Shown in pieces: positions 1 to 64,000 of a DNA stretch of 64,000 nucleotides. The DNA comes from Clostridiales bacterium. Lineage in GTDB: Bacteria > Bacillota > Clostridia > Lachnospirales > Lachnospiraceae. The position numbers and the translations under genes were made by a program. Each line of letters starts with the position of its first letter. The first letter of the stretch is position 1. The stretch is taken from contig JAATFT010000049.1 in NCBI GenBank assembly GCA_015655075.1, positions 1 through 64,000 on the forward strand. Reading direction: 5' to 3'. The notes below the pieces were generated by a model. The model ran no database searches. It was not told the DNA's origin and saw only the letters and a program-made list of their open reading frames with translations.

Positions 1-462
1 ATGGATGCTTTAGGACTGCTTTATTGTGAACACAAGACATACGTATTTCGGATTGCTCTTACCATTTTGAATGATACATATTTGGCAGAGGATGTAACGC
101 AGGAAACATTTTTGAGAATACAGAATAGTGCTAATAAATATCATTTAGGAATTAGTGAAAGAGCGTGGATTACTACAATAACTAGAAATATAGCCTTTGA
201 CATGTTGCGTAAACGTAAACATGAAATTGTACAGGAAGAACAAGATACAAATTACCAAGTAAACTATATGGAAAATAAATTGGAATTTTTATCAATTCTG
301 CAGCCATTAGATGAAACAGATAAGGAAATTGTATGTATGCGTATTGTGTCGGGACTTAAACACAGGGAAATAGCCCAAATTCTAAATATAAAAACTGTAA
401 CTGCAAAAAAGAGATATGAGAGAGCGATAAAAAAATTGGCATTAAGTATGAAGGAGGTTTGA
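1..462 (+). CDS. ECF-type RNA polymerase sigma factor
   Basis: A 153-residue sigma-70 family factor of the extracytoplasmic-function class. Region 2 is seen at about residues 5-65, with the typical LAEDVTQETFLRI helix. Region 4 at about 95-150 has a helix-turn-helix (HREIAQILNIKTVTAKKRYERA). The window opens exactly on this ATG, so a longer N-terminus upstream cannot be excluded. Its last codons overlap the ribosome binding site of the next gene, a single-pass membrane protein. That layout is usual for an ECF sigma and its anti-sigma or sensor. The target regulon is not visible. Confidence 0.88.
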   Translation: MDALGLLYCEHKTYVFRIALTILNDTYLAEDVTQETFLRIQNSANKYHLGISERAWITTITRNIAFDMLRKRKHEIVQEEQDTNYQVNYMENKLEFLSILQPLDETDKEIVCMRIVSGLKHREIAQILNIKTVTAKKRYERAIKKLALSMKEV

Positions 463-467
463 TTGCT

Positions 468-1919
468 ATGAAAAAAAATAAGATAGAAAAACAATTAAAA
501 ACATTGGTAAATAAAATGCCGGAGCCTAAATGTGAATTACTATATAATATGCCTGTAAAACAACCGTTTTTAAAAAAGAGAAAGATTGCAGTTAAATTGG
601 TAACAATGGTTTGTACTATCTGTCTGTTACTGTTTTGCGGAGTCTTTACCGTAAACGCAGAGTTTCGTGAATTAGTAATTTCTTTTTTAAAGTTAGGGGC
701 AGTAGAGGAAGTACCAGGTATTCAAGATACAGAAATTCAGCCAAATTCAATGGATAAGAAAGAAAATAATAAGTCTGAAAATAACCAAAATCAAGATATT
801 CAGCTATTATACAGTACAAATATGGAAGATATACTTTCAGTTGAGTATTTAGAATCTGATGGGTATATGACAAATTGGGATGGATTATTTTATTATGAAA
901 ATGAAGAAGGGAGAAAAGAGTTTTATCAGGCAGTAGATGGTGAATTTGTATCAAAAGATTTAGAAAAGTTGGATAGAGAAGTTACTATTATGGGAATAAC
1001 AGGGAGAATTGATTATAGTTTTAGTATTGTTGATGATTCTATTATTTTGTATGAAAATAATTTGCATAAGACAATACTGGAAGATGGAAGTGAAGCTGTT
1101 TTTTCCTTGGAAAAAGGGAAAAATAGCAGAGTTTATCTAAAGCTATATATTAATCCACAGGTAGGCTCGTGGTCTTATCCGGTAAGATATGATGTGAAAA
1201 CTGGGATAATAGAAGATTTTCTGGCCGATATTCAGTTGGGTGGAACAGAACTGTCAAAGTTACCAGTATTAATGGACTGGTATCTGGCAAATGATGATTA
1301 TGCAATTGTAACAGCAGGAACAAGTAAGGCAGATAAAGAGTTATATTTGATTAATCTTAAAAATAAAAGTATAAATTCAATTAACAGTGTAACAGGACTT
1401 ACTAATGTCTGGGGAAGTAAGATATTAGACAATAAACTGTTTGTCCTTACAGGGGACACAGAGTATTTTGATTATATAAGCTATGATTTTGCTACCGGAG
1501 ATAAGCAAATTATTTATGAAGATATCACAAAATGGATTTATGATACTGATAATGAATATAGCGTAATCTTCACAGGAGGACGCTATGATTTGGTACAAAA
1601 GGAAGAAAATATTTATCTAGCAGACGAAATGAGTGGAAAATTAAAAAAAATTGAAGGAATTACGGAAAAGCTAATAGATGGAGCCCTGATTAATAAGTCA
1701 GGAGATAAAATACTTGTTAGTAATTTTGGAGACGATTTCATTAAACAGATTGGAATATTAGATATTAATAAAAATATATTTTACCTATTTGATAGAAAAG
1801 GCAATCCTGAAATAGAAGAATATAGTATAAGTTGGCAAGATAATGATACTTTTGCAATTAACGCAGCTGATAAGAAACAAGCAAAGCATTATGTGTATTT
1901 ATATAGCTTGAATGAGTAG
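468..1919 (+). CDS. Single-pass membrane protein, probable partner (anti-sigma/sensor) of the ECF factor
   Basis: A 483-residue protein. It has a short basic cytoplasmic tail, one transmembrane segment at about residues 42-62 (VTMVCTICLLLFCGVF) and a long outside domain rich in beta-strand-like repeats with YD and WD dipeptides, possibly a beta-propeller. ATG at 468 is preferred over TTG at 459 because GGAGG (453-457) sits 10 nt before the ATG and only 1 nt before the TTG. It directly follows the sigma gene, so an anti-sigma or signal-sensing role is inferred from position and topology. No recognised zinc-binding anti-sigma motif is seen, and the family is not identified. Confidence 0.6.
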   Translation: MKKNKIEKQLKTLVNKMPEPKCELLYNMPVKQPFLKKRKIAVKLVTMVCTICLLLFCGVFTVNAEFRELVISFLKLGAVEEVPGIQDTEIQPNSMDKKENNKSENNQNQDIQLLYSTNMEDILSVEYLESDGYMTNWDGLFYYENEEGRKEFYQAVDGEFVSKDLEKLDREVTIMGITGRIDYSFSIVDDSIILYENNLHKTILEDGSEAVFSLEKGKNSRVYLKLYINPQVGSWSYPVRYDVKTGIIEDFLADIQLGGTELSKLPVLMDWYLANDDYAIVTAGTSKADKELYLINLKNKSINSINSVTGLTNVWGSKILDNKLFVLTGDTEYFDYISYDFATGDKQIIYEDITKWIYDTDNEYSVIFTGGRYDLVQKEENIYLADEMSGKLKKIEGITEKLIDGALINKSGDKILVSNFGDDFIKQIGILDINKNIFYLFDRKGNPEIEEYSISWQDNDTFAINAADKKQAKHYVYLYSLNE

Positions 1920-2160
1920 AATAACAGATTTGGAATTCCCTATCCGTATCTTATCAAATGATAGCAATAAAGAAAATAACGTCGAGTTAAAGAACTCAAT
2001 AGTAATGAATTTAGCACAAGTTCTTATGATGCACCGGTAAGTGATACTGAGGTAGCAACAGGTAATATTAAAATTATCAAACACCTAATAGTATGAATTC
2101 GCTATTGACAAACTTAAAATACCATGGTAAGATTTTAAAAATATTATAATATTATATGAC
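1920..2160 (+). other. Intergenic, with an orphan C-terminal reading frame
   Basis: No complete gene is seen. One forward frame from about 1984 to 2093 stays open and ends in TGA after residues resembling SYDAPVSDTEVATGN and IKIIKHLIV. It has no start or ribosome binding site, so it looks like the tail of a lost gene. Its family is not recognised. Confidence 0.3.
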
Positions 2161-2164
2161 TATT

Positions 2165-2245
2165 ATATGAGGGAGTAATAAGCGCAGTCGTAAAGCGTGG
2201 TAAGTCAACATCTCTAGCTGTGATATCAGCCTGGCTTATCTTAAA
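2165..2245 (+). promoter_or_regulatory. yybP-ykoY family (Mn2+) riboswitch aptamer
   Basis: This leader carries the family hallmarks in order: GGGAGTA at 2171-2177, AGTCAACA at 2203-2210 and CAGCCTGGC at 2227-2235. A closing helix can form between ATAAGC (2178-2183) and GCTTAT (2234-2239). It precedes a P-type cation ATPase. Such ATPases, for example YoaB of Lactococcus, are known targets of this manganese-sensing class. Tandem terminator-like hairpins follow immediately. The assignment rests on motif recognition; a covariance-model search would settle it. Confidence 0.75.
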
Positions 2246-2251
2246 ATATGA

Positions 2252-2288
2252 GACTCATGTACAGCAACTACTGTACTTGAGTCTTTTT
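2252..2288 (+). terminator. Intrinsic terminator 1 of the Mn riboswitch
   Basis: GACTCATGTACAG (2252-2264) pairs with CTGTACTTGAGTC (2271-2283) with one mismatch around a 6-nt loop, followed by TTTTT. It lies directly after the aptamer. Its 3' arm can instead pair with 2296-2305 (see findings). Confidence 0.8.
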
Positions 2289-2291
2289 AAA

Positions 2292-2322
2292 AAGGTCAAG
2301 TACAGAAACTTGATCTTTTTTT
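2292..2322 (+). terminator. Intrinsic terminator 2 of the Mn riboswitch
   Basis: AAGGTCAAGT (2292-2301) pairs with ACTTGATCTT (2308-2317), followed by seven T. It shares its 5' arm with a competing hairpin made with 2271-2280, so only one of terminator 2 and the antiterminator can form at a time. Confidence 0.75.
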
Positions 2323-2464
2323 ATCGAATAGGAAAGTGTGCCTTATTGGATAAAAAAGCCGACCGCCGATGCACATGACGCGCGGTTGGTAGTTTGTCAC
2401 TAAAGTGACGGCGCGTCAGCGCCAGAGTTTGCAAAGCAGACTCTTTCTTATTAGGAGGAAATGT

Positions 2465-5107
2465 ATGAAGGAATATTTACAATCATCGAAGGAAGTTCTG
2501 CAAAGGTTAAAGACGGATGCGGAAGGCCTTTCTGTAATGGAAGCAGGTAAAAGGCTGGAACAAAACGGTAAGAATAAACTGAAGGAATCAAAGAAAGTTC
2601 CTCTTATTATCCGTTTCTTAAATCAGTTAAAAGACCCTATGGTAATTATACTGATTGCTGCGGCACTGATATCCGGTATCACCGCAGCATATGCCAATGA
2701 GTCATTTGCCGACGTCATCATCATCCTGGCCGTTGTTGTGATTAATTCCATATTGGGGGTATATCAGGAAAGCAAAGCGGAAAAAGCAATTGAGGCTTTG
2801 CAGGCCATAACGGCGTCAACTTCTAAGGCTATGCGCGACGGAAAACTTCAGGCGGTAAAAAGCGAAGACCTGGTGGTTGGCGATGTTATTATACTGGAAG
2901 CGGGAGATTTGGTACCCGCGGACGCCAGATTGCTGGACAGTGCCAGCATGAAGGTGGAGGAAGCGGCCCTGACCGGGGAGAGCGTTCCTGTGGATAAGAT
3001 AATCCATGCTTTGAATCTGGACGGCCAGAAGGATATCTCCCTTGGCGATCGTAAAAATATGGTATATGTGGGCAGCACTATTGTATATGGGCGGGGAAGA
3101 GCAGTTATCACGGCTACCGGTATGGACACGGAGATGGGTAAGATTGCCGATGCCATTACGAAAGCCAAGGAAAATGCCACTCCTCTTCAGCTTAAATTAA
3201 ACCAGCTCAGTAAAGTTCTAAGTTCTCTTGTTCTTGGAATTTGTGTCTTCATTTTTTTGTTCGATGTATTTCGCCTCTATCCCAATATTTCAGGCAAAGG
3301 CGTCTTAGAAACCTTCATGGTTGCCGTATCCTTAGCCGTAGCCGCTATTCCGGAAGGTCTTGTTGCCGTGGTGACAATTGTATTGTCCGTTGGTGTAACC
3401 AATATGTCAAAAAGAAATGCGGTGGTCCGGAAATTAACTGCGGTGGAGACTTTAGGATGCACCAATGTCATTTGTTCTGATAAAACAGGTACTTTAACGC
3501 AGAATAAGATGACCGTTGTGGACAGCTTTAGTAAAGATGAGATGTTTCTGGGCCGTGCTATGGCGCTTTGTAATGACGCGCATTTAAATGATTCTAACGA
3601 GGCCGAGGGAGAGCCTACGGAAGCGGCTCTTGTAGGTTTTGCATATAAGCTGGGAATATTAAAGAGTGAAGAGGAGAAAAAAACTCCCCGTATAGGGGAA
3701 GCTCCTTTTGATTCCGGCCGAAAGCTTATGAGTACAATTCATAAGCTGGAAAACGGCAGCTTTGAGCAATATACAAAGGGTGCTCCCGACGTTCTCATCG
3801 CCCGCTGCACCTTCTATTGGGACGGTTCAAAACAGATACCTATGACGGAGAAGATCAGGAAAGAAAGTTTAAAAACCAATAAATCCTTGGCGGATCAGGC
3901 ACTGCGTGTTCTTGCTGCAGCCTTTCGCAGCTGGGAGGAGATGCCAAAGGAACAGACACCGGAATTTTTGGAACAGGATCTTTGCTTCATTGGCCTGACC
4001 GGTATGATAGATCCCATCCGGCCGGAAGTAAAGCCTGCCATTGTCGAATGTAAGACAGCCGGTATCCGTACGGTTATGATTACCGGAGACCACAGGGATA
4101 CTGCCGTTGCAATTGCCAGGCAGCTTGGTATTATTGAAGATGCATCACAAGCATTAACCGGAGCTGAATTAAATGAACTAAGTGATAAACAATTGGAGGA
4201 GGATATCCTGAAATATTCCGTCTACGCCCGCGTACAGCCTGAACATAAAGTCAGGATCGTCAAGGCCTGGCAGAATAAAGATATGGTCGTTGCCATGACC
4301 GGTGACGGCGTAAACGATGCGCCTTCCATAAAGACAGCCGATATTGGCATCGGTATGGGTATCACGGGAACGGATGTTACCAAAAATGTTGCCGATATGG
4401 TGCTTGCCGATGATAATTTTGCCACCATTGTAAATGCTGTGGAGGAGGGCCGGCGTATCTACGATAATATACGGAAAGCAATTCAGTTTCTGCTTTCCTC
4501 CAATCTTTCAGAGGTACTGGCCATCTTTTTATCCACTTTACTTGGTTTTACGATTTTAAAACCGGTTCATTTACTTTGGATTAACCTGATTACGGATACC
4601 TTCCCGGCCGTTGCACTTGGTATGGAAAAAGAAGAAGCAGATACCATGAACCGTCCTCCCCGTAATTCCAAGGAAGGGGTTTTTGCAAGAGGCTTGGGCT
4701 TTGATGTACTCTGGCAGGGATTTATGGTTGCCGGAGTCACTGTTTTAGCCTATTTTATCGGGCATTTTATGGAGGCCGGCGTATTTGAAATTGCCGAAAG
4801 CCCCCACGGCATGACGATGGCTTTTTTAACACTTTCCATGGCCGAGATGTTCCATTCCCTGAATATGAGAAGCAGACGGCAGTCCATATTCCGGATAAAG
4901 CAACGTAATAATTACTTATTTGGCGCTATAGCAGCCTCTTTTATTTTAACAACTGCGGTAATATACATCCCTGCCCTGGCAAAAGCGTTCCGGTTTGAAA
5001 GCATCTCTGCTTTAGAATATCTGGTGGCTATGGGATTGGGTATCGTCGTTATACCCATTGTGGAAATCATTAAATTCTTTCAGAGAATTCATGATAAAAC
5101 CACTTAA
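2465..5107 (+). CDS. P-type cation-transporting ATPase (Ca2+/Mn2+ exporter, SERCA/PMCA type)
   Basis: An 880-residue P2-type ATPase. The N-terminal cation-ATPase domain comes first, then M1-M2, an actuator domain with TGES, and M3-M4 with the PEGL ion-binding motif. The phosphorylation site DKTGTLT, the ATP-domain motif MITGDH and hinge GDGVNDAP follow, then M5-M10 with NLITDTFPAVALG in M6. It should pump Ca2+ or Mn2+ out of the cell. The start at 2465 is chosen because TTAGGAGGAAATGT sits just upstream; a longer frame opens at 2405 but lacks a site. The upstream Mn-type riboswitch argues for manganese export as the physiological role. Confidence 0.9.
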   Translation: MKEYLQSSKEVLQRLKTDAEGLSVMEAGKRLEQNGKNKLKESKKVPLIIRFLNQLKDPMVIILIAAALISGITAAYANESFADVIIILAVVVINSILGVYQESKAEKAIEALQAITASTSKAMRDGKLQAVKSEDLVVGDVIILEAGDLVPADARLLDSASMKVEEAALTGESVPVDKIIHALNLDGQKDISLGDRKNMVYVGSTIVYGRGRAVITATGMDTEMGKIADAITKAKENATPLQLKLNQLSKVLSSLVLGICVFIFLFDVFRLYPNISGKGVLETFMVAVSLAVAAIPEGLVAVVTIVLSVGVTNMSKRNAVVRKLTAVETLGCTNVICSDKTGTLTQNKMTVVDSFSKDEMFLGRAMALCNDAHLNDSNEAEGEPTEAALVGFAYKLGILKSEEEKKTPRIGEAPFDSGRKLMSTIHKLENGSFEQYTKGAPDVLIARCTFYWDGSKQIPMTEKIRKESLKTNKSLADQALRVLAAAFRSWEEMPKEQTPEFLEQDLCFIGLTGMIDPIRPEVKPAIVECKTAGIRTVMITGDHRDTAVAIARQLGIIEDASQALTGAELNELSDKQLEEDILKYSVYARVQPEHKVRIVKAWQNKDMVVAMTGDGVNDAPSIKTADIGIGMGITGTDVTKNVADMVLADDNFATIVNAVEEGRRIYDNIRKAIQFLLSSNLSEVLAIFLSTLLGFTILKPVHLLWINLITDTFPAVALGMEKEEADTMNRPPRNSKEGVFARGLGFDVLWQGFMVAGVTVLAYFIGHFMEAGVFEIAESPHGMTMAFLTLSMAEMFHSLNMRSRRQSIFRIKQRNNYLFGAIAASFILTTAVIYIPALAKAFRFESISALEYLVAMGLGIVVIPIVEIIKFFQRIHDKTT

Positions 5108-5352
5108 ATTTTCCTGCCGGAAGAAAACGCAATATACAATTATATGGGCCTGGTATGCACCTGCTGCATATCTTTGGGCCGTTAATGAAGAAATAAAAAA
5201 TAGACTTTTTTCTTGGTGGAGAGGTATATTTTTTATTGATGTGCCTATTACAGTAAAGGATATTACGTCAATATCCTTGTTTGGTATCTACTGCTATTGG
5301 ATATGTAGTTGGAAGTGGTACTCTTACATACTAAAAAATGATAAAGGTTTGA

Positions 5353-5928
5353 TTGATAATGTTGCAAATTCGTTTTATAAATTATTTTCTATTTTTTATT
5401 TTAATAAACATATTGTTCATTATTCTTATAACTGGAAAAATAAAAGACAAAAAAACCTTATCAATTTTAGGTTGTCTTATTTCTCTAATGATCATAACAG
5501 CAATATGTTTTTTCCCTTTTCCATATCAAGAGGAATTAATAAATGACAGAATGTCAAACGATATGAGTTTATCAAATAATTATATTCCTTTTCACACTAT
5601 ATTTACATCAGTTATTGAGAGTATAGAATATCATGTATATACTGAAATAATCTATTCGATTATTGGTAATATAGTATTATTTGTACCTCTCGGTTTTTCA
5701 ATATTTTTTAGCATAGAAAGTGAAAAAAAAATATTAAAAACTCTTATTACTGTATTTTTTGTATCAGTGTCAATAGAAACTTTACAATGGATATTTAATT
5801 CATTTTTAGGATTTAACTATCGTGCAGTTGATATTGATGATCTTATATTAAATGTTTGTGGTGGTGTAGTTGGATATGCTATTGCCTGTTATGCTTTTAA
5901 GATTTATAAAAGCAGATATAACAAATAA
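5353..5928 (+). CDS. VanZ-like membrane protein
   Basis: A 191-residue integral membrane protein with about five hydrophobic helices. It has the VanZ-family pattern: N-terminal helices, an NIVLFVPLGF motif, then SIETLQWIF and a DIDDLILNVCGG segment. VanZ in glycopeptide resistance lowers teicoplanin susceptibility, but most homologues have no known role. AAAGG at about 5343 fits a TTG start at 5353; ATG at 5359 is an alternative. The 240 bases between the ATPase and this gene show no convincing gene. Confidence 0.75.
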   Translation: MIMLQIRFINYFLFFILINILFIILITGKIKDKKTLSILGCLISLMIITAICFFPFPYQEELINDRMSNDMSLSNNYIPFHTIFTSVIESIEYHVYTEIIYSIIGNIVLFVPLGFSIFFSIESEKKILKTLITVFFVSVSIETLQWIFNSFLGFNYRAVDIDDLILNVCGGVVGYAIACYAFKIYKSRYNK

Positions 5929-6013
5929 TATGTCTGCAAAAAAAACATAAAAAATAAAAAACATTTGACAGTATGGAACAGATTATGAAATATGTGGAAA
6001 TCGGAAATAGTAT

Positions 6014-6318
6014 TCAAACATTGCCGTAGGAGATATGATGTATTGTGTAATAGTTATCTGTATATCTCGTATAAGGACAATGCATTGATCACATGCAGCA
6101 CGAAAGCAGATGCCTATAGAATTACGAAAATCTGCCTTCGTGTTTTTAACTTTTCAGATCATTGAGAAATTAATAAATTGACAGGAAGATTATTCCGCAA
6201 TAATTACCGGATAGGATTTTGCACCGTTACCTATGGGCTCTCCGAAAATAATGGAAGAAAGTTTTACCCGGATGACCGGCCGGACTGCGTCATTTCTGCG
6301 TCCGACAAAGTAGCTGTC
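6014..6318. repeat. 305-bp duplicated segment, copy 1
   Basis: It matches 21894-22198 at high identity over exactly the same length, with sharp edges: TCAAACATTGCCG starts both and TAGCTGTC ends both. It carries the last codons of the DUF6273 gene in reverse orientation plus a terminator hairpin (6100-6141). Outside these edges the two loci are unrelated. Confidence 0.95.
6190..6318 (-). pseudogene. 3'-terminal fragment of a DUF6273-family gene
   Basis: On the reverse strand this encodes only the final ~43 residues of the Big2/DUF6273 protein that is intact at 22070-23464, including the family's RNDAVRPVIRV-like end. The fragment is cut at 6318, where sequence similar to an IS3 transposase begins. 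It cannot be expressed as a protein. Confidence 0.85.
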
Positions 6319-6423
6319 ATTACCGAATTAAGGCAAACATATAAATTGACAGCTTTATTGGGAATGGCAGGTATGCCAAGAAGCACATACTATTACTATC
6401 TTAAGAAATCCCATGACCAGTAA
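6319..6423 (+). pseudogene. IS3-family transposase OrfB N-terminal stub
   Basis: The forward frame reads ITELRQTYKLTALLGMAG then MPRSTYYYYLKKS, the recognisable N-terminus of IS3/IS150-type OrfB transposases. A stop follows after about 34 residues. The DDE catalytic core is absent, so this is a dead remnant. An open frame running from 6178 into this stub is an artefact of the join with the duplicated segment. Confidence 0.75.
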
Positions 6424-6588
6424 GATGCTGGTAGTTTCGGGCAAGAAATAATACTTCTAAATACTTAATTTTATTTGATAATTGCTCTCGGTAAATTATC
6501 AAAAATTTTGATCTTGTAAGAGCTTCTGATATTGTTTTGCATAACTTATAGCAATTGCCCTTGCCTCATTTGTAGTATATTTTTTCAT
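6415..6588 (-). pseudogene. Truncated, frameshifted PBECR4-family nuclease/toxin
   Basis: An ATG at 6588 with AAAGGG 8 nt upstream opens a frame reading MKKYTTNEARAIAISYAKQ up to a stop in a T-rich run. In the next frame it continues as LIIYREQLSNKIKYLEVLF and LARNYQHLTG. Together these resemble the N-terminal third of PBECR4 proteins (Barnase/EndoU/Colicin E5/RelE-like nuclease clan), which carry an EVxFLPRNxxHLTG signature. The rest is lost at the junction with the IS3 stub near 6415. Upstream in the same orientation lie a hairpin, 49-nt repeats and a consensus promoter. Family assignment is from memory of the motif. Confidence 0.65.
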
Positions 6589-6620
6589 TTATGCATCCCT
6601 TTATTAATAATTTTAAATAG

Positions 6621-6661
6621 AAAAGAGAGTAATAACACCACGGTGCTACATACTCTCTTTT
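6621..6661 (-). terminator. Hairpin between repeat RNA and PBECR4 stub
   Basis: An 11-bp stem (AAAAGAGAGTA with TACTCTCTTTT) with an inner CACC/GGTG helix. Read on the reverse strand it lies between the 49-nt repeats and the start codon at 6588, the place of the attenuating terminator in type III toxin-antitoxin operons. Confidence 0.6.
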
Positions 6662-6670
6662 CATGGCTAA

Positions 6671-6785
6671 TTTTAGAGTTGTCTGTCAACGACTAGCTAT
6701 AAGCCGGTATAAAATCGGTTTTTAGAGTTGTCTGCCAACGGTTGGTTAACAACCAACATAGTATCAGATTTTAGTGTTAGCCCAC
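6671..6785 (-). repeat. Tandem 49-nt repeats, possible type III antitoxin RNA
   Basis: TTTTAGAGTTGTCTG occurs at 6671 and at 6720, and a diverged start (TTTTAGTGTTAG) at 6769. The spacing is exactly 49 nt each time, giving a little over two units. Units carry self-complementary GTTG/CAAC segments. A consensus promoter reads leftward through them toward the PBECR4 stub. Confidence 0.75.
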
Positions 6786-6815
6786 TTAGAAGAACACGCT
6801 CTTCTACTTGATATT

Positions 6816-6844
6816 ATTATACGCTATTCTTAATTTTATGTCAA
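6816..6844 (-). promoter_or_regulatory. Consensus sigma-A promoter for the repeat RNA
   Basis: On the reverse strand, TTGACA (6844-6839) and TATAAT (6821-6816) are separated by 17 nt, a perfect match to the consensus. The transcript would begin near 6808 with an AGAAGA/TCTTCT hairpin and then run through the 49-nt repeats. Confidence 0.85.
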
Positions 6845-6887
6845 TAATTTAAAATAATAAAAGAAAACCATAAAAGAGAATATATTT

Positions 6888-7062
6888 AACAATTCCAGCC
6901 TCCTTGTCATAATCGCAAATTGTCAAAGGAATTCTTTCTCCTTTGTCATCTATCTTTACGATAACAAATTGACCGGGATAACAATTTTTTGATACCTTTG
7001 GGCTTTAATATCCCTAAGATAGATTGAATTAGAAAGGATTTCTTTTTTCATAATAGTAAAGC
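6888..7062 (-). pseudogene. NfnA-like (ferredoxin-NADP reductase alpha) N-terminal stub, frameshifted
   Basis: The reverse strand reads FTIMKKEILSNSIYL then, after a one-base shift near 6975, PGQFVIVKIDDKGERIPLT and ICDYDKEAG. This matches the N-terminal FAD-binding start of the sulfide dehydrogenase/NfnA/PyrK-like reductase family. Similarity stops at about 6888, and the remaining ~240 residues are missing. A 60-residue open frame (6956-7138) covers part of it but is not a real gene. Confidence 0.7.
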
Positions 7063-7116
7063 TTGCATTTTCTGACAATTCAATGAACCTCCTTTTTCTT
7101 CCAACACTGTTGTTGA

Positions 7117-7157
7117 CATTAAAACTTATAGAGTGCATTTTTATATAAGTTTTAATG
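7117..7157. repeat. Perfect 14-bp inverted repeat
   Basis: CATTAAAACTTATA (7117-7130) is repeated in inverted orientation at 7144-7157. No T-run follows on either strand, so it may be an operator or the remains of a promoter region of the NfnA stub. From 7158 to 7426 I see only AT-rich DNA without a gene. Confidence 0.6.
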
Positions 7158-7426
7158 CAATTCGTATTATACGGTACATATTATAAAGTATATAGCAAAT
7201 ATTTAAGAATAATTCAGTGATTTACATCATAAAATTTTTAAAAATCAGGGTAAATGAATTTATTTTTAATTAAAAAATTTATTTTTATCGGTTTAATGAG
7301 ACCTGATGTGCATAAACAATGCTATAAAAAGTATGATATAACGTGCACTTAAAGCTGGATAATTAGTAATATATTATATATTTAGCGATTTGTAAAATGA
7401 TATTTATAATTATTACACAAAATTTG

Positions 7427-7455
7427 TAGACATTTCTATTGTGATATGCTATTAT
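7427..7455 (+). promoter_or_regulatory. Likely promoter of the sugar catabolic operon
   Basis: TAGACA (7427-7432), a 17-nt spacer and TATTAT (7450-7455) lie about 90 nt before the first dehydrogenase gene and just before the putative operator at 7466. Confidence 0.5.
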
Positions 7456-7465
7456 TGTTATAGTG

Positions 7466-7485
7466 ATTATGTTACTACATAACAA
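7466..7485 (+). promoter_or_regulatory. Putative operator, copy 1
   Basis: ATTATGTTACTACATAACAA contains an imperfect inverted repeat (GTTA...TAAC). It recurs with one change at 14002-14021, upstream of the sugar transporter. A GntR/HutC regulator is encoded at 19197-19970 and is the natural candidate to bind. The site lies just downstream of the likely -10 box, fitting repression. Confidence 0.6.
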
Positions 7486-7545
7486 CTTAATAATAACATA
7501 ACGTATTATATTAAATCATAATTATAATGGAGGAGAGAAACAGGA

Positions 7546-8577
7546 TTGAAGGCTTTCGTAGCAGATAAAGATAAAAGATTGAAGATTGTTGAGATTCCTA
7601 AACCACATTTTAATGAAAAGCAAGCGCTGGTAAAGCTGATAGCAAACGGCATGTGCGGCTCTGATTTAAAGTTAATCCATCAGGAATTTAAAGGAATAAC
7701 TCCGGACCAATATCCGATTTTACTTGGACATGAAGGTGTTGGAGAAATTGCTGAGACTGGATCTCTGGTAAAAGGATTGAAAAAAGGCGATAAAGTACTT
7801 CTTCCATTTGTGGATGCGGATAAAGAACATTTGGGAGAGTATGGTTCGGGTTGGGGTGCGCTGTCGGAATACGCGGTGGTTAATGACGCCAAAGCATATC
7901 CGAAGGAACAGGTTCCTGAATTGGCGCTTGCCCAGAAAGTGCTGCCGGAGGATGTCGATCCGGTTGATGCGGTAATCATTGTTACATTCAGAGAAGTGCT
8001 GAGTGCTATAAAGTATTTTGGAATAAAAAAGGAAGATGCTGTGGTGGTATATGGGAGCGGCCCGGTAGCATTAACCTTTATTAAAATGATGAACCTTTTG
8101 GGAATAAACGATATTACGGCAATCGTGAGAAGCAAAATAAAAGCAGACAATGTTATGGCACATGGTGCGGCCCGTGCTTTGAACAGTAAGGAACAGGAGG
8201 TTACAGAAGAAGTACGCAGAATGCATCCGGACGGAGTGCCGTATGTTATTGATGCGGTCGGATCCGAAGAGATAATTAACGAAGCAATGGGGTTGATTTG
8301 TGACAGAGGAGAAATTCTTTGCTATGGGGTTCCGTCAACAGAAAAAATGACAATAGATTTCAGCAAAGCTAATTATAATTGGAAGATTAATTTTCAACAG
8401 ATGCCGAGAAAGGGTGAAGAAGCGGAGGTGCATGAGCAGGTCATGAATTGGATTCGTGCAGGAAAGCTTTGTATGAAGGAATTTATTTCGGATTATTTCG
8501 AATTTGAAGATGCGGTAGAAGCTTATCGGAAATTTGATAATAAAGAGATCCGGAAAAAAGGAATTATCGTATTTTAG
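7546..8577 (+). CDS. Zinc-type medium-chain alcohol/polyol dehydrogenase
   Basis: A 343-residue MDR-family NAD(P)-dependent dehydrogenase. The catalytic zinc site is suggested by MCGSDLK (residues ~36-42) and GHEGVGE (~64-70). The nucleotide-binding fold has VVYGSGPVALT at ~165-175. Unlike its cluster mate at 17795 it lacks the four-cysteine structural zinc loop. The start is TTG at 7546, downstream of GGAGGAGAGAAACAGGA; no better ATG exists. It is first in the operon and probably oxidises the incoming polyol or sugar to a keto sugar or lactone. The substrate is unknown. Confidence 0.82.
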   Translation: MKAFVADKDKRLKIVEIPKPHFNEKQALVKLIANGMCGSDLKLIHQEFKGITPDQYPILLGHEGVGEIAETGSLVKGLKKGDKVLLPFVDADKEHLGEYGSGWGALSEYAVVNDAKAYPKEQVPELALAQKVLPEDVDPVDAVIIVTFREVLSAIKYFGIKKEDAVVVYGSGPVALTFIKMMNLLGINDITAIVRSKIKADNVMAHGAARALNSKEQEVTEEVRRMHPDGVPYVIDAVGSEEIINEAMGLICDRGEILCYGVPSTEKMTIDFSKANYNWKINFQQMPRKGEEAEVHEQVMNWIRAGKLCMKEFISDYFEFEDAVEAYRKFDNKEIRKKGIIVF

Positions 8578-8634
8578 AAGTATTTTACTGCAATATCATT
8601 GCAGCTAAATAAATAATAAAGAGGAGAGGATGTT

Positions 8635-9411
8635 ATGGCAACATTAGAGAAGCTATTTTCTTTGCGAGGCAAGGTTGCAATTGTTACAGGCGGAGCCCAG
8701 GGCATTGGTAAAACTGTTGCAATGGCTATGGCGGAAGTCGGTGCAGATATTGTAATTTTCGATGTAAAGGAAGAGAAAGCAAGAGAGACCGCTAAGGAAA
8801 TCGCAGAGAAAACAGGCAGAAGAACGAAAGCGTTTATCGTAGATGTCACAAAGCCGGATCAGGTTGCTGATGCAATTGCAGAAGCGGGAGAAGCAATGGA
8901 AACCTTGGATCTGTTGTTTAACAATGCCGGAATTGCTATTCATAAACCAGCGCACAATGTTACTCCTGAGGAATGGCTTAGAGTAATTAATGTGAATTTA
9001 AACGGAATCTATTTTGTAGCTACAGAATTTGCAAGATATCTGGTAAAGAATCATAAGAAGGGAGCTATCTGTAATACGGCTTCTATGTCGGGGCATATTG
9101 TTAACTGGCCTCAGGAACAAGCGTCTTATAATGCATCAAAAGCAGGTGTCATTCAGCTTACGAAATCTTTGGCAGTCGAATATGTAATAGACGGTATTCG
9201 TGTAAACTGCATCAGCCCCGGATATATCTATACAGAATTAACCGGAACCATGAGAAAAGACTGGCAGGAAAGATGGATGGATATAACTCCTTATGGAAGA
9301 TACGGAAAGCCGGAAGAACTGGTAGGTGCAGTAATCTATCTGCTTTCTGATTCTGCTTCCTTTACATCCGGTGCAGACTTGATCATTGATGGATGCTATA
9401 CAGCGGTATAA
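8635..9411 (+). CDS. Short-chain dehydrogenase/reductase (sugar/polyol type)
   Basis: A 258-residue classical SDR. It has the cofactor motif GGAQGIGKT near residues 17-25, NNAG at ~98, a catalytic serine in TASMSG, YNASK (Tyr/Lys) at ~165 and the usual C-terminal TSGADLIIDGC. It resembles sorbose, arabinitol or gluconate dehydrogenases. GAGGAGAGGATGTT precedes the ATG. The gene follows the MDR dehydrogenase by 57 nt and likely interconverts keto and hydroxy forms of the same substrate. Confidence 0.85.
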   Translation: MATLEKLFSLRGKVAIVTGGAQGIGKTVAMAMAEVGADIVIFDVKEEKARETAKEIAEKTGRRTKAFIVDVTKPDQVADAIAEAGEAMETLDLLFNNAGIAIHKPAHNVTPEEWLRVINVNLNGIYFVATEFARYLVKNHKKGAICNTASMSGHIVNWPQEQASYNASKAGVIQLTKSLAVEYVIDGIRVNCISPGYIYTELTGTMRKDWQERWMDITPYGRYGKPEELVGAVIYLLSDSASFTSGADLIIDGCYTAV

Positions 9412-9451
9412 CCAAGAAGATGTTTTTACATAGAAAGGACTTGAAATAAAA

Positions 9452-10393
9452 ATGGGTAATATTTATAAAAAGGCAGAACAACCTACAATATATTTTATAG
9501 GGGTAACAACAGGCCAGTCTTCCATAATGAAAGTATTCCCGAAATGGGCAAAAGCCTTGGGGCTGAAAGACGCCGTCATTAAAGGCTTTGACTTTCTCCC
9601 TCATTCTTCAGGGGAATTATACCGTGAAGCGGTTGAATTTATTAAAAATGATCCGCTGTCCCATGGAGCGCTTGTTACTACGCATAAAATAGATTTATTT
9701 AATACCTGTAAGGATATATTTGATTATATTGATCCCTATGCAGAAAAACTGGGCGAGGTCTCATCCATTTCGAAGAAGGATGGAAAGCTTTGCGCACATG
9801 CAAAGGATCCTATTTCAAGCGGATTGGCATTGGAGAATTTTGTGCCGAATCATTATTGGACCGATTATGACGGCGATGTTCTTTTGCTGGGCGCAGGCGG
9901 AAGTTCTCTTGCGATGTCTATTTATTTTGCTCAGGAAAAATCAGGAGACAATGTGCCAAAGAAGATCATTATTGTAAACAGAAGCGTCCCCCGGCTGGAA
10001 TCGGCTAAAGCAATATTGGAGGGGATTAATCCCAGAATTAAATTTGAATTTGTTCATAATCCTACACCGGAAGACAATGATAAGACACTTGCAGGATTAA
10101 AACCGCATTCGTTAATTGTAAATGCTACAGGTCTGGGGAAGGATAGCCCTGGTTCGCCGCTTACAAACAGATGCGAATTTCCAAGGGACAGCCTGGTATG
10201 GGAAATTAACTATAGAGGAGATTTACTGTTTAAAGTTCAGGCCGAAGCTCAAAAGGAGAAAAAAAACCTCCATATCGAGGACGGCTGGATTTATTTTATC
10301 CATGGCTGGACTCAGATGATTTCCGAGGTATTTCATGTTGAAATTCAAGGCAAGATATTGGATGAGTTAAGCGAATTGGCAAAATGTAACTAG
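9452..10393 (+). CDS. Shikimate/quinate dehydrogenase-like protein
   Basis: A 313-residue protein of the shikimate dehydrogenase fold. The N-terminal substrate domain has TTHK (lysine at the catalytic position, ~75-78). The NAD(P) domain has GAGGSSLA (~145), NRSVPR and NATGLGKDSPGSPL. It is longer than AroE (about 270-290). It sits among sugar dehydrogenases, not aromatic genes, so a non-shikimate substrate is likely. Its TAG stop (10391-10393) coincides with the first bases of a 164-bp hairpin element, so the original C-terminus may have been altered. Confidence 0.75.
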   Translation: MGNIYKKAEQPTIYFIGVTTGQSSIMKVFPKWAKALGLKDAVIKGFDFLPHSSGELYREAVEFIKNDPLSHGALVTTHKIDLFNTCKDIFDYIDPYAEKLGEVSSISKKDGKLCAHAKDPISSGLALENFVPNHYWTDYDGDVLLLGAGGSSLAMSIYFAQEKSGDNVPKKIIIVNRSVPRLESAKAILEGINPRIKFEFVHNPTPEDNDKTLAGLKPHSLIVNATGLGKDSPGSPLTNRCEFPRDSLVWEINYRGDLLFKVQAEAQKEKKNLHIEDGWIYFIHGWTQMISEVFHVEIQGKILDELSELAKCN

Positions 10394-10554
10394 TACAACG
10401 TCCTGTAAATAACTATGCAAATTATCTGGCCTGATTTTCCTTATACAGCAATGGTCAAGCCTCGACGTAGCCCCACTACGCCTGCGTTTGTCCATCACTG
10501 TCTAAGAAAAATCATTCTCAGAAATTTGCCCGGTTATTTAGCGAACGTTGTACT
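10391..10554. mobile_element. 164-bp MITE-like hairpin element (type 2 ends)
   Basis: The terminal inverted repeats begin TAGTACAACG (10391) and end CGTTGTACTA (10554). The whole element can fold into one long imperfect hairpin with a CGTAGCCCCACTACG-like tip. The length equals the elements at 41715 and 51163, and the tip is similar, but the ends differ. It has no coding capacity. It separates two genes of the operon. Confidence 0.75.
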
Positions 10555-10571
10555 AGAGAGGAGCTGAAAAA

Positions 10572-11150
10572 ATGAATAATTTCAACTGGGACAGCAGCTT
10601 TATGGTAGATTTTGATACGTTTTCCGGAATTTCAAAAACAGCAAAAGCGACTCAGCGCAAACTTTCCCAAATGAAAGGTATGTTTTATGATGAAAAACTC
10701 ACAGATAAAATTTTGGAAAAGGAAGATCCGGTAATTTACGAGTTTTATGAATTGTGTTGTCCGGAACGTGCGGGAGATTTAGCATTTGGTACGACTATTC
10801 TCTATTCGGGCAAAGTCGGAAATGAGTATTATATGACCAAGGGGCATTTTCATACAATCATAGATACTGCCGAAGTGTACTATGCTTTGGATGGCGAGGG
10901 ATATATGGTAATGGAAAACCTGGAAGGTGATACCGTTGAAGTGAAAGTGTCAAAGGGGCAGGCGGTTTATGTACCCCGTGGATACGCACACAGGACAGTC
11001 AATACGGGAGATAAACCGCTGATTCTGTTCTTTACCTTTGCAGCCGATGCAGGACATGATTATGGAACGATTGAAACAAAGGGATACCATAAAATGGTTG
11101 TTGAAAAAAACGGAAAAGCGGCAATCATAGATAATCCGCATTGGAAATAG
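10572..11150 (+). CDS. Cupin-type (archaeal-type) glucose-6-phosphate isomerase
   Basis: A 192-residue cupin of the metal-dependent phosphoglucose isomerase family. The metal ligands are visible as GHFH (two His, ~94-97), the Glu of AEVYYALDGEG (~104) and the His of YAHRTVN (~142). It should interconvert aldose and ketose phosphates. GAGAGGAGCTGAAAAA precedes the ATG. In this cluster it may isomerise a pathway sugar phosphate other than glucose 6-phosphate. It ends 7 nt before the next gene. Confidence 0.85.
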   Translation: MNNFNWDSSFMVDFDTFSGISKTAKATQRKLSQMKGMFYDEKLTDKILEKEDPVIYEFYELCCPERAGDLAFGTTILYSGKVGNEYYMTKGHFHTIIDTAEVYYALDGEGYMVMENLEGDTVEVKVSKGQAVYVPRGYAHRTVNTGDKPLILFFTFAADAGHDYGTIETKGYHKMVVEKNGKAAIIDNPHWK

Positions 11151-11157
11151 GTGGGAC

Positions 11158-12111
11158 ATGAAAGAAATAGTGACGGTGCTTGGAACGATTAGAAAAGAGG
11201 ATATAGGGTTTTGCCAATGCCACGAGCATATTATGCTCAGCAAGGGAAAATCGTTTGAGGTGAATTCGGCTTTATGCCTGGATGATCTGGAAAAAAGCCT
11301 GAATGAGGTCAAACGTTATCGCCAGGCCGGAGGCAATACGATATTGGAAGCCCAGCCCGGCGGCTGTAATCGAATGGCGAAGGAGTTAAGATATATTTCG
11401 GAAGAATCAGGGGTAAATATCATTGCTGCAACAGGCTTTCATAAACTGATTTTCTATCCGGAGAACCATTGGATTTTTACGGCATCGCAGGAAGAGCTGG
11501 AAATGTTTTTTATCAGTGAATTGACAAATGGCATGTATACGGACGCTGATAATGGACTTCCTGTTCGTCGATGCAGTGCTAAGGCTGGTTTTATTAAAAC
11601 TGCACTTGATGTTGAAGAACTAACCTCGAGGTATAGGAAACTGTTTTCGGCAGCTGCCGGCGCCGCCATAAAGACCAACCGTTTTATTATGGTTCATATA
11701 GAACAAAATGCTGATTCGGAATTGCTTTTGGAATATCTGAAAGAAAAAGGATTAAAAACCGGAAATCTAATGTTTTGCCATATGGATCGGGCGTGTAAAG
11801 ACATAAATGTCCTGAAGAGGATGTTAAGTGCAGGAGTATATTTGGAGTTCGATACGATCGGAAGATTTAAGTACCATAGTGATGAACATGAGATTCATAT
11901 TATTAAAGAGCTGATATCCGGGGGCTATGAAGACCAATTGCTGTTTTCTCTGGATACAACAAGAACCCGTTTTAAGACGTATGATAATGCGGCGATAGGT
12001 CTTGATTATATACTGACGACTTTTATTCCTGAAATGAAGAAATCAGGTATTACCGAGGAGCAGATTGATAAGCTTTCAAATAAAAACTGCATCCGGTTTT
12101 TAACGGCATAA
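11158..12111 (+). CDS. Phosphotriesterase-family hydrolase, probable sugar lactonase
   Basis: A 317-residue TIM-barrel metal hydrolase. It has CHEHIML (HxH), a candidate carbamylated lysine in GFIKTALD, histidines in MVHIEQ and FCHMDR, and the final aspartate in FSLDTTRTR. Characterised relatives in gut and soil Firmicutes hydrolyse phosphorylated sugar lactones. In this cluster it would open a lactone made by one of the dehydrogenases. It starts 7 nt after the isomerase, so the two are translationally close. Confidence 0.78.
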   Translation: MKEIVTVLGTIRKEDIGFCQCHEHIMLSKGKSFEVNSALCLDDLEKSLNEVKRYRQAGGNTILEAQPGGCNRMAKELRYISEESGVNIIAATGFHKLIFYPENHWIFTASQEELEMFFISELTNGMYTDADNGLPVRRCSAKAGFIKTALDVEELTSRYRKLFSAAAGAAIKTNRFIMVHIEQNADSELLLEYLKEKGLKTGNLMFCHMDRACKDINVLKRMLSAGVYLEFDTIGRFKYHSDEHEIHIIKELISGGYEDQLLFSLDTTRTRFKTYDNAAIGLDYILTTFIPEMKKSGITEEQIDKLSNKNCIRFLTA

Positions 12112-12179
12112 TATCCGGCAGAAAAACCGCTATATATTTGACTTTACAATTATGGAACAGCTTTAAGAAAGGAGGAAAC

Positions 12180-12200
12180 GATATTGTATAGTACAATATC
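12180..12200 (+). promoter_or_regulatory. Hairpin between Shine-Dalgarno and start codon
   Basis: GATATTGTA and TACAATATC form a perfect 9-bp stem with a TAG loop. The strong site AAAGGAGG (about 12170-12177) lies ~32 nt before the ATG at 12210, too far unless this hairpin folds and shortens the path. It could also be an operator palindrome. Confidence 0.7.
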
Positions 12201-12209
12201 GCAAGAAAA

Positions 12210-12845
12210 ATGAATCAGACAATTTTATTACCACAACTTGAACAAAAGAAACTGGTTCCTGTTATAAAAATTGACCGGAAGGAGGATGCGGAGTTCCTTG
12301 CGGAAGCTCTTTGTGCCGGCGGACTCTTGGTTGCGGAAGTAACCTTCCGTACAACTGCGGCTGCGGCTTCGCTTAAACTTATGAAACGGCAATTTCCTGA
12401 CATGCTTGTAGGTGCAGGTACAATTGTCAATCTGGACCAGGCAAAAAGAGCATTTGAGGCCGGAGCAGCCTTTATTGTATCGCCGGGTGCCAGCCGTTCT
12501 GTTATAGAATTTGCAATTGACAATAAAATTCCGGTCTTTCCCGGAATATGTACGCCGACAGAGATTATGATCGGGATAGAATACGGATTGGAAGTAGTAA
12601 AATTCTTCCCGGCAATACAGTATGGCGGTATAGAGATGATAAAAACCTTAGCATCTGTATTTTCCGGTATTAGATTTATGCCGACGGGAGGCATTAATCA
12701 GAAAAATATAAAGGATTTTTTAGCTGTGAAAAGTGTTATTGCGTGCGGAGGCAGCTGGATGGTACCGGGCGATTTGATAAATCAGGGAAAATTTGATGAA
12801 ATTGAACGCCTGACTGCGGAGGCTGTTTCGCTTGTTAACAAGTAG
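12210..12845 (+). CDS. KDPG/KHG-type 2-keto-3-deoxy acid aldolase
   Basis: A 211-residue class I aldolase of the Eda family. It has VAEVTFRTTAA (proton-transfer Glu), GAGTI, the Schiff-base lysine in VVKFFPA (~132) and the phosphate-binding PTGGI. It would split a 2-keto-3-deoxy (phospho) sugar acid into pyruvate and an aldehyde. No sugar-acid dehydratase is seen in the cluster, so how its substrate forms is open. Translation start depends on a hairpin-spaced ribosome binding site (12180-12200). Confidence 0.85.
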   Translation: MNQTILLPQLEQKKLVPVIKIDRKEDAEFLAEALCAGGLLVAEVTFRTTAAAASLKLMKRQFPDMLVGAGTIVNLDQAKRAFEAGAAFIVSPGASRSVIEFAIDNKIPVFPGICTPTEIMIGIEYGLEVVKFFPAIQYGGIEMIKTLASVFSGIRFMPTGGINQKNIKDFLAVKSVIACGGSWMVPGDLINQGKFDEIERLTAEAVSLVNK

Positions 12846-12862
12846 GGAAAGGAGGCTTAAAT

Positions 12863-13816
12863 GTGAAAATATTAGTTACGCCTACTTCAATGCAGCCGGG
12901 TAAAGGGGATAAAGTATTACAGGCTTTAAGGGAGTTTAGTGATGACCTTGTATTTAACCCTTTGGGAAAACCCTTATCTGAAGACGAGTTAATCCCACTG
13001 CTTAAGGAGTGTGACGGGTATATTGCCGGCTTGGATAATATCACGAGGAAAGTGATCGACGCATGTCCTAAGCTCAAAGTCATTTCCAGATACGGCGTTG
13101 GATATGATCGTGTAGATATCGAAGCCGCAAAGGAAAAAGGGATTAAAGTAACGAATATACCTGGAGTAAATGCTGAGGCAGTTGGAGAACTGGCATTTGG
13201 ATTAATACTTACAATTGCAAGAAAAATTCCCTACTTGAACGACCAGACCAGGAAAGGCCTGTGGCCTCGGTCGTCCGGTATAGAATTAAAGGGAAGAACA
13301 ATAGGAATCATAGGACTGGGAGCAATTGGAAAAGTGGTTGCAAGATGCGCAAAAGGGTATGATATGAATGTAATTGCTTATGATCCGTTTATTAATGAAG
13401 AATATTGCCATAATAACAATATTGGTGTGAAAACTTTTGATGAGTTGATTGCGCAATCTGATTTTATAAGCCTGCATCTTCCGCTAACCGACCGGACAAA
13501 ACATATTATTAACAGAGAGTCTATTGCTAAAATGAAGGATGGAGCTATTATTGTAAATACATCAAGAGGCGGCATCGTTGATGAAGAAGCTGTTTATCAG
13601 GCGTTAAAGAGAGGCAAATTAGGTGGTCTTGGATTAGATGCTTTTGAAATAGAACCTCCGGGAAAATCTCCTTTGTTTGAATTGAGTAATGTTGTTGTAA
13701 CTCCGCATACAGGTGCGCATACGATGGAGGCTACGGATAATATGGCATATGCTTCAATCAGGAATTTAATAGACGCATTATGTGGAAATGATTGCATATA
13801 TGTGATAAATAATTAA
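12863..13816 (+). CDS. D-2-hydroxyacid dehydrogenase (phosphoglycerate dehydrogenase-like)
   Basis: A 317-residue NAD-dependent D-isomer 2-hydroxyacid dehydrogenase. It has the Rossmann motif GLGAIGKVVARC with a downstream acidic residue (AYDP), the catalytic Arg in NTSRGG, and Glu and His in TPHTGAHT. It lacks the ACT domain of longer SerA proteins. The start is GTG at 12863 after AAAGGAGG; the overlapping ATG at 12861 runs straight into TGA. It may oxidise or reduce a hydroxy acid intermediate next to the aldolase. Confidence 0.82.
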   Translation: MKILVTPTSMQPGKGDKVLQALREFSDDLVFNPLGKPLSEDELIPLLKECDGYIAGLDNITRKVIDACPKLKVISRYGVGYDRVDIEAAKEKGIKVTNIPGVNAEAVGELAFGLILTIARKIPYLNDQTRKGLWPRSSGIELKGRTIGIIGLGAIGKVVARCAKGYDMNVIAYDPFINEEYCHNNNIGVKTFDELIAQSDFISLHLPLTDRTKHIINRESIAKMKDGAIIVNTSRGGIVDEEAVYQALKRGKLGGLGLDAFEIEPPGKSPLFELSNVVVTPHTGAHTMEATDNMAYASIRNLIDALCGNDCIYVINN

Positions 13817-14001
13817 AATTTAAATTACTACTTTTTACACATTGAATGATAAGATTCTTCAATCGAATTTATACATATGTTATAATATATTTGCTGGCGA
13901 TATATCATTGTAATGCTAAAACATATAGTAATCATTTGATTTCGAGTTGAAATTGTATAAATTGCATAGTATTATTGCAAATGCATATTAAGTATTATGA
14001 T

Positions 14002-14021
14002 ATTATGTTACTACAAAACAA
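14002..14021 (+). promoter_or_regulatory. Putative operator, copy 2
   Basis: ATTATGTTACTACAAAACAA matches the site at 7466 in 19 of 20 positions and lies 40 nt before the transporter genes. The shared site ties catabolic and transport operons into one regulon. The rest of the 13817-14061 gap is AT-rich with no gene. Confidence 0.6.
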
Positions 14022-14061
14022 TGTATCAAAAACTATAAAGAATGTTTAGGAGGATTGAAAG

Positions 14062-15177
14062 ATGAAAAAAAGTTTAGTATCGTCACTTCTGGTTATGGTG
14101 ATGATAGCATCACTGGTAGGCTGCGGCTCCAAGAGTGAATCCAGCGGCAGCGATACAACAACCGGAACAACAACGGCACCGACAGAAACGGTAGCATCAG
14201 ATGCTTCGTCATCAGATCAGATTAATGTTGGATTTGCGATTAAGACGCAGGATTCCCCTTACTTTGTTGCATTGGTTGACGCAGTTAATAAATATGCGAC
14301 GGCTGAAGGCTGGAAAGTGACTGTTTTGGATGCAAACGGTGATACTACGAAAGAAGCAGAGAATATGGAAACGTTGATTTCTCTGGGCATGGATTTAATT
14401 TTCTTAGATTGTATTGATCCGTCTGCCTGTGTTCCCAGTATTAATGCAGCAGCAGCCGCAGGAATTGGTGTCATCAATATTGACAGTGGTGTTGATGAAG
14501 ACGCTGACAACATCACAACCGTTTATTCCAACAACAAACAAAATGGCAGATTAGTTGGAATGGAATATGCTAAGAAAATGGGTGATGCTCCTATTAAAGC
14601 TATCGTCTTAAGCGGTGTTAAGGGCAATATTGCCGGTCAGGAGAGAAGAGAAGGACTTTTCTGCGGCATCATTGAAGGAAAAACCGGAATGAGCGAAGAG
14701 GATGCATGGAAAGCAGCAGCAGCGTTCAATGAGGATTTAACCTCAAAAGGTAAGGTAACAAACGAGGAAGCAAACTTTTCAGTGGTTGGTCAAGGCTGGG
14801 GTAACTGGACAGAGGAAGACGGTTTAACAGCAGCAGAAGATTTAATAACTGCAAACCAGGATATAACAACAGTATTAGGTGAGAATGACCAGATGTTATT
14901 TGGTGCCATGACAGCTTTGGATAATGCGGGTATCACAGGAGTTGATATTGTGGCTGCAGCCGACGGTGCTAAGGCAGCATATGATTTGATTAAGGAAGGT
15001 ACATACTTTTCAACCGGAGAGAACAGCCCTTATAAGGTAGCACAGCTGGGAGTTCAGATTGCCAAGGACATTTTAGTAAACGGAAAAGATCCGAAAAGCT
15101 ATGATGCTGTTACAATGACAGAAGCGGCTGCCGTAACTGCTGATAATGTCGATGAGCACTATGATTTTGGCTTCTAA
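14062..15177 (+). CDS. Sugar ABC transporter substrate-binding lipoprotein (ribose-type)
   Basis: A 371-residue type I periplasmic-binding protein. A signal peptide with lipobox LVGCGSK puts the lipid-attached Cys near residue 21. A Ser/Thr-rich linker follows, then the two-lobe sugar-binding fold beginning INVGFAIKTQDSPYF. It captures a sugar outside the membrane for the ATPase and permease encoded next. GTTTAGGAGG precedes the ATG. A stem-loop after the gene (15205-15232) would favour more binding protein than membrane parts. The ligand cannot be read from sequence. Confidence 0.9.
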   Translation: MKKSLVSSLLVMVMIASLVGCGSKSESSGSDTTTGTTTAPTETVASDASSSDQINVGFAIKTQDSPYFVALVDAVNKYATAEGWKVTVLDANGDTTKEAENMETLISLGMDLIFLDCIDPSACVPSINAAAAAGIGVINIDSGVDEDADNITTVYSNNKQNGRLVGMEYAKKMGDAPIKAIVLSGVKGNIAGQERREGLFCGIIEGKTGMSEEDAWKAAAAFNEDLTSKGKVTNEEANFSVVGQGWGNWTEEDGLTAAEDLITANQDITTVLGENDQMLFGAMTALDNAGITGVDIVAAADGAKAAYDLIKEGTYFSTGENSPYKVAQLGVQIAKDILVNGKDPKSYDAVTMTEAAAVTADNVDEHYDFGF

Positions 15178-15204
15178 CAGTAATAACTAAAATGACATAA
15201 TATA

Positions 15205-15232
15205 AAGATCCTCCTTAATTGAGGGGGGTCTT
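15205..15232 (+). terminator. Intra-operon stem-loop after binding-protein gene
   Basis: AAGATCCTCC pairs with GGGGGGTCTT (10 bp including G-U pairs). A weak CT-rich tail follows instead of a full T-run, fitting partial termination or mRNA protection between the binding protein and ATPase genes. Confidence 0.65.
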
Positions 15233-15262
15233 CTATATATTGAATTTAAAGGAGTCGGTCAC

Positions 15263-16756
15263 ATGCATGAGGAATATAAAATTGAAATGAGAGATATTGC
15301 AAAGCATTTTGGCGGTGTAAAGGCATTAAATAATGTTTCATTAAAAATAAAAAAGGGTGAAATTCATGCGCTGATTGGCGAAAACGGCGCGGGAAAGTCA
15401 ACATTAATGAAAATTCTATCCGGTGCATATCAAAAGGATGGAGGCCAGATTTTCGTTAATGGGAAGGAAGTTAAAATTACGTCTCCCAAGGATTCGAAAG
15501 ATTTGAGGATAGCTGTTATATACCAGGAATTTATGCTGGCTCCAGATTTAACGGTGGCCGAGAATATATCAATTGATAATTTGGCAAACAGCGGAGCTTT
15601 TATAAACTGGAAATGGTTAAAGAAAATTGCAAGTAGCCACCTGACAAAACTGGGGTTCTGTGATATTGATCCGGGAGTAAGAGTAGGAACTTTAAGTATC
15701 GCATACCAGCAAATTGTTGAAATATGCAAGTGCCTGACAAGAAACGCAGATGTAATCGTTTTTGATGAGCCTACGGCGGTTCTGACATTTACTGAAATTG
15801 AAAAGCTGTTTGCAATTATTCGAAAACTAAAATCCGAAGGCGTCAGCATTATTTATATCTCACACCGTATAGACGAAATATTTGAATTAAGTGACAACAT
15901 TACGGTATTAAAGGATGGCGGATATGTAGATACGGTACCTACCTCGTCAATTACAAAGGAAATGCTGGTCAGTATGATGGTAGGAAGGAAAATCACGCAG
16001 ATGTTTCCGGAAAGAAATGCAAAAATCGGAAAGGAAATACTGAAAGTAGAAAAATTAAATGCTGGTAAATTAGTACAGGATGTAAGCTTTCGTGTAAGGG
16101 AAGGAGAGATACTCGGATTTAGCGGCTTAGTCGGCGCGGGCAGAACGGAAACAATGAGAGCAATCTTTGGCGCTGATAAAATAGATTCAGGAAAAGTGAT
16201 TTATTTTGGAAAAGAGGTACGCTTCAAACATCCCAGTGAGGCAATCAAAAACGGATTTGGATTCCTTTCAGAGGACAGAAAAGTGGAAGGCTTATTATTG
16301 GAACAGAGCATCAGGATGAATACAACGCTTGCTTCAATGCATAAGGTTAAAAACAAACTGGATATTATTAACCATAAAAAAGAAAAAAAATATGTGAAGG
16401 AGCTATTGCGGAGCCTTAATACAAAATATAGCTCAACAGAGAATAATGTAAATAGCCTAAGCGGCGGAAACCAGCAGAAGATTGCACTGTCAAAATGGAT
16501 TTCGGCAGACTGTAAATGCATCGTATTCGATGAACCGACTCGTGGCGTTGATGTTGGCGCTAAAACAGAAATATATAAGATTATGAACAATCTGGCAGAG
16601 CAAGGAGTGGGAATTATCATGATTTCTTCTGAAATGACAGAAATCAGCGGTATGTGTGACAGAGTTATCGTTATGCGACAGGGTAGAATCAGCGGTGAGC
16701 TTGATAAGGAATTGATAACAGAAAACTCGCTAATAAAATATGCAATGGGGGTATAA
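15263..16756 (+). CDS. Sugar ABC transporter ATP-binding protein (RbsA/MglA type)
   Basis: A 497-residue tandem ABC ATPase. Domain 1 has GENGAGKST and VFDEPTAVLT. Domain 2 has a degenerate P-loop (GLVGAGRTE), the signature LSGGNQQK and VFDEPTRGVDVG. This two-domain build is characteristic of ribose/galactose-type importers. It powers uptake with the permease that follows 4 nt later. Confidence 0.92.
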   Translation: MHEEYKIEMRDIAKHFGGVKALNNVSLKIKKGEIHALIGENGAGKSTLMKILSGAYQKDGGQIFVNGKEVKITSPKDSKDLRIAVIYQEFMLAPDLTVAENISIDNLANSGAFINWKWLKKIASSHLTKLGFCDIDPGVRVGTLSIAYQQIVEICKCLTRNADVIVFDEPTAVLTFTEIEKLFAIIRKLKSEGVSIIYISHRIDEIFELSDNITVLKDGGYVDTVPTSSITKEMLVSMMVGRKITQMFPERNAKIGKEILKVEKLNAGKLVQDVSFRVREGEILGFSGLVGAGRTETMRAIFGADKIDSGKVIYFGKEVRFKHPSEAIKNGFGFLSEDRKVEGLLLEQSIRMNTTLASMHKVKNKLDIINHKKEKKYVKELLRSLNTKYSSTENNVNSLSGGNQQKIALSKWISADCKCIVFDEPTRGVDVGAKTEIYKIMNNLAEQGVGIIMISSEMTEISGMCDRVIVMRQGRISGELDKELITENSLIKYAMGV

Positions 16757-16760
16757 CCAA

Positions 16761-17717
16761 ATGGACAAAAGTAAAGGAAAACGCTTAGAGAAAATATTAA
16801 TAAATAACAATACATACTTCATTTTTTTGATACTGTTCATTGCGTGCAGCCTATTATCAGATACTTTCTTTTCGACAATGAACATCAGAAATATTGCACT
16901 TCAGCAATCAGGACCGGTATTGGTTGCAATAGGTATGTTATTTGTTGTATTAACGGGCGGTATTGATTTGTCAGTTGGTTCAGTTATGGCAATTGGCGCC
17001 TCCATATCGGCTATTTTGATCCGCGATTACAATTTTCATTTTATACCTGCCGTGCTGATTGCCCTGTTGGCAGGGATGGTTTTCGGAACCTTCACCGGTA
17101 TGTTGGTGGCATATGCTAATTTCCAAGGCTTTGTTGCTTCTCTTGCTACGATGACTATCGCCAGGGGTATGGCTTTCATGATTACAAACGGCACACCGAT
17201 TAAGCTGGAATACGGAACAATAGATAAGCTGGTAAAAGCAAAATACTTCTTCCCCATAATTATTATAACGATTATGATTGTCGTTTTATTTGCACTCATA
17301 CAGCGATATACGGCATGGGGGCGTACGGTTATAGCAATTGGCAGTAATAGCACAGCGGTAAGATTAGCAGGTATCAGAACGAAGAGATACTTAATGTCGG
17401 TCTATGCCGTAGCAGGAGTGCTGGCGGCGCTTGCCGGCGTCTTCATTGCTGCAAGATCTTCAACAGGGAGTGCTACAGTTGGTGAGGGTCAGGAATTGGA
17501 TGCAATCGCTGCCTGTGTCATCGGGGGTGCCAGCCTTGCAGGCGGTAAGGGATTTGTGGTAAAGACAGTAGCGGGTGCGTTGGTTCTTGCCCTTATTGGT
17601 AATATTATGAATTTGATGGCGGTACCTTCTTATCCCCAGGATGTAATTAAAGGATTTATTATTATAGCAGCCGTGCTGCTCCAGATTTTTTCAAGTAAAT
17701 CTGATAAAACTGTTTAA
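16761..17717 (+). CDS. Sugar ABC transporter permease (RbsC type)
   Basis: A 318-residue permease with about eight to ten hydrophobic helices. It has typical RbsC motifs: GGIDLSVGSVMAIGA, GFVASLATM and the EGQELDAIAACVIGG loop near the C-terminus. The start at 16761 follows GGGGGTATAACCAA; a frame opening at 16740 lies inside the ATPase gene and lacks a site. It forms the membrane channel of the importer. Confidence 0.92.
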   Translation: MDKSKGKRLEKILINNNTYFIFLILFIACSLLSDTFFSTMNIRNIALQQSGPVLVAIGMLFVVLTGGIDLSVGSVMAIGASISAILIRDYNFHFIPAVLIALLAGMVFGTFTGMLVAYANFQGFVASLATMTIARGMAFMITNGTPIKLEYGTIDKLVKAKYFFPIIIITIMIVVLFALIQRYTAWGRTVIAIGSNSTAVRLAGIRTKRYLMSVYAVAGVLAALAGVFIAARSSTGSATVGEGQELDAIAACVIGGASLAGGKGFVVKTVAGALVLALIGNIMNLMAVPSYPQDVIKGFIIIAAVLLQIFSSKSDKTV

Positions 17718-17794
17718 TCAGTCTATCAAATATAGTTTAGAAATAATACAATATCCGATACGAATATTAATTAATTTATAAGGAGGAATTGATT

Positions 17795-18814
17795 ATGATA
17801 CAGGCAGTAATGACAAAACCGGGTACGATTGAATTTCATGATGTTCCTGTTCCCGAGGTAAAGCAGGATCAAATTAAAGTTAAAATGAAAAGAATTGGTG
17901 TCTGTGGTTCCGACGTTCATGTAAATCATGGCAAGCATCCATATACGACTTATCCTGTGGTACAGGGGCACGAGGTGTCTGCTGAGGTGGTTGAGACCGG
18001 CGCAAATGTAACCAATGTAAAAGTTGGAGATAAAGTGACGATTCAGCCGCAGGTTGTCTGTGGGAAGTGTTATCCTTGCACACACGGTATGTATAATGAT
18101 TGCGAAGAACTTAAGGTAATGGGATTTCAGACAACGGGTATGGCAAGCGAGTACTTTGTTGCAGACGCGAAAAAAGCATTAAAACTGCCGGACAGTATGA
18201 GTTGGGAGCATGGAGCCATGATCGAACCCCTTGCCGTAGCCGTACATGCCGTAAGACGTGCCAGAGATGTAAAGGGTAAGAAAATATTAGTGTTCGGCGG
18301 CGGACCGATTGGTAATCTGGTAGCACAGACGGCAAAAGCAATGGGAGCTTCAAAAGTTTTATTGGCGGAAATAAGCCGGTACCGTTTGGTTGCTGCCGAG
18401 AAATGCGGTATCAGTACCGTGAATAATGATGATGGAGATCTGCTGCGAAAAATGATATCGATTTTTGGTGAAGACAGAGCGGATTTCATTTTTGAATGTA
18501 TTGGCATTAATCCTACCCTGAAGCAGGCAATTCAGTATGCGAGAAAGGGAAGCTCTATTATAATCGTGGGTGTTTTCGGAGATTTGGCAACGATTGATAT
18601 GGGATGCGTACAGGATCATGAATTGTCGCTAATCGCAAGTGCCATGTACAGAGAAGAGGATTATATCAAGGCAATTGAACTTGTTAAGGAGGGTTTCATT
18701 GAGTTTGATACTTTGATAACAAACAGATTGAAGTTTAAAGATTACGCAGAAGCATATAAGCTTATCGATGAGCAAAAAGATAAAGTTATGAAAGTAATTA
18801 TTGAGTTGGATTAA
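17795..18814 (+). CDS. Zinc-dependent alcohol dehydrogenase, sorbitol/threonine dehydrogenase type
   Basis: A 339-residue MDR dehydrogenase. The catalytic zinc site has CGSDVH and GHEVSAEV. A complete structural zinc loop is present (CGKCYPCTHGMYNDC) and the cofactor motif is FGGGPIGN. ATG at 17795 lies 8 nt after AAGGAGG and is preferred to the in-frame TTG at 17789. It follows the transporter and most likely oxidises the imported polyol or sugar. Confidence 0.88.
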   Translation: MIQAVMTKPGTIEFHDVPVPEVKQDQIKVKMKRIGVCGSDVHVNHGKHPYTTYPVVQGHEVSAEVVETGANVTNVKVGDKVTIQPQVVCGKCYPCTHGMYNDCEELKVMGFQTTGMASEYFVADAKKALKLPDSMSWEHGAMIEPLAVAVHAVRRARDVKGKKILVFGGGPIGNLVAQTAKAMGASKVLLAEISRYRLVAAEKCGISTVNNDDGDLLRKMISIFGEDRADFIFECIGINPTLKQAIQYARKGSSIIIVGVFGDLATIDMGCVQDHELSLIASAMYREEDYIKAIELVKEGFIEFDTLITNRLKFKDYAEAYKLIDEQKDKVMKVIIELD

Positions 18815-19196
18815 TTGCAGTAATTAATGTAGGAGCCGCAAGAAACATTAAACCGATGATTTTAAAGCAGGAATGTTTAAATATGGAAATAAATACTTGA
18901 ATTGTATCTATAATTCATTTGATGGTATCGTTAGTCTGACGTTTCAATGGAAAAGAGCTTTAAACTTATTATGATTATGTAAGTACTTAATAACAAAGGT
19001 ATGGCTTTTCATTCTAAAGGACAGTTACTTATATTTTATAAGTCCCCAAAAAGATTAATTGATGCCGGAGATGTTAAAATTATTTTGGTTTAAAAATTCA
19101 GTATATTAGCTTGAAAATAAAATAGCAATATAATACAATATTACTGAAATTATGCAAAATAATTAACATAGTAATTAAAAATAAAGGAGAGTATTT
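18815..19196 (+). other. Intergenic, with a possible C-terminal gene remnant
   Basis: A short forward frame at about 18999-19094 begins ATGGCTTTTCATTC and ends SPKRLIDAGDVKIILV, stop. It looks like the end of a lost protein but has no ribosome binding site and no recognised family. The remaining DNA is AT-rich and probably holds the promoter for the regulator. Confidence 0.3.
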
Positions 19197-19970
19197 ATGC
19201 TACAGGATCAAATACTGAATAAAAATGTGCCAATTCCACTATATTTTCAGTTAAAAGAATTAATTATGGAGGAAATAAAAAAAGGAAATTATAAAAGTGG
19301 AGAATTAATTCCTACTGAAAATGAAATTGGTGAAATGTTCGAGATAAGTCGGACAACTGTGAGACAGGCAATTAGAGAACTTGAGAATGAAGGGTGGCTA
19401 TATCGGGTAAAAAGTAAAGGTACATTTGTATCCAAGCCAAAAATTAATCAAAGCTTTATACAGGCATTGGGCTCATTTAATGAGCAAATAATCAAGTCGG
19501 GCAGTATACCACGTACTGAGCTATTGGATTTTAAATGTATAACACCTCCGGAGCAGGTAGTAGCCACATTAAAACTTCAGCCAAGGGAAAAGGTAGTATT
19601 TATTCATCGTAAAAGGTATGCAGATAATGATCCAATTGTAATGGTAAAAACATATCTGCCTTATAATATGTGCAGTTTTGTTATGCAGCATGATTTGGCA
19701 AGTGAATCTTTATATCCGATTTTAGCGACGAATGAAGATACAAAAATTTATAAGATCAAGCGTTTGGTAGAAGCAACAGATGCGAAGGCATATGATATGA
19801 AAAATCTGAACATCAGCAGAGGGAAGGCTATTCAGCAGTTTATCTCGGTAGGATATAATATATTTGATAAACCGATTGAATATTCGATAGCCCGATATAG
19901 AGGTGACAGAAATACATTTGAAGTAGTTATTGGTGCAAATAATTCATATAGTAAATCAATAAAAAAATAG
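19197..19970 (+). CDS. GntR/HutC-family transcriptional regulator
   Basis: A 257-residue regulator. The N-terminal winged helix (residues ~8-78) has the classic PTENEIGEMFEISRTTVRQ helix pair and YRVKSKGTFV wing. The C-terminal UTRA ligand-binding domain runs from ~95 to 245. AAAGGAGAGTATTT precedes the ATG. It lies inside the sugar regulon and is the best candidate to bind the repeated 20-bp site at 7466 and 14002, responding to a sugar or sugar phosphate. Confidence 0.88.
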   Translation: MLQDQILNKNVPIPLYFQLKELIMEEIKKGNYKSGELIPTENEIGEMFEISRTTVRQAIRELENEGWLYRVKSKGTFVSKPKINQSFIQALGSFNEQIIKSGSIPRTELLDFKCITPPEQVVATLKLQPREKVVFIHRKRYADNDPIVMVKTYLPYNMCSFVMQHDLASESLYPILATNEDTKIYKIKRLVEATDAKAYDMKNLNISRGKAIQQFISVGYNIFDKPIEYSIARYRGDRNTFEVVIGANNSYSKSIKK

Positions 19971-20009
19971 AAATACTATGTGAAATCTTTGGTTGGGAGG
20001 CTAATCTAA

Positions 20010-21527
20010 ATGGCAAAATATATATTAGCTCATGATATAGGAACTTCAGGAGATAAAGCAACATTGTTTTCTGAAAGTGGTAAAATGCTGGGAAGTATGG
20101 TTAGCAACTATGATACATATTATTTTAATAGCACATGGGTAGAACAGGATGCACTTGACTGGTGGAACGCGGTATGTAATTCAAGTAAAAGTCTGATTAA
20201 TACATTAAAAATAGATCCCGCTGATATTGCTGCGGTTAGCTTCAGCGGACAGATGATGGGATGCCTTTGTGTGAATAAAAAGGGCAAGCCGTTAAGAAGG
20301 TCAATTATTTGGGCGGATCAGCGTGCGCAAAAGCAGGCAGCACAAATCAACGAACGAATTTCTCAAAAGGATTTTTATCATATCGTAGGACATCGTAATA
20401 CAGCATCCTATGGGATACAGAAACTAATGTGGGTTCGTGATAATGAGCCTGAGATATACGAGCAGACATACAAGACCCTGAATGCGAAAGATTTCATTGT
20501 ATTTCATCTCACAGGAAAATTTTATACGGAATATTCAGATGGTAACAGTAATGCGTGCTTTGATATCTTAAATCTAAAATGGTCTGATCAGATTATTGAA
20601 TATGCGGGAATTGATCCGGAAAAGTTGCCTGAACTGAAACCATCAACCTTTATTGCCAGCGGCGTAACAAAGGAAGCTGCAGAAGCTACCGGATTGGCAG
20701 AGGGTACTCCTGTTGTACTCGGAGGTGGAGATGGCGTTACTGCAAATGTTGGTTCCGGTTCCATCAGTCCGGGAAAAACTTATTGTTGTATGGGAACATC
20801 GGCCTGGATAACAACCACATCAGAAAAGCCCATATTCGATGAAGAGATGCGTACGGTTACCTGGGCTCATATTATTCCGGGATTATATGCTCCAAATGGA
20901 ACGATGCAATATGCCGGCGGCGCATATAGCTGGTTAAAGAATACGATATGTACAATGGAATCCTATGATTCCAAGCTTCATGGAAAATCGCCATATGACT
21001 ATATGGATGAACAAATTATGAAAAGCCCGGTTGGCTCTAATGGAGTGATTTTTCTCCCTTACCTGTTGGGAGAACGTGCTCCAAGATGGAATCCGAATGC
21101 CAGAGGTGCATTTATAGGCCTGAAATCTGAGAATAATCGCTGTGATATATTAAGAAGTGTCTTGGAGGGTGTAACGATGAATCTTTCCATAATACTTGAA
21201 ATCCTGCGTAAACAGGAAGATATCAACGAGATACTGGTAATCGGCGGAGGAGCGAAAGGAGCAGTATGGCGTCAGATTATGGCAGATATTTATAACGCAA
21301 AAATCATTGTCCCTAGATTATTGGAGGAGGCAGGTTCCATGGGAGCTGCCATAACGGGCGGCGTTGGAGTTGGATTATTCAAGGATTTTAATATTATTGA
21401 TAAATTCTTAGAGATTAATGACGTTCAGATGCCGGATAAAAACTCGGTAGCAGCATACCAGCCAGTGAAGGAATTATTTGATGAATGCTATTTCGCTCTT
21501 GAAAAAGTCTTTACGAAGTTCTTATAA
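20010..21527 (+). CDS. FGGY-family carbohydrate kinase (xylulokinase-like)
   Basis: A 505-residue two-domain sugar kinase. It has the N-terminal phosphate-binding motif DIGTSGDKATLF, a WVEQDALDWW segment, SFSGQMMGCL, the IWADQRA substrate region and a C-terminal GGGAKGAVWRQIMADI ATP-site motif. It phosphorylates a ketose or polyol; the exact sugar is unknown. GGTTGGGAGGCTAATCTAA precedes the ATG. A broken D-psicose 3-epimerase lies downstream, which hints at a ketohexose or rare sugar. Confidence 0.88.
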   Translation: MAKYILAHDIGTSGDKATLFSESGKMLGSMVSNYDTYYFNSTWVEQDALDWWNAVCNSSKSLINTLKIDPADIAAVSFSGQMMGCLCVNKKGKPLRRSIIWADQRAQKQAAQINERISQKDFYHIVGHRNTASYGIQKLMWVRDNEPEIYEQTYKTLNAKDFIVFHLTGKFYTEYSDGNSNACFDILNLKWSDQIIEYAGIDPEKLPELKPSTFIASGVTKEAAEATGLAEGTPVVLGGGDGVTANVGSGSISPGKTYCCMGTSAWITTTSEKPIFDEEMRTVTWAHIIPGLYAPNGTMQYAGGAYSWLKNTICTMESYDSKLHGKSPYDYMDEQIMKSPVGSNGVIFLPYLLGERAPRWNPNARGAFIGLKSENNRCDILRSVLEGVTMNLSIILEILRKQEDINEILVIGGGAKGAVWRQIMADIYNAKIIVPRLLEEAGSMGAAITGGVGVGLFKDFNIIDKFLEINDVQMPDKNSVAAYQPVKELFDECYFALEKVFTKFL

Positions 21528-21757
21528 GGCGAACCAGTTGTAGCACGGCACCTAATGCGTAAGTGATTATACAAAGCAGACGCAGATAAAGGGGGCGTTG
21601 TCGGTGGAGGAATTGACGATAGTTTAAGCAGAATTAGGTGAAGCAAATGTTTGATGAACTGGCTGCTTTAGCGTAAGAAGCATCTTCCAGAGCCGATGGT
21701 GCTATATTTTTGTATAATATTATTACATATATGGTAGTATACGGGGAGGTCCTGTTG

Positions 21758-21893
21758 ATGAAATATGGCATATATTTCGCTTATTGGGAAAGAAGTTGGG
21801 ATGTGGACAAAGCCGGCGATTGGGAAAGAAGCGTAAAAAATGTCAGAACAGTTGCGAGGATAGCGAATGATTTGGGAATTGACTATTGCCTTG
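21758..21893 (+). pseudogene. Internally deleted D-psicose/tagatose 3-epimerase
   Basis: After a good site (GGGGAGG), the frame starts MKYGIYFAYWERSW, the signature N-terminus of D-psicose 3-epimerases. It then jumps to VDKAGDWERSVKNVRTVARI and ANDLGIDYCL, which correspond to the middle of that enzyme. About 100 residues are missing between the parts. The gene is cut at 21893, where the 305-bp duplicated segment begins. All metal ligands of the second half are lost. The fragment implies the operon once handled a ketose epimer. Confidence 0.75.
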
Positions 21894-22198
21894 TCAAACA
21901 TTGCCGCAGGAGATATGCTGTATTGTGTAATAGTTATCTGTATATCTCATATAAGGACAATGCATTGATCACATGCAGCACGAAAGCAGATGCCTATAGA
22001 ATTACGAAAATCTGCTTTCGTGTTTTTAACTTTTCAGATCATTGAGAAATTAATAAATTAACAGGAAGATTATTCCGCAATAATTACCGGATAGGATTTT
22101 GCACCGTTACCAATGGGCTCTCCGAAAATAATGGAAGAAAGCTTTACCCGGATGACCGGCCGGACCGCGTCGTTTCTGCGTCCGACAAAGTAGCTGTC
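21894..22198. repeat. 305-bp duplicated segment, copy 2
   Basis: This is the partner of 6014-6318. Here the reverse-strand DUF6273 gene is whole, so this is probably the source copy. The left edge truncates the epimerase pseudogene. Confidence 0.95.
21980..22027 (+). terminator. Intrinsic terminator
   Basis: ACGAAAGCAGAT (21980-21991) pairs perfectly with ATCTGCTTTCGT (22010-22021), followed by GTTTTT. It would end transcription from the kinase side. The duplicate at 6100-6147 has one stem mismatch. Confidence 0.85.
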
Positions 22199-23464
22199 CG
22201 TAATGCTTCCTACCGTAAAAACATAGGCCGCATATTGACTGGTTATCCCCGGTGAACGCAGCCACCAGCAGGTATTGCCGTTCTCTTTGTTGACATAACC
22301 CTCCTGCAGGGCATGCTTTGTCAGTTTCATAACCCTGGTTTTACTTTTATTGCCTGCCCCGCTCTGGAAGCCATAGGCATTATTTTGCGCTTCCTCGTAA
22401 GAAAGCAGAAACACCTTATCAATGGTATCCTTTCCTCCGGCGGTGCCATAATTGGGATTGCCGGGATTCATAACCCTGGTATCGGAAATGGCATTTCTTT
22501 CTATATTGGTGAAAGCACTGTCTAAAAATGTGCTGTTCAGCCAGGCCCGAAGAGTTGATGTTTCCCATGTCACATTGGAGAAAGTATCGTTATAGTTTTT
22601 ACAAATCAGGCCGTATTCGGATAATAAAAGAACCGTATCATCTGTAATTTCCAGGACCCTCCATAAAATGGGTTCCTTTTCGTTTTCAAGCTTATTATCC
22701 TGTTCAAATACTCCGAAATACACACGGCTTCCCTTCCATTCGTTTTTTACGGTATAATTTTTTCCGTTAACGGGATTAGAGATAGGCAGACTTTGCCCTT
22801 CTTTTTTTTCAACTTCTATCTCTATACTTTTTTTCCTGATAACACCGCCTATGTTAACTTTTACGGTAATATTCGCCCTGCCTTCCGATTTTCCGGCAAC
22901 AATTCCATAAATTCCGTCTTTTTTTACCGTTGCCACCGCCGTATTATCAGATTCATAAGAAAGACTGTTGAATACGCCGCAGGATACCATGGTTTTTAAT
23001 TTCACTGTTCCTCCCACGTAAACCGTATCATTGGAGGGGGTAATTGTTACCTTTCCGGGTTTTACAGTAATATCGGTTGTATAAGATAACTTATTATTAT
23101 CCGAAACAAGGGTTGTTATTACCTTTGTTGTTCCAACGGACTGTGCAATTACCACTCCGTCCGAGACAGTCGCAATATTTTCATCCAGGGATTTATAGGA
23201 TTTAATCTGTACTTTACTGTCTGCCGGATTCAATTTAATCCTGGCAGTATTGCCTGCAAAAATTGTCAGGCTTTCCGTTAATGATATGTCTAGTCCGTTG
23301 CTGTCCTCACTAGGATGTATACCGGCAGCTTTTGTTATATTTATAGCAATAGCCGCAATTACAAGTATGCAGAGAGTAACTCCCATACATGTAAGAAATA
23401 TGTTCATTCTTTTTCCCATTCCTTTAGTTGCCATATAATTTTTATTCCTGGATTTGCTGTGCAT
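22070..23464 (-). CDS. Membrane-anchored Big2/DUF6273 surface protein
   Basis: A 464-residue exported protein. A basic N-terminus and one transmembrane segment lie at ~21-43, two bacterial Ig-like (Big2) repeats at ~60-220, and a C-terminal DUF6273 domain at ~235-450 with ILWRVLEI, TWETSTLRAWLNSTF and CWWLRSPG. This domain is common on surface proteins of gut Clostridia and its function is unknown. The first ATG (23464) has a weak site; an ATG at 23434 with AGGAA upstream is an alternative start. A copy of its 3' end has been transposed to 6190-6318. Confidence 0.8.
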   Translation of the reverse strand: MHSKSRNKNYMATKGMGKRMNIFLTCMGVTLCILVIAAIAINITKAAGIHPSEDSNGLDISLTESLTIFAGNTARIKLNPADSKVQIKSYKSLDENIATVSDGVVIAQSVGTTKVITTLVSDNNKLSYTTDITVKPGKVTITPSNDTVYVGGTVKLKTMVSCGVFNSLSYESDNTAVATVKKDGIYGIVAGKSEGRANITVKVNIGGVIRKKSIEIEVEKKEGQSLPISNPVNGKNYTVKNEWKGSRVYFGVFEQDNKLENEKEPILWRVLEITDDTVLLLSEYGLICKNYNDTFSNVTWETSTLRAWLNSTFLDSAFTNIERNAISDTRVMNPGNPNYGTAGGKDTIDKVFLLSYEEAQNNAYGFQSGAGNKSKTRVMKLTKHALQEGYVNKENGNTCWWLRSPGITSQYAAYVFTVGSITDSYFVGRRNDAVRPVIRVKLSSIIFGEPIGNGAKSYPVIIAE

Positions 23465-23918
23465 TTTTTCTTGGTAAATGGCTAAATATACTTAAGCTTA
23501 CGAATATGCTTCTTTCTGCGGTACTTGTTATATTCAGCTCTGTCTGCGTGTACCATATGCATAAACAGGAGAGTAAAAGTTTTTCTCCCCTTCCGCCCTT
23601 CCCTTTTTTTCAATAATATTTTATCATAGCAGCCACAAAATAGCAATTTATTAATCATATTTTCTCAATAGCAGATTCTTCCATGGCATGTAACTGTTTA
23701 AGCTACTTCAGTTGCCGGATGAAAAGTGTGACAGAATCAGAATTAAAAGTGATAAATTATTCCTAATATTTTGTAAATTCATGTACAAAATTTAATAGAA
23801 ATGATATGATACAATAAATATAACTATATTTTCGGATTTTGATTATTTCTGCAAGGGGTGAATTTTTGTGATATAGCGCCGTATTCGGGAGCGGAAGCGG
23901 CATGTGAGGGGAGTGAGT
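23465..23918. other. Divergent intergenic region
   Basis: No gene is seen. It separates the leftward surface-protein gene from the rightward chaperone pair, so it should hold both promoters. It includes an AT-rich stretch with TTTGTAAATTCATGTACAAA at about 23770-23789. Confidence 0.4.
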
Positions 23919-26900
23919 ATGAATAAACAAATGATATGGAAAATATTAGGAATTGAAGAAACCAAAGAGGAGAGCGTAATAAAACAGGCATATCGTAAGA
24001 AGCTTACGCTGGTTAATCCTGAGGATAATGCGCAGGATTTTATGAAGCTTCGCAAAGCCTATGAAGAGGCATTGCAATTTATAAAAATGGAAGAAACCGG
24101 TGAAGATAAGGATAAAGAAACCGGTAAGGATAAAACGGAAATAGAAATATGGCTTGAGAAAGCGGACGGGATCTATTGGGATATACATAAAAGAATTGAT
24201 GTTAAGCTTTGGGAGGAGCTGCTTCATAACAATGTATGTATCGGCCTGGACACATCTCTTGAGGCAGGAGAAAAGCTTCTGGCCTTTTTGACGGATCATT
24301 ATTATCTGCCCCAATCGGTGTGGCAGGTTTTGGATCAGGAGTTCCGTTTTGCAGAAGAGAAGGAACGGCTTTGCGAGAAGTTTCCGGAGGATTTCATAGA
24401 CTATGTAATGAATCAGGTTCAAACGACAAATTTCCTGGACTATAATCTTTTTGAGGTTAAGGCCGGGGAAAATGTGGATTCCTATATTAAAAAATATTAT
24501 GAAATTAAGGGAATTCTTGACAGGAATGTATCCGAAGAAATGAGTAAACTTTCGGAATTATTTGAGGAAATAGACACCTATCAGGTTTATCATCCCTATA
24601 CGGATGTGGAAAAGATGCGTTTTTTCCTTAAAACTTCTAGGGAGCATGGGGCGGATATAGCGCAGAAACTGATAGAGAAGTATCCGGATGATATTTATAT
24701 ATTATATTACTTTGGAAAGGTAAAATGGAATAATAATGATTACCTGGAGGCTTATCGCATATGGAACCGCATATTGGAAGTCTGCCCGGACCATTATTCG
24801 GCAAAAGCGGGGATCGTACAATATTTCTTAAAGACAGAGGAATATGAGAAAGCCAGGGATATGGCGACAGATTTGCTCGAAATCTTCAGGAATGACCAGG
24901 AAATGATGCTTTGCCTGCGGGAGGCTAATCAGCACTTGATTTCCCTTTATACATCACTTTGCCTTGGCGAAAATAAAAGAGATCCGAAGCTTAGAATAGA
25001 TCTGGGATGGTGCTTCTTTCAGAATGAAAGATATGAGGAATGTGAGCGGACCTTGGAGGAAGTGCCGGAGGAAGACAGAAATACCTATGACTATATGTAC
25101 TTAAGCGGCAGAAATTATATTGCCAGGAAGAAATATGAAAAATCCCTGGAATATTTCCTTTCCTGCCTTGCCATATTAAAAAATGTTAATGAGGATAGTT
25201 TGGAGGAAGAGAAGAAAAGACTTAACCGGCTGGGCTTTATATGTTACTGTATTGCACAGTGTTATAAAGAGAACGGGCAATATGATACTTCCCTTTCCTA
25301 TTTTAAAGATGCCATAGAGAAGGAAGAAAATTATGGAGACCGCTTCTTCTATATGGACCAGCTTTGTGCGCTGTATCTTAAGATGGATAAAAATGAGGAG
25401 AGCATTGACGTCTGCGACCAAATTATTAAAGAAGATAAAAACTATTATCCGGCATACCTTCACCGTCAGGAAGGGTATTTCAACCTGAAAAATTTACAGT
25501 GCGTAATGAATGATTTTTATTCCTGTACCGACATATTTCCGGGTTTTGTCAAACCATATGTGCTGGCTGCAAAAGCCCTTTATTTTGCATACCGATATGA
25601 AGAATCCAAAAATATTATTTTAATGGCCTGGAAGGCCGGACTTTCCAGCAACGAGTTAGAACTCTGCTACATCAGGGATTTGCGTTATCTGGCCGACACC
25701 CAGGAAAATATAGATGAAGCCGTTCAACTTGCCAAGGCATTAAAGGAAAGGTTGAATCAGGAAGATAATGATATAGAAGATATTTCGGAAGTGGATTTTG
25801 AAATTGCACGCCTGTATGTAGACGGCGGTGAAGAAGAGAAGGCGTTGGAATTCTTAAATTATGCCGTCAGACAAAATCCGTCCAATTCAAGGTATCAGCT
25901 GTTAAAAGCCGGTATTTATCTGGAAAAAGGAGAATACCAGAAAGCGCTGAATTATTACATGACTTTAGAAAAAGAATTGTCAGAAAATGCCGATTACCAT
26001 TATAATATAGGAAGATGTTTAGAAGGAGTAGCCAGTACGGCGAAAGCTCTGAAAGAATATAAAAAAGCTTTGGAAATAGATCCACAGCATAGGCTTGCCA
26101 ATAATTATATCATGAATATTTATCAGCGTCTTTATAAAACAACGGAAAAAAGTAAGTATTATGAAGAGGCGGTTCTCTATGCCGACCGTCAGTTGGAGAT
26201 TTTGGAAAATTGCTATAGCTATGTGGAGAGGGGTCTTTTGTTTCTGGACGGGTATGAACTGGAAAAGGCTATTGCGGATTTTGAAAAGGGAGCACAATTA
26301 AACAAGGAAGATTTATTTACCCATAATAATGCGGGTTATTCTTATAAAATTTTAAGAGAACTGGATAAAGGAATTGAAGAATTGAAAAAGGCCGTGTCCA
26401 TGGCAGAGCCGGGCCAGACAATCCTGCCCTATGGGAATCTGGCTTCCTGTTACGAAATATCGGAACAGTATGAGAAAGCCATAGAATGCCTGGATCAGGC
26501 GATTGTCATGTTTCCTGAAAATGCGGATATGTATGAAAGGAAAGGCGAAATTTATACGAAGATGGGACAGTATAAAAAAGCGGTTGAGGCGTATAAAAAA
26601 TTGTATGATTTTTCCGGTAAGGACAGATGCGATGTCTATATAAGAATAGGGGATGTCTATGAATCCGCCGGTTGTAATGTGAGGGCATTTCTTTATTATA
26701 AGCGTGCTATTTACAAGAATTCCAAAAGCGCGGAGGCTTTTTGTGCCTATGGCTCTTTCCGGAGAAATTTAGGGCATTATCGTAAAGCGGTAAGCTGTTT
26801 TACCCAGGCCGTTATATATACGGATAAAAATGATTATGCGAAGCGCTGTATCGATCTTGCGTTTGTATACTGGGAGAGAGAAAAGCTTAAGAAGGCGGAA

Positions 26901-27266
26901 AAATGGGCCGGTAAGGCTCTTGCGCAAATTATACATATCTTTGAATCAGAGGAGCAGTATACCGGTTTCCCCATGAACGCTTCATCCCGTTGTCTTACTC
27001 TTGGATATGTTTATTTATTTAAACAGGACCTTAAAAAAGCGGAAGAATATTTTACAAAATCCTTTACGGTAAAGCCTTGCAGGAACTGCGAATATTATTA
27101 TTGTTATGAGGGATATTTCGGGTTAGGACTGGTCTATGAAAAGAGGAATATGCCGGAAAAAGCATTGGAATGCTATAAAAAAGTACTGGATGTCAACTGG
27201 AATTTAAAAAAATGCAAAAGAAAAATGAACGCCCTGAAAAAAGCATTTGATAAGCGCAGCAGGTAA
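23919..27266 (+). CDS. Giant J-like domain / tetratricopeptide repeat protein, HscC partner
   Basis: A 1115-residue protein. Residues 1-55 form a J-like domain (MIWKILGI, VIKQAYRKKL, FMKLRKAYEEAL) in which the canonical HPD is NPED. From ~200 to the C-terminus there are many TPR units, with patterns such as YHYNIGRCLEG, AYRIWNRILEVCPDHY and KALECYKKVLDV. The start at 23919 follows GAGGGGAGTGAGT. It lies 80 nt before an HscC-type Hsp70. It probably recruits client proteins through the TPRs and stimulates that Hsp70, as DjlB/DjlC do for HscC in E. coli. A small hairpin (AGCGGA/TCCGCT) sits between the two genes. Confidence 0.82.
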   Translation: MNKQMIWKILGIEETKEESVIKQAYRKKLTLVNPEDNAQDFMKLRKAYEEALQFIKMEETGEDKDKETGKDKTEIEIWLEKADGIYWDIHKRIDVKLWEELLHNNVCIGLDTSLEAGEKLLAFLTDHYYLPQSVWQVLDQEFRFAEEKERLCEKFPEDFIDYVMNQVQTTNFLDYNLFEVKAGENVDSYIKKYYEIKGILDRNVSEEMSKLSELFEEIDTYQVYHPYTDVEKMRFFLKTSREHGADIAQKLIEKYPDDIYILYYFGKVKWNNNDYLEAYRIWNRILEVCPDHYSAKAGIVQYFLKTEEYEKARDMATDLLEIFRNDQEMMLCLREANQHLISLYTSLCLGENKRDPKLRIDLGWCFFQNERYEECERTLEEVPEEDRNTYDYMYLSGRNYIARKKYEKSLEYFLSCLAILKNVNEDSLEEEKKRLNRLGFICYCIAQCYKENGQYDTSLSYFKDAIEKEENYGDRFFYMDQLCALYLKMDKNEESIDVCDQIIKEDKNYYPAYLHRQEGYFNLKNLQCVMNDFYSCTDIFPGFVKPYVLAAKALYFAYRYEESKNIILMAWKAGLSSNELELCYIRDLRYLADTQENIDEAVQLAKALKERLNQEDNDIEDISEVDFEIARLYVDGGEEEKALEFLNYAVRQNPSNSRYQLLKAGIYLEKGEYQKALNYYMTLEKELSENADYHYNIGRCLEGVASTAKALKEYKKALEIDPQHRLANNYIMNIYQRLYKTTEKSKYYEEAVLYADRQLEILENCYSYVERGLLFLDGYELEKAIADFEKGAQLNKEDLFTHNNAGYSYKILRELDKGIEELKKAVSMAEPGQTILPYGNLASCYEISEQYEKAIECLDQAIVMFPENADMYERKGEIYTKMGQYKKAVEAYKKLYDFSGKDRCDVYIRIGDVYESAGCNVRAFLYYKRAIYKNSKSAEAFCAYGSFRRNLGHYRKAVSCFTQAVIYTDKNDYAKRCIDLAFVYWEREKLKKAEKWAGKALAQIIHIFESEEQYTGFPMNASSRCLTLGYVYLFKQDLKKAEEYFTKSFTVKPCRNCEYYYCYEGYFGLGLVYEKRNMPEKALECYKKVLDVNWNLKKCKRKMNALKKAFDKRSR

Positions 27267-27346
27267 ATCCCGGCCATGCTGGTATGGTTATGAGCAAGTA
27301 GCGTAGCGGACCCGGAATATCCGCTTTAAAAGAAACGAGGTTTTAT

Positions 27347-29038
27347 ATGATTATTGGAATTGATTTAGGAACGACAAACAGTCTGGCTGCATATTTTACC
27401 GAAAACGGTCCCCAAATTATTCCCAACCGCTTAGGAAAACATCTGACCCCGTCTGTGGTCAGTATTGACGAAAAGGACCAGATTTATGTGGGGGAAACGG
27501 CTAAGGAAAGGATGCTTATTTTTCCGGAGAGTGCCGCCGGCATTTTTAAACGGGATATGGGAAGCCATAGAAAGTACACTCTGGGGAAAAAGGAATTTAC
27601 GGCGGAGGAATTATCCTCCTTTATTCTAAAAGCTTTGAAGGAAGATGCACAAGCTTATTTAAATGAGAAAGTAACGGAGGCGGTTATCAGTGTTCCGGCT
27701 TATTTTAATAATGAAAGAAGAAGGGCGACAAAACATGCCGGCGAGCTGGCGGGACTTACGGTTGAACGGATTATCAGCGAGCCTACCGCCGCGGCTGTTT
27801 CTTATGGATTATACCAAAATAAAGAAAATGCAAAATTTCTGGTTTTTGACTTAGGCGGCGGTACGTTTGACGTGTCCATTTTGGAATTATTTGATTCCAT
27901 CATTGAGGTAAGAGCGGTGGCAGGAGATAATTTTTTAGGCGGGGAGGAATTTACCCAGGTACTGGAGCAGATGTTTTATGAACATAAAAAGATTGATAAA
28001 AGCAGTCTTAGCTTGAAAACCTTAGGGTATGTTCATAAGCAGGCCGAAATATGCAAGCTTGGATTTTCGGAAAACAGGATCTCGAAAATGATTTGTAATA
28101 TTAACGGCGAACAGGTGGAATATACGGTTGATACGCAGGAATATGAGAAGAACTGCGAAGGACTGTTTGAAAAAATGAGACAGCCCATAAAGCGGAGTCT
28201 GGCGGATGCCAATATTCGTGTCGCCGATATAGATAAAGTGGTTTTAGTGGGCGGCGGCACTAAATTATGGATCGTGCGTAAATTCGTCAGCAAGCTGTTT
28301 GGGATTATTCCGGATACCAATATTAACCCGGACGAAGCGGTGGCGCTGGGGGCGGCGATTCAGGGTGCCATGAAGGAAAGGGATAAAGCCGTAAAAGAGA
28401 TTATTTTAACGGACGTCTGCCCCTTTACTCTGGGAACTGAGGTCGTTTTGGACCGGGGCAATGACCGTATGGAAAACGGGCATTTTTGTCCGATTATTGA
28501 ACGGAATACAACAATCCCGGCCAGCCGGACCGAGCGTTTGTATACGGTAAAGGATAATCAGACAAAGATACGGATAAATATTTTACAGGGAGAGAGCCGG
28601 TTTGCCCGCAACAATTTGTCCCTTGGGGAATTAGTGATAGAAGTGCCCGCCGCAAAAGCGGGACAGGAGGCGGTGGACGTTACCTATACTTATGATATAA
28701 ACGCTATTTTAGAGGTGGAGGTTAAGATAATCTCTACCGGAAAATCGGTAAGGAAGGTAATTAAGAGCCAGTATACCCAATTGGATGATGAAGAAATAGA
28801 AAAGCGCCTTAAGGAGATTTCTTATTTAAAAATACATCCAAGGGACAAGGAGGAAAATAAGCTCCTTCTGTTAAAGGGGGAAGGGCTTTATGAAGAAAGC
28901 ATCGGCATGGACCGTATCCGGATTGAAAAGGCGCTTCAGAAATTTGAGGATGCTTTGAACACACAGAATTATACTATTATTGAAGGGGCTAAAAAAGAGT
29001 ATAAGGAGTTCTTAAAAGAAATGGAGGAACAAGAATAA
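27347..29038 (+). CDS. hscC: Hsp70-family chaperone, HscC type
   Basis: A 563-residue Hsp70, shorter than DnaK (~610) because the C-terminal lid is reduced. The ATPase domain has GIDLGTTNSLAAYF, the loop DLGGGTFDVSILELF and VLVGGGTKLWIVRKF. The substrate domain has CPFTLGTE and an NTTIPASRTE segment. HscC-type features include NSLAAYF after the phosphate loop. It forms a two-gene unit with the J/TPR protein upstream. Confidence 0.85.
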   Translation: MIIGIDLGTTNSLAAYFTENGPQIIPNRLGKHLTPSVVSIDEKDQIYVGETAKERMLIFPESAAGIFKRDMGSHRKYTLGKKEFTAEELSSFILKALKEDAQAYLNEKVTEAVISVPAYFNNERRRATKHAGELAGLTVERIISEPTAAAVSYGLYQNKENAKFLVFDLGGGTFDVSILELFDSIIEVRAVAGDNFLGGEEFTQVLEQMFYEHKKIDKSSLSLKTLGYVHKQAEICKLGFSENRISKMICNINGEQVEYTVDTQEYEKNCEGLFEKMRQPIKRSLADANIRVADIDKVVLVGGGTKLWIVRKFVSKLFGIIPDTNINPDEAVALGAAIQGAMKERDKAVKEIILTDVCPFTLGTEVVLDRGNDRMENGHFCPIIERNTTIPASRTERLYTVKDNQTKIRINILQGESRFARNNLSLGELVIEVPAAKAGQEAVDVTYTYDINAILEVEVKIISTGKSVRKVIKSQYTQLDDEEIEKRLKEISYLKIHPRDKEENKLLLLKGEGLYEESIGMDRIRIEKALQKFEDALNTQNYTIIEGAKKEYKEFLKEMEEQE

Positions 29039-29271
29039 AATATATTTATCCAAAGTATATTTTCCCGGTATACGGGACAAATGCAGGAAGGAAAATAATT
29101 CCAAAACCAAGGCGGCTTCCAGATATAGCCAAAAGACTTTTGCATTGGAAAGGTTCCTTTATGACACTTAAACTCCAGAAATTGCGCCAGGAGTGAAATT
29201 TAACTGCGTTAAATAGCGGAATTGTTGATAAAGTATCTCGTAAACAAAACGGACACGCGGCACTTTGATTA

Positions 29272-29757
29272 TCAATAATAATTTTTAAAAATAGTATTTC
29301 TGCGCTTATTCAGTACAAACAATAATATTAATCCCAATACACCGCAGGATATTACCTCACCGGCGCCGACGGTTAACATCATAAAGGGAATGGGTAATGC
29401 CATGCCGTAAGCGTACCGGAGTATCCAGGGAATAATAATTGAATTTGCTAAAATAGGAGGAACAGGAACAAGAAATTTCTGCTTTCTTAATACATAGGAA
29501 CCAATTGCCCCGATTAAGGTTGCCGCAGACCCAAAGATGATATCAAGTATATCTGCCCCCGTAAGAAGATTTGCCAATAAGCATCCAACGGTTACCCCCG
29601 GTATGGCCGCGGGCGTAAAATAAGGCAATACGGTGAGTGCCTCAGCAATCCTTACCTGTATGTAGGAAAAGCTGATTGGTTTAAAGACATAAACCAGAAC
29701 AACATAAATAGCTGCGATTAAGGCAGCCTGAGTGATAAATTGAGTTTTGTTTTTCAT
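29272..29757 (-). CDS. queT: QueT-family transporter (queuosine precursor, ECF S-component)
   Basis: A 161-residue membrane protein with five or six helices and the QueT signature QVRIAEALTVLPYF followed by IPGVTVGCLLANLL. It imports preQ1 or a related queuine precursor, probably with a shared ECF module encoded elsewhere. AAAGGAG precedes the ATG on the reverse strand. An integrative element now separates it from what looks like its native promoter and leader at 40556-40666. An element-borne leader and promoter (29773-29885) take their place. Confidence 0.85.
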   Translation of the reverse strand: MKNKTQFITQAALIAAIYVVLVYVFKPISFSYIQVRIAEALTVLPYFTPAAIPGVTVGCLLANLLTGADILDIIFGSAATLIGAIGSYVLRKQKFLVPVPPILANSIIIPWILRYAYGMALPIPFMMLTVGAGEVISCGVLGLILLFVLNKRRNTIFKNYY

Positions 29758-29772
29758 ATGAAAATCTCCTTT

Positions 29773-29787
29773 AGTTTTGTTTTACGT
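29773..29787 (+). repeat. Putative attL core
   Basis: This 15-bp sequence is identical to the one at 40556. It lies immediately upstream of the queT Shine-Dalgarno. Confidence 0.7.
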
Positions 29788-29856
29788 GTGGAAGGTCTCG
29801 AACACACGAATTTATAAGTTGGAAACCTTGTGTTTGTGAGGGTTTACAACGTTCAT
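29773..29856 (-). ncRNA. Structured leader upstream of queT, element-side copy
   Basis: The RNA runs leftward toward queT. It contains the stem CGTGTG/CACACG (29785-29790 with 29803-29808), an ACCTTCC apical loop and a GG/CC mini-stem near 29821-29827. It ends in an A-rich AAAACAAAACT tail directly before the Shine-Dalgarno. The copy at 40556-40638 has the same layout with compensatory changes. The position before queT suggests a queuosine-precursor riboswitch; the tail and stem order recall preQ1-I, but the class is not proven. Confidence 0.55.
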
Positions 29857-29885
29857 ACTATAACACAAAGAGAGGTAAAAAGCAA
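29857..29885 (-). promoter_or_regulatory. Element-borne promoter for queT
   Basis: On the reverse strand, TTGCTT (29885-29880), a 17-nt spacer and TATAGT (29862-29857) direct transcription into the leader and queT. It lies inside the integrative element. Confidence 0.65.
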
Positions 29886-29889
29886 CTTA

Positions 29890-29912
29890 TACAACAATTC
29901 TACAACAATTTT
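29890..29912. repeat. Integrase arm-type sites, left end
   Basis: TACAACAATT is repeated twice in tandem. It is matched near the right end at 40441-40464, as expected for Tn916-like integrase arm sites. Confidence 0.6.
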
Positions 29913-29939
29913 GTTTTCAAAGTCTTCTATGACTAAAAA

Positions 29940-30875
29940 TTAAGATACCATATTTTTTCTATGGTTGTCCAAAAATGTTGTTAGACACGAGGGAGTAATG
30001 GCATATTGACTTAATTCACTTAATCTATTTGATGTAATATTTAGCTTAACGCATCTTAATTTTGATTCAAAGTATGTAGTAGTATTATTTAGTTCCTTAA
30101 GGTTATTAAGAATTGATATCATAAAATCTAATTGATTTTTTCCTCTGAATAATACGTCATATGAACCTTTGGTAACTAAGTCTTGCTTACAATGTTCCAA
30201 GTCATCATTATTTATCGATAGAGCATTCATTATATCACTAATAGTCTTATTATATTTTTCTGACTTTATGATTTTGTCTATTTTTGAAACATATAAGTGA
30301 TTAGTTTTGACGCTTCCAAATTTAAAATTACTGTTTGAATTTGATTTCATTCTTCGAAATAGTACAAGTGAATTAAACTCTATCATTCCTTCATTAAATT
30401 CCGAAAATCTAAGTCTAAAATCTTTAATACATTTAGTATAATCATTATCAGAAATATTTAAGCCAAATTCGCTTTGAATAATCTGTTGAAAACAGCTTTC
30501 ACATGCATACAAATTTTCAATTGAATAACAGGGTGTTTCATATAAATCTTCATCTGCACTTTTCATACTCAAATCATAATCTCTATCAATAAAAAACATT
30601 TTGCTAATTTTATCATATAGATTATCACTTTTTATTTTATTCATTAATTTTAATACCTCTTTCTTGTTTCCAACAGCGAATGGGATAAAGTATGAAGAAA
30701 AATAGCTTCTTATTCTTGAATTGTAATATTTTCCATCTTCTCCTTCAAAAAAGCAAAATGCATGAGTTGAAAAATATTCCTTATTATCAGTAAATTTTAT
30801 AAAAACAGAATTAGCACTCTCACGAGCTTGTCTCATATCCTCAATTTCCAATACTTCATTATCATCTAAAGACAT
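29940..30875 (-). CDS. ariB: DUF4435 protein, AriB-like effector of a PARIS defence system
   Basis: A 311-residue DUF4435 (Toprim-like) protein. Visible elements are FCFFEGEDGKYY near residue 40, VGNKKEVLKLM, the acidic FFIDRDYD motif (~117-124) and CYSIENLYA. In PARIS, AriB is released from the AriA ATPase when phage anti-restriction proteins are sensed, and it then shuts the cell down. Its Shine-Dalgarno AAGGAG lies in the last codons of the upstream ATPase gene, so the two are translationally coupled. The pairing and gene order support the call; a structure prediction would confirm it. Confidence 0.78.
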   Translation of the reverse strand: MSLDDNEVLEIEDMRQARESANSVFIKFTDNKEYFSTHAFCFFEGEDGKYYNSRIRSYFSSYFIPFAVGNKKEVLKLMNKIKSDNLYDKISKMFFIDRDYDLSMKSADEDLYETPCYSIENLYACESCFQQIIQSEFGLNISDNDYTKCIKDFRLRFSEFNEGMIEFNSLVLFRRMKSNSNSNFKFGSVKTNHLYVSKIDKIIKSEKYNKTISDIMNALSINNDDLEHCKQDLVTKGSYDVLFRGKNQLDFMISILNNLKELNNTTTYFESKLRCVKLNITSNRLSELSQYAITPSCLTTFLDNHRKNMVS

Positions 30876-32303
30876 TTATTTATGCTCCTTGGTATTTTTA
30901 ATATATTTACGCATTTCTTTTGAATCAAAATCAAATTCATTCTCAAATATAAAAGGAGAATGAGTTACAGTTAGTAAGAGTTTGCAATTATTCGACCTCA
31001 TAATATCAGGCAAAAGCATAGATTGCCATTTAATAGATAATGATAGCTCTGGCTCATCAATAATAACAATACTGTTGGTTTCATTTTCTAAGTATAATTT
31101 TGAAAACAATGATACTATTTGCTTTTCACCTGAAGATAATTGTGTTAATTCAATAGTGTGAGAGGAGAGTACTCCTTCTGATAAAAGATGTATTTTTAAA
31201 CTTAATTCACTTTGATTATAGTAAAATTTCTTTCCGTTTAGGTATTTATTACACGTGTTAGAAAAATTTTTAATCCTATCATCATATTTTTTTTGAACTT
31301 GGTAATTTGATATTAGCTTATCAATTAAGTTTAGTAGATATATATATTCATCTTTATATATGTCCTTAGTACTAATTAGATTAATAATTTTGTCTTTGTA
31401 CTCCGGTTCTATTACATTCCCCATTCTGTCTAATACAATTTTTACTGTTTCAGTATCGTATAGTTTTTGAGATATAATATTTATATTGCTTGAAGCAGCA
31501 AATTGTTTTAACAAAACACCTGTCATCTTGTTAAATCCGTCCATTGCTACATATCGTATGCTATTTAATATTTCATCAATAGCAGCCTGAACATCAGCCA
31601 TTCCAAATTTTATTAAAAGTTCATTATTATGAAATTTTTCAGGATTTATATTTAAATTAGCAAAATCATCTTCTATGCGTCTGTAGGTTGGTAGATATAT
31701 TATTTTCTGTTTAATGTTTTGGTTTATAGAAAGAACTAGCTTTTTTATCTTATCAGGGTTTCCCTTAGAGCTATTTCCATGTTTTATATTTATGCTTATA
31801 TATTCCAAAAGCCTATTCCTTGCATATGAAACTGGGACATCAAGCATTCTTGCAACTTTTCTTGATAAAGTTTCTATTTCTAGTTCATTATTGTAATCAA
31901 AGTCAGATAAACCATTTTCTGCTGTTATATCTAATAATAATTCCTCAAGAACATGATTAAAATACGAGTCCTCTCTCATTCTACCATTTATAGGACTTCG
32001 TCTTTTATTGTACATAGTTAAGTCTGAATTAGATATTATGTGAGGTTCATCTTCATTTGTAAATTTTATGTGAATAGTGTTGAAATTAATTTGAGATAAT
32101 TTTAAAAATTTTTTTTCTAATAGATAATATATACAATTTAATATAGTTGTCTTTCCAAGTCCATTTTCACCAATATATATATTGACTTCTTTTTCAAATG
32201 GTAATTCGACATCATATCGGTCAAAAAGTCCATAAATATTGATATACTCTAAACCAGTTTCATTCATTTTATTTATTACCTTTTCTTCATCAATATTACA
32301 CAT
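30876..32303 (-). CDS. ariA: AAA_15/OLD-like ATPase, AriA-like sensor of a PARIS defence system
   Basis: A 475-residue SMC/RecF-like ATPase. It begins GLFDRYDVELPF with a Walker A GENGLGKTT near residue 45, then the ABC signature QLSSGEKQIVSLF and Walker B IVIIDEPELSL near 400-425. The middle region is helical. ATG at 32303 follows AAAGAGGTG; a GTG at 32312 overlaps that site and is less likely. With the DUF4435 gene directly downstream it makes the two-gene PARIS arrangement, carried as cargo beside attL. Confidence 0.78.
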   Translation of the reverse strand: MCNIDEEKVINKMNETGLEYINIYGLFDRYDVELPFEKEVNIYIGENGLGKTTILNCIYYLLEKKFLKLSQINFNTIHIKFTNEDEPHIISNSDLTMYNKRRSPINGRMREDSYFNHVLEELLLDITAENGLSDFDYNNELEIETLSRKVARMLDVPVSYARNRLLEYISINIKHGNSSKGNPDKIKKLVLSINQNIKQKIIYLPTYRRIEDDFANLNINPEKFHNNELLIKFGMADVQAAIDEILNSIRYVAMDGFNKMTGVLLKQFAASSNINIISQKLYDTETVKIVLDRMGNVIEPEYKDKIINLISTKDIYKDEYIYLLNLIDKLISNYQVQKKYDDRIKNFSNTCNKYLNGKKFYYNQSELSLKIHLLSEGVLSSHTIELTQLSSGEKQIVSLFSKLYLENETNSIVIIDEPELSLSIKWQSMLLPDIMRSNNCKLLLTVTHSPFIFENEFDFDSKEMRKYIKNTKEHK

Positions 32304-32616
32304 TATATGCACCTCTTTCTATATTTATTAAATTTTTTCCTTATCAATGATTTCTTTAGCCTAAATTCAAAATATATTAATATAGACCTTTCTTTCATAC
32401 TCTAAAGTCATGATTTCTTATACATTCTACCATAAGTAAGACTTATATTATAGGAAAAATATATAAAATTTTTAGAGCTACCCAGTTGCTAATATAGAAA
32501 CCCAGTTCTTAGTTCCGAACCCCAGTGTTCTTATTATTTAGAATATATTGACCTAAGCAAGTCACTAAACTGTATTTTTGTACGTTTTTAAGTAAATTTG
32601 AAAGGAGTTGTTGATT
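32304..32616. other. Intergenic with three 20-bp phased repeats
   Basis: CCCAGT(T/G) starts at 32481, 32501 and 32521, exactly 20 bp apart (about two helical turns), in otherwise AT-rich DNA between the divergent AriA and J-domain genes. They could be protein-binding iterons. No gene is seen. Confidence 0.55.
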
Positions 32617-33093
32617 ATGAAGTGGTTTCACGAAGTAAACAATATGGATGAATTAAGGGGACAGTTTAAAAAACTATTATTAAAACATCATCCAGACAAT
32701 GGAGGTAGTGTGTCCGATATGCAGGAAATCAATGCAGAATATGACCTTTTATTTGACCATCTAAAGGCTGAAAACAAGTCAGATGGTCAATCGTATACCT
32801 TTGACGAAAATGAGGAGAATCAAGAGTTTAAGGATGTTATCAATTTTATTATAGGCTACCAGATCAAAATTGAAATCATTGGGTCATGGGTATGGTGTTT
32901 TGAATCCTACGCTTGCAAGGAGCAATTAAAAGAATTAGGTTTTAAATATGCACCTAAGAAAAAAGCTTGGTGTTGGCATTATGGAGATTATAAACGTCAT
33001 CATAGGCAAGAAATCAGCCTTGAAGATATTCGCATGAAGTACGGAAGCCAAACAGTCAGCCATAAAGAGAAGCAATATGCGTTAAACCAGTAA
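32617..33093 (+). CDS. J-domain (DnaJ-like) protein of mobile elements
   Basis: A 158-residue protein. A J domain lies at residues ~1-50 with an intact LKHHPDNGG motif (HPD). A C-terminal region with WVWCFESYACKEQLKELGF and KKKAWCWHYGD follows. Similar proteins occur in ICEs and plasmids of Firmicutes; they may engage host Hsp70 during replication. The start at 32617 follows AAAGGAG with 9-nt spacing. A short terminator (AAGCC/GGCTT then a T-run) follows at 33096. Confidence 0.78.
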   Translation: MKWFHEVNNMDELRGQFKKLLLKHHPDNGGSVSDMQEINAEYDLLFDHLKAENKSDGQSYTFDENEENQEFKDVINFIIGYQIKIEIIGSWVWCFESYACKEQLKELGFKYAPKKKAWCWHYGDYKRHHRQEISLEDIRMKYGSQTVSHKEKQYALNQ

Positions 33094-33095
33094 AT

Positions 33096-33117
33096 AAGCC
33101 ATAAGGCTTTATTTTTT
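33096..33117 (+). terminator. Small intrinsic terminator
   Basis: AAGCC-ATAA-GGCTT is followed by TATTTTTTT directly after the J-domain gene. Confidence 0.6.
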
Positions 33118-33146
33118 TGCTTAAATTTAAGAAAGGAAGTGTCAGT

Positions 33147-33320
33147 ATGTGTTATTTTCAAGGACGGTCAGCAGGGGAATATTGCTCCTGTTGCCAGAAA
33201 TGTAAGGACTACTTATCCGTATGTGCTTTTATTGTTATCAATGGATATGTGGTAGCTGAATGTGATTTTGATTTCTGTTGTTATTGTCCTCATTATGCAG
33301 TATATGGGGAAAGGAGATGA
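33147..33320 (+). CDS. Small cysteine-rich protein
   Basis: A 57-residue protein with about ten cysteines (SCCQKC, ECDFDFCCYC), suggesting a metal-binding knuckle. ATG at 33147 follows AAAGGAAGTGTCAGT. It lies in a run of small accessory genes of the element. Its function is unknown. Confidence 0.6.
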   Translation: MCYFQGRSAGEYCSCCQKCKDYLSVCAFIVINGYVVAECDFDFCCYCPHYAVYGERR

Positions 33321-33326
33321 AAGGTT

Positions 33327-33599
33327 ATGAAGTTGTTGAATTATGATACCAAGGTTTTAATTATGCGGAATATACGAAGTACTGTTAAGGAGTTTCCGAT
33401 TACCTATACTACTGCCCAATATAAAATTTTGTGCCGATTAGTTGTTCAAAAACATATAGGCAGGGAGTTCTTTTATTTTTTGTTATTAGAGTTGTACGGT
33501 CTGTCGGACTGGAAACAGTTAAATTATCAGCAAATGTATGAGTTGATACATATATTGACCTATTGGAATTATAAGAAAGGAAGAATAAGCCATGAGTAA
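33327..33599 (+). CDS. Hypothetical protein of the element
   Basis: A 90-residue protein, rich in aromatic residues and Lys, with no recognised domain. It begins 6 nt after the cysteine-rich gene and overlaps the next gene by 8 nt, so it belongs to a small operon. Confidence 0.6.
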   Translation: MKLLNYDTKVLIMRNIRSTVKEFPITYTTAQYKILCRLVVQKHIGREFFYFLLLELYGLSDWKQLNYQQMYELIHILTYWNYKKGRISHE

Positions 33600-33840
33600 A
33601 TTATTTGAAGAATTATTTGAAAGCTTAGTACAAGAGAGCAGATATGAGAAGGCAGACCAGTTGCTGACAGATGAAATTTGCAAAGCCTTAGAGCCATATA
33701 AGGAAACCATGTCACAATCGGAGTATGAACAATTTCGAGACATTTTGTTTTACATTTCTCATATGGCTATGAAACAATCTTTTGAGATTGGATTTAAGTC
33801 AGCGGTTTCCTTTATGATAGATTGCATGAGAATGGATTAA
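33592..33840 (+). CDS. Hypothetical DUF6809-like protein
   Basis: An 82-residue helical protein with the pattern LFESLVQESRYEKADQLL then QSFEIGFKSAVSFMIDCM. It resembles small DUF6809-type proteins common in Lachnospiraceae elements. GAAAGGAAG precedes the start. It converges on the XRE regulator gene with no gap. Confidence 0.6.
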   Translation: MSKLFEELFESLVQESRYEKADQLLTDEICKALEPYKETMSQSEYEQFRDILFYISHMAMKQSFEIGFKSAVSFMIDCMRMD

Positions 33841-34176
33841 CTACATAATTGCAATCATCTTTAAAATCTTTCGTTTCTTCTCATCATCAAGGTCTTTTAC
33901 TACTCTTAGAATTTCATTATCCAGTGCTAAAGATGAATTAACATACTGGTCAGCTAAGAGGTAATCTATGCTTGTATTCAAAGCATTTGCAATACCAAGC
34001 AAGATATTCAGTGAAGCTTTTGTATGGCTGTTTTCAATATTGGAGATATGAGATACGAAACAGCCTACACGTTCTGCAAGGTTCTCTTGCGTTAAATTTT
34101 GAGCGGTACGGACTTCTTTAATCCGCAATCCCAATTTTTTATAATCAATATTTTTTTTCGTTGTATTATCGGTCAA
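33841..34176 (-). CDS. XRE-family transcriptional regulator of the element
   Basis: A 111-residue Cro/CI-like protein. The helix-turn-helix at ~15-70 has GLRIKEVRTAQNLTQENLAERVG and ISNIENSHTKASL; a short helical tail follows. It is transcribed away from the surface-protein gene at 34295. It probably controls excision or transfer genes of the element. Confidence 0.82.
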   Translation of the reverse strand: MTDNTTKKNIDYKKLGLRIKEVRTAQNLTQENLAERVGCFVSHISNIENSHTKASLNILLGIANALNTSIDYLLADQYVNSSLALDNEILRVVKDLDDEKKRKILKMIAIM

Positions 34177-34294
34177 TTAAAAACACCTCCAAATTTCTTT
34201 ATATGAGTACTTTTAATTGTAAAGATAAATGAGGTGTGTTAGAATGTTCTGGAAAAGTTAAATATACTTATATAAACAATAAGGAGGAAAAGTT

Positions 34295-35212
34295 ATGAAA
34301 ACAACACAAAAATCTTTACTTAATGTTATGTTATTATGCATGGTGCTTATTGGTGTGGTACTGATACCCACGAAAGCTTATGCAAGTAGTAACAGTGATT
34401 TTGTTATTGAAAACGGAGTTTTGAAAGAGTATAAAGGTACTGGAGGAAACGTCACAATACCAAAAGGAGTAACAAGAATAGATGATTATGCATTTTATGA
34501 GTGCAAAAAATTAACCAGTATTAAAATGCCAGATACGGTTACATCCATTGGATACAGAGCATTTCAATATTGCACCAGCTTAAAGATGATAAAACTGTCT
34601 AATAACATAACAGATATTGATATGGGGGCATTTGCTCAATGCAAAAGTTTAGAGAAGATTGATATTCCGAGCAAGGTAACCTCTATTTATTGGGGAACTT
34701 TTAATGATTGTAAAAAACTCACTGTGATAAAAATTCCAGATAGTGTTATGTTTATTGGTATGGCTGCTTTTGCAGGGTGTTCCAACTTAAAAGTCATTTA
34801 TATACCCGAAAGTGTTACGACAATGGAATTTGAGCCTTTTTCTGGTTGTAGTAAACTTACTATTTATGGACATGAGAATTCTTATGCTCAAACATATGCA
34901 AGTGATAATAAGATACCGTTTAAATTAGCAGACGGACAATATTATAAAGCATTGTTGAAAGAAGTTACAGGTACTAAACAGCTTACAATTAATAAAACAA
35001 AAGGGAAGAACATAGAAATAGTACTTCCTAGTGGACTATCTTCTAAGAATGTAACAGTTACGTATAAGAGCAGTAATACTAAAATGGCTACTGTTTCAAA
35101 AAAAGGTAAGGTCACGGCTAAGAAGAAAAAAGGAACTGCCAAAATAACGATTACAGTTAAAGATAAATATGGAAATAAGAAAATTCTTACGACCAAGATT
35201 ACAGTAAAATAA
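34295..35212 (+). CDS. Secreted leucine-rich-repeat (BspA type) protein
   Basis: A 305-residue exported protein. A signal peptide covers ~1-31 (ending AYAS). Five LRR_5/BspA repeats of ~23 residues cover ~45-190, with phrases such as AFYECKKLTSIKMPDTVTSI. A C-terminal Ig-like (Big2-type) domain with SSNTKMATVSKKGKV covers ~225-305. It may mediate adhesion. AAGGAGG precedes the ATG. It is cargo of the element. Confidence 0.82.
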   Translation: MKTTQKSLLNVMLLCMVLIGVVLIPTKAYASSNSDFVIENGVLKEYKGTGGNVTIPKGVTRIDDYAFYECKKLTSIKMPDTVTSIGYRAFQYCTSLKMIKLSNNITDIDMGAFAQCKSLEKIDIPSKVTSIYWGTFNDCKKLTVIKIPDSVMFIGMAAFAGCSNLKVIYIPESVTTMEFEPFSGCSKLTIYGHENSYAQTYASDNKIPFKLADGQYYKALLKEVTGTKQLTINKTKGKNIEIVLPSGLSSKNVTVTYKSSNTKMATVSKKGKVTAKKKKGTAKITITVKDKYGNKKILTTKITVK

Positions 35213-35234
35213 TTATACAAGAGAGGATGTAACA

Positions 35235-35582
35235 ATGATAATTTATATTCTTATGTTCCTAATTGGTGGGGCAGTTTCTTCATTAACAGGTCTATTCGAT
35301 AATGGAAATTCTATTAGGATTGATACACCACAGCAGTTAATCGGTATGATTGCATTTATCATAGCGATAATAGGCTTATATGGTTTCATAATAAGCCTAT
35401 GGTTTAAGATACTTAGGTTATTTTATCCTAAAGCAAGTAAGAAACGTTTAAGAAGTATAACAGGCAGTATACTTTTCATTTTATTTATTGTGATTTGCTG
35501 TTTTACTGGTATTGGAGCAGTGACACTGTTTTTCATAAAACGTCCACTTGCTAATTTAGTACCGAAAGAGAATGATAGATGA
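35235..35582 (+). CDS. Small membrane protein
   Basis: A 115-residue protein with about three hydrophobic helices (starting MIIYILMFLIGGAVSS). The family is not recognised. It starts 23 nt after the LRR gene with GAGAGGATGTAACA upstream, so it is likely co-transcribed. A terminator-like hairpin with TTTTTTT follows at about 35596-35632. Confidence 0.6.
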   Translation: MIIYILMFLIGGAVSSLTGLFDNGNSIRIDTPQQLIGMIAFIIAIIGLYGFIISLWFKILRLFYPKASKKRLRSITGSILFILFIVICCFTGIGAVTLFFIKRPLANLVPKENDR

Positions 35583-35595
35583 TTACATATGCAAA

Positions 35596-35632
35596 AGGAT
35601 AAGGCTCAAAAAATGGGTCTTATTCTTTTTTT
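35596..35632 (+). terminator. Intrinsic terminator
   Basis: AAGGATAAGGCTC pairs with GGGTCTTATTCTT (with G-U pairs), then a T-run. It ends the LRR/membrane protein unit. Confidence 0.6.
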
Positions 35633-35857
35633 ATGTAAAATTCAATTTTCTGGCGGAGAACCCACTTGCAAGTTATAAAAAGGTATTCTGCCTTATTTTT
35701 TTGTAACATTTGGCTTTGTGTACTGGTAGATTTTTATACAAAAATGATCCCGCAGAGAATGAAAATCCATTAAAAATAGGGCGTAGCAGTGTAATATACT
35801 TGATATTTTTTATTAATGTAGTTCACTTTTATATATTTGATTTAATTTGTAACATAT

Positions 35858-36904
35858 TTATATCTTATTCTCATACTGCTGGTATAAAAATTCTAATCGT
35901 ACTTTGTTAAATTTAGTAGATTTAATCCAACTCTTAAATGATGTTAAATCATTTACTGCCTTATAATTATCATAATGGAGTGTGCAATCTATTGTCCAGT
36001 CTATATACTGTTTATTTAAAAAATCTTCTCCATATTTCTTTATGGTACTTTCTGTATGAGTTCTATTATATTGGTATCCTCTTGCGTTATTTCTAGCTAT
36101 AACAAAATCATCACTGGCTTTACGGTGCATGATTTCATCACATGATAGATAGGTATCATTATGTGGCAGTCTACAATATTTTTCTGAATTTCTGAATTTA
36201 GGATAAAACAATCTTTTACAAGATAAGCATTTGTTAACCTTTTTTTGAATCATAAAATACTTTTGTAAATCTAACATTAAATAGGATAAGGTATCATAAA
36301 TGCTATAAGTGGTATGTGCAATACCATTACTATCTAATTGAATAGAGGCGGTGATTTTAATTTTATTCATTTCTGCCTGTAGAGGACTAAGAAAGGACTG
36401 CTCTTTCTTTAATAATATATCTTCAATATGCTGACGGAGTTTCTTATTTATTAGAATGGATGGTATGTAGGTTGTATGGTCTTTCCAGTCAAAAGATTCT
36501 AAATATATATTTTCTGACAATTCACATAGAATCAAATAAGAAATGAGTTCCATTTGTTTGTTATCTAAATATCCATTGTTTAAATGATGAATAAGCGGAG
36601 TTTGTAATGGTTCAATCAACAAATGAATTGTTTCCTTATTTATTCTATCAGGAAAAATTCCGTATTTAGCGTATTTTTTTAACAATTCAGGATGCGTATT
36701 TTGAATAGAAGATAATGTATCTGTTAATTGAAACGTATTACCAAAGTCACCAACGAATTCAGCTATATCATTAATCATCTTGCTATAATTTATATTAGTT
36801 AAGCTCAACGCATATTTGCCATATTCTATTGCGGTCTCGTCTTTTCCAGAAGAAATAGTAAAATTAGTTTTATTCTCTACTAATATAATTCCATTATTAT
36901 TCAT
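35858..36904 (-). CDS. DUF6076-like zinc-ribbon protein
   Basis: A 348-residue cytoplasmic protein. A putative zinc finger lies at about residues 222-250 (KCLSCKRLFYP ... EKYC), followed by a basic ARGYQYNRTH segment. Such proteins occur in Firmicutes mobile elements; the function is unknown. AAAGGATATTAAT precedes the ATG. It runs opposite to its right-hand neighbour at 37069. Confidence 0.6.
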   Translation of the reverse strand: MNNNGIILVENKTNFTISSGKDETAIEYGKYALSLTNINYSKMINDIAEFVGDFGNTFQLTDTLSSIQNTHPELLKKYAKYGIFPDRINKETIHLLIEPLQTPLIHHLNNGYLDNKQMELISYLILCELSENIYLESFDWKDHTTYIPSILINKKLRQHIEDILLKKEQSFLSPLQAEMNKIKITASIQLDSNGIAHTTYSIYDTLSYLMLDLQKYFMIQKKVNKCLSCKRLFYPKFRNSEKYCRLPHNDTYLSCDEIMHRKASDDFVIARNNARGYQYNRTHTESTIKKYGEDFLNKQYIDWTIDCTLHYDNYKAVNDLTSFKSWIKSTKFNKVRLEFLYQQYENKI

Positions 36905-37068
36905 ATTAATATCCTTTTTATATATATCATTGAAATTAGTAAGCTAAAGCAATATATTAACTTACGGATTTATTTTATCATGTTATTCTCTAGTTGTATA
37001 CGACAACTACTTCATTACAGTTGCTTTGGCTAGCTAGCAAATAATATGAAAAACAAGGAGGAAGTAAA

Positions 37069-37266
37069 ATGACTAATACAGAAATTAAACACTTACTAAA
37101 GAAAGAAAATATTTTAATGTGGCAGGTGGCTAGAGTATTGGAAATTCATGAAACAACTTTTGGTAAATGGTTTAGAGACCCATTGACTAAGGAACAACAA
37201 ATGCAGGTTTTATCAGCTGTTGAGGAAATTAAATTAAACAGGATAAAGCAACAGAAGTACGAATAA
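37069..37266 (+). CDS. Small helix-turn-helix protein
   Basis: A 65-residue protein with an HTH-like core (MWQVARVLEIHETTFGKWF). AAGGAGGAAGTAAA precedes it. Proteins of this kind sit just before Rep/relaxase genes in Lachnospiraceae elements and may regulate them. Confidence 0.65.
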   Translation: MTNTEIKHLLKKENILMWQVARVLEIHETTFGKWFRDPLTKEQQMQVLSAVEEIKLNRIKQQKYE

Positions 37267-37370
37267 GGAGGAGAAAATTATCTGTGACGGATTCCCTTCG
37301 GTTATTAATACAAGCATTTAACGAGGAGGTCTATATACTAAAAGTGACATAACCGTATGGTAAGGATATG

Positions 37371-37413
37371 GCTATAAGGGCGATAATCCTATCGGATTTA
37401 TCTCTCTTATAGC
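37371..37413. repeat. Hairpin, candidate origin of transfer/replication
   Basis: Three nested pairs, GCTATAAG/CTTATAGC, GATAA/TTATC and TCC/GGA, close a TATC loop. It lies 65 nt before the Rep_trans-type gene, where Rep/MOBT proteins commonly nick. No nick sequence is confirmed. Confidence 0.45.
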
Positions 37414-37478
37414 ATATATGTTTATTCATTACGTGAGTGTTGCACTATAGTATAAGTCACTCAAATTGGAGGAGTGTT

Positions 37479-38549
37479 ATGCATACATTTGAAATCATAT
37501 GCAACCTTTCCCCCTATGATTATGACTATCTAAAAAATAATTTGCCAAAACTCGAACCTGTTTCAGAATATGTGGGACGAACCAATTATTATTCTGCAAA
37601 AGGTATTACACAGGTTGAATTAAGAACGAATAGATTCGAATACCAAGGCAGGATGATAAGCAAATACTATCTGGTATTAAGGTGTAATCCCTCGGTGATT
37701 ATGGGAGATAGTAAAGTATTTTTACTGGATATGGATAAGTATAATTCTGATGAAATTATAAAGCGTTTACAAAAACGCTTATACGAAATCAACGAGTTTA
37801 GATATATTCAGATAGATAAATTACCCATACAAGTATTTAGAGCAAACAGGGTTGATATAGCAAAGGATATACAGCTGTTACAACCAAAGATAGCAGTATG
37901 GCTTTGCAACATGTCATTTCCATATAATTACCACAATATGAAACGAAAGCAAATTAATAAAGACCCTAGCATCTTATACTTTGAATCCTGCTGTTTTGCC
38001 AGTGGTTCAAGAGAATTTAATCTATATGATAAATGGATTGCCAGTGTAAATACAGGAAAGATAATTACTTTAGCGGAGGAAAACAGGCTTAAGCATACAT
38101 TTCGTTTGGAGGTTCAAATCAAGAAAAAAGGAGTTGCATACATGGCAAAAAAGTTAACAACAAAAAGGTCTATTGAGCCATATTTAAATAAAGGTTTTTG
38201 CCATGACTATTTAGAAAAAGAAATTCGTCCCGTATTTGGCATACAGAAGTATGTCAGCAGGAGTAAGGCGGTAGATATTATCAATATGAGTCAATTTAAG
38301 ACTTATGAGAAAATTATTATGATATCCATTATTGATATGATAATGCAATTTAAAGGCTTGTATGGGCTGGAAAAAGCAATATCAGATGTAAGTATACATA
38401 CACCGACCCAGTATGGAAACTTACGGTCATTTCGAGAACGTTGGCTTACAAAAATAAGACAATTGGGCATACAACCAATTGTGATACCCGATAATTTTGG
38501 AATTGATGAAATTCCAAGCATATTAGACTTATTAACAAATGAAATTTAG
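37479..38549 (+). CDS. Rep_trans / MOBT-type replication initiator or relaxase
   Basis: A 356-residue protein similar in layout to replication initiation factors of the Rep_trans family, which include Orf20/NicK MOBT relaxases of ICEs. It has early FEIICNLSPYDYDYL and FRANRVDIAKDI segments and C-terminal PTQYGNLRSFRERWL. It likely nicks the element's origin for rolling-circle replication and mobilization. TTGGAGGAGTGTT precedes ATG 37479; the frame opening at 37437 lacks a site. Confidence 0.72.
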   Translation: MHTFEIICNLSPYDYDYLKNNLPKLEPVSEYVGRTNYYSAKGITQVELRTNRFEYQGRMISKYYLVLRCNPSVIMGDSKVFLLDMDKYNSDEIIKRLQKRLYEINEFRYIQIDKLPIQVFRANRVDIAKDIQLLQPKIAVWLCNMSFPYNYHNMKRKQINKDPSILYFESCCFASGSREFNLYDKWIASVNTGKIITLAEENRLKHTFRLEVQIKKKGVAYMAKKLTTKRSIEPYLNKGFCHDYLEKEIRPVFGIQKYVSRSKAVDIINMSQFKTYEKIIMISIIDMIMQFKGLYGLEKAISDVSIHTPTQYGNLRSFRERWLTKIRQLGIQPIVIPDNFGIDEIPSILDLLTNEI

Positions 38550-38562
38550 GAGGAGATATATT

Positions 38563-38868
38563 ATGTTTACAGAAAGAGTTTTTGAATATTTTGATACAGT
38601 AGATTGTTTGGTTGAAAGACAAGATAAGGAAGGATTAGCTTATTTTATTAGTATACGTATTAATGAGCTTATTTCACTCTTGAATACTGTGTTTTCAAAA
38701 AAACTGTCAGATGAAAGAAAAGAAGCAATCATGAATTATATATTAAAATATTCTCTTGATTATAAGCAAGTTCCTTTAGATGAATTAGCAGCAGATCTGT
38801 GCACGTTAATCGGATTTATTGAAATAGCTGAATGTGAGGATAAGGCAGGAGGAATACAGGATGAATAA
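38563..38868 (+). CDS. Hypothetical protein of the element
   Basis: A 101-residue acidic helical protein of unknown function. ATG at 38563 follows AGGAGGAGATATATT. It overlaps the excisionase gene by 8 nt, so the two are translationally linked. Confidence 0.55.
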   Translation: MFTERVFEYFDTVDCLVERQDKEGLAYFISIRINELISLLNTVFSKKLSDERKEAIMNYILKYSLDYKQVPLDELAADLCTLIGFIEIAECEDKAGGIQDE

Positions 38869-39046
38869 GAGTAACTTGATTGATAAAAAAGCGGTCAATA
38901 CTGAAACACTTATGGAAGTATTAGATTGCGGAAGAAAAACTGCCACAGAGATAGGTAACAAGGCAGGAGCAAAAATGTGTGTTGGAAGAAAAATTCTCTG
39001 GAATTTAAAACTCATTCAACAGTATCTTGATACTATTGCTGAATAG
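38861..39046 (+). CDS. Excisionase-like DNA-binding protein
   Basis: A 61-residue protein with a winged-helix-like pattern (TLMEVLDCGRKTATEIGNKAG then GRKILWNL), typical of small excisionases encoded just before Tyr integrases. GCAGGAGGAATACAGG precedes ATG 38861. Confidence 0.7.
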   Translation: MNKSNLIDKKAVNTETLMEVLDCGRKTATEIGNKAGAKMCVGRKILWNLKLIQQYLDTIAE

Positions 39047-39246
39047 CATTAGTCATATATTCATCATTTAGGAAAGGGGATGATATACAAATAATCTTTA
39101 TGAAACCTGTTAACAAGGGATTAGGAACGCCGACCAAAGCAATCTCCTAATCCCACCAGTACAGGAAAGGAATACTCCTGCAAGCTGATTATATCATACA
39201 GGACTATTCCTTTCTACAAATAAATGTCAGAGAGGAATGATTTATT
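39047..39246 (+). other. Excisionase-integrase intergenic region
   Basis: It holds two strong hairpins: GGGATTAGGA/TCTCCTAATCCC at about 39117-39155, and AGGAAAGGAATA/TATTCCTTTCT at about 39164-39217. They may attenuate integrase expression. Confidence 0.5.
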
Positions 39247-40377
39247 ATGGCTAAAAATATGAAAACAAAGGAACTTCCAAAGGGGATTGTATTACGCTCT
39301 GATGGGTTTTATATGGGGAGCTTTTATTATCATGGAGAGAGAAATTGTGTCTATGATAAAGACCTTAAGATTGTGGTTCAAAAACTTGAAGATTTACGCT
39401 ATGAAATGAAACATGGTATGCATGCCAAAGCACAGAATTTATCTCTTAATTCATGGTATGATACATGGATTGAGGATTATAAAAAAAATATGCTTAAGGT
39501 GGGTACATACACTATCTATAAGAACCAATATAACTATTACATCCGCAAGAAATTAGGCAAAAAAATGATTGCTGATATAAGGGCGGAACATATCAATAAG
39601 CTTTACAATGAGTTTGTAGCCAAGAATTTTGCTACTGGCAGCATAAAATTGATTTCTGCCATGTTAAATGGCTGTTTCAAGCAAGCTGAAATGAATGGAA
39701 TTATATCTAAAAATCCAATTCCTCTTGTAAGCATTCCAAAAGGTAAATCAAAAAAAGAACGTATAGTATTTACTGTTGAACAACAGGAATTATTTTTGAA
39801 ATATGCTGAAACAAGTTACTTACATGATTTTTTTCTCTTAGCTCTTATGACTGGCATGCGAAATGGTGAGTTGCGAGGGTTGCAATGGAATGATATTGAT
39901 TTTAAGAAAAGAATGATACATATTAATCATACTCTAGTTTATACGGAGGATAAGGGGCATTTCCTTGATGACCCTAAAACTAGAACATCAAAGAGAGATA
40001 TTCCCATGATAGACAGATGCTATGATTTGTTAAGGCAGTTATATGCAAATTCAAAGGATGAAAATGTAATTAACTTTAATCAGAATGGTTTCGTATTTGA
40101 CTTGCATGACGGAAGTAATATCACAAGGGATAGAGTAACCCTAGAACTTAATAAAATTACTCTTGATATGAAGAATGATGGTATTGAGGTAGGTCATATA
40201 ACTTGCCATTGTTTCAGACATACATTTGCTACCAGAGCTATTGAGCAGGGAATACCGCCACAGGTTTTAAAAACCATATTAGGACACAGCAGTTTAGCTA
40301 TGACAATGGATTTGTATTCGCATGTGCTTCCAAATACTAAATTGGAAGAAATGAAGAAGTTAGCTAATCTATTCTAA
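39247..40377 (+). CDS. int: Tyrosine recombinase/integrase (Tn916 Int-like)
   Basis: A 376-residue integrase. An arm-binding AP2-like N-terminus (residues ~10-60) is followed by a core-binding SAM-like domain (~70-150) and a catalytic domain with R of TGMRNGELRGL, HxxR of CHCFRHTFATRA, H of LGHSSLAMTMDLYSH and the final Tyr. It integrates and, with the excisionase, excises the element. The last gene of the element, it is followed by a hairpin terminator (AGCCATAATTATC paired arms at ~40384-40422) and the arm sites. Confidence 0.93.
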   Translation: MAKNMKTKELPKGIVLRSDGFYMGSFYYHGERNCVYDKDLKIVVQKLEDLRYEMKHGMHAKAQNLSLNSWYDTWIEDYKKNMLKVGTYTIYKNQYNYYIRKKLGKKMIADIRAEHINKLYNEFVAKNFATGSIKLISAMLNGCFKQAEMNGIISKNPIPLVSIPKGKSKKERIVFTVEQQELFLKYAETSYLHDFFLLALMTGMRNGELRGLQWNDIDFKKRMIHINHTLVYTEDKGHFLDDPKTRTSKRDIPMIDRCYDLLRQLYANSKDENVINFNQNGFVFDLHDGSNITRDRVTLELNKITLDMKNDGIEVGHITCHCFRHTFATRAIEQGIPPQVLKTILGHSSLAMTMDLYSHVLPNTKLEEMKKLANLF

Positions 40378-40440
40378 TCAATAAAGCCATAATTATCCCT
40401 GCTATAGAGATAATTATGGCTCATAATATTTACATCAATA

Positions 40441-40464
40441 CTACAACAATTTTACAACAATCTC
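40441..40464. repeat. Integrase arm-type sites, right end
   Basis: CTACAACAATTTTACAACAA carries two arm sites matching those at 29890-29912. Confidence 0.6.
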
Positions 40465-40555
40465 AATAGCACTCCATAATACCTAATGACATGAATGTAT
40501 TGATTTTACTAATGAAATAGCACTCTATGATATTCCATGAAACATAAAATCGAAA

Positions 40556-40570
40556 AGTTTTGTTTTACGT
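40556..40570 (+). repeat. Putative attR core
   Basis: It is identical over 15 bp to 29773-29787. It lies within the 3' tail of the displaced leader RNA. Confidence 0.7.
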
Positions 40571-40638
40571 CAGGAAGGTTACGAACTGACGTTTGTGATT
40601 GGCGCAAGCCTTGACTTGTAAGGGGTTGCAACGTTATT
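40556..40638 (-). ncRNA. Displaced queT leader (chromosomal copy)
   Basis: It has the same architecture as 29773-29856: ACGTCAG/CTGACGT stem (40567-40573 with 40586-40592), TTCG..ACCTTCC loop, GGC/GCC mini-stem (40601-40610) and a conserved AACGTTG 5' part. The stems differ from the other copy by paired changes, showing RNA structure is conserved. It is now cut off from queT by the element. Confidence 0.55.
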
Positions 40639-40666
40639 AGTATACCATGAAAAACAAGGTTGTCAA
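40639..40666 (-). promoter_or_regulatory. Promoter of the displaced leader
   Basis: On the reverse strand, TTGACA (40666-40661), a 16-nt spacer and TATACT (40644-40639) read into the leader. It is probably the original queT promoter. Confidence 0.7.
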
Positions 40667-41009
40667 GCGTTGACTCAATTTCTGACTCAACTTTTAGGAA
40701 ATAAAAGGGAGATAAAAGATTGAGGCGGTTGGTTTAACTTAAACTAATTGATAATTAAGGGGGAAGTATTCCTTTTAAGGGCAAAATAACGTGATACTAA
40801 TTTGCTGTTAGTATAAGAAAAGTACTGTTGTTTTTTAGTACTTATGTTGAGTGGAGCGGATTGCAGTATTATGGATAAATGTGTAGTATAATATTAATTA
40901 ATATATTGATGTTCTTGATTTGAAGTAAAGAATATTTAAAGCATTCAAGAACAATGCCACATATATGTAGCATTGTAAAGAGAGCATCAGAATGGGCTGA
41001 AAGTGATGG

Positions 41010-41138
41010 ATGGCTACATCAAAGGAAGCAGCTTATTTATTGATGGCATTATTAATACATGATATTGGTATGCCGTCACAAGATGCAAAAGAACTTCCTG
41101 AAACTGAACAATTGAAATATATGGTAAAATGCAAATAA
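41010..41138 (+). pseudogene. HD-domain protein fragment
   Basis: A 42-codon frame reading EAAYLLMALLIHDIGMPS, which resembles the His-Asp metal site of HD-domain phosphohydrolases. It lacks the remaining ligands and has no ribosome binding site. It is most likely the remnant of a lost gene. From 40670 to 41009 I see only AT-rich DNA with small hairpins (for example ACAATGC/GCATTGT near 40960). Confidence 0.5.
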
Positions 41139-41189
41139 GGAGTAATCGTGTACAGGGTGTGTTAGCCTCCCGGAAGGGAGGTGGTGTCA

Positions 41190-41288
41190 ATGAATTATGT
41201 TACATATAGTGATTTGTTTACTTTTGTTTTAATGATCATTGCGCTGCTTACCTATTTAAACAATAGGAATAATAAGCATAAAAAATAA
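41190..41288 (+). CDS. Type I toxin, holin-like (Hol_Tox/TxpA-like) peptide
   Basis: A 32-residue peptide: MNYVTYSDLFTFVLMII then ALLTYLNNRNNKHKK. It has one transmembrane helix and a basic tail, the standard form of Firmicute putative holin-like toxins. Its GGGAGG site is buried in a CCTCCC-GGAA-GGGAGG hairpin, and the 5' end can also pair with GGGGGCTAACC beyond the gene. Both features are usual for type I toxin mRNAs. An antisense RNA converges on its 3' end. Confidence 0.8.
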   Translation: MNYVTYSDLFTFVLMIIALLTYLNNRNNKHKK

Positions 41289-41373
41289 CTGCCCCTGACT
41301 TGGCCGGCCTGAGGGCAGTTACTAAACTGTAATTAGGGGGCTAACCATTTTGCGGATGGTTGCTCCTTTTCTT
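41278..41373 (-). ncRNA. Antisense RNA antitoxin of the type I module
   Basis: A strong reverse promoter (TTTACA 41408-41403, 17 nt, TATACT 41385-41380) drives a ~95-nt RNA. It ends in the terminator AACTGCCC/GGGCAGTT (41320-41287) followed by ATTTTTT. It overlaps the last codons and 3' region of the toxin mRNA, as in txpA/RatA and bsrG/SR4 pairs. Confidence 0.75.
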
Positions 41374-41388
41374 ATGTTTAGTATAACA

Positions 41389-41714
41389 TGTTCCCTAATA
41401 AATGTAAAGGAAAATGTGATTTTAAAAGAAAATTGAAAAGAAAATATAGATTGTAAAGGCTCGGATATGTGTTTAAATTTTTGCATATATTTAATAAGGT
41501 AAATCTTCTTATTCCGATATATTCCAAAAAATAGGTGTAAGATTGATCATGATGATTTCTACTAAATTGAATTTTATACCAGCAGCAGATTCTGTACGGC
41601 CACTGAAAATGATGCGAAACAATTATTTGCGATTGGAATATGCCATGCATAAAACAATGGCCTATCAAAGGGCGAATTATTGAAGCTGTGAGGAGATTGC
41701 ACTAATGGCAGTAT
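41389..41714. other. Intergenic DNA with an unsupported short frame
   Basis: A 43-codon frame starting near 41550 (MISTKLNFIPAADSVRPL) lacks a clear ribosome binding site and a recognised family. Otherwise nothing is seen. Confidence 0.3.
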
Positions 41715-41878
41715 TAGAGCGTGTTTGAAAAATCATTGCACCGTTTTGGATGCTCCACTTTGCGTATTCTGCGTCGCGGTTTTGGGAACGTAGCCCCGCT
41801 ACGCTCCCAAAACCGCTTCTTGTCTCCCGCAAAGTGGAGCATCCAGCCCCGGCACAAGCATTTTTCAAACACGCTCTA
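41715..41878. mobile_element. 164-bp MITE-like hairpin element (type 1)
   Basis: The ends are TAGAGCGTGTTTGAAAAAT and its inverted copy. The interior folds into a long hairpin with a CGTAGCCCCGCTACG tip. It has the same length and ends as 51163-51326. No coding capacity is seen, so it must depend on a transposase elsewhere. Confidence 0.8.
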
Positions 41879-42301
41879 GCGCTTTGTATGAGAAAAGAAA
41901 AATGAGAGTAATAGTTAAATAAACATTTAAAGGGGCTGGAAACAGTCCTCTTTTTCTGACTCAATTTTTAGTTGAATTGAGATAAAATAAATGTAAATAA
42001 AGAAATGGGGAGTGGCTGCGTTGAAATGCCGTTACATATTGAAAATTTAAAATGGTATTTTTGTTAAAATCACGACTAGACAAAGGATTTAATAAAGATT
42101 TTGGGTAGAGGTTCAAGTCTAAAAGACCTTAAATTTCATTTTATGGACTTTTAAAGACTTTTCTTGTTATTATTAACTTATATTAAAGGTGTAAGGACTG
42201 TATTGCGCTATTTACATTTGATGATAAATACTTAAATGGTATTATGCTATGTAACCTTTTTCTCTTTGAAATGGTCTAATAAGTAGAAGGGAGGCCAGAA
42301 G
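41879..42301 (+). other. Intergenic with one terminator-like hairpin
   Basis: AGGGGCTG-GAAA-CAGTCCTCTTTTT at about 41932-41955 looks like an intrinsic terminator. The rest is AT-rich leader DNA before the ECF sigma gene. Confidence 0.5.
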
Positions 42302-42838
42302 ATGAATAATATATCGGTACCGATTAATGTAAAAATTGTGGATGAACGAACAAAAAGAATCGTCAGTGACTTGATGGAAAAATATGCAGACAGTGTTTTA
42401 AGGATGTGCTACCTGTATCTGAAAGATTATCATTTGGCAGAAGATGTGACACAGGAAACATTTATCAGAGTCATGAAGAATTATGATAAGTTTAGAAAGG
42501 CATCTTCCGTAAAAACATGGATTATGCGGATTGCTATTAATCTTTGCAAGAATCAGGTGAAAACCTGGTGGTATAAGAGACAGAACTTTGATGATATTCC
42601 AGAAATAGCATATGATGCATGCTATGACGGTTTTGTGGATAGGCAGGAATTATTTAATGTGATAAATAAGTTGTCGCCGAAGCATAAAGAAATTATATTG
42701 CTGTATTATTATCAAGAAATGTCAGTATCTGAAATTGCAGAAGTATTGAAATTAAAGGGATCAGCTGTAAAGGTTAGATTGTTTCGGGCAAGGGAGCAGC
42801 TAAAATTGAATTTTACGGAGGACGAACAGTATGAATGA
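42302..42838 (+). CDS. ECF-type RNA polymerase sigma factor
   Basis: A 178-residue sigma factor. Region 2 at ~25-95 has LAEDVTQETFIRVMKNYDKF. Region 4 at ~120-172 has EIILLYYYQEMSVSEIAEVLKLKGSAVK. AAGGGAGGCCAGAAG precedes the ATG. It overlaps the next gene by 8 nt, so sigma and partner are co-translated. Confidence 0.9.
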   Translation: MNNISVPINVKIVDERTKRIVSDLMEKYADSVLRMCYLYLKDYHLAEDVTQETFIRVMKNYDKFRKASSVKTWIMRIAINLCKNQVKTWWYKRQNFDDIPEIAYDACYDGFVDRQELFNVINKLSPKHKEIILLYYYQEMSVSEIAEVLKLKGSAVKVRLFRAREQLKLNFTEDEQYE

Positions 42839-43820
42839 TATCAAAAAAGCGCTGGACAGTGGAATGAAAAATATACATTTTGATGAAAGGCTGGTTTTAA
42901 GCAATGATAAAAGACATCATAGCATGAATGGTATGCTGAAGGGGATTACGGCAGCTGTGGCTGTAATAGCGTTAGTTACAGTTTGTATGACGACGGAAAC
43001 GGCACAGTCAGCGTTTGCTTATGTTTATCAGTCGATTGCTAATATTATGGAGAAGAATGACAGGGTTGAGGAATATACGACTATAATTGGAAAATCTGTA
43101 ACTGATAATGGAATTACTGTGACATTGAGTGATGCAATTGTTTCAGAAGGAAAACTGATACTCTCATTAAATTATTCTAACGGGAACATGTTAGAGGATA
43201 AAGAGGGAGGGTATGCTACGTTTGGAGCTACTTGGGATGAAATAAAAGTCTATATGGACGGCAAAGAAATGCCGATTGCAGGTGCGGACGTTTGGGGACA
43301 GCAACTGGATGAGTATACTTATAATAATATTGTTGAGTTTTACGTTGGTAGTATTGCTGCAAAAGAGGAACATGAATTTGAGATAGCAATATCACGGATT
43401 CATGAAATGAATAAAGAAACCAGCGGTAACTGGACATTTGATTTTGTGGCCAGAGGTGAAGCTGTGGCAAGCGATACAAAGGTGATTATGCTTGATGAGG
43501 TTTTGGATCATAATAATTACAGCGTAATATTTGAAAAGTTTGTTTCAAACAGCTATGAGAAATCATTATATGTATCCTATTCTGACGGAGCAGGGTATGC
43601 GGATAGAGGAAGTGAATTTGATTTAATAGGATATGACGATTTAGGGAATGAAGTCAGGCTCTATGCACAGCCAGATTATTATAATGAACTAGACACAATT
43701 TTTATCTGTTGGGGTGGATTTGATATAAGCGATGAGGCATCGACACTCACCTTACAAGTAAGTGAATGGCCGTTTGAATTTGATGCAATGAAAGAATCAG
43801 TCACGATAAAGATTAAGTAG
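42831..43820 (+). CDS. DUF4179-type membrane protein, likely anti-sigma partner
   Basis: A 329-residue protein. The short cytoplasmic N-terminus is followed by a transmembrane segment at ~36-56 (ITAAVAVIALVTVCM) and an extracytoplasmic DUF4179-like beta-rich domain. Overlap with the sigma gene argues that it controls that sigma factor's activity. The signal is unknown. Confidence 0.75.
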   Translation: MNDIKKALDSGMKNIHFDERLVLSNDKRHHSMNGMLKGITAAVAVIALVTVCMTTETAQSAFAYVYQSIANIMEKNDRVEEYTTIIGKSVTDNGITVTLSDAIVSEGKLILSLNYSNGNMLEDKEGGYATFGATWDEIKVYMDGKEMPIAGADVWGQQLDEYTYNNIVEFYVGSIAAKEEHEFEIAISRIHEMNKETSGNWTFDFVARGEAVASDTKVIMLDEVLDHNNYSVIFEKFVSNSYEKSLYVSYSDGAGYADRGSEFDLIGYDDLGNEVRLYAQPDYYNELDTIFICWGGFDISDEASTLTLQVSEWPFEFDAMKESVTIKIK

Positions 43821-43989
43821 AGAAAAATTTTCTAATTGGAATAGGCATATTTATAGGCAACAGAGAGGAAAACAGAATTTATATTTTCTTTATCTTTTTA
43901 TTGCCCGTCACAAGCAGTTTTCGGATACACCCTTGTCCAATATGTGTATAAGAAATGATGATCCTATACTTTTGCAAGGTTGAGGATAA

Positions 43990-44150
43990 TCATTTTTTGT
44001 TCATCTTTATCAGATGGACGGCAAGAGTGATTAAAGCTACGACAAAGGTAGAAAGGTTTGACCGCTCCCGGATTCCAATGTCCTCTTTGCGCCCGGCTTG
44101 ATTTCGTACAACGGAGAGGTCTGTTTTTGGAATGGTGCGGCCTCCCCTTC
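43990..44150 (-). pseudogene. Unidentified degraded C-terminal membrane segment
   Basis: A reverse frame ends NLSTFVVALITLAVHLIKMN before a stop, a transmembrane helix with a basic tail, preceded by basic sequence. No start is present. It may be the end of a lost membrane protein behind the DUF4825 gene. The family is not recognised. Confidence 0.3.
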
Positions 44151-44163
44151 TTCCAATTGATAA

Positions 44164-44799
44164 TCACGATGACGGGCCTTGCTTAATCAGGATCTCTTTT
44201 GCAGCAGCTGTAACATAAGCGCTGTCGGTTAGACTATTCTGCACTTCATTTTTCCAGTTGGTTTCATTAAGAATATTGTCAAAATCATCATAAAGCGCTT
44301 CAACATCTTCGCGTCTCACTTCATACGCCACATCAGAAAACAGAAATTTAATATTCTTTAGGTTGCCAATAAGTGCAAAAGCGGCAGTTGAATTATAAAT
44401 TAGAGACTTTTTTACCTCATTTTCATATATCTTATTGAGCTCATCCGTAGAGCCAAAGGCAGAAAATGCTTTATGGCTCATACTCTCCTTGCCAATATTA
44501 AGCAAAATATCCTGATAATCAATTTGCACGGTAAAGCTATCGGGAAATAATTGAAATTTAATTTCAGATGTTGCAAGGGGAAGATGCCAAAAAAGATTAA
44601 CAGTATTTGAGTTATTGCCCATATATTCATTTTTGTAAGGCAGGATATAGTTGATGTCATGGGTAGTTGCATCTAATTGCTCCGATATATATCGTTTTTC
44701 CTTAGCGTTATATTTTGGAACAGCAACAAATTGTACTATACTAAAGAGCGCAATACCAACGATCAGCAATCCAATAATCAGTTTATTTTTATTCTTCAT
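44164..44799 (-). CDS. DUF4825-like membrane-anchored protein
   Basis: A 211-residue protein with an N-terminal transmembrane helix (LIIGLLIVGIALFSIVQ) and an external domain resembling DUF4825. ATG at 44799 with GTAGGTG upstream is chosen over a GTG at 44808. It overlaps the upstream permease-prefix gene, so it is the third gene of the PadR operon. Confidence 0.68.
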   Translation of the reverse strand: MKNKNKLIIGLLIVGIALFSIVQFVAVPKYNAKEKRYISEQLDATTHDINYILPYKNEYMGNNSNTVNLFWHLPLATSEIKFQLFPDSFTVQIDYQDILLNIGKESMSHKAFSAFGSTDELNKIYENEVKKSLIYNSTAAFALIGNLKNIKFLFSDVAYEVRREDVEALYDDFDNILNETNWKNEVQNSLTDSAYVTAAAKEILIKQGPSS

Positions 44800-45472
44800 T
44801 ACGTTCACCTACTTCATACTTTAATATAAGTTCAGGAAGACTCTTGATTATGAGAGGGATAATAACGGTAACAAAAGGAGTAAAATATCTTATTGCCATT
44901 AAAGCAAAACTATACGGCCCATCTATACGAATGGGTCTTGAAAACCATATACTGCTGCCAAAATACAATCCAGTTACAATCATAACACAAACAGTAACAA
45001 AGACACCCCAAATAAACCAAACAATCCGATTCAGATGAATATAGTGTTTGATATTTACATACTGCTGTTTTTCAATATAGCTTTTGGTTTTATTCGTCCC
45101 TTTGCGGAAATAAACGATACCCACGGCTATGATTGAACAAAACAGCAATAGGTTCACAGGAAGGAAATTACGAAACAAAGTAAACGGAATGGTAATAATC
45201 CAACTAATAACGAGATAAAGTAATGATTGCTGCAAACTTTCCAATCGGTATTGATTGATATATATATTCATGTTGCCGTCTACTAAATTATCAATGCTTG
45301 TTATGCTATTTTCTGCTCTTTGAATTGCAGTTTTTTCATCCAGCCCGCTTGCAATTAAATCCGATTTTTTTGCCTCAAGATTGCTGAGTATCTCAGCTTT
45401 TAGTTCATCTATATTTTTTGCCTTTTGATACCTGCTGAACAAGTTGTCAACATAGCTCTTTAATTCACTCAT
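44789..45472 (-). CDS. Permease-prefix-domain membrane protein
   Basis: A 227-residue protein. The N-terminal cytoplasmic helical prefix (LKSYVDNLFSRYQ ... AIQRAENSI), as found before ABC-type permeases, is followed by four transmembrane helices. It starts inside the stop of the PadR gene (TAATG overlap). This gene pair with PadR is widespread in Clostridia and probably responds to membrane or antibiotic stress. Confidence 0.75.
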   Translation of the reverse strand: MSELKSYVDNLFSRYQKAKNIDELKAEILSNLEAKKSDLIASGLDEKTAIQRAENSITSIDNLVDGNMNIYINQYRLESLQQSLLYLVISWIITIPFTLFRNFLPVNLLLFCSIIAVGIVYFRKGTNKTKSYIEKQQYVNIKHYIHLNRIVWFIWGVFVTVCVMIVTGLYFGSSIWFSRPIRIDGPYSFALMAIRYFTPFVTVIIPLIIKSLPELILKYEVGERNEE

Positions 45473-45813
45473 TAATCATGCCCCCTTTCAATTAATTGAC
45501 TTATTAAGTCTCTCGCTACTTTCCAGTCCGCAACCGATTTACTATAAATTTCTTTGCCGCGCTTTGTAATTTTATAGTATTTACGCCGCCCGCCTTGGCT
45601 TTCATCACCCCAATAAGATTGTATTAAATTTCCTTTTTCTAATCTTTTTAGGCTGGTATAAAGGGATGGTTCCTTTAATTCATACAGGCCGTTACTAATT
45701 AAGCTAATAGCTTTAATAATTTCATATCCATAATTATCACTATTCATTAAAACTCGTAGAATTATTGTATCAATATGACCACGAATCAAATCACTGCTAA
45801 TTGAATCATTCAC
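45472..45813 (-). CDS. PadR-family transcriptional regulator
   Basis: A 113-residue regulator with a winged helix: IILRVLMNSDNYGYEIIKAI, LYELKEPSLYTSLKRLE and GGRRKYYKITKRGKEI, plus a short dimerisation helix. A palindromic site lies inside its own promoter (45840-45857), so it should repress itself and the two membrane genes that follow. Confidence 0.9.
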   Translation of the reverse strand: MNDSISSDLIRGHIDTIILRVLMNSDNYGYEIIKAISLISNGLYELKEPSLYTSLKRLEKGNLIQSYWGDESQGGRRKYYKITKRGKEIYSKSVADWKVARDLISQLIERGHD

Positions 45814-45834
45814 AGTTCTTACCTCCTTAACAAT

Positions 45835-45863
45835 ATTATAACATATAGTACTATGTTAGTCAA
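45835..45863 (-). promoter_or_regulatory. PadR operon promoter with operator in the spacer
   Basis: Reverse-strand TTGACT (45863-45858) and TATAAT (45840-45835) are 17 nt apart. The spacer is almost wholly the palindrome AACATATAGTACTATGTT (45840-45857), a typical PadR-type operator. Binding would block RNA polymerase directly. Confidence 0.82.
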
Positions 45864-46606
45864 TGTAATATTTCACACATGACAATTGAAAAAGCACCGG
45901 CATAATAAAAGAGGAAGTCCTTTTGCTCTGGTGTTCTCTTTTGTTACATTACCCGTTTGTATAACCTATTATGAAATTATACCATGAAAGCCCGCGCTAC
46001 AGTGATTATAATAATGAATGTAAGTGTAATTTTTCAGGAATTTTTTTAACCAGTGAAGATTTTCATAAAAGTGAAAAAATTGTAAAATACAGATATCTTA
46101 AAGGAGAGTATAAATTCAAATGAAAAGAACGTTATAGTAATAACATATGGGCAAATACAGAAGAAACGTTCTGTACAAGAAGTGTAATGTTAACTTAATT
46201 AATACTAAACAATATAACTAACAGTATATTAATAATTGCAAGGTATTAGCCGTCCGTTCAGCGAAAACGAAAAGAGGGATGCAATGCGTAGGAATTTAAG
46301 AGAATTTCAGAACCTGGATGTTCTTCCTATGACGATGGGACGCCGTTTTAAAGAAGTGATCAAATAAATCTCTGGAAAAATATACTGAAAAAATAAGGCT
46401 ATCGCATAGATTATGCTGTGATAGCTTTTAGTATCAGTTTAAAAAATAACCTTCTGCTATAGTATTAGCTTTTAGTCGAAGCCAGTAGCCGCCAGCGGCG
46501 GCCGTGGCTTCTAAATCAACTGGTTATTACTTCAAGAATAAGTATATCGCTTAAATATGTTCCTGATATTAACAAATAGTAAATGATGTATGAACATTTT
46601 AAAACG
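45864..46606. other. Long intergenic region with one possible micro-ORF
   Basis: A 27-codon frame at 46284-46367 (MRRNLREFQNLDVLPMTM) follows AGAGGGATGCA and is followed by a terminator-like hairpin (GCTATCGCATA/TGTGATAGC, ~46398-46430). It could be a peptide or a remnant. Nothing else is recognised. Confidence 0.35.
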
Positions 46607-46650
46607 GAAAAAGCATTTATAAAATCCGCAGCTGTGGATTTTATAAATGC
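46607..46650 (-). terminator. Strong palindromic terminator
   Basis: GCATTTATAAAATCC and its inverted copy form a 15-bp stem (46613-46650). On the reverse strand TTTTT follows. It ends the leftward XRE/ImmA/TM unit. Confidence 0.75.
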
Positions 46651-46708
46651 AAGGTCATTCCTAATGAAAGCTGACTAACTTAGACGGTAACCGGTTTACC
46701 ATTTACAA

Positions 46709-46990
46709 TTAACCTGCGAAATTTATAATGCCTAAAAATATAAGGATACCCAGTACAAAAGCGAAGAAGAGGCACACGTTTCTAATGAAATGTACATCCT
46801 GTGCCTGTTTTGCCAGCAATGCTTCCACTATATCCTCGTGGGTAAGCTTCGATTCCTTCCATTCATAAGCCTTATTATTAATATGATAAATCGTTTCAGG
46901 GTCTTTGGCTTGGGCCTCCTCCTCTGTAATTTTCTTTGAGGACAATATTTCCAAATCTGTCAGTAAAAACTTCAATTCTCTTTTGGTCAC
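46709..46990 (-). CDS. Small C-terminally anchored membrane protein
   Basis: A 93-residue protein with a charged N-terminal two-thirds and a single C-terminal transmembrane helix (VCLFFAFVLGILIFLGII). It follows the ImmA-like gene by 15 nt. Possibly a regulator or inhibitor of the lysis module; the function is unknown. Confidence 0.55.
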   Translation of the reverse strand: MTKRELKFLLTDLEILSSKKITEEEAQAKDPETIYHINNKAYEWKESKLTHEDIVEALLAKQAQDVHFIRNVCLFFAFVLGILIFLGIINFAG

Positions 46991-47005
46991 TAGACTTTCC
47001 TCCCA

Positions 47006-47467
47006 TCAATCAAACCGCCTTAATACGCCAAGGCAGGGTGAAAAATATATAATATAGTTGTTGTAGGTTACGTAGATACCGTATTTTCTTTCGTAAGCGC
47101 TTAAGGCTTCTTTTAAATATTCCTCCGTTACATCCAAATACTCTGCCATATTATACAGACTGGTACAGCCCGCTTCATAAGACCGGATAATACCTTCAAG
47201 GCCTATCTGGATATTATAAGCCGCAAGCCTGGCCCGGTGTTCCTGCTTTCTGTTGGGGGTCTTTGTCTGGTCCAGAATATTGCCTATCGTGGTAAGATGA
47301 TGGCCGATTTCCTCTGAAAGCACACAGCTCTTTTCAACGGAGGTCATATTTTTGTCTATTGCAATGCAGCCGTCGATATATAACCCCTTTAATCCTTTCA
47401 CTTCATATAAGTCCATCTCTTTTACAAACAGATTATCGTGCTGTTTCTGTAAGTCTTCGTAAGTCAT
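47006..47467 (-). CDS. ImmA/IrrE-family metallopeptidase
   Basis: A 153-residue ImmA/IrrE-like protein. It has CVLSEEIGHHLTTIGNIL, the phage-type variant (EExGHH) of the HExxH zinc motif, and RARLAAYNIQIGLEGI. In ICEBs1 and many prophages ImmA cleaves the cognate XRE repressor. ATG at 47467 lies 6 nt after GGGGAG; upstream in-frame codons overlap the XRE gene and are not needed. Confidence 0.8.
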   Translation of the reverse strand: MTYEDLQKQHDNLFVKEMDLYEVKGLKGLYIDGCIAIDKNMTSVEKSCVLSEEIGHHLTTIGNILDQTKTPNRKQEHRARLAAYNIQIGLEGIIRSYEAGCTSLYNMAEYLDVTEEYLKEALSAYERKYGIYVTYNNYIIYFSPCLGVLRRFD

Positions 47468-47483
47468 TAACATCTCCCCTTTA

Positions 47484-47831
47484 TTAACTCCTGTTTTTAT
47501 TATTGATTGCTTTATTATTTCTTGCCGCCAGCAGCAGCTGTTTATATTCTTCAATCTTGGATAGTTCTTCTTCCGTCCAGTTTTCATTATATTCTTTATG
47601 GGCCGCAACGGTTGGTATAGCCTGTGCTTCTTCCCAGCCCATAAGATATGCGGGAGAGCAGCCAAAAATTTCGGCCAGCTTAACAATTGTTTCATGCTTG
47701 ATATTTTTTATTTCCCCGCTTTCATACCGCTGCATGGTTGCTTCTTTTACCCCCAGCTGGTTTGCCACATCCAATAAAGTCATTCCCAGTTTTAACCTTC
47801 TCGCCTTAATTCTTTCCTGTAAAACTGACAT
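47484..47831 (-). CDS. XRE-family repressor of the lysis cassette
   Basis: A 115-residue protein with an N-terminal helix-turn-helix (RLKLGMTLLDVANQLGVKEA then TMQRYESGEI) and a short C-terminus. It is divergent from the holin/amidase genes, with several TTACGTAA-like sites between. It is the likely substrate of the adjacent ImmA peptidase. Confidence 0.85.
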   Translation of the reverse strand: MSVLQERIKARRLKLGMTLLDVANQLGVKEATMQRYESGEIKNIKHETIVKLAEIFGCSPAYLMGWEEAQAIPTVAAHKEYNENWTEEELSKIEEYKQLLLAARNNKAINNKNRS

Positions 47832-48026
47832 AAGTACCGGCTCCTATCCTATATTTGGTTTTTTTATCGGGAAAACCCGTTAACCTGCAACTCATAAAAC
47901 TGTTTAATTTAGTTAACTTTCTTTCTGTCCGGTTCCTCAAATGAGCCTGCCATAAACCTGTTTAATTTCCCGATATTTTTATTATACACAACAGCAAAGT
48001 ATTTTAAAATGAGATATTACAAATTT

Positions 48027-48055
48027 AATATAACATTAACTTTCGTAAAATGCAA
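48027..48055 (-). promoter_or_regulatory. Leftward promoter for XRE/ImmA
   Basis: Reverse-strand TTGCAT (48055-48050), 17 nt, TATATT (48032-48027). The related half-site TTTCGTAAAA (48041-48050) lies between the boxes. Confidence 0.65.
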
Positions 48056-48080
48056 TATTTTTTATAAAATATTAAAAAAC

Positions 48081-48143
48081 TTACGTAATGTGTATTGACA
48101 AAAGGATAAGCTTATTGTATTATAAACTTACCCTATACGTAAG
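48081..48143 (+). promoter_or_regulatory. Rightward promoter with XRE-type operators
   Basis: TTGACA (48095-48100), 17 nt and TATTAT (48118-48123) are flanked by TTACGTAA (48081-48088) and TACGTAAG (48136-48143). A further inverted repeat, CTTAC...GTAAG, lies at 48254-48270. The arrangement fits a phage-type switch. From 48144 to 48470 no gene is seen, only a long leader. Confidence 0.72.
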
Positions 48144-48470
48144 AATGTAAAATGAAAGCAATTTTTCCATTACAATTAAGTATCAATGGCAGTACAATAG
48201 TATTTTCTGAAAGTCATATCCGCCGGGAAACAGGATAAATTTTTTGCCAAAAACTTACGCAAAAAGTAAGTATTGAAAGCTGTTCTATAAGGGGCGGATT
48301 GGGGAAACGGTATTTTCGAAATAAAATCCCAAATGACCAGCATAAAAGCGATATTATAGAAGAAAGGAAAGAGTCGTCCCGGTGGAAGAATCGGCCAAAC
48401 GGGCTCATAAAAGGCTAACAACATAAAAACTATAAATAGGTATGGACGAATAGTCCGGAAAGGAGTAATA

Positions 48471-48629
48471 ATGATAAAGAAAAGAGTGGCTAAATTATTT
48501 AACGTAAAAAGTGGAGTAACTATTATCCTCACCGGTGTTTTTGCGTATTTATCAGTAACCGGGAAAATTGCCGGAGATCAATTCCTGGTAATCTTTACAA
48601 CAATTATTGCTTTTTATTTTAAAACTTAA
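48471..48629 (+). CDS. Small phage holin-like membrane protein
   Basis: A 52-residue peptide with two hydrophobic segments (SGVTIILTGVFAYLSV and FLVIFTTIIAFYF). It resembles small proteins found next to endolysins in Lachnospiraceae prophages. GGAAAGGAGTAATA precedes the ATG. The amidase gene starts 37 nt downstream. Confidence 0.68.
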   Translation: MIKKRVAKLFNVKSGVTIILTGVFAYLSVTGKIAGDQFLVIFTTIIAFYFKT

Positions 48630-48665
48630 GCCAAGCCATTAAGCCTGCGGGGAAAGGAGGTTAAT

Positions 48666-49280
48666 ATGGGATATTTAGTTGCGGTAGATTCAGGACACGG
48701 CATGGAAACGCCGGGAAAGCGTACTCCTGCCATTCCGGAGGACTGGTTTGGCAGGAAAAAGGGAGAATGTATTCATGAAAAGGAATTCAATAAACCGGCT
48801 GCCGAATACTTAATTACGGCATTAAAACGGAGCGGCTTCGATACGATAAACGTCAGTCCCGGCACAACGGATATTCCGCTGAAAGACCGGTATGCGGCTG
48901 CCAATAGTGCCAAGGCGGATATATTTGTTTCCAAGCATTACAATGCATCTATGGGGAAATGGGGAGGTGCAAATGGTATAGAGACCATTATTTCCCAATA
49001 TGCGTCGGATCAATCCAAAAAACTTGCCCAGCTGGTGCAGGCGGAGCTGGTGCAAGCACATAAGAGAACGGACAGGGGGGTGAAGATAGATTTTGCGTAT
49101 TTCGGTATTAATATAGCCGTGCTTTATCATACCGGTATGCCGGCCATACTTACGGAATCCGGGTTTATGGACAACCTAAAGGAAGCAAAAACAATGCTTG
49201 ACCCGGAATTTCAGAAAGCAGACGCAGAAGCCACCTGCAGGGGAATCTGTAAATATTTCGGAATTGCGTATATCCCCTAA
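48666..49280 (+). CDS. N-acetylmuramoyl-L-alanine amidase (Amidase_3), endolysin-like
   Basis: A 204-residue catalytic domain. It has VDSGHG (zinc His), the HEKEFNK Glu, a SKHYNAS segment with the second His, and the ILTESGFMDN catalytic Glu. It cuts the amide bond between the glycan and the stem peptide. In the same frame past the TAA, codons continue as a linker and a peptidoglycan-binding domain (see next entry), so the present gene has probably lost its wall-binding tail. Confidence 0.88.
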   Translation: MGYLVAVDSGHGMETPGKRTPAIPEDWFGRKKGECIHEKEFNKPAAEYLITALKRSGFDTINVSPGTTDIPLKDRYAAANSAKADIFVSKHYNASMGKWGGANGIETIISQYASDQSKKLAQLVQAELVQAHKRTDRGVKIDFAYFGINIAVLYHTGMPAILTESGFMDNLKEAKTMLDPEFQKADAEATCRGICKYFGIAYIP

Positions 49281-49440
49281 AAGACAGAGTATATCCCAGA
49301 GCAGAATATTACAAGGACGTCGTCTAAAAAGGATATCGAGTGGCTGCAGGAGAAGCTTAATAAGGCTTTGCCGGAATATACCTGATCCCGCTTAAGACAG
49401 ATGGCGTCTACGGCACTAAGACCCGGATCGCAGTATTGAT
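49281..49440 (+). pseudogene. Detached peptidoglycan-binding tail of the amidase
   Basis: In frame after the amidase stop the codons read YIPEQNITRTSSKKDIEWLQ and EKLNKALPEYT, then a stop. A shifted frame continues IPLKTDGVYGTKTRIAVL, the hallmark of PG_binding_1 repeats. A stop and a frameshift therefore separate this domain from the enzyme. It ends near 49440, beyond which a reverse frame of unknown family runs to iolG. Confidence 0.75.
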
Positions 49441-49563
49441 GCTTCCTTCTTTCTGCTTTCTATATGCTTCTGCGTTTTAGCGATGTATAAGAGCAACTGT
49501 TGTGCAGCCTTAGCAATATGGATTTCATAATCATTATCGGAGAATGAACATCCGGCCGCATAG

Positions 49564-50577
49564 CTACATAACGATTTCCTTAAGCAATACCGGGCGGTTT
49601 TCTTCCAGGGATTTTTTAGCTGCTTTTGCAATGAGTACCGGCTGCAGACCGTCATTAATATTAACAGGAACTTCGGTATTGTTAATAATAGCCTGTACGA
49701 ATAAGGATACTTCTTTTGAGAAAGAAGCCATGTAACGCTCTAAGAAAAAGTATAAAGGCTTTTCTCCGGTAACGCCGGAAGAGGTGCTGATTACTGCGGT
49801 GGAATCAGAGTCATTGGCAATGGCAACCTGTCCTTTTGAACCAAATACCTCCGCACGCTGGTCATAACCATAATCGGCTTTACGGGAGTTGTCAATTACT
49901 GCCAGGGCGCCATTGGCAAGCTTCATGGTTATAATGGCGGTATCGATGTCGCCGGCCTCTTTTATGGCAGGGTTTACTAAAGAAGTACCGTTGGCATAAA
50001 CTTCAACTGCATCGCTGGAAGTTAAATAACGTACCATGTCAAAATCATGTATAGTCATGTCCATGAACATACCGCCGGATACTTTAACATATTCAATCGG
50101 CGGTGCGTCCGGATCCCTGGAAGTTACCTTAACAATATGTACATCTCCGATTGTGCCCTTTGACACTGCATTTCGAACCGCCTCAAAATTGTGGTCAAAG
50201 CGGCGGTTGAAGCCAACTTGGAACTTTACCTTTGAATCCTTTAAAGCTTCCATAACTGCTTTAATTTTGGATAAATCCTGGGAAATAGGTTTTTCGCAGA
50301 AAACATGTTTACCCGCTCTGATTGCTTCTATGGCAATATCCGCATGGGTATCCGTGGAGGAACAGATTAATACAGCTTCAATACTGCGGTCCTTTAATAT
50401 ATCCCTGTAATCTGTATATACCTTTGGGATTCCCAGGCCGTTCGCCCAGGATTTTGCTGAGTCATTCATAAATGGATCGGCGATTGCAGCAACCTGTGCC
50501 TCCTTTACGTGATAAGTAATACTTTCCCCATGGACTTTGCCGATTCTTCCGGCACCGATAATACCTATTTTTAACAT
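49564..50577 (-). CDS. iolG: myo-Inositol 2-dehydrogenase (Gfo/Idh/MocA family)
   Basis: A 337-residue NAD-dependent oxidoreductase. It has the GIIGAGRIGKVH cofactor motif, CEKPIS with the catalytic lysine (~97) and MFMDMTIHDFDMVRYL with the Asp/His pair (~175). It oxidises myo-inositol to 2-keto-myo-inositol, the first step of the pathway completed by the genes at 51.5-59.4 kb. It runs in the opposite direction. AAAGGATATGAGATT precedes the ATG. Other inositol isomers are possible substrates. Confidence 0.85.
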   Translation of the reverse strand: MLKIGIIGAGRIGKVHGESITYHVKEAQVAAIADPFMNDSAKSWANGLGIPKVYTDYRDILKDRSIEAVLICSSTDTHADIAIEAIRAGKHVFCEKPISQDLSKIKAVMEALKDSKVKFQVGFNRRFDHNFEAVRNAVSKGTIGDVHIVKVTSRDPDAPPIEYVKVSGGMFMDMTIHDFDMVRYLTSSDAVEVYANGTSLVNPAIKEAGDIDTAIITMKLANGALAVIDNSRKADYGYDQRAEVFGSKGQVAIANDSDSTAVISTSSGVTGEKPLYFFLERYMASFSKEVSLFVQAIINNTEVPVNINDGLQPVLIAKAAKKSLEENRPVLLKEIVM

Positions 50578-51001
50578 AATCTCATATCCTTTCGTTTGAA
50601 TTGGTATATTTTTGTTAAGATTAATAAGATTATACCATGCCGAATTAGGAATATCAACAAAAATATAACAAAAACATACGCAAAATATAACAAAAAATAA
50701 GACACACTTATGAAATATGATAATATATATTTAATTAAGTTCGAGATACGGCTCCCGCTTCTGTAAGCGTTAAATATAGAAAGAAACACGCTCTAGTAAG
50801 AGTTCAATTATCACGGAGATAAGTTTTCAGGCGGACGCGCACGGTTTTGTCATGCAGATTGCCTCACTTCGTTCGGCGAAAACCGACATATAAATACGCC
50901 GGGGCATTCTGGGTGGTTATCCGTCAAATAATTTTTGTGGCCTGTATCCGGCTAAGAAATGTCAATAGGAGATAATTTTATCGTTCAGGCTAAAATATCA
51001 C
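50578..51001. other. iolG upstream region
   Basis: It contains a 22-bp-spaced direct repeat AAAATATAACAAAAA (50660 and 50682), which may be regulator sites for iolG. A solitary end of the type 1 MITE (AACACGCTCTAG, ~50787-50798) is also present. No gene is seen. Confidence 0.5.
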
Positions 51002-51164
51002 TAGTGAACTGGCAAGTTGATATCTTGTCTAATGGCTTGCCTGAATTTCCATCTTCTTCGTTGCCGTCAATCGACGTAGCCACCGCTGCGACTCATTCCT
51101 CCGCCTCGCAGAATGAAAATCCATTCTACACCATTAGTCCAAGTATCAACTTGTCAGAACACTA
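51002..51164. mobile_element. MITE-like hairpin element (type 3)
   Basis: The ends TAGTGAACTGGCAAG and CTTGTCAGAACACTA pair, and the interior continues (CTAATGG/CCATTAG). The tip GACGTAGCCACCGCTGCG resembles the tips of the other elements. It shares a TA with the type 1 element that begins at 51163. Confidence 0.65.
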
Positions 51165-51326
51165 GAGCGTGTTTGAAAAATGCTTGTGCCGGGTTGGATG
51201 CTCCAATTTGTGGGAGGCAAGGAGCGATTTGGGAAGCGTAGTGGGGCTACGTTTCCCAAATTGCGACGCAGAATACCGCAAAGTGGGGCGGTCAGAGCGG
51301 TGCAATGATTTTTGAAACACGCTCTA
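51163..51326. mobile_element. 164-bp MITE-like hairpin element (type 1)
   Basis: The ends match 41715-41878 (TAGAGCGTGTTTGAAAAAT and inverse) with an equal length of 164 bp. The tip is CGTAGTGGGGCTACG. It lies between iolG and iolJ. Confidence 0.8.
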
Positions 51327-51383
51327 GGGCAGGGAGGCATTAATTGAAAAAATAAAACTTATATAAAAATGCCATTAATTTAA

Positions 51384-51412
51384 TTGACTAATAGTTATAT
51401 TTATGTTAAATT
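51384..51412 (+). promoter_or_regulatory. Likely promoter of the iol operon
   Basis: TTGACT (51384-51389), 17 nt and TAAATT (51407-51412) lie about 60 nt before iolJ. Confidence 0.6.
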
Positions 51413-51474
51413 ATTGGTAAGTTATTAATAAGTTACAAATAAGTTTCTGAAATGGAAGAAAGGTGAGTGTACTT

Positions 51475-52329
51475 GTGTCATTAGTCGATATGAAATCACT
51501 TTTATGGAAAGCGGAACAGGGAAACTATGGAATTGGTGCTTTCAGTGTTGGTAATATGGAAATGATTATGGGAGCAGTTAAGGCTGCCGAGGACTGTGAT
51601 TCTCCGGCAATTTTGCAGATAGCCCAGATCAGGCTGCCTTATTCGCCCCTATACCTGATTGGGCCTATGATGCTTGCTGCAGCAAGGAACGCTTCTGTTC
51701 CCATCGCCGTCCATTTAGACCATGGAATGGATATTGCCGTTATCAAAGAGGCCCTGGAATTGGGATTTAACTCCGTTATGATTGATGCTTCCCTCCTGCC
51801 AATAGAGGAAAATATTGAAATGGTGAAAAAGGTAAAGGATATGGCTGATCATTACGGTGCCTCGGTAGAAGCGGAGGTCGGCCAGCTTGGTAAAAGTGAA
51901 GATGGTGCGAAGGATACGGGAATATTTTATTCAAACCCAGTCGAGGTAAAAGAACTGTATGAAAGTACCAATGTGGATGCAATTGCCCTTTCTATAGGCA
52001 ATGCTCATGGGTTGTACATACAGGAGCCGAAACTGAATTTTGATATATTATCGGATACCAGAAAGATGGTTTCCGTACCCTTGGTACTTCACGGAGGTTC
52101 CGGCATCAGCAAAGAGGATTTCAGAAAATGTATTGCATCCGGCATCCGGAAAATAAATATTGCTACTGCAAATTTTATTGCGGTAGAGGAGGAAGCCAGG
52201 AAATACTCCAAAGGGGAAAGAAGGGATTATTTTATACTCAGTTCAGGCCTGGTGTCTGGAATGTATAACAATGTGAAAGAACATATCAATATATTTAAAA
52301 GTAACGGAAAGGCGGAAGCTTTTTCCTAA
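51475..52329 (+). CDS. iolJ: Class II aldolase, 6-phospho-5-dehydro-2-deoxy-D-gluconate aldolase
   Basis: A 284-residue fructose-bisphosphate-aldolase-like class II enzyme. Zinc ligands are seen in VHLDHGMD, GNAHG and LHGGSGI, with AEVGQLGKSEDG between. In inositol breakdown it splits the phosphorylated keto-acid into dihydroxyacetone phosphate and malonate semialdehyde. A GTG at 51475, 8 nt after AAAGGTGA, is preferred; GTG at 51463 overlaps that site. The TAA stop (52327-52329) lies in the first bases of a MITE-like element, so the C-terminus may have been shortened. Confidence 0.82.
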   Translation: MSLVDMKSLLWKAEQGNYGIGAFSVGNMEMIMGAVKAAEDCDSPAILQIAQIRLPYSPLYLIGPMMLAAARNASVPIAVHLDHGMDIAVIKEALELGFNSVMIDASLLPIEENIEMVKKVKDMADHYGASVEAEVGQLGKSEDGAKDTGIFYSNPVEVKELYESTNVDAIALSIGNAHGLYIQEPKLNFDILSDTRKMVSVPLVLHGGSGISKEDFRKCIASGIRKINIATANFIAVEEEARKYSKGERRDYFILSSGLVSGMYNNVKEHINIFKSNGKAEAFS

Positions 52330-52500
52330 GGCATGTCTGAAAACTGCTTGTGACGGGCCGGACGTTCCACGTTGTGAGAGGCAAGGAGCGATTTTTGCAG
52401 CGTAGTGGTGTGGGGCTAACGTTTCCCTAAAATCGCGACGCAGCATACCGCAAAGTGGAGCGGTCAGAACGGTACAATGAGTTTTTAAACACGCCCTAAG
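52326..52500. mobile_element. MITE-like hairpin element (diverged type 1)
   Basis: About 175 bp with ends CTAAGGCATGTCTGAAAACT and an inverse AGTTTTTAAACACGCCCTAAG. Its interior is clearly related to 51163-51326 (shared GCAAAGTGG, GAGGCAAGGAGCGATTT). It supplies the stop codon of iolJ. Confidence 0.72.
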
Positions 52501-52565
52501 TGAGTTGCACTTTATAATTCACTTTATTATTCTTAAGATGCCGCAGGGCGGCATCATGGCGGGAA

Positions 52566-52625
52566 GGTTGAAAGAAAATATGAATAGAGAAAGGATGCCA
52601 CATGTAGATTCTTTCAACCCTTTTT
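52566..52625 (+). terminator. Terminator-like hairpin between iolJ and iolC
   Basis: GGTTGAAAGAA (52566-52576) pairs with TTCTTTCAACC (52609-52619), followed by CTTTTT. The ~32-nt loop is long. A second hairpin, CAATAAAATACC/GGATATTTTATTG (52634-52665), follows just before iolC and might be an operator. Confidence 0.55.
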
Positions 52626-52692
52626 ATTCAAGACAATAAAATACCTTCAACGGGATATTTTATTGTATGTGGCAAATGCAATGGGTGTAAAG

Positions 52693-53709
52693 ATGGAATA
52701 TATTAAATTTGCAGAAAACAGGCCTTTTGATATTATACTCCTTGGCAGGATTGCGATTGATTTTAATCCGGTGGACTATTATAAGCCCCTTTCGGAAAGC
52801 ACTACCTTTAAAAAATATCTTGGAGGCTCGCCGGCCAATATTGCGGTGGGTATGGCAAGGCTTGGGAGAAAAGTAGGCTTTCTCGCAAAGGTATCAAAGG
52901 ATCAGTTTGGTGACTTTGCAGTAAATTATTTTGTGAAGGAGGGAATAGATATCAGCCATATCAGCCGGTGCACCAATGGGGAAAAGATTGGGCTCACCTT
53001 TACGGAAATACTCAGTGAAACCGAAAGCAGTATTTTAATGTACCGGAATGAAGCGGCGGATTTACAGTTAAATGTTGCCGATATTGATGAGGATTACATA
53101 AAAAAGGCAAAGGCGTTATTAATTTCGGGAACTGCCCTGGCCCAAAGTCCCAGCAGGGAAGCGGCGTTAAAAGCCATGTCCCTGGCAAAAAAGAATAATA
53201 CCGTAATTATTTTCGATATTGATTACCGTCCTTACAATTGGAAAAATGCAGATGAAATTGCAATTTATTATTCCTTGGTTGCAATGAACAGCGATATAAT
53301 CCTTGGCTCCCGTGAAGAGTTTGACTTAACCCAGAAATTGATTGCGCCGGGCCGGGGTGATGAAGAAACGGCGGCTTTCTGGCATAGGCGGGGCGCTAAA
53401 ATCGTAATCGTTAAACACGGTAAAGAGGGTTCCACCGCTTATACCGAGGATGGAAGCCATTATGGAATTAAACCGTTTCCGGTTAAATTATTAAAGTCTT
53501 TCGGGGGCGGGGACGGATATGCTTCCGCATTCCTCTACGGCTTATTCGAAGGCTGGGATATGATAGACTGCCTGGAATTCGGCAGTGCTTCTGCAGCTCT
53601 GCTGGTAGCAAGCCACGCTTGTTCCGAGGATATGCCCTCGGTAGAAAAGATACAGGAATTTATTAAAGAATGTAAACTAAAATATGGAGATATGATTGCA
53701 AGAGTTTAG
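52693..53709 (+). CDS. iolC: 5-dehydro-2-deoxygluconokinase
   Basis: A 338-residue ribokinase/PfkB-family kinase. It has FDIILLGRIAIDFNP at the N-terminus, GGSPANIAVGMARLG (~43-57) and the C-terminal GGGDGYASAFLYG with the catalytic Asp. It phosphorylates 2-deoxy-5-keto-gluconate, the product of IolB. ATG at 52693 has a modest GGGTG site and matches the family N-terminus; the frame extends back to TTG at 52663. Confidence 0.88.
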   Translation: MEYIKFAENRPFDIILLGRIAIDFNPVDYYKPLSESTTFKKYLGGSPANIAVGMARLGRKVGFLAKVSKDQFGDFAVNYFVKEGIDISHISRCTNGEKIGLTFTEILSETESSILMYRNEAADLQLNVADIDEDYIKKAKALLISGTALAQSPSREAALKAMSLAKKNNTVIIFDIDYRPYNWKNADEIAIYYSLVAMNSDIILGSREEFDLTQKLIAPGRGDEETAAFWHRRGAKIVIVKHGKEGSTAYTEDGSHYGIKPFPVKLLKSFGGGDGYASAFLYGLFEGWDMIDCLEFGSASAALLVASHACSEDMPSVEKIQEFIKECKLKYGDMIARV

Positions 53710-53739
53710 CCTGGAATAAGACTTAGATTGGAGGTATTT

Positions 53740-54504
53740 ATGTTTGATTGTCTGGCATTTGATCAGGACGGGAAAAAGGTAGTCTCCCGCATGGATGGAA
53801 TTAACAGCAATATGCTGATGGACATTACGGTATACCGCATGAAGAAAGGGGATATACTGAACATTTATGAAAGCAGTAAGGAAACCGCCATATTGTTGAC
53901 GGAGGGTAAGATTACATATCAATGGGAAGGGCGGACGGAAACCGCCGGAAGATCCGGTGTATTTTCTGCTCCTCCCTACTGCCTGCACATAAGCAAGGAT
54001 ACAAAGACATCAATATCTGTCCAGGGGGACAGTGAAATTATAGTACAATCCACGGCGAATGAAAATGCTTTTGAAAGCCGTTTTTATAAACCGGAGGACT
54101 GCAAAATAGAACTTATGGGGGAAACCCAATGGGAGGGTACGGCGAAAAGGGAAGTGCTTACCATATTTGACTATAAAAACGCCCCTTATTCCAACATGGT
54201 AATAGGTGAGGTAATCACCAAGGCAGGGCGGTGGTCCAGTTATGTTCCCCACAGTCATCCCCAGCCGGAAGTTTATTATTATAAATTTGACAAACCCCAG
54301 GGCTTCGGGGCTGCATTTATCGGGGAAAATGTATTTAAAACATCGGACGGAAGTGCGGCTTCCATTCCCGGAGGGCTTACGCATCCCCAGACATCGGCGC
54401 CGGGTTATAACATGTACTACTGCTGGATGATCCGCCACCTCGACAATAATCCCTGGACGGCAAGGGATGTTGATCCGTTACATGAATGGCTGCTGCACGA
54501 ATAA
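53740..54504 (+). CDS. iolB: 5-deoxy-glucuronate isomerase
   Basis: A 254-residue bicupin of the IolB family. It has WSSYVPHSHPQPEVYYYKF (His and Glu metal ligands, ~165-185) and GLTHPQTSAPGYNMYYCW with the last His. It converts 5-deoxy-glucuronate to 2-deoxy-5-keto-gluconate. TTGGAGGTATTT puts the ATG at 53740, not the TTG at 53728. It lies 30 nt after iolC. Confidence 0.9.
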   Translation: MFDCLAFDQDGKKVVSRMDGINSNMLMDITVYRMKKGDILNIYESSKETAILLTEGKITYQWEGRTETAGRSGVFSAPPYCLHISKDTKTSISVQGDSEIIVQSTANENAFESRFYKPEDCKIELMGETQWEGTAKREVLTIFDYKNAPYSNMVIGEVITKAGRWSSYVPHSHPQPEVYYYKFDKPQGFGAAFIGENVFKTSDGSAASIPGGLTHPQTSAPGYNMYYCWMIRHLDNNPWTARDVDPLHEWLLHE

Positions 54505-54635
54505 AGTATAAAAATATGATAATAAAGCCGGTCTTCGGTATGTAATTGCAGTATGCAACGGGAGCAAATGTATGAAATCCTGGCAATGTTAATTATGTTA
54601 ATAATTATTATGCTAATAATAAAGGAGAAGTTATA

Positions 54636-56567
54636 ATGGGTAAATTAATTATGACGGTAGGTCAGGCGCTGGTAAAATTTTTAGATAACCAGTATGTAAG
54701 TTTTGACGGAAAGGAAGAAAAATTCGTTGACGGTATATTTACGGTTTTTGGACATGGCATCGTCTGCGGGTTAGGCCAGGCACTGGATGAAAATCCCGGG
54801 AAATTAAAGGTTTATCAGGGCCGTAATGAACAGGGGATGGCCCATGCCGCCGCAGGGTTTGCAAAACAGAGCAACAGAAGAAGGATTATAGCCTGCGCCT
54901 CTTCCATCGGGCCGGGAGCGGCCAATATGGTTACGGCCGTTGCAGATGCAACGGCGAATAATGTTCCGCTGCTGGTATTCACCGGTGATACTTTTTCAAC
55001 CAGACAGCCGGACCCGGTATTACAGCAGATAGAACAGTTTCATGACGCCACGGTTACTACCAGTGACGCATTCCGCCCCGTATCCAGGTACTGGGACCGG
55101 GTAAGCCGTCCGGAACAGTTAATGACCGCCCTCTTAAATGCCATGCGCTTTCTTACAGATCCCGAGAAAGCAGGCGGCGTATGCATTACCCTGCCCCAGG
55201 ATGTACAGGGGGAGACTTTTGCGTTTCCGGACTACTATTTTAAAAAACGTGTCCACAGAATTGCAAGGATGAATCCGGATGCTTATGAAGTAAAGGACGC
55301 CGTCAGCCTGATTTTAAATAAGAAAAAACCGATGGTTATCGTAGGCGGCGGTGTCAGGTATTCGGAGGCGGGGGAAGAGGTAGGTGAGCTTTGTGAAAAA
55401 TATCACATACCTTTTGCAGAAACCCAGTCCGGTAAAAGTGCAATTCCATCGTCACATCCTTTCAATCTTGGTGGGTTGGGCGTAACGGGCAACAGTGCGG
55501 CCAATACCATTGCGGCGGGAGCCGACCTGATCATCGGGGTGGGCACCAGACTAACGGATTTTACAACAGGTTCCAAGGAGCTGTTCCGTAATAAAGAGGT
55601 TGAATTTATCCTGATTAACGTATCCCGGTATCATGCTGAAAAACTGGATGGTTATCCTGTGGCGGCAGATGCAAAGGCGGGAATACAGGCAATTCTTGCA
55701 GGACTTGAAAAATCAGGTTATAAAACTGCATATACTGGGGAAATTGAAGAGGCAAAGCTTGGCTGGAAGAGGGAAATGGACTTCTTAACCCGTACGGTAT
55801 TTGATAAAAATTATGAGTCCCTTATAAAGGCAAAGGAACCGGACATTGAAGAAGAATTTGTAAAGGCCACCGGAGGCATGATTACCCAGACCGGAGCCAT
55901 TGGAATAATCAGGAAGCATATTGAAGAAGACGCCATTATAGTAGGGGCGTCAGGCAGCCTGCCGGGGGATCTGCAAAGAATGTGGACTACACAGGAAAAG
56001 GACTCCTACCATATGGAATATGGTTATTCCTGTATGGGCTATGAAATAGCGGCTACATTTGGAGTAAAAATTGCAGAACCCGACAGGGCATGTTATGCCA
56101 TGGTGGGGGACGGGGCGTTTATGATGCTCCATTCCGAAATAGCGACTGCTTTACAGGAAAATAAAAAAATTACCGTTCTGCTCTTTGACAACTGCGGATT
56201 CGGCTGTATCAACAACCTTCAGATGGGCAAGGGCATGGGAAGCCTTGCGACTATGTTCCGTTATCGGAATAATGTGACCGATAAACAGGATGGAAAGTTA
56301 ATTGCCACGGATTTTGCCATGATTGGACGGGGCTACGGAATGACCGCATATACGGCAAAAACCAATGAAGAACTGGTAGCCGCCTTAGAAGATGCAAAAC
56401 ACGTGGACAATTCGGTTCTGATTGATATTAAGGTATTGCCCAAATCCATGACGGCGGATTATGGATCCTGGTGGCATGTGGGAATCGGCGACAGCAATAC
56501 CAATCCCAATATTAAAGCGGCTTATGAGGACAGACAAAAACATCTGGAAAAGGCAAGAATGTATTAA
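54636..56567 (+). CDS. iolD: 3D-(3,5/4)-trihydroxycyclohexane-1,2-dione hydrolase (ThDP-dependent)
   Basis: A 643-residue thiamine-diphosphate enzyme. The N-terminal Pyr domain has the activating Glu in [11 protein letters not shown]. The middle domain has [11 protein letters not shown]. The PP domain has the metal-binding [11 protein letters not shown]...NCGFGCINN motif. It opens the carbocyclic ring in the inositol pathway, giving 5-deoxy-glucuronate. AAAGGAGAAGTTATA precedes the ATG. Confidence 0.92.
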
Positions 56568-56593
56568 AGCAAAGAACCGCCTTGAGGGAATGG

Positions 56594-56772
56594 ATAGTTA
56601 CGATTCACAGCTCTGCAAAAATAAGCAGATCTGTGAACCGTAACATGCTTCGCGATGCACACAAAACGCAGAACCAGCGTTTTGGCGCTGCTATACTCCG
56701 GTTTTCTGTGACTTTTGCTTCGCTGCACTCACAAAAAACACGTCGAGTATATCAGCTGTGAATAGTAACAAT
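56594..56772. repeat. Inverted-repeat element between iolD and iolE
   Basis: ATAGTTACGATTCACAGCT near 56594 is inverted as AGCTGTGAATAGTAAC near 56752-56768, and internal hairpins (TTCACAG...CTGTGAA) follow. It could be another MITE-like element with different ends, or an operon-internal RNA structure. Confidence 0.55.
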
Positions 56773-56837
56773 GGATACGAACTAGAGAATTAAGGAACAG
56801 CCACAAAAAAGAATGATAGGAATGGAGGAATATAAGT

Positions 56838-57734
56838 ATGCTTAACAAAGATAAGATTAAACTGGGAATTGCACCCATTGGCTGGACAAATGACGACATG
56901 CCCGCATTAGGAGGGAAAAATACCTTTGAACAATGTATCAGCGAGATGGCGCTGGCCGGGTTTACTGGATGTGAAGTGGGAAATAAATATCCCAAGGATA
57001 CAAAGGTATTAAAAGCCGCCCTGGACCTTAGGGGAATGCGGATTGCCAGCAAATGGTTCTCTTCCTTCCTGGTTGCAAAACCTTATGAAGAAACGGAAAA
57101 GGAGTTTATAAATGAGCTGGATTATCTTAAGGCTCTCGGTGCCGACCGTATTAACGTTTCGGAGCAAAGCTACTCCGTACAGGGAAATGAAGCACTGTCC
57201 ATATTTGATAATAAGGTATATTTTTCAGACAGGGAATGGGATAAACTCTGCGACGGGTTAAATAAACTGGGAAAACTGGCAGCATCAAGGGGGTTTAAAT
57301 TATGCTTCCATCACCACATGGGCACCGGTGTCCAGACAATAGCCGAAACAGAACGCCTTATGGAAAATACGGATAAAAATTATGTGTTTTTATGCTATGA
57401 TACGGGACATTTTACTTTCTCAGGAGAAGATCCCCTGTACATATTAAAAAAATATCAGGAGAGAATCGGACACGTGCATTTAAAAGACGTCCGGGAAGAT
57501 GTTCTTAAAAAAGCCACGGAGGGAAAATGGTCATTCTTAAAGTCTGTAAGGGAAGGCACCTTTACCGTTCCGGGAGACGGCTGTGTGGATTTTAAATCCG
57601 TTTTTGCAGAATTAGAGAAATCCGGGTATGAAGGCTGGATTTTGGTGGAGGCGGAACAGGATCCGGCGAAAGCAAATCCATTTCAATATGCAAAAATGGC
57701 GCGTAGCTATATCAGAGAAATGATAAACATATAA
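56838..57734 (+). CDS. iolE: Inosose dehydratase (2-keto-myo-inositol dehydratase)
   Basis: A 298-residue AP-endonuclease-2-like TIM barrel. It begins IKLGIAPIGWTNDDMP, the IolE signature. Metal ligands are visible around FHHHMGTGVQ, CYDTGHF, GHVHLKDVR and LVEAEQD. It dehydrates 2-keto-myo-inositol to the substrate of IolD. GAATGGAGGAATATAAGT precedes the ATG. Confidence 0.9.
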   Translation: MLNKDKIKLGIAPIGWTNDDMPALGGKNTFEQCISEMALAGFTGCEVGNKYPKDTKVLKAALDLRGMRIASKWFSSFLVAKPYEETEKEFINELDYLKALGADRINVSEQSYSVQGNEALSIFDNKVYFSDREWDKLCDGLNKLGKLAASRGFKLCFHHHMGTGVQTIAETERLMENTDKNYVFLCYDTGHFTFSGEDPLYILKKYQERIGHVHLKDVREDVLKKATEGKWSFLKSVREGTFTVPGDGCVDFKSVFAELEKSGYEGWILVEAEQDPAKANPFQYAKMARSYIREMINI

Positions 57735-57938
57735 AACTATAAATTACAGCCTGTTCAGTAGAAATGAAAGAAAGCAAGTAAGAAATTGTAAATTTTAATT
57801 TCATTTTATTTGTTTAAAATGTTTTTACCAATATGCCGTTAATTGAAGTCTTGCTCAATACGAAGTTTTCATTTGGTTAATAGGTGTTAAATTTTTTATA
57901 CAGGATCAGGTATCAGTTCAGGAAGGAATGGTGTAATA

Positions 57939-59441
57939 ATGGAAAAATTAAAATATTTTGCCGGGGGGCAGTATATAGAATCCAAAACGGATAAGTTTAA
58001 CGAGGTATATAATCCAAGTACGGGGGAGGTTACGGCGCTAGTACCAGGCTGTACGCTGGAAGAAGTGGAAAATGTCATAGGTATTGCGAAAAAAGCCTAT
58101 GAAAGCTGGTCGAAAGTTCCTGTTATAAAGAGGGTTCAGGTTTTGTATAAGCTTCGTCAGTTAATAGAAGAACATATGGAGGAGCTGACCTATCTGGTGG
58201 CCCAGGAAAATGGAAAAGTATGGGAGGAAGCTATGGGAGACATATTAAAGGCCAAGGAAGGGACGGAACTGGCATGCTCCGCACCCAGCCTGATTTTAGG
58301 GGAATCTCTGATGAATGCCTCCTCCGGCTTTGATACTGTGTTGTATAGAGAATCCGTGGGGGTATTTGCCGGTATTATACCTTTTAATTTTCCGGCCATG
58401 ATTCCCATGGGCTGGATGTCTCCCATGTGTATAGCGGCAGGGAATACCATAGTATTAAAGGTGTCCAGCTCCACGCCCAGAACTGCCCTCCGCTTTGCCG
58501 AGCTTTATAAAGAAGCAGGCCTGCCGGACGGGGTCTTGAATATAGTAACCTGTAGCAGAAAGGAAGCGGAAATCTTTTTAACCCATCCGGACATTAAGGG
58601 AATCTCTTTTGTGGGAACCACAGCGGTGGGCAAGCATATCTATTCCGTGGCGGCGGCCCATGGCAAGAGGGTTCAGGCATTATGTGAAGCCAAGAACCAC
58701 GCCTTGGTAATGAGTGACGCACCTATTGACCGTACGGCTGCGGGTATTAGGAATTCCGCATTCGGCTGCGCAGGAGAACGCTGTATGGCACTGCCGGTTG
58801 TGGCTGTGGAAGAGGACATCGCGGACGCCCTGGTTTCAAAACTGGTGGAATTGGCAGGGGGATTAAAGGTGGGTCCCGCTTATGACAAAACCTCAGCCCT
58901 GGGCCCGGTTGTCAACTTAAAGCACAAGCAGAGCATCTTAAACTGGATCCAGAAAGGAATAGATGAAGGTGCCAAATTAGTGCTGGACGGCAGGAATATC
59001 AAGGTTGAAAACTTTGAAAACGGTTATTATTTAGGCCCCACCATCTTTGACTTTGTTACGGAAGACATGTCCATAGGTACTACGGAAATCTTCGGACCGG
59101 TATTATGTATTAAAAGGGTTAAAAACTTTGAAGAAGGGCTGGCTGTGATGAACCGCAATCCATTTGCCAATGGTTCCGTTATTTATACGCAAAACGGTTA
59201 TTTTGCAAGGGAGTTTGCATCCAGGTCCCATGGCGGCATGGTAGGGGTGAATGTGGGGATTCCCGTACCCGTGGGTGTATTTCCGTTTTCAGGGCATAAG
59301 AATTCCTTTTTTGGAGACCTTCATTGCTTAGGCAAGGACGGTATTAAGTTTTATACGGAGAGCAAATGTGTAACTACCCGGTGGTTTGATGAAGAAGAAA
59401 AGAAGAATACAAAAGTGAACACCTGGGACGGTACAATTTAA
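57939..59441 (+). CDS. iolA: Methylmalonate/malonate semialdehyde dehydrogenase (CoA-acylating)
   Basis: A 500-residue aldehyde dehydrogenase of the MMSDH class. It has PFNFPAMIPMGWM, the Rossmann segment FVGTTAVGKHIY, and the catalytic Cys in FGCAGERCMALP. The last is diagnostic of CoA-acylating MMSDH. It turns malonate semialdehyde into acetyl-CoA and CO2. GGAAGGAATGGTGTAATA precedes the ATG. It ends the inositol operon. Confidence 0.92.
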   Translation: MEKLKYFAGGQYIESKTDKFNEVYNPSTGEVTALVPGCTLEEVENVIGIAKKAYESWSKVPVIKRVQVLYKLRQLIEEHMEELTYLVAQENGKVWEEAMGDILKAKEGTELACSAPSLILGESLMNASSGFDTVLYRESVGVFAGIIPFNFPAMIPMGWMSPMCIAAGNTIVLKVSSSTPRTALRFAELYKEAGLPDGVLNIVTCSRKEAEIFLTHPDIKGISFVGTTAVGKHIYSVAAAHGKRVQALCEAKNHALVMSDAPIDRTAAGIRNSAFGCAGERCMALPVVAVEEDIADALVSKLVELAGGLKVGPAYDKTSALGPVVNLKHKQSILNWIQKGIDEGAKLVLDGRNIKVENFENGYYLGPTIFDFVTEDMSIGTTEIFGPVLCIKRVKNFEEGLAVMNRNPFANGSVIYTQNGYFAREFASRSHGGMVGVNVGIPVPVGVFPFSGHKNSFFGDLHCLGKDGIKFYTESKCVTTRWFDEEEKKNTKVNTWDGTI

Positions 59442-59570
59442 CCTACAGGCAAGTCCCCCGCTTCTTAGCGAAGTGTAAACGGTGGGTTTGGGGCCTTACT
59501 TGTTTCAGCCGGAGGGCGGGCTCCGACTGAAATACCAGCATAGTTACTATATTTATAACAGAAAAATATA

Positions 59571-59607
59571 AAACAGGGAGTCTATACAATTTCAGATTCC
59601 CTGTTTC
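59571..59607. terminator. Bidirectional terminator hairpin
   Basis: AAACAGGGAGTCT pairs with AGATTCCCTGTTT. It lies between the convergent iolA and PH-domain genes. The stretch just before it (59450-59545) has GC-rich hairpins resembling IS200/IS605-type ends, but no transposase is present. Confidence 0.65.
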
Positions 59608-59647
59608 TTCCGTCTAAAATAAATTGTTCCTGTAGTATATGCATTTC

Positions 59648-60100
59648 TTATTCCATTATGCCATTAATTCTTAAAAAGTTTTCATAAGCCAGCTCCTGAA
59701 GGATTTTATACAGTCTTTGTACATTAAATTTCTTAGGAAATTCAAGCTTGTGGGCGGCATATTCAACATGGTGGCCTTTTAATTCAGGTGAGCTTATATA
59801 GGTAAAGGTTAATTCGCTGTCATCAAATCCAAACCCGGAGGTTTCCATGGTGACATTTACGATGGATAAAAGATTGATGGAGGTAATCCTCATTTTTGTA
59901 CCTGTAGCCCCCTGCCTGTCAGTCATAATAACACGTTTGTCGGTAAAAATAAGAGCGTCTCTTACCAGTTTAAAACCCATGGTTATTTTTTCGCCGTCCA
60001 TGAGGTACCGGCCGTACTCTTTTTCCAATTCAGCGATGGAGACCTCACTGTAATTGGCGGCAAAACCGCCCTGTAAAATATTTTTCATACCAAAAGCCAT
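59648..60100 (-). CDS. Bacterial PH-domain protein
   Basis: A 150-residue cytoplasmic protein with one pleckstrin-like domain: YGRYLMDGEKITMGFKLVRD, ALIFTDKRVIMTDRQG and a C-terminal helix (FNVQRLYKILQEL). AAAGGGAGACGTTTTT precedes ATG 60100; the frame extends to 60148 without a site. The family is common in Firmicutes and its role is unknown. Confidence 0.75.
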   Translation of the reverse strand: MAFGMKNILQGGFAANYSEVSIAELEKEYGRYLMDGEKITMGFKLVRDALIFTDKRVIMTDRQGATGTKMRITSINLLSIVNVTMETSGFGFDDSELTFTYISSPELKGHHVEYAAHKLEFPKKFNVQRLYKILQELAYENFLRINGIME

Positions 60101-60398
60101 AAAAACGTCTCCCTTTTGTAAGATTAATAAGCTTACTATAACATTCAAAATAAATTAATGCAATAATTACTAAAACTAAATTTGTTAATCAACCCGTCCG
60201 GTATGGGTTGCAGCAGGATTAATTTTAAAATGTTTACCTCTCCCGAACCTTATAGATGCTAAATCTTAAGGTTTGGGACATTTTTTTAATAGAACATTAA
60301 TAGAATATTATACATTTTTGTGGTATAGTAAACATAACCCGAAGAAACACATTCTAGTGAAAAGAAAATTTGTAATTTAGGCAGGGGGAGGTGGCTGA

Positions 60399-61469
60399 AT
60401 GAAATTTATTCATATTGCGGACCTGCATATAGGAGCCAGGCCCGATGCGGGTTTTCCCTGGGGAGAGAGCCGAAAGAAGGAGATTCTTTTAAGCTTTCGT
60501 AAAATAATAGATATTTGCAATGAACAAGAGGTTGATTTATTGCTCATAGCGGGAGATTTATTTCATAAACAGCCCTTAATCCGCGAGTTAAAAGAAATAA
60601 GCTACTATTTTGAAAAATTAAACAGAACCCAGGTGGTTATGATAGCCGGAAACCATGACTATATCAGCGGAAGGTCCAATTATACCGGATTTGACTGGGG
60701 AGATAAGGTACATATGCTTACGGAAGCTTCCTTAGACAGTGTTTATCTTGAGGATATCAATACGGAGGTATACGGTTTCAGCTACCACACCAGATTTATT
60801 ACCGAACCCCTTTATGATGTGGTTCATCCAGGGTGTGAAGAAAGAATCAATATTCTTCTGGCCCATGGAGGGAATGAAAAGGATATACCCATTGACAGAA
60901 AAGCGCTGCTTGAGAGCAGCTTTGACTATATCGCCCTGGGACATATTCATAAGCCCCAGATTTTTAGCGAGAGGATGGCTTATTCAGGGTCTCTTGAACC
61001 GCTGGATAAGATGGAGACCGGAGAGCGGGGCTATATTACAGGGGAGATTGAAAAGACAGGGGAAGCTTCCAGAGTATCCGTACAATTTATTCCCAATTCC
61101 ATAAGACAATACTTAAAACTGGAACTTGAAGTTCATCAGGGCATGACCAACGGGGCTCTGTTAGATTCCGCCGGGGATAAGATAGAAGAGCATGGCAGAG
61201 AGAATATATATTTGCTTCGGTTTACCGGAGTTAGAGATTCGGATATCCTGTTTTGCAGGGAGGATTTTAAAAAACTGGGTAATGTAGTTGAGGTGGTTGA
61301 CGATACCGTACCGGATTATGATTTTGATGCCTTATACCGGGAAAATCAGGATAATATAATCGGTTTATATATAAAGAGTATAAAAGAAGGCACAAACCAG
61401 GACAAGATTGGGGAAAAAGCCTTATATTATGGAATTGAAGCCCTTCTTGGAGCTAAAAATTATAAGTAG
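60399..61469 (+). CDS. YhaO/SbcD-like metallophosphoesterase (DNA repair nuclease)
   Basis: A 356-residue Mre11-type protein. The five metal motifs are seen: DLHIG, GDLFHK, GNHDY, LAHGG and GHIHKPQ. A capping domain follows. It probably acts with the SbcC-like ATPase encoded 66 nt downstream in trimming DNA ends, like YhaO-YhaN of Bacillus. GGGGGAGGTGGCTGA precedes the ATG. Confidence 0.88.
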   Translation: MKFIHIADLHIGARPDAGFPWGESRKKEILLSFRKIIDICNEQEVDLLLIAGDLFHKQPLIRELKEISYYFEKLNRTQVVMIAGNHDYISGRSNYTGFDWGDKVHMLTEASLDSVYLEDINTEVYGFSYHTRFITEPLYDVVHPGCEERINILLAHGGNEKDIPIDRKALLESSFDYIALGHIHKPQIFSERMAYSGSLEPLDKMETGERGYITGEIEKTGEASRVSVQFIPNSIRQYLKLELEVHQGMTNGALLDSAGDKIEEHGRENIYLLRFTGVRDSDILFCREDFKKLGNVVEVVDDTVPDYDFDALYRENQDNIIGLYIKSIKEGTNQDKIGEKALYYGIEALLGAKNYK

Positions 61470-61535
61470 TGTGAAAATAAGAGGAATATTTTTCACACCC
61501 CGGTTTGAGGCAAATGCCATGGGAGCTAGTGGGAG

Positions 61536-63710
61536 ATGAATTATTTGCGTTTAAAGGAATTACGGCTGAATGATTTTGGAAAATTTCATAATAAAACAAT
61601 TTCTTTAAAAGAGGGATTCAATCTGCTCTATGGAGAAAATGAAGCGGGAAAATCCACCGTGCACTCCTTTATTAAAGGAATGCTGTTTGGAATAGAAAAG
61701 CTTAGAGGCAGGGCTTCCAGGGGGGATACTTATGAAAGGTTTGCCCCCTGGGATTATCCCGGTTCTTATTGGGGAAGCATGGACCTTGAGACCGGCGGTA
61801 AAGATTTAAGAATTATCCGGAACTTTGATAAAAATAATAAGAAATGTACGGTGATTGATCTTAAGACAGGAAGGGAACAGAACCTGAATGCGGAGGAATT
61901 GATACATCTTTATGGGGAGCTTACGGAAGCAGGTTATCGCAATACCATCAGCATAGAGCAGTTAAAGATCAGGACGGACCGGGAATTGGCAGAAGAGGTC
62001 CGCAATTATATCACGAATTTATCCCTTTCCAAAAGCAATGAGGTTGATGTGACAAAAGCACTTATGTTTTTGCAGAACAGAAGAAAAGAGCTGGAAGACA
62101 GACAATTAAGCACGAAACTTTCCGTCCTGGAAAAGGAACTGGAAGAAGGGCTTAAACAGGAGGCATACCTTGATAGATTGGCTCTTCAGATGAAAGAAAC
62201 AAAAGAAAAAGAAAAGGAACTGCAGAAAAAAAGAGATATCTATGAGAATACGGGATTTTCGGGAGATTTTCCCTCCTTATTTGCCTACCGGACCTATTTG
62301 GAACAATTTCCGGTGATAAAAGAGAAATATAGAAATTATAAAGAGGTAAAACAGCAGAGGGACTTATTTGAGGAAAAACAATCCTCCCTGCAGAAACGTT
62401 TACAGGATTACCGGGATGATTTTGCCGGCCTGCTCAGGCAGAAGATGGAGGAACTGGGCGCCTTAAAGGATGACATAACTGCGAAAGAAGAAGAAAAGGC
62501 GGCCTTTGGGGAAGAGGAGGAAAGAGTACTTGGTGAAAATAAAAAAAGACGGGTGATCTGTTCTTTTATTCCTGCTATTTCCGGTATTGCGGGTATATTT
62601 ATTTTTATGGGGAATCCTGTTTTAACAGGATTGTTTTCCTTAGGTTTACTTGCAGGCATCGTTATGTTTTTTTTATTTACAAGGCGTATCCAAAAACGGA
62701 ATCATAACAGGGAGCTTAAAAGTAAGGAGTATGAAAAAGCAATTGCGTTGCAAAAGGATAAAGTGGGCGCTGTCCTGATACAGTTTCAGGCAGAGGATGA
62801 AAAGACTTTAAAGAAAAAGTACGAGGAAGCTCTTAGGCAGGAAATGGCTTATGAACATCTCCAGAAGCAAAAAAGAGATTATAGGGAACAGACGGAGCTT
62901 TTAAGTAAGAGGCTTGCCGCATTGGAACAGGAGCTTATTAACTATTTAAACCGCTTGGACCTTAAGACAAATACAGCCGGCAGTACTTTTTTGGATGATG
63001 GCAGGATGGAGGAATCTGAGGATTTTATTACACGGCAGCTGCAGGCTATTCTAAGAAATCAGGAATCATTAACAAAGGAATCGGAAAACTTACGGCTTCA
63101 AAAAGAGAAGCTGAAATGGGAGTTGGTATCCTTGGAAAACAATGAAGAAAAACTATTGGAGAATCAGGAGTTATATAAGGAATTATTGGAACAGAAAAAT
63201 GAAAATGACCTGGAACTGGAAGCAATTAAACTGTCCATTGAAACAATTAACAGTCTGTCTGTTGATATCCATGACAGCTTCGGAAGAAAATTAAATGATT
63301 TGGTATCGGATTTAACCATAGAACTGACGAATCATAAATACCGGGACATTAAGATAGATGAGAAATTAAACATGAAGGTTGGTTATCGGGATAATTATGT
63401 ACAATTTAATCAATTAAGTGCAGGAACCATAGAACAATTATATTTTGCCCTGCGGATGTCCGTATCGGATCTGGTATATGCACAGGGAGTTATGCCCGTC
63501 CTTTTAGACGACAGTTTCGCTTTATATGATGATAAAAGAACGAAAGCAGCTCTTTTATATCTTTCAAAAAGCAGACAGGGGCAGGTGCTTTTGTTTACCT
63601 GTCACAACAGGGAAAAATCCATTCTGGATGATTTAAATATTAATTATAATTATATAGATTTATCAAAAGAGGGTAAAATGAACTCATTTAACGGAACTCA
63701 TTTAATATAA
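61536..63710 (+). CDS. YhaN/SbcC-like ATPase with coiled coil and membrane hairpin
   Basis: A 724-residue SMC-like ATPase. Walker A YGENEAGKSTVHS lies at ~30-42, long coiled coils at ~165-330 and ~390-590, the signature LSAGTIEQLYFALR at ~625 and Walker B PVLLDDSFALYDD at ~650. Two hydrophobic helices (~345-385) interrupt the coil, as in YhaN, suggesting membrane attachment. It pairs with the nuclease upstream. Confidence 0.87.
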   Translation: MNYLRLKELRLNDFGKFHNKTISLKEGFNLLYGENEAGKSTVHSFIKGMLFGIEKLRGRASRGDTYERFAPWDYPGSYWGSMDLETGGKDLRIIRNFDKNNKKCTVIDLKTGREQNLNAEELIHLYGELTEAGYRNTISIEQLKIRTDRELAEEVRNYITNLSLSKSNEVDVTKALMFLQNRRKELEDRQLSTKLSVLEKELEEGLKQEAYLDRLALQMKETKEKEKELQKKRDIYENTGFSGDFPSLFAYRTYLEQFPVIKEKYRNYKEVKQQRDLFEEKQSSLQKRLQDYRDDFAGLLRQKMEELGALKDDITAKEEEKAAFGEEEERVLGENKKRRVICSFIPAISGIAGIFIFMGNPVLTGLFSLGLLAGIVMFFLFTRRIQKRNHNRELKSKEYEKAIALQKDKVGAVLIQFQAEDEKTLKKKYEEALRQEMAYEHLQKQKRDYREQTELLSKRLAALEQELINYLNRLDLKTNTAGSTFLDDGRMEESEDFITRQLQAILRNQESLTKESENLRLQKEKLKWELVSLENNEEKLLENQELYKELLEQKNENDLELEAIKLSIETINSLSVDIHDSFGRKLNDLVSDLTIELTNHKYRDIKIDEKLNMKVGYRDNYVQFNQLSAGTIEQLYFALRMSVSDLVYAQGVMPVLLDDSFALYDDKRTKAALLYLSKSRQGQVLLFTCHNREKSILDDLNINYNYIDLSKEGKMNSFNGTHLI

Positions 63711-63753
63711 ATAAATTCTTATTTGTTAGACTGAAAGAAGTAAAGAGGGAATT

Positions 63754-64000
63754 ATGGGAAATAATATTAAAAACAATCAAAACAGAACAGGCGGTAACAG
63801 AGGGCATAAAGACGGAAGCCCCGGAAAAAACACGGCTCCGCATAAGAAGGCGAAGCAAAGCCGTACCGGCAGGGGAGGAAAAGTAAAGCACCGTTCCCGC
63901 TTTAGAAGAAGACTCCGCTGGGTATTTCTTATCTCCAGTTTAGTGTTTTCACTGACCATGTTAACTGGAATCCTGATTTTTTATATCATGTACGGGGATG
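63754..64000 (+). CDS. Membrane protein with basic N-terminus (3' end beyond window)
   Basis: Only the first 82 codons are present. They form a very basic Gly/Asn/Lys-rich cytoplasmic tail of ~55 residues, then a transmembrane helix (WVFLISSLVFSLTMLTGI) and the start of an outside part. This plan fits penicillin-binding proteins, LCP ligases or polysaccharide enzymes, but the family cannot be named from this part. AAAGAGGGAATT precedes the ATG. Confidence 0.6.
   Translation, partial: MGNNIKNNQNRTGGNRGHKDGSPGKNTAPHKKAKQSRTGRGGKVKHRSRFRRRLRWVFLISSLVFSLTMLTGILIFYIMYGD

Follow-up and report, generated by a model that had tools for sequence, protein, structure and literature searches.

We found that a small integrative element in a Lachnospiraceae genome very probably uses the preQ1-I riboswitch of queT as its attachment site (attB), splits it, and restores it as a chimeric riboswitch. 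This reading draws on the sequence architecture of the locus, the boundaries of the element, an empty site in a related genome, recurrence of the arrangement across genomes, covariation in the P1 helix, and a type of direct repeat that tracks the integrase N terminus.

Results

A direct repeat search of the window (the whole 64,000-nt stretch of DNA that was analyzed) found the 15-nt core AGTTTTGTTTTACGT at both 29773-29787 and 40556-40570, contained in a 36-nt repeat with 83% identity. The core-to-core spacing is 10783, which gives an element of about 10.8 kb (29773-40570). The attL core (29773-29787, reverse strand) comprises the A-rich loop L3 (TAAAACAAAACT), as placed by the RF00522 alignment, and the end of the P1 3' strand; the attR core occupies 40556-40570 (reverse strand). 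A preliminary description of this DNA had placed the att core in the tail of a structured leader just 5' of the queT Shine-Dalgarno sequence and had drawn a reverse-strand leader at each end (29773-29885 and 40556-40666); both core copies and both leaders were recovered.

The host gene downstream of the rebuilt leader is queT (29272-29757, reverse strand; Pfam QueT, PF06177, E = 1.6e-48). The host-side Shine-Dalgarno region (29764-29771, reverse strand) includes AAGG (29768-29771), the 3' strand of pseudoknot helix P2. The P1 hairpin supplied by the element (29785-29808, reverse strand) was assigned from the sequence, the RF00522 alignment, and covariation; its strands, CGTGTG/CACACG, lie at 29785-29790 and 29803-29808, and its loop, TTCGAGACCTTC, contains the CCTT (29792-29795) that pairs with the host AAGG. 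The element also supplies the upstream leader and promoter (29809-29885, reverse strand). The promoter, TTGCTT-17-TATAGT, was read from the sequence (-10 at 29857-29862 and -35 at 29880-29885) and looks weaker than that of the host, with a poor -35; a promoter scan of the element leader gave no match at the expected place. The leader is split in L3, which separates the P1 hairpin from the P2 strand formed by AAGG and the Shine-Dalgarno sequence. The promoter and 5' aptamer half come from the element, and the P2 3' strand, the Shine-Dalgarno sequence, and queT remain those of the host. Because the insertion brings a promoter and the front half of the sensor, it leaves an intact sensor sequence.

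The displaced host half lies at the integrase end. Its P1 hairpin, CGTCAG/CTGACG (40568-40591, reverse strand; strands at 40568-40573 and 40586-40591), was assigned from the sequence and an RF00522 scan and now runs into element DNA that lacks AAGG. Upstream are the host leader and promoter (40592-40666, reverse strand; TTGACA-16-TATACT, 11/12 matches), and the displaced promoter and aptamer half at 40556-40666 are thus left without P2 or a Shine-Dalgarno sequence. Between the displaced promoter and the integrase gene is a terminator-like hairpin (40384-40422, reverse strand) with a 17-pair stem (shuffle mean, 0.2); across sites, such hairpins occurred at 18/29 orphan ends versus 18/110 interior windows. 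The target is regenerated at one end and a displaced fragment sits at the other, as expected of a target-restoring element.

By its sequence features, the structured queT leader is a preQ1-I (class I, type I) riboswitch. The preliminary description had left the leader unnamed, and yet it is identifiable: the left leader of the window matches Rfam PreQ1 (RF00522) with 25.5 bits, below the gathering cut-off of 39 bits, and the right orphan with 13.8 bits. No Rfam family matched anywhere in the window at the gathering threshold. When 20 loci were scanned with RF00522, 5 scored 25.7 to 28.7 bits and the remaining 15 gave nothing at E 0.5. The leader shares with RF00522 its P1, A-rich L3, Shine-Dalgarno-pairing P2, and queuosine-related gene downstream; it differs in its 6-bp P1, its subthreshold score, and its assembly from two DNA sources.

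To collect leaders, we used a pattern in which the 3' part of the loop, one P1 base, the core, and the A-rich tail are fixed and the other stem bases are free, and we called a leader complete if it had AAGG. Over 64 distinct complete leaders, P1 was paired in 384/384 cells, 5/6 pairs changed on both sides, and the P1 covariation score was reached by 0/500 shuffles. The preliminary description had proposed that the two window leaders differ by compensatory changes in P1 and in a second, putative stem (GG-CC versus GGC-GCC) and had called for a covariation search over many leaders; for P1, the compensatory change between the two ends is real, and covariation is present. P2 formed in 64/64 complete leaders, largely by the definition of complete, and since it is both near-invariant and part of that definition, it gives no covariation support. 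The features described for preQ1 class I type I riboswitches in the available passages of PMC11625349 are UU, UC, a tail C, and a P2 involving the Shine-Dalgarno sequence. The UU that follows the P1 5' strand, the UC that precedes its 3' strand, and the tail C are invariant in 64/64 leaders; the search pattern fixed UC and the tail C and left UU free.

The scores below the Rfam cut-off would also fit an RNA from a different class with a superficial likeness to preQ1-I. We consider this improbable, since the leader has the class I type I features found in the passages cited above, queT lies downstream of 42/42 complete leaders checked (41 by a distance rule and L110 by eye; a few of these loci represent the same site), and an RF00522 match with a like score lies upstream of a queC-like gene in the genome that contains the window. 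PreQ1-III (RF02680) was tried as the leader class and rejected, with no match in the genome in a search run without a positive control. Conservation of AACGTTG, also put forward earlier, holds for the two leaders of the window but does not extend to the 27 two-ended sites (below) as a whole. An upstream AAGGTC motif, which could pair with the aptamer loop, was present in 36/73 leaders versus 1.5 expected in shuffles and may reflect an alternative pairing or simple conservation.

The preliminary description had suggested looking for relatives in which the distal leader abuts queT. Its counterpart does so in G004, a genome of the same genus (queT 88% identical) in which the leader joins queT directly, an empty site. 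The G004 leader shares 82% identity with the distal leader of the window and 64% with its proximal leader, and we found no other leader in the 19.9 kb examined. G442 has an integrase 88% identical to that of the window and DNA just inside the distal core that is 87% identical, with a host leader outside the core that is only 47% identical. Judged from these alignments, the same element end sits beside a different host leader, which supports the element boundary in the window. The earlier proposal that the element targets a conserved RNA leader and rebuilds it is thus supported by both the empty site and P1 covariation.

The exact leader pattern occurred in 148/397 Lachnospiraceae genomes sampled. 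At all 27 two-ended sites collected, the queT-side leader was complete and the far leader was an orphan. The 48 orphan-pattern loci comprised 37 that were followed, 6 in two-ended genomes already counted, 3 chance matches (L123, L139, and L154), and 2 undecided loci (L124 and L143); cultured carriers include Eisenbergiella tayi DSM 26961 and Extibacter muris DSM 28560. A further match was present in 33 of the 37 genomes with an orphan half, and in 33/33 of these one match lay beside queT, 32 with the canonical AAGG; contig coordinates indicate that at least 5 of the 37 (G416, G417, G422, G435, and G444) are the same assemblies as G014, G176, G155, G168, and G236, and none of the 27 sites was counted twice on that account. 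G417, whose orphan and complete leaders point in opposite directions, and G411, which spans two separate sequence pieces, were left out of the 27. In viral contigs, the orphan pattern matched three times, each time in one unrelated sequence, and these matches were discarded as chance; no excised form of the element was seen.

The element encodes a tyrosine integrase (39247-40377, forward strand; Phage_integrase, 6.3e-28; SAM-like N-domain, 2.3e-9). Among the matches listed, the best integrase from a phage has 38% identity and the best from a plasmid 33%. We built a tree from integrases of at least 340 residues and at least 150 bits, one copy each, which takes in 27/30 integrase loci of a family protein search. 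The window integrase belongs to a clade of 24 (SH-aLRT 99), 22 of which sit at queT leaders. Of the 27 rows that the family search contributed to the tree, 6/8 inside the clade (window included) and 0/19 outside it do so. The leader motif lies 51 to 211 nt beyond the integrase 3' end in 21/22 leader-adjacent rows and 545 nt beyond it in the other. Exceptions are the clade integrases of G090 and G211, which are not at a queT leader and have no degenerate leader nearby that we could find, and the G411 integrase, which is at a leader but outside the clade. In G157, the integrase is mid-element, 4 kb from the nearer end, and no degenerate leader was found beside it.

These data bear on whether the two leaders arose by local duplication of the queT regulatory region and later drifted apart, with the integrase a bystander. 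Near-identical leader pairs (G423 and G428) would fit such a history, as would the lack of a window-family integrase match in 8/27 intervals; a further interval, that of G151, has only a 99-residue stretch. But the Shine-Dalgarno sequence and queT accompany only one half, and the empty site in G004, the G442 distal-inside DNA beside a different host leader, and the integrase clade all fit recombination at the core, which makes duplication the least probable of the alternatives and one that we consider highly improbable.

Direct repeats (TTGTTGTA, 11-bp period) abut the supplied promoter at 29890-29912, and repeats of the same type are found at the integrase end (40431-40464). We take the former as putative integrase arm-type sites, an assignment suggested by the association of repeat type with the integrase N terminus: elements of one repeat type have more similar integrase N termini than the rest of the protein would predict (0/5000 permutations), and G441 behaves likewise. 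In 17/24 cases, the unit repeated at the proximal end is found again at the distal end of the same element, versus 47/624 comparisons with other elements; it is absent there in 7/24, and 6/27 proximal leaders have no exact repeat of at least 7 nt.

Alternatively, the integrase might need the conserved DNA core only, with the carried leader an incidental leftover of earlier host capture that is not maintained for queT regulation. Some supplied leaders do closely resemble their displaced neighbor (the near-identical pairs in G423 and G428). Against this, P1 is kept intact by compensatory change in 64/64 complete leaders, and the repeats adjoin the supplied promoter without breaking it. By comparison, all six P1 pairs form in 45/52 distinct orphans, a set that includes the 3 chance matches, the 2 undecided loci, and a queT-adjacent variant (G436), so the contrast between complete leaders and orphans is weak. 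We consider a mere leftover unlikely and favor a leader carried as the half that restores the riboswitch.

The element carries further genes. As cargo, AriB-like (29940-30875, reverse strand; PADLOC AriB, 3.8e-32; Pfam DUF4435, 2.1e-36) and AriA-like AAA ATPase genes (30876-32312, reverse strand; PADLOC AriA, 2e-33; PDB AriA 8ux9, 1.3e-14) lie side by side, and we regard this adjacent pair as a PARIS-like, putative phage defense system. The two other intervals whose cargo was scanned (G011 and G001) carry other genes. Further proteins are J-domain-like (32608-33093, forward strand; Pfam DnaJ, 0.0002, 21.8 bits, below the 27.8 cut-off; phrog_15863, of unknown function, 1.7e-38), HTH repressor-like (33841-34176, reverse strand; HTH_3, 1.2e-13), a BspA-type leucine-rich-repeat protein (34295-35212, forward strand; LRR_5, 8.4e-47), and a small DUF6462-like protein beside the integrase (38834-39046, forward strand; 20.3 bits, below the 27.1 cut-off). 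Two more (35858-36904, reverse strand, and 37437-38549, forward strand) had no family match in Pfam, PADLOC, NCBIfam, or PHROGs at the limits used. The same four collections named no relaxase or conjugation gene, such as would mark an ICE or IME, among the element open reading frames scanned (all but a few short ones), two larger ones of which have no family.

Discussion

In the mechanism that we propose, the tyrosine integrase would recombine within the A-rich L3, a conserved stretch between P1 and the AAGG/Shine-Dalgarno strand. With a crossover there, both strands of the variable helix P1 would travel with the promoter as one unit; P2, the only helix split, is near-invariant, so any element half would fit any host half. 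The element promoter and 5' aptamer half would join the host P2 3' strand, Shine-Dalgarno sequence, and queT to form a complete chimeric riboswitch, and the host promoter and half-aptamer would be pushed to the far end without P2 or a Shine-Dalgarno sequence, often running into a terminator-like hairpin. We infer that the window integrase catalyzes this reaction, that the element can excise, and that the rebuilt leader is transcribed and controlled by preQ1.

Target-restoring islands are already known in tRNA genes, dusA, and prfC. As far as the available passages of PMC4383910 describe them, Islander genomic islands sit in tRNA/tmRNA genes and resemble our element in that a tyrosine integrase splits a structured RNA gene, island sequence restores the target, and a displaced fragment marks the far end. 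The target there is a tRNA, whereas here it is a riboswitch whose 5' half and promoter are restored, rebuilding the regulatory leader of a protein gene. Elements at the 5' end of dusA (e.g., IMEVchUSA3) and SXT in prfC likewise integrate at a gene 5' end and supply a new promoter, and dusA expression after integration was shown, according to the passages available from PMC8409611; those elements provide a new N terminus, whereas ours leaves the coding sequence intact and brings half of an RNA that senses a ligand. The preliminary description knew of no element using a queT leader as attB. An EJ-1-like prophage inside a preQ1 riboswitch has in fact been reported in Enterococcus cecorum (PMC10117131), but it lies upstream of a nucleoside hydrolase gene whose expression it is described as likely to change, and the available passages of that report mention no rebuilding. 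We found no published account of an element that carries half of a riboswitch and rebuilds the whole.

On our reading, target restoration would reach beyond tRNA genes and the 5' ends of protein genes to an RNA that senses a metabolite. It points to a pseudoknot seam that can be cut and rejoined, with the variable helix whole on one side and only a near-invariant helix split, and to a set of naturally occurring chimeric riboswitches whose aptamer halves and hosts evolution has recombined. It would also provide an integrase family for a defined 12- to 15-nt site present in many Lachnospiraceae and a possible route for promoters and riboswitch halves to move between species. Orphan half-riboswitches mark element ends, and some elements carry defense-like genes.

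Tentatively, and with somewhat more doubt than confidence, we suggest that the queT promoter and 5' aptamer half may form a mobile regulatory cassette in Lachnospiraceae, brought by elements, left as the host leader when an element dies, and split anew by the next. If so, integrase arm sites abutting the -35 would couple queT transcription to the integrase level. In support, when 14 leaders next to queT were compared within the genus, occupied sites among them, their similarity did not follow that of queT (rho 0.02, 91 pairs, against 0.70 between two parts of queT); with family genomes added (741 pairs), the values were 0.28 and 0.69. For example, G012 and G004 have queT starts that are 91% identical and leaders that are 43% identical. 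Against such trading, the leaders change rapidly, and queT itself may instead have been transferred.

Also against it, the idea that most queT leaders contain fossil arm repeats was not supported: repeats of at least 7 nt were present in only 5/32 complete leaders scored (seven without a promoter call were left out), compared with 0/64 upstream windows and 25/6400 shuffles, and among those five, only L003 (G004) is at an empty site. In its favor, stacked insertions occur in G009 and G429 and exchanged leader types in G427 and G441, and some displaced "host" leaders contain arm-like repeats of other elements' types, namely GTGGGTA in the distal leader of G438 and, in that of the window, two TTGAGTCA repeats (40671-40690; 8-nt unit, 12-bp offset) upstream of the host -35, which are possibly the fossil of an earlier element.

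A rebuilt preQ1-I riboswitch at queT

In the window, the leader of queT (29272-29757, minus strand; Pfam QueT) is split: a complete copy (29773-29885) directly precedes the gene, with a truncated one 10.78 kb off (40556-40666), which agrees with the preliminary description of a leader at each end of the element. Cores of AGTTTTGTTTTACGT (29773-29787 and 40556-40570) enclose the gene of a tyrosine integrase, the pair AriA/AriB, and several other genes. The AriB/AriA (PARIS-like) cargo (29940-32312) is at the queT end, facing the rebuilt riboswitch, and its transcription could therefore run on into queT.

By its sequence, the queT leader is a preQ1-I riboswitch. For the left leader, the RF00522 match is full-length (25.5 bits, E = 0.0028, 301 bases searched); for the right leader, it covers positions 6 to 37 (13.8 bits, E = 2.7). 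Both scores are below the Rfam cut-off of 39 bits. At E up to 0.5, this model matched the queT leader in 5 of 20 other loci scanned (25.7 to 28.7 bits) and had no match in the remaining 15. The queT leaders have the features that a 2024 review (PMC11625349) assigns to class I type I. Among 64 distinct complete leaders, collected with a pattern in which the A-rich tail, the loop's 3' portion, and a single base of the P1 hairpin were set, all six P1 pairs were formed and five of the six positions changed on both sides. Thus, P1 covaries, bearing out the compensatory changes that the preliminary description read in the CGTGTG/CACACG and CGTCAG/CTGACG stems; the pairing signal was lost on shuffling or when the partner was shifted by 1 to 3 columns. 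The pseudoknot P2 (loop CCUU with AAGG of the Shine-Dalgarno [SD]) is near-invariant and so has no covariation support. AAGGTC, complementary to the aptamer loop GACCTT, occurs upstream of P1 in 36 of 73 distinct Lachnospiraceae leaders (e.g., fetched loci L002 and L210; shuffles expect 1.5) and may be an alternative loop partner that frees the SD. The same genome has a second RF00522 match (25.3 bits) ahead of open reading frames (ORFs) read as putative queC and queF.

Crossover and proposed mechanism

The preliminary description had implied that, in a genome lacking the element, the displaced leader would adjoin queT. In the same-genus genome G004, whose queT is 88% identical to the window's, a single leader is joined directly to queT, and the 19.9 kb retrieved showed no second one. 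The joined leader shares 82% identity with the window's displaced leader, versus 64% with its queT-adjacent one, and has the CGTCAG/CTGACG stem of the former, which places the crossover 3' of P1. Because AAAGGAG is missing from the displaced leader, the crossover must also lie 5' of the SD. Read from these sequences, the crossover is within TAAAACAAAACT, the loop L3. In G442, which carries a related element (integrase 88% identical), the DNA just inside the distal core is 87% identical to the window's over 150 nt (median over all site pairs, 59%), and the host leader outside that core is 47% identical (median, 54%).

In the mechanism we propose, the seam is favorably placed: P1 is a variable, self-contained helix that would travel with its promoter, P2, the helix that is split, is near-invariant, and L3, the seam, is identical on both sides; any element half could therefore complete any host half. 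By reading, the window's supplied promoter (TTGCTT-17-TATAGT) looks weaker than the displaced one (11/12), so queT output may fall; lower expression after integration is described for dusA in the excerpted text of PMC8409611. Within the distal end, a terminator-like hairpin (40384-40422) would halt the displaced promoter before antisense reading into int. Such hairpins were present at 18 of 29 orphan (displaced) ends versus 18 of 110 interior windows in a crude test, in which the count for the window rests on another hairpin, inside int. From this arrangement we infer that the rebuilt leader is transcribed and controlled by preQ1, and that the element excises.

Judging from excerpts of the respective papers, the element works like islands that restore tRNA genes (PMC4383910) and elements that restore the 5' ends of dusA or prfC (PMC8409611). 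A prophage in a PreQ1 riboswitch has been published for Enterococcus cecorum (PMC10117131), but the excerpted report, unlike our reading of the window element, does not mention rebuilding. Among the matches listed from the open-access literature there was no closer precedent for a riboswitch attachment site, and the word "riboswitch" is absent from the main text of a review of integrative and mobilizable elements (IMEs; PMC5704250).

Recurrence of split leaders

Orphan halves, which lack AAGG, were sought in genome contigs with a pattern ending AAAACNT. This gave 48 loci: 3 apparent chance matches, 2 undecided, and 43 followed or already in the set, whose hosts are Lachnospiraceae genera or uncultured Clostridiales or Clostridia bacteria. 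A search for all leaders in 37 orphan-bearing genomes yielded a further match in 33, each with one match adjoining queT (canonical AAGG in 32, TATAGG in G436); no second leader was found in four, where the orphan stands alone (G410, G418, G437, and G439). At 27 sites, both halves are like-oriented on a single stretch, 1.07 to 17.2 kb apart, and the queT side is complete in 27 of 27; since the AAGG rule sets complete and orphan status, the finding is which side is complete. The exact leader pattern occurs in 148 of 397 genomes of an even family sample, twice in 13 of them; two of these (G126 and G378) have two complete leaders, leaving 11. In G126 and G378 (L234/L235 and L236/L237), contigs stop within or ~100 nt upstream of the complete leaders; the element could be present in part of the population only, or the leader could be repeated. 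In genome G417 (L218), orphan and complete leaders are 3.9 kb apart in opposed orientation, for which an inversion, a second queT locus, and an assembly error are candidates.

Integrases and putative arm-type sites

In a tree of 44 integrases (quick search), the window integrase falls in a clade of 24 (SH-aLRT 99). A leader half lies past the integrase 3' end in 21 of the 24 (51 to 211 nt, one at 545 nt); the clade integrase of G157 is inside a two-leader interval, and neither the G090 nor the G211 integrase is at a leader. Because many of these sequences were found via leaders, a fair count is limited to the 27 that the family protein search supplied: inside the clade, 6 of 8 (window included) are at a queT leader, versus 0 of 19 outside. 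The integrase of G411, outside the clade and found via its leader, adjoins that leader. In 18 of the 24, int occupies the far end, oriented convergently with the orphan half; in G424, G443, G236, and the more distant G411, it is just upstream of the complete leader and points at queT. The 27 intervals hold a full-length integrase of the window's family in 18 cases, a 99-residue stretch in one (G151), and none in eight; these eight could be remnants, or passengers mobilized in trans. In G090 (L025), the clade integrase is upstream of a membrane-protein ORF that, by reading, putatively resembles another ECF S component.

In 21 of 27 proximal (queT-side) leaders, the supplied promoter is preceded by an exact direct repeat (7 nt or longer), with a period of 11 bp in 19 of the 21; in the listed sequences, the repeat abuts the -35. 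Repeat type varies between elements; the proximal unit was found at the distal end of its own element in 17 of 24 cases versus 47 of 624 pairings with the ends of other elements. Repeat type, in classes assigned by hand, predicts integrase N-terminal identity with the rest of the protein allowed for (0 of 5,000 permutations, 18 integrases). The N-terminal 60 residues of the G441 integrase are 58 to 61% identical to those of G420, G427, and G445 (remainder, 96 to 97%) and 92% identical to those of G438, which has the same repeats. G441 is a natural swap. We take the repeats to be putative integrase arm-type sites.

Possible leader exchange and stacked insertions

Within the genus, leader and queT identity had a rank correlation of 0.02, and two parts of queT one of 0.70 (14 leaders, 91 pairs); with family genomes added, the values were 0.28 and 0.69 (39 leaders, 741 pairs), occupied sites included. 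By these comparisons, the leaders and queT have discordant histories. Of 29 displaced leaders, 7 contain a direct repeat (7 nt or longer) in the 110 nt scanned, a count without a matched control (G409's repeat is of low complexity). Insertions are stacked, with stacked orphan halves, at two sites (L087 in G009 and L214 in G429), where it seems that a riboswitch, once rebuilt, was split a second time. Together, the discord, the repeats in displaced leaders, and the stacked insertions suggest that leaders may circulate as cassettes, with the caveats that extra hairpins distort the leader alignment, leaders evolve fast, and queT itself may move. In L213 (G427) and L211 (G441), closely related elements have element and host leader types exchanged.

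Cargo of other intervals

The two-leader interval at L079 12248-19389 (G011) has defense-like cargo (a reverse transcriptase, an OLD-like ATPase, and a protein kinase), and no integrase of the window's family was found in it. At L086 17257-19368 (G001, Anaerocolumna aminovalerica), a 2.1-kb integrase-less interval contains a PemK-like gene; its ACATTC-type end is seen again, slightly changed, at orphan halves in L087, L128, L130, and L156, so it may be one of a family moved in trans. The 1.07 kb between the leaders of L226 (G409) holds two small ORFs, by reading a putative PIN-toxin/antitoxin pair.
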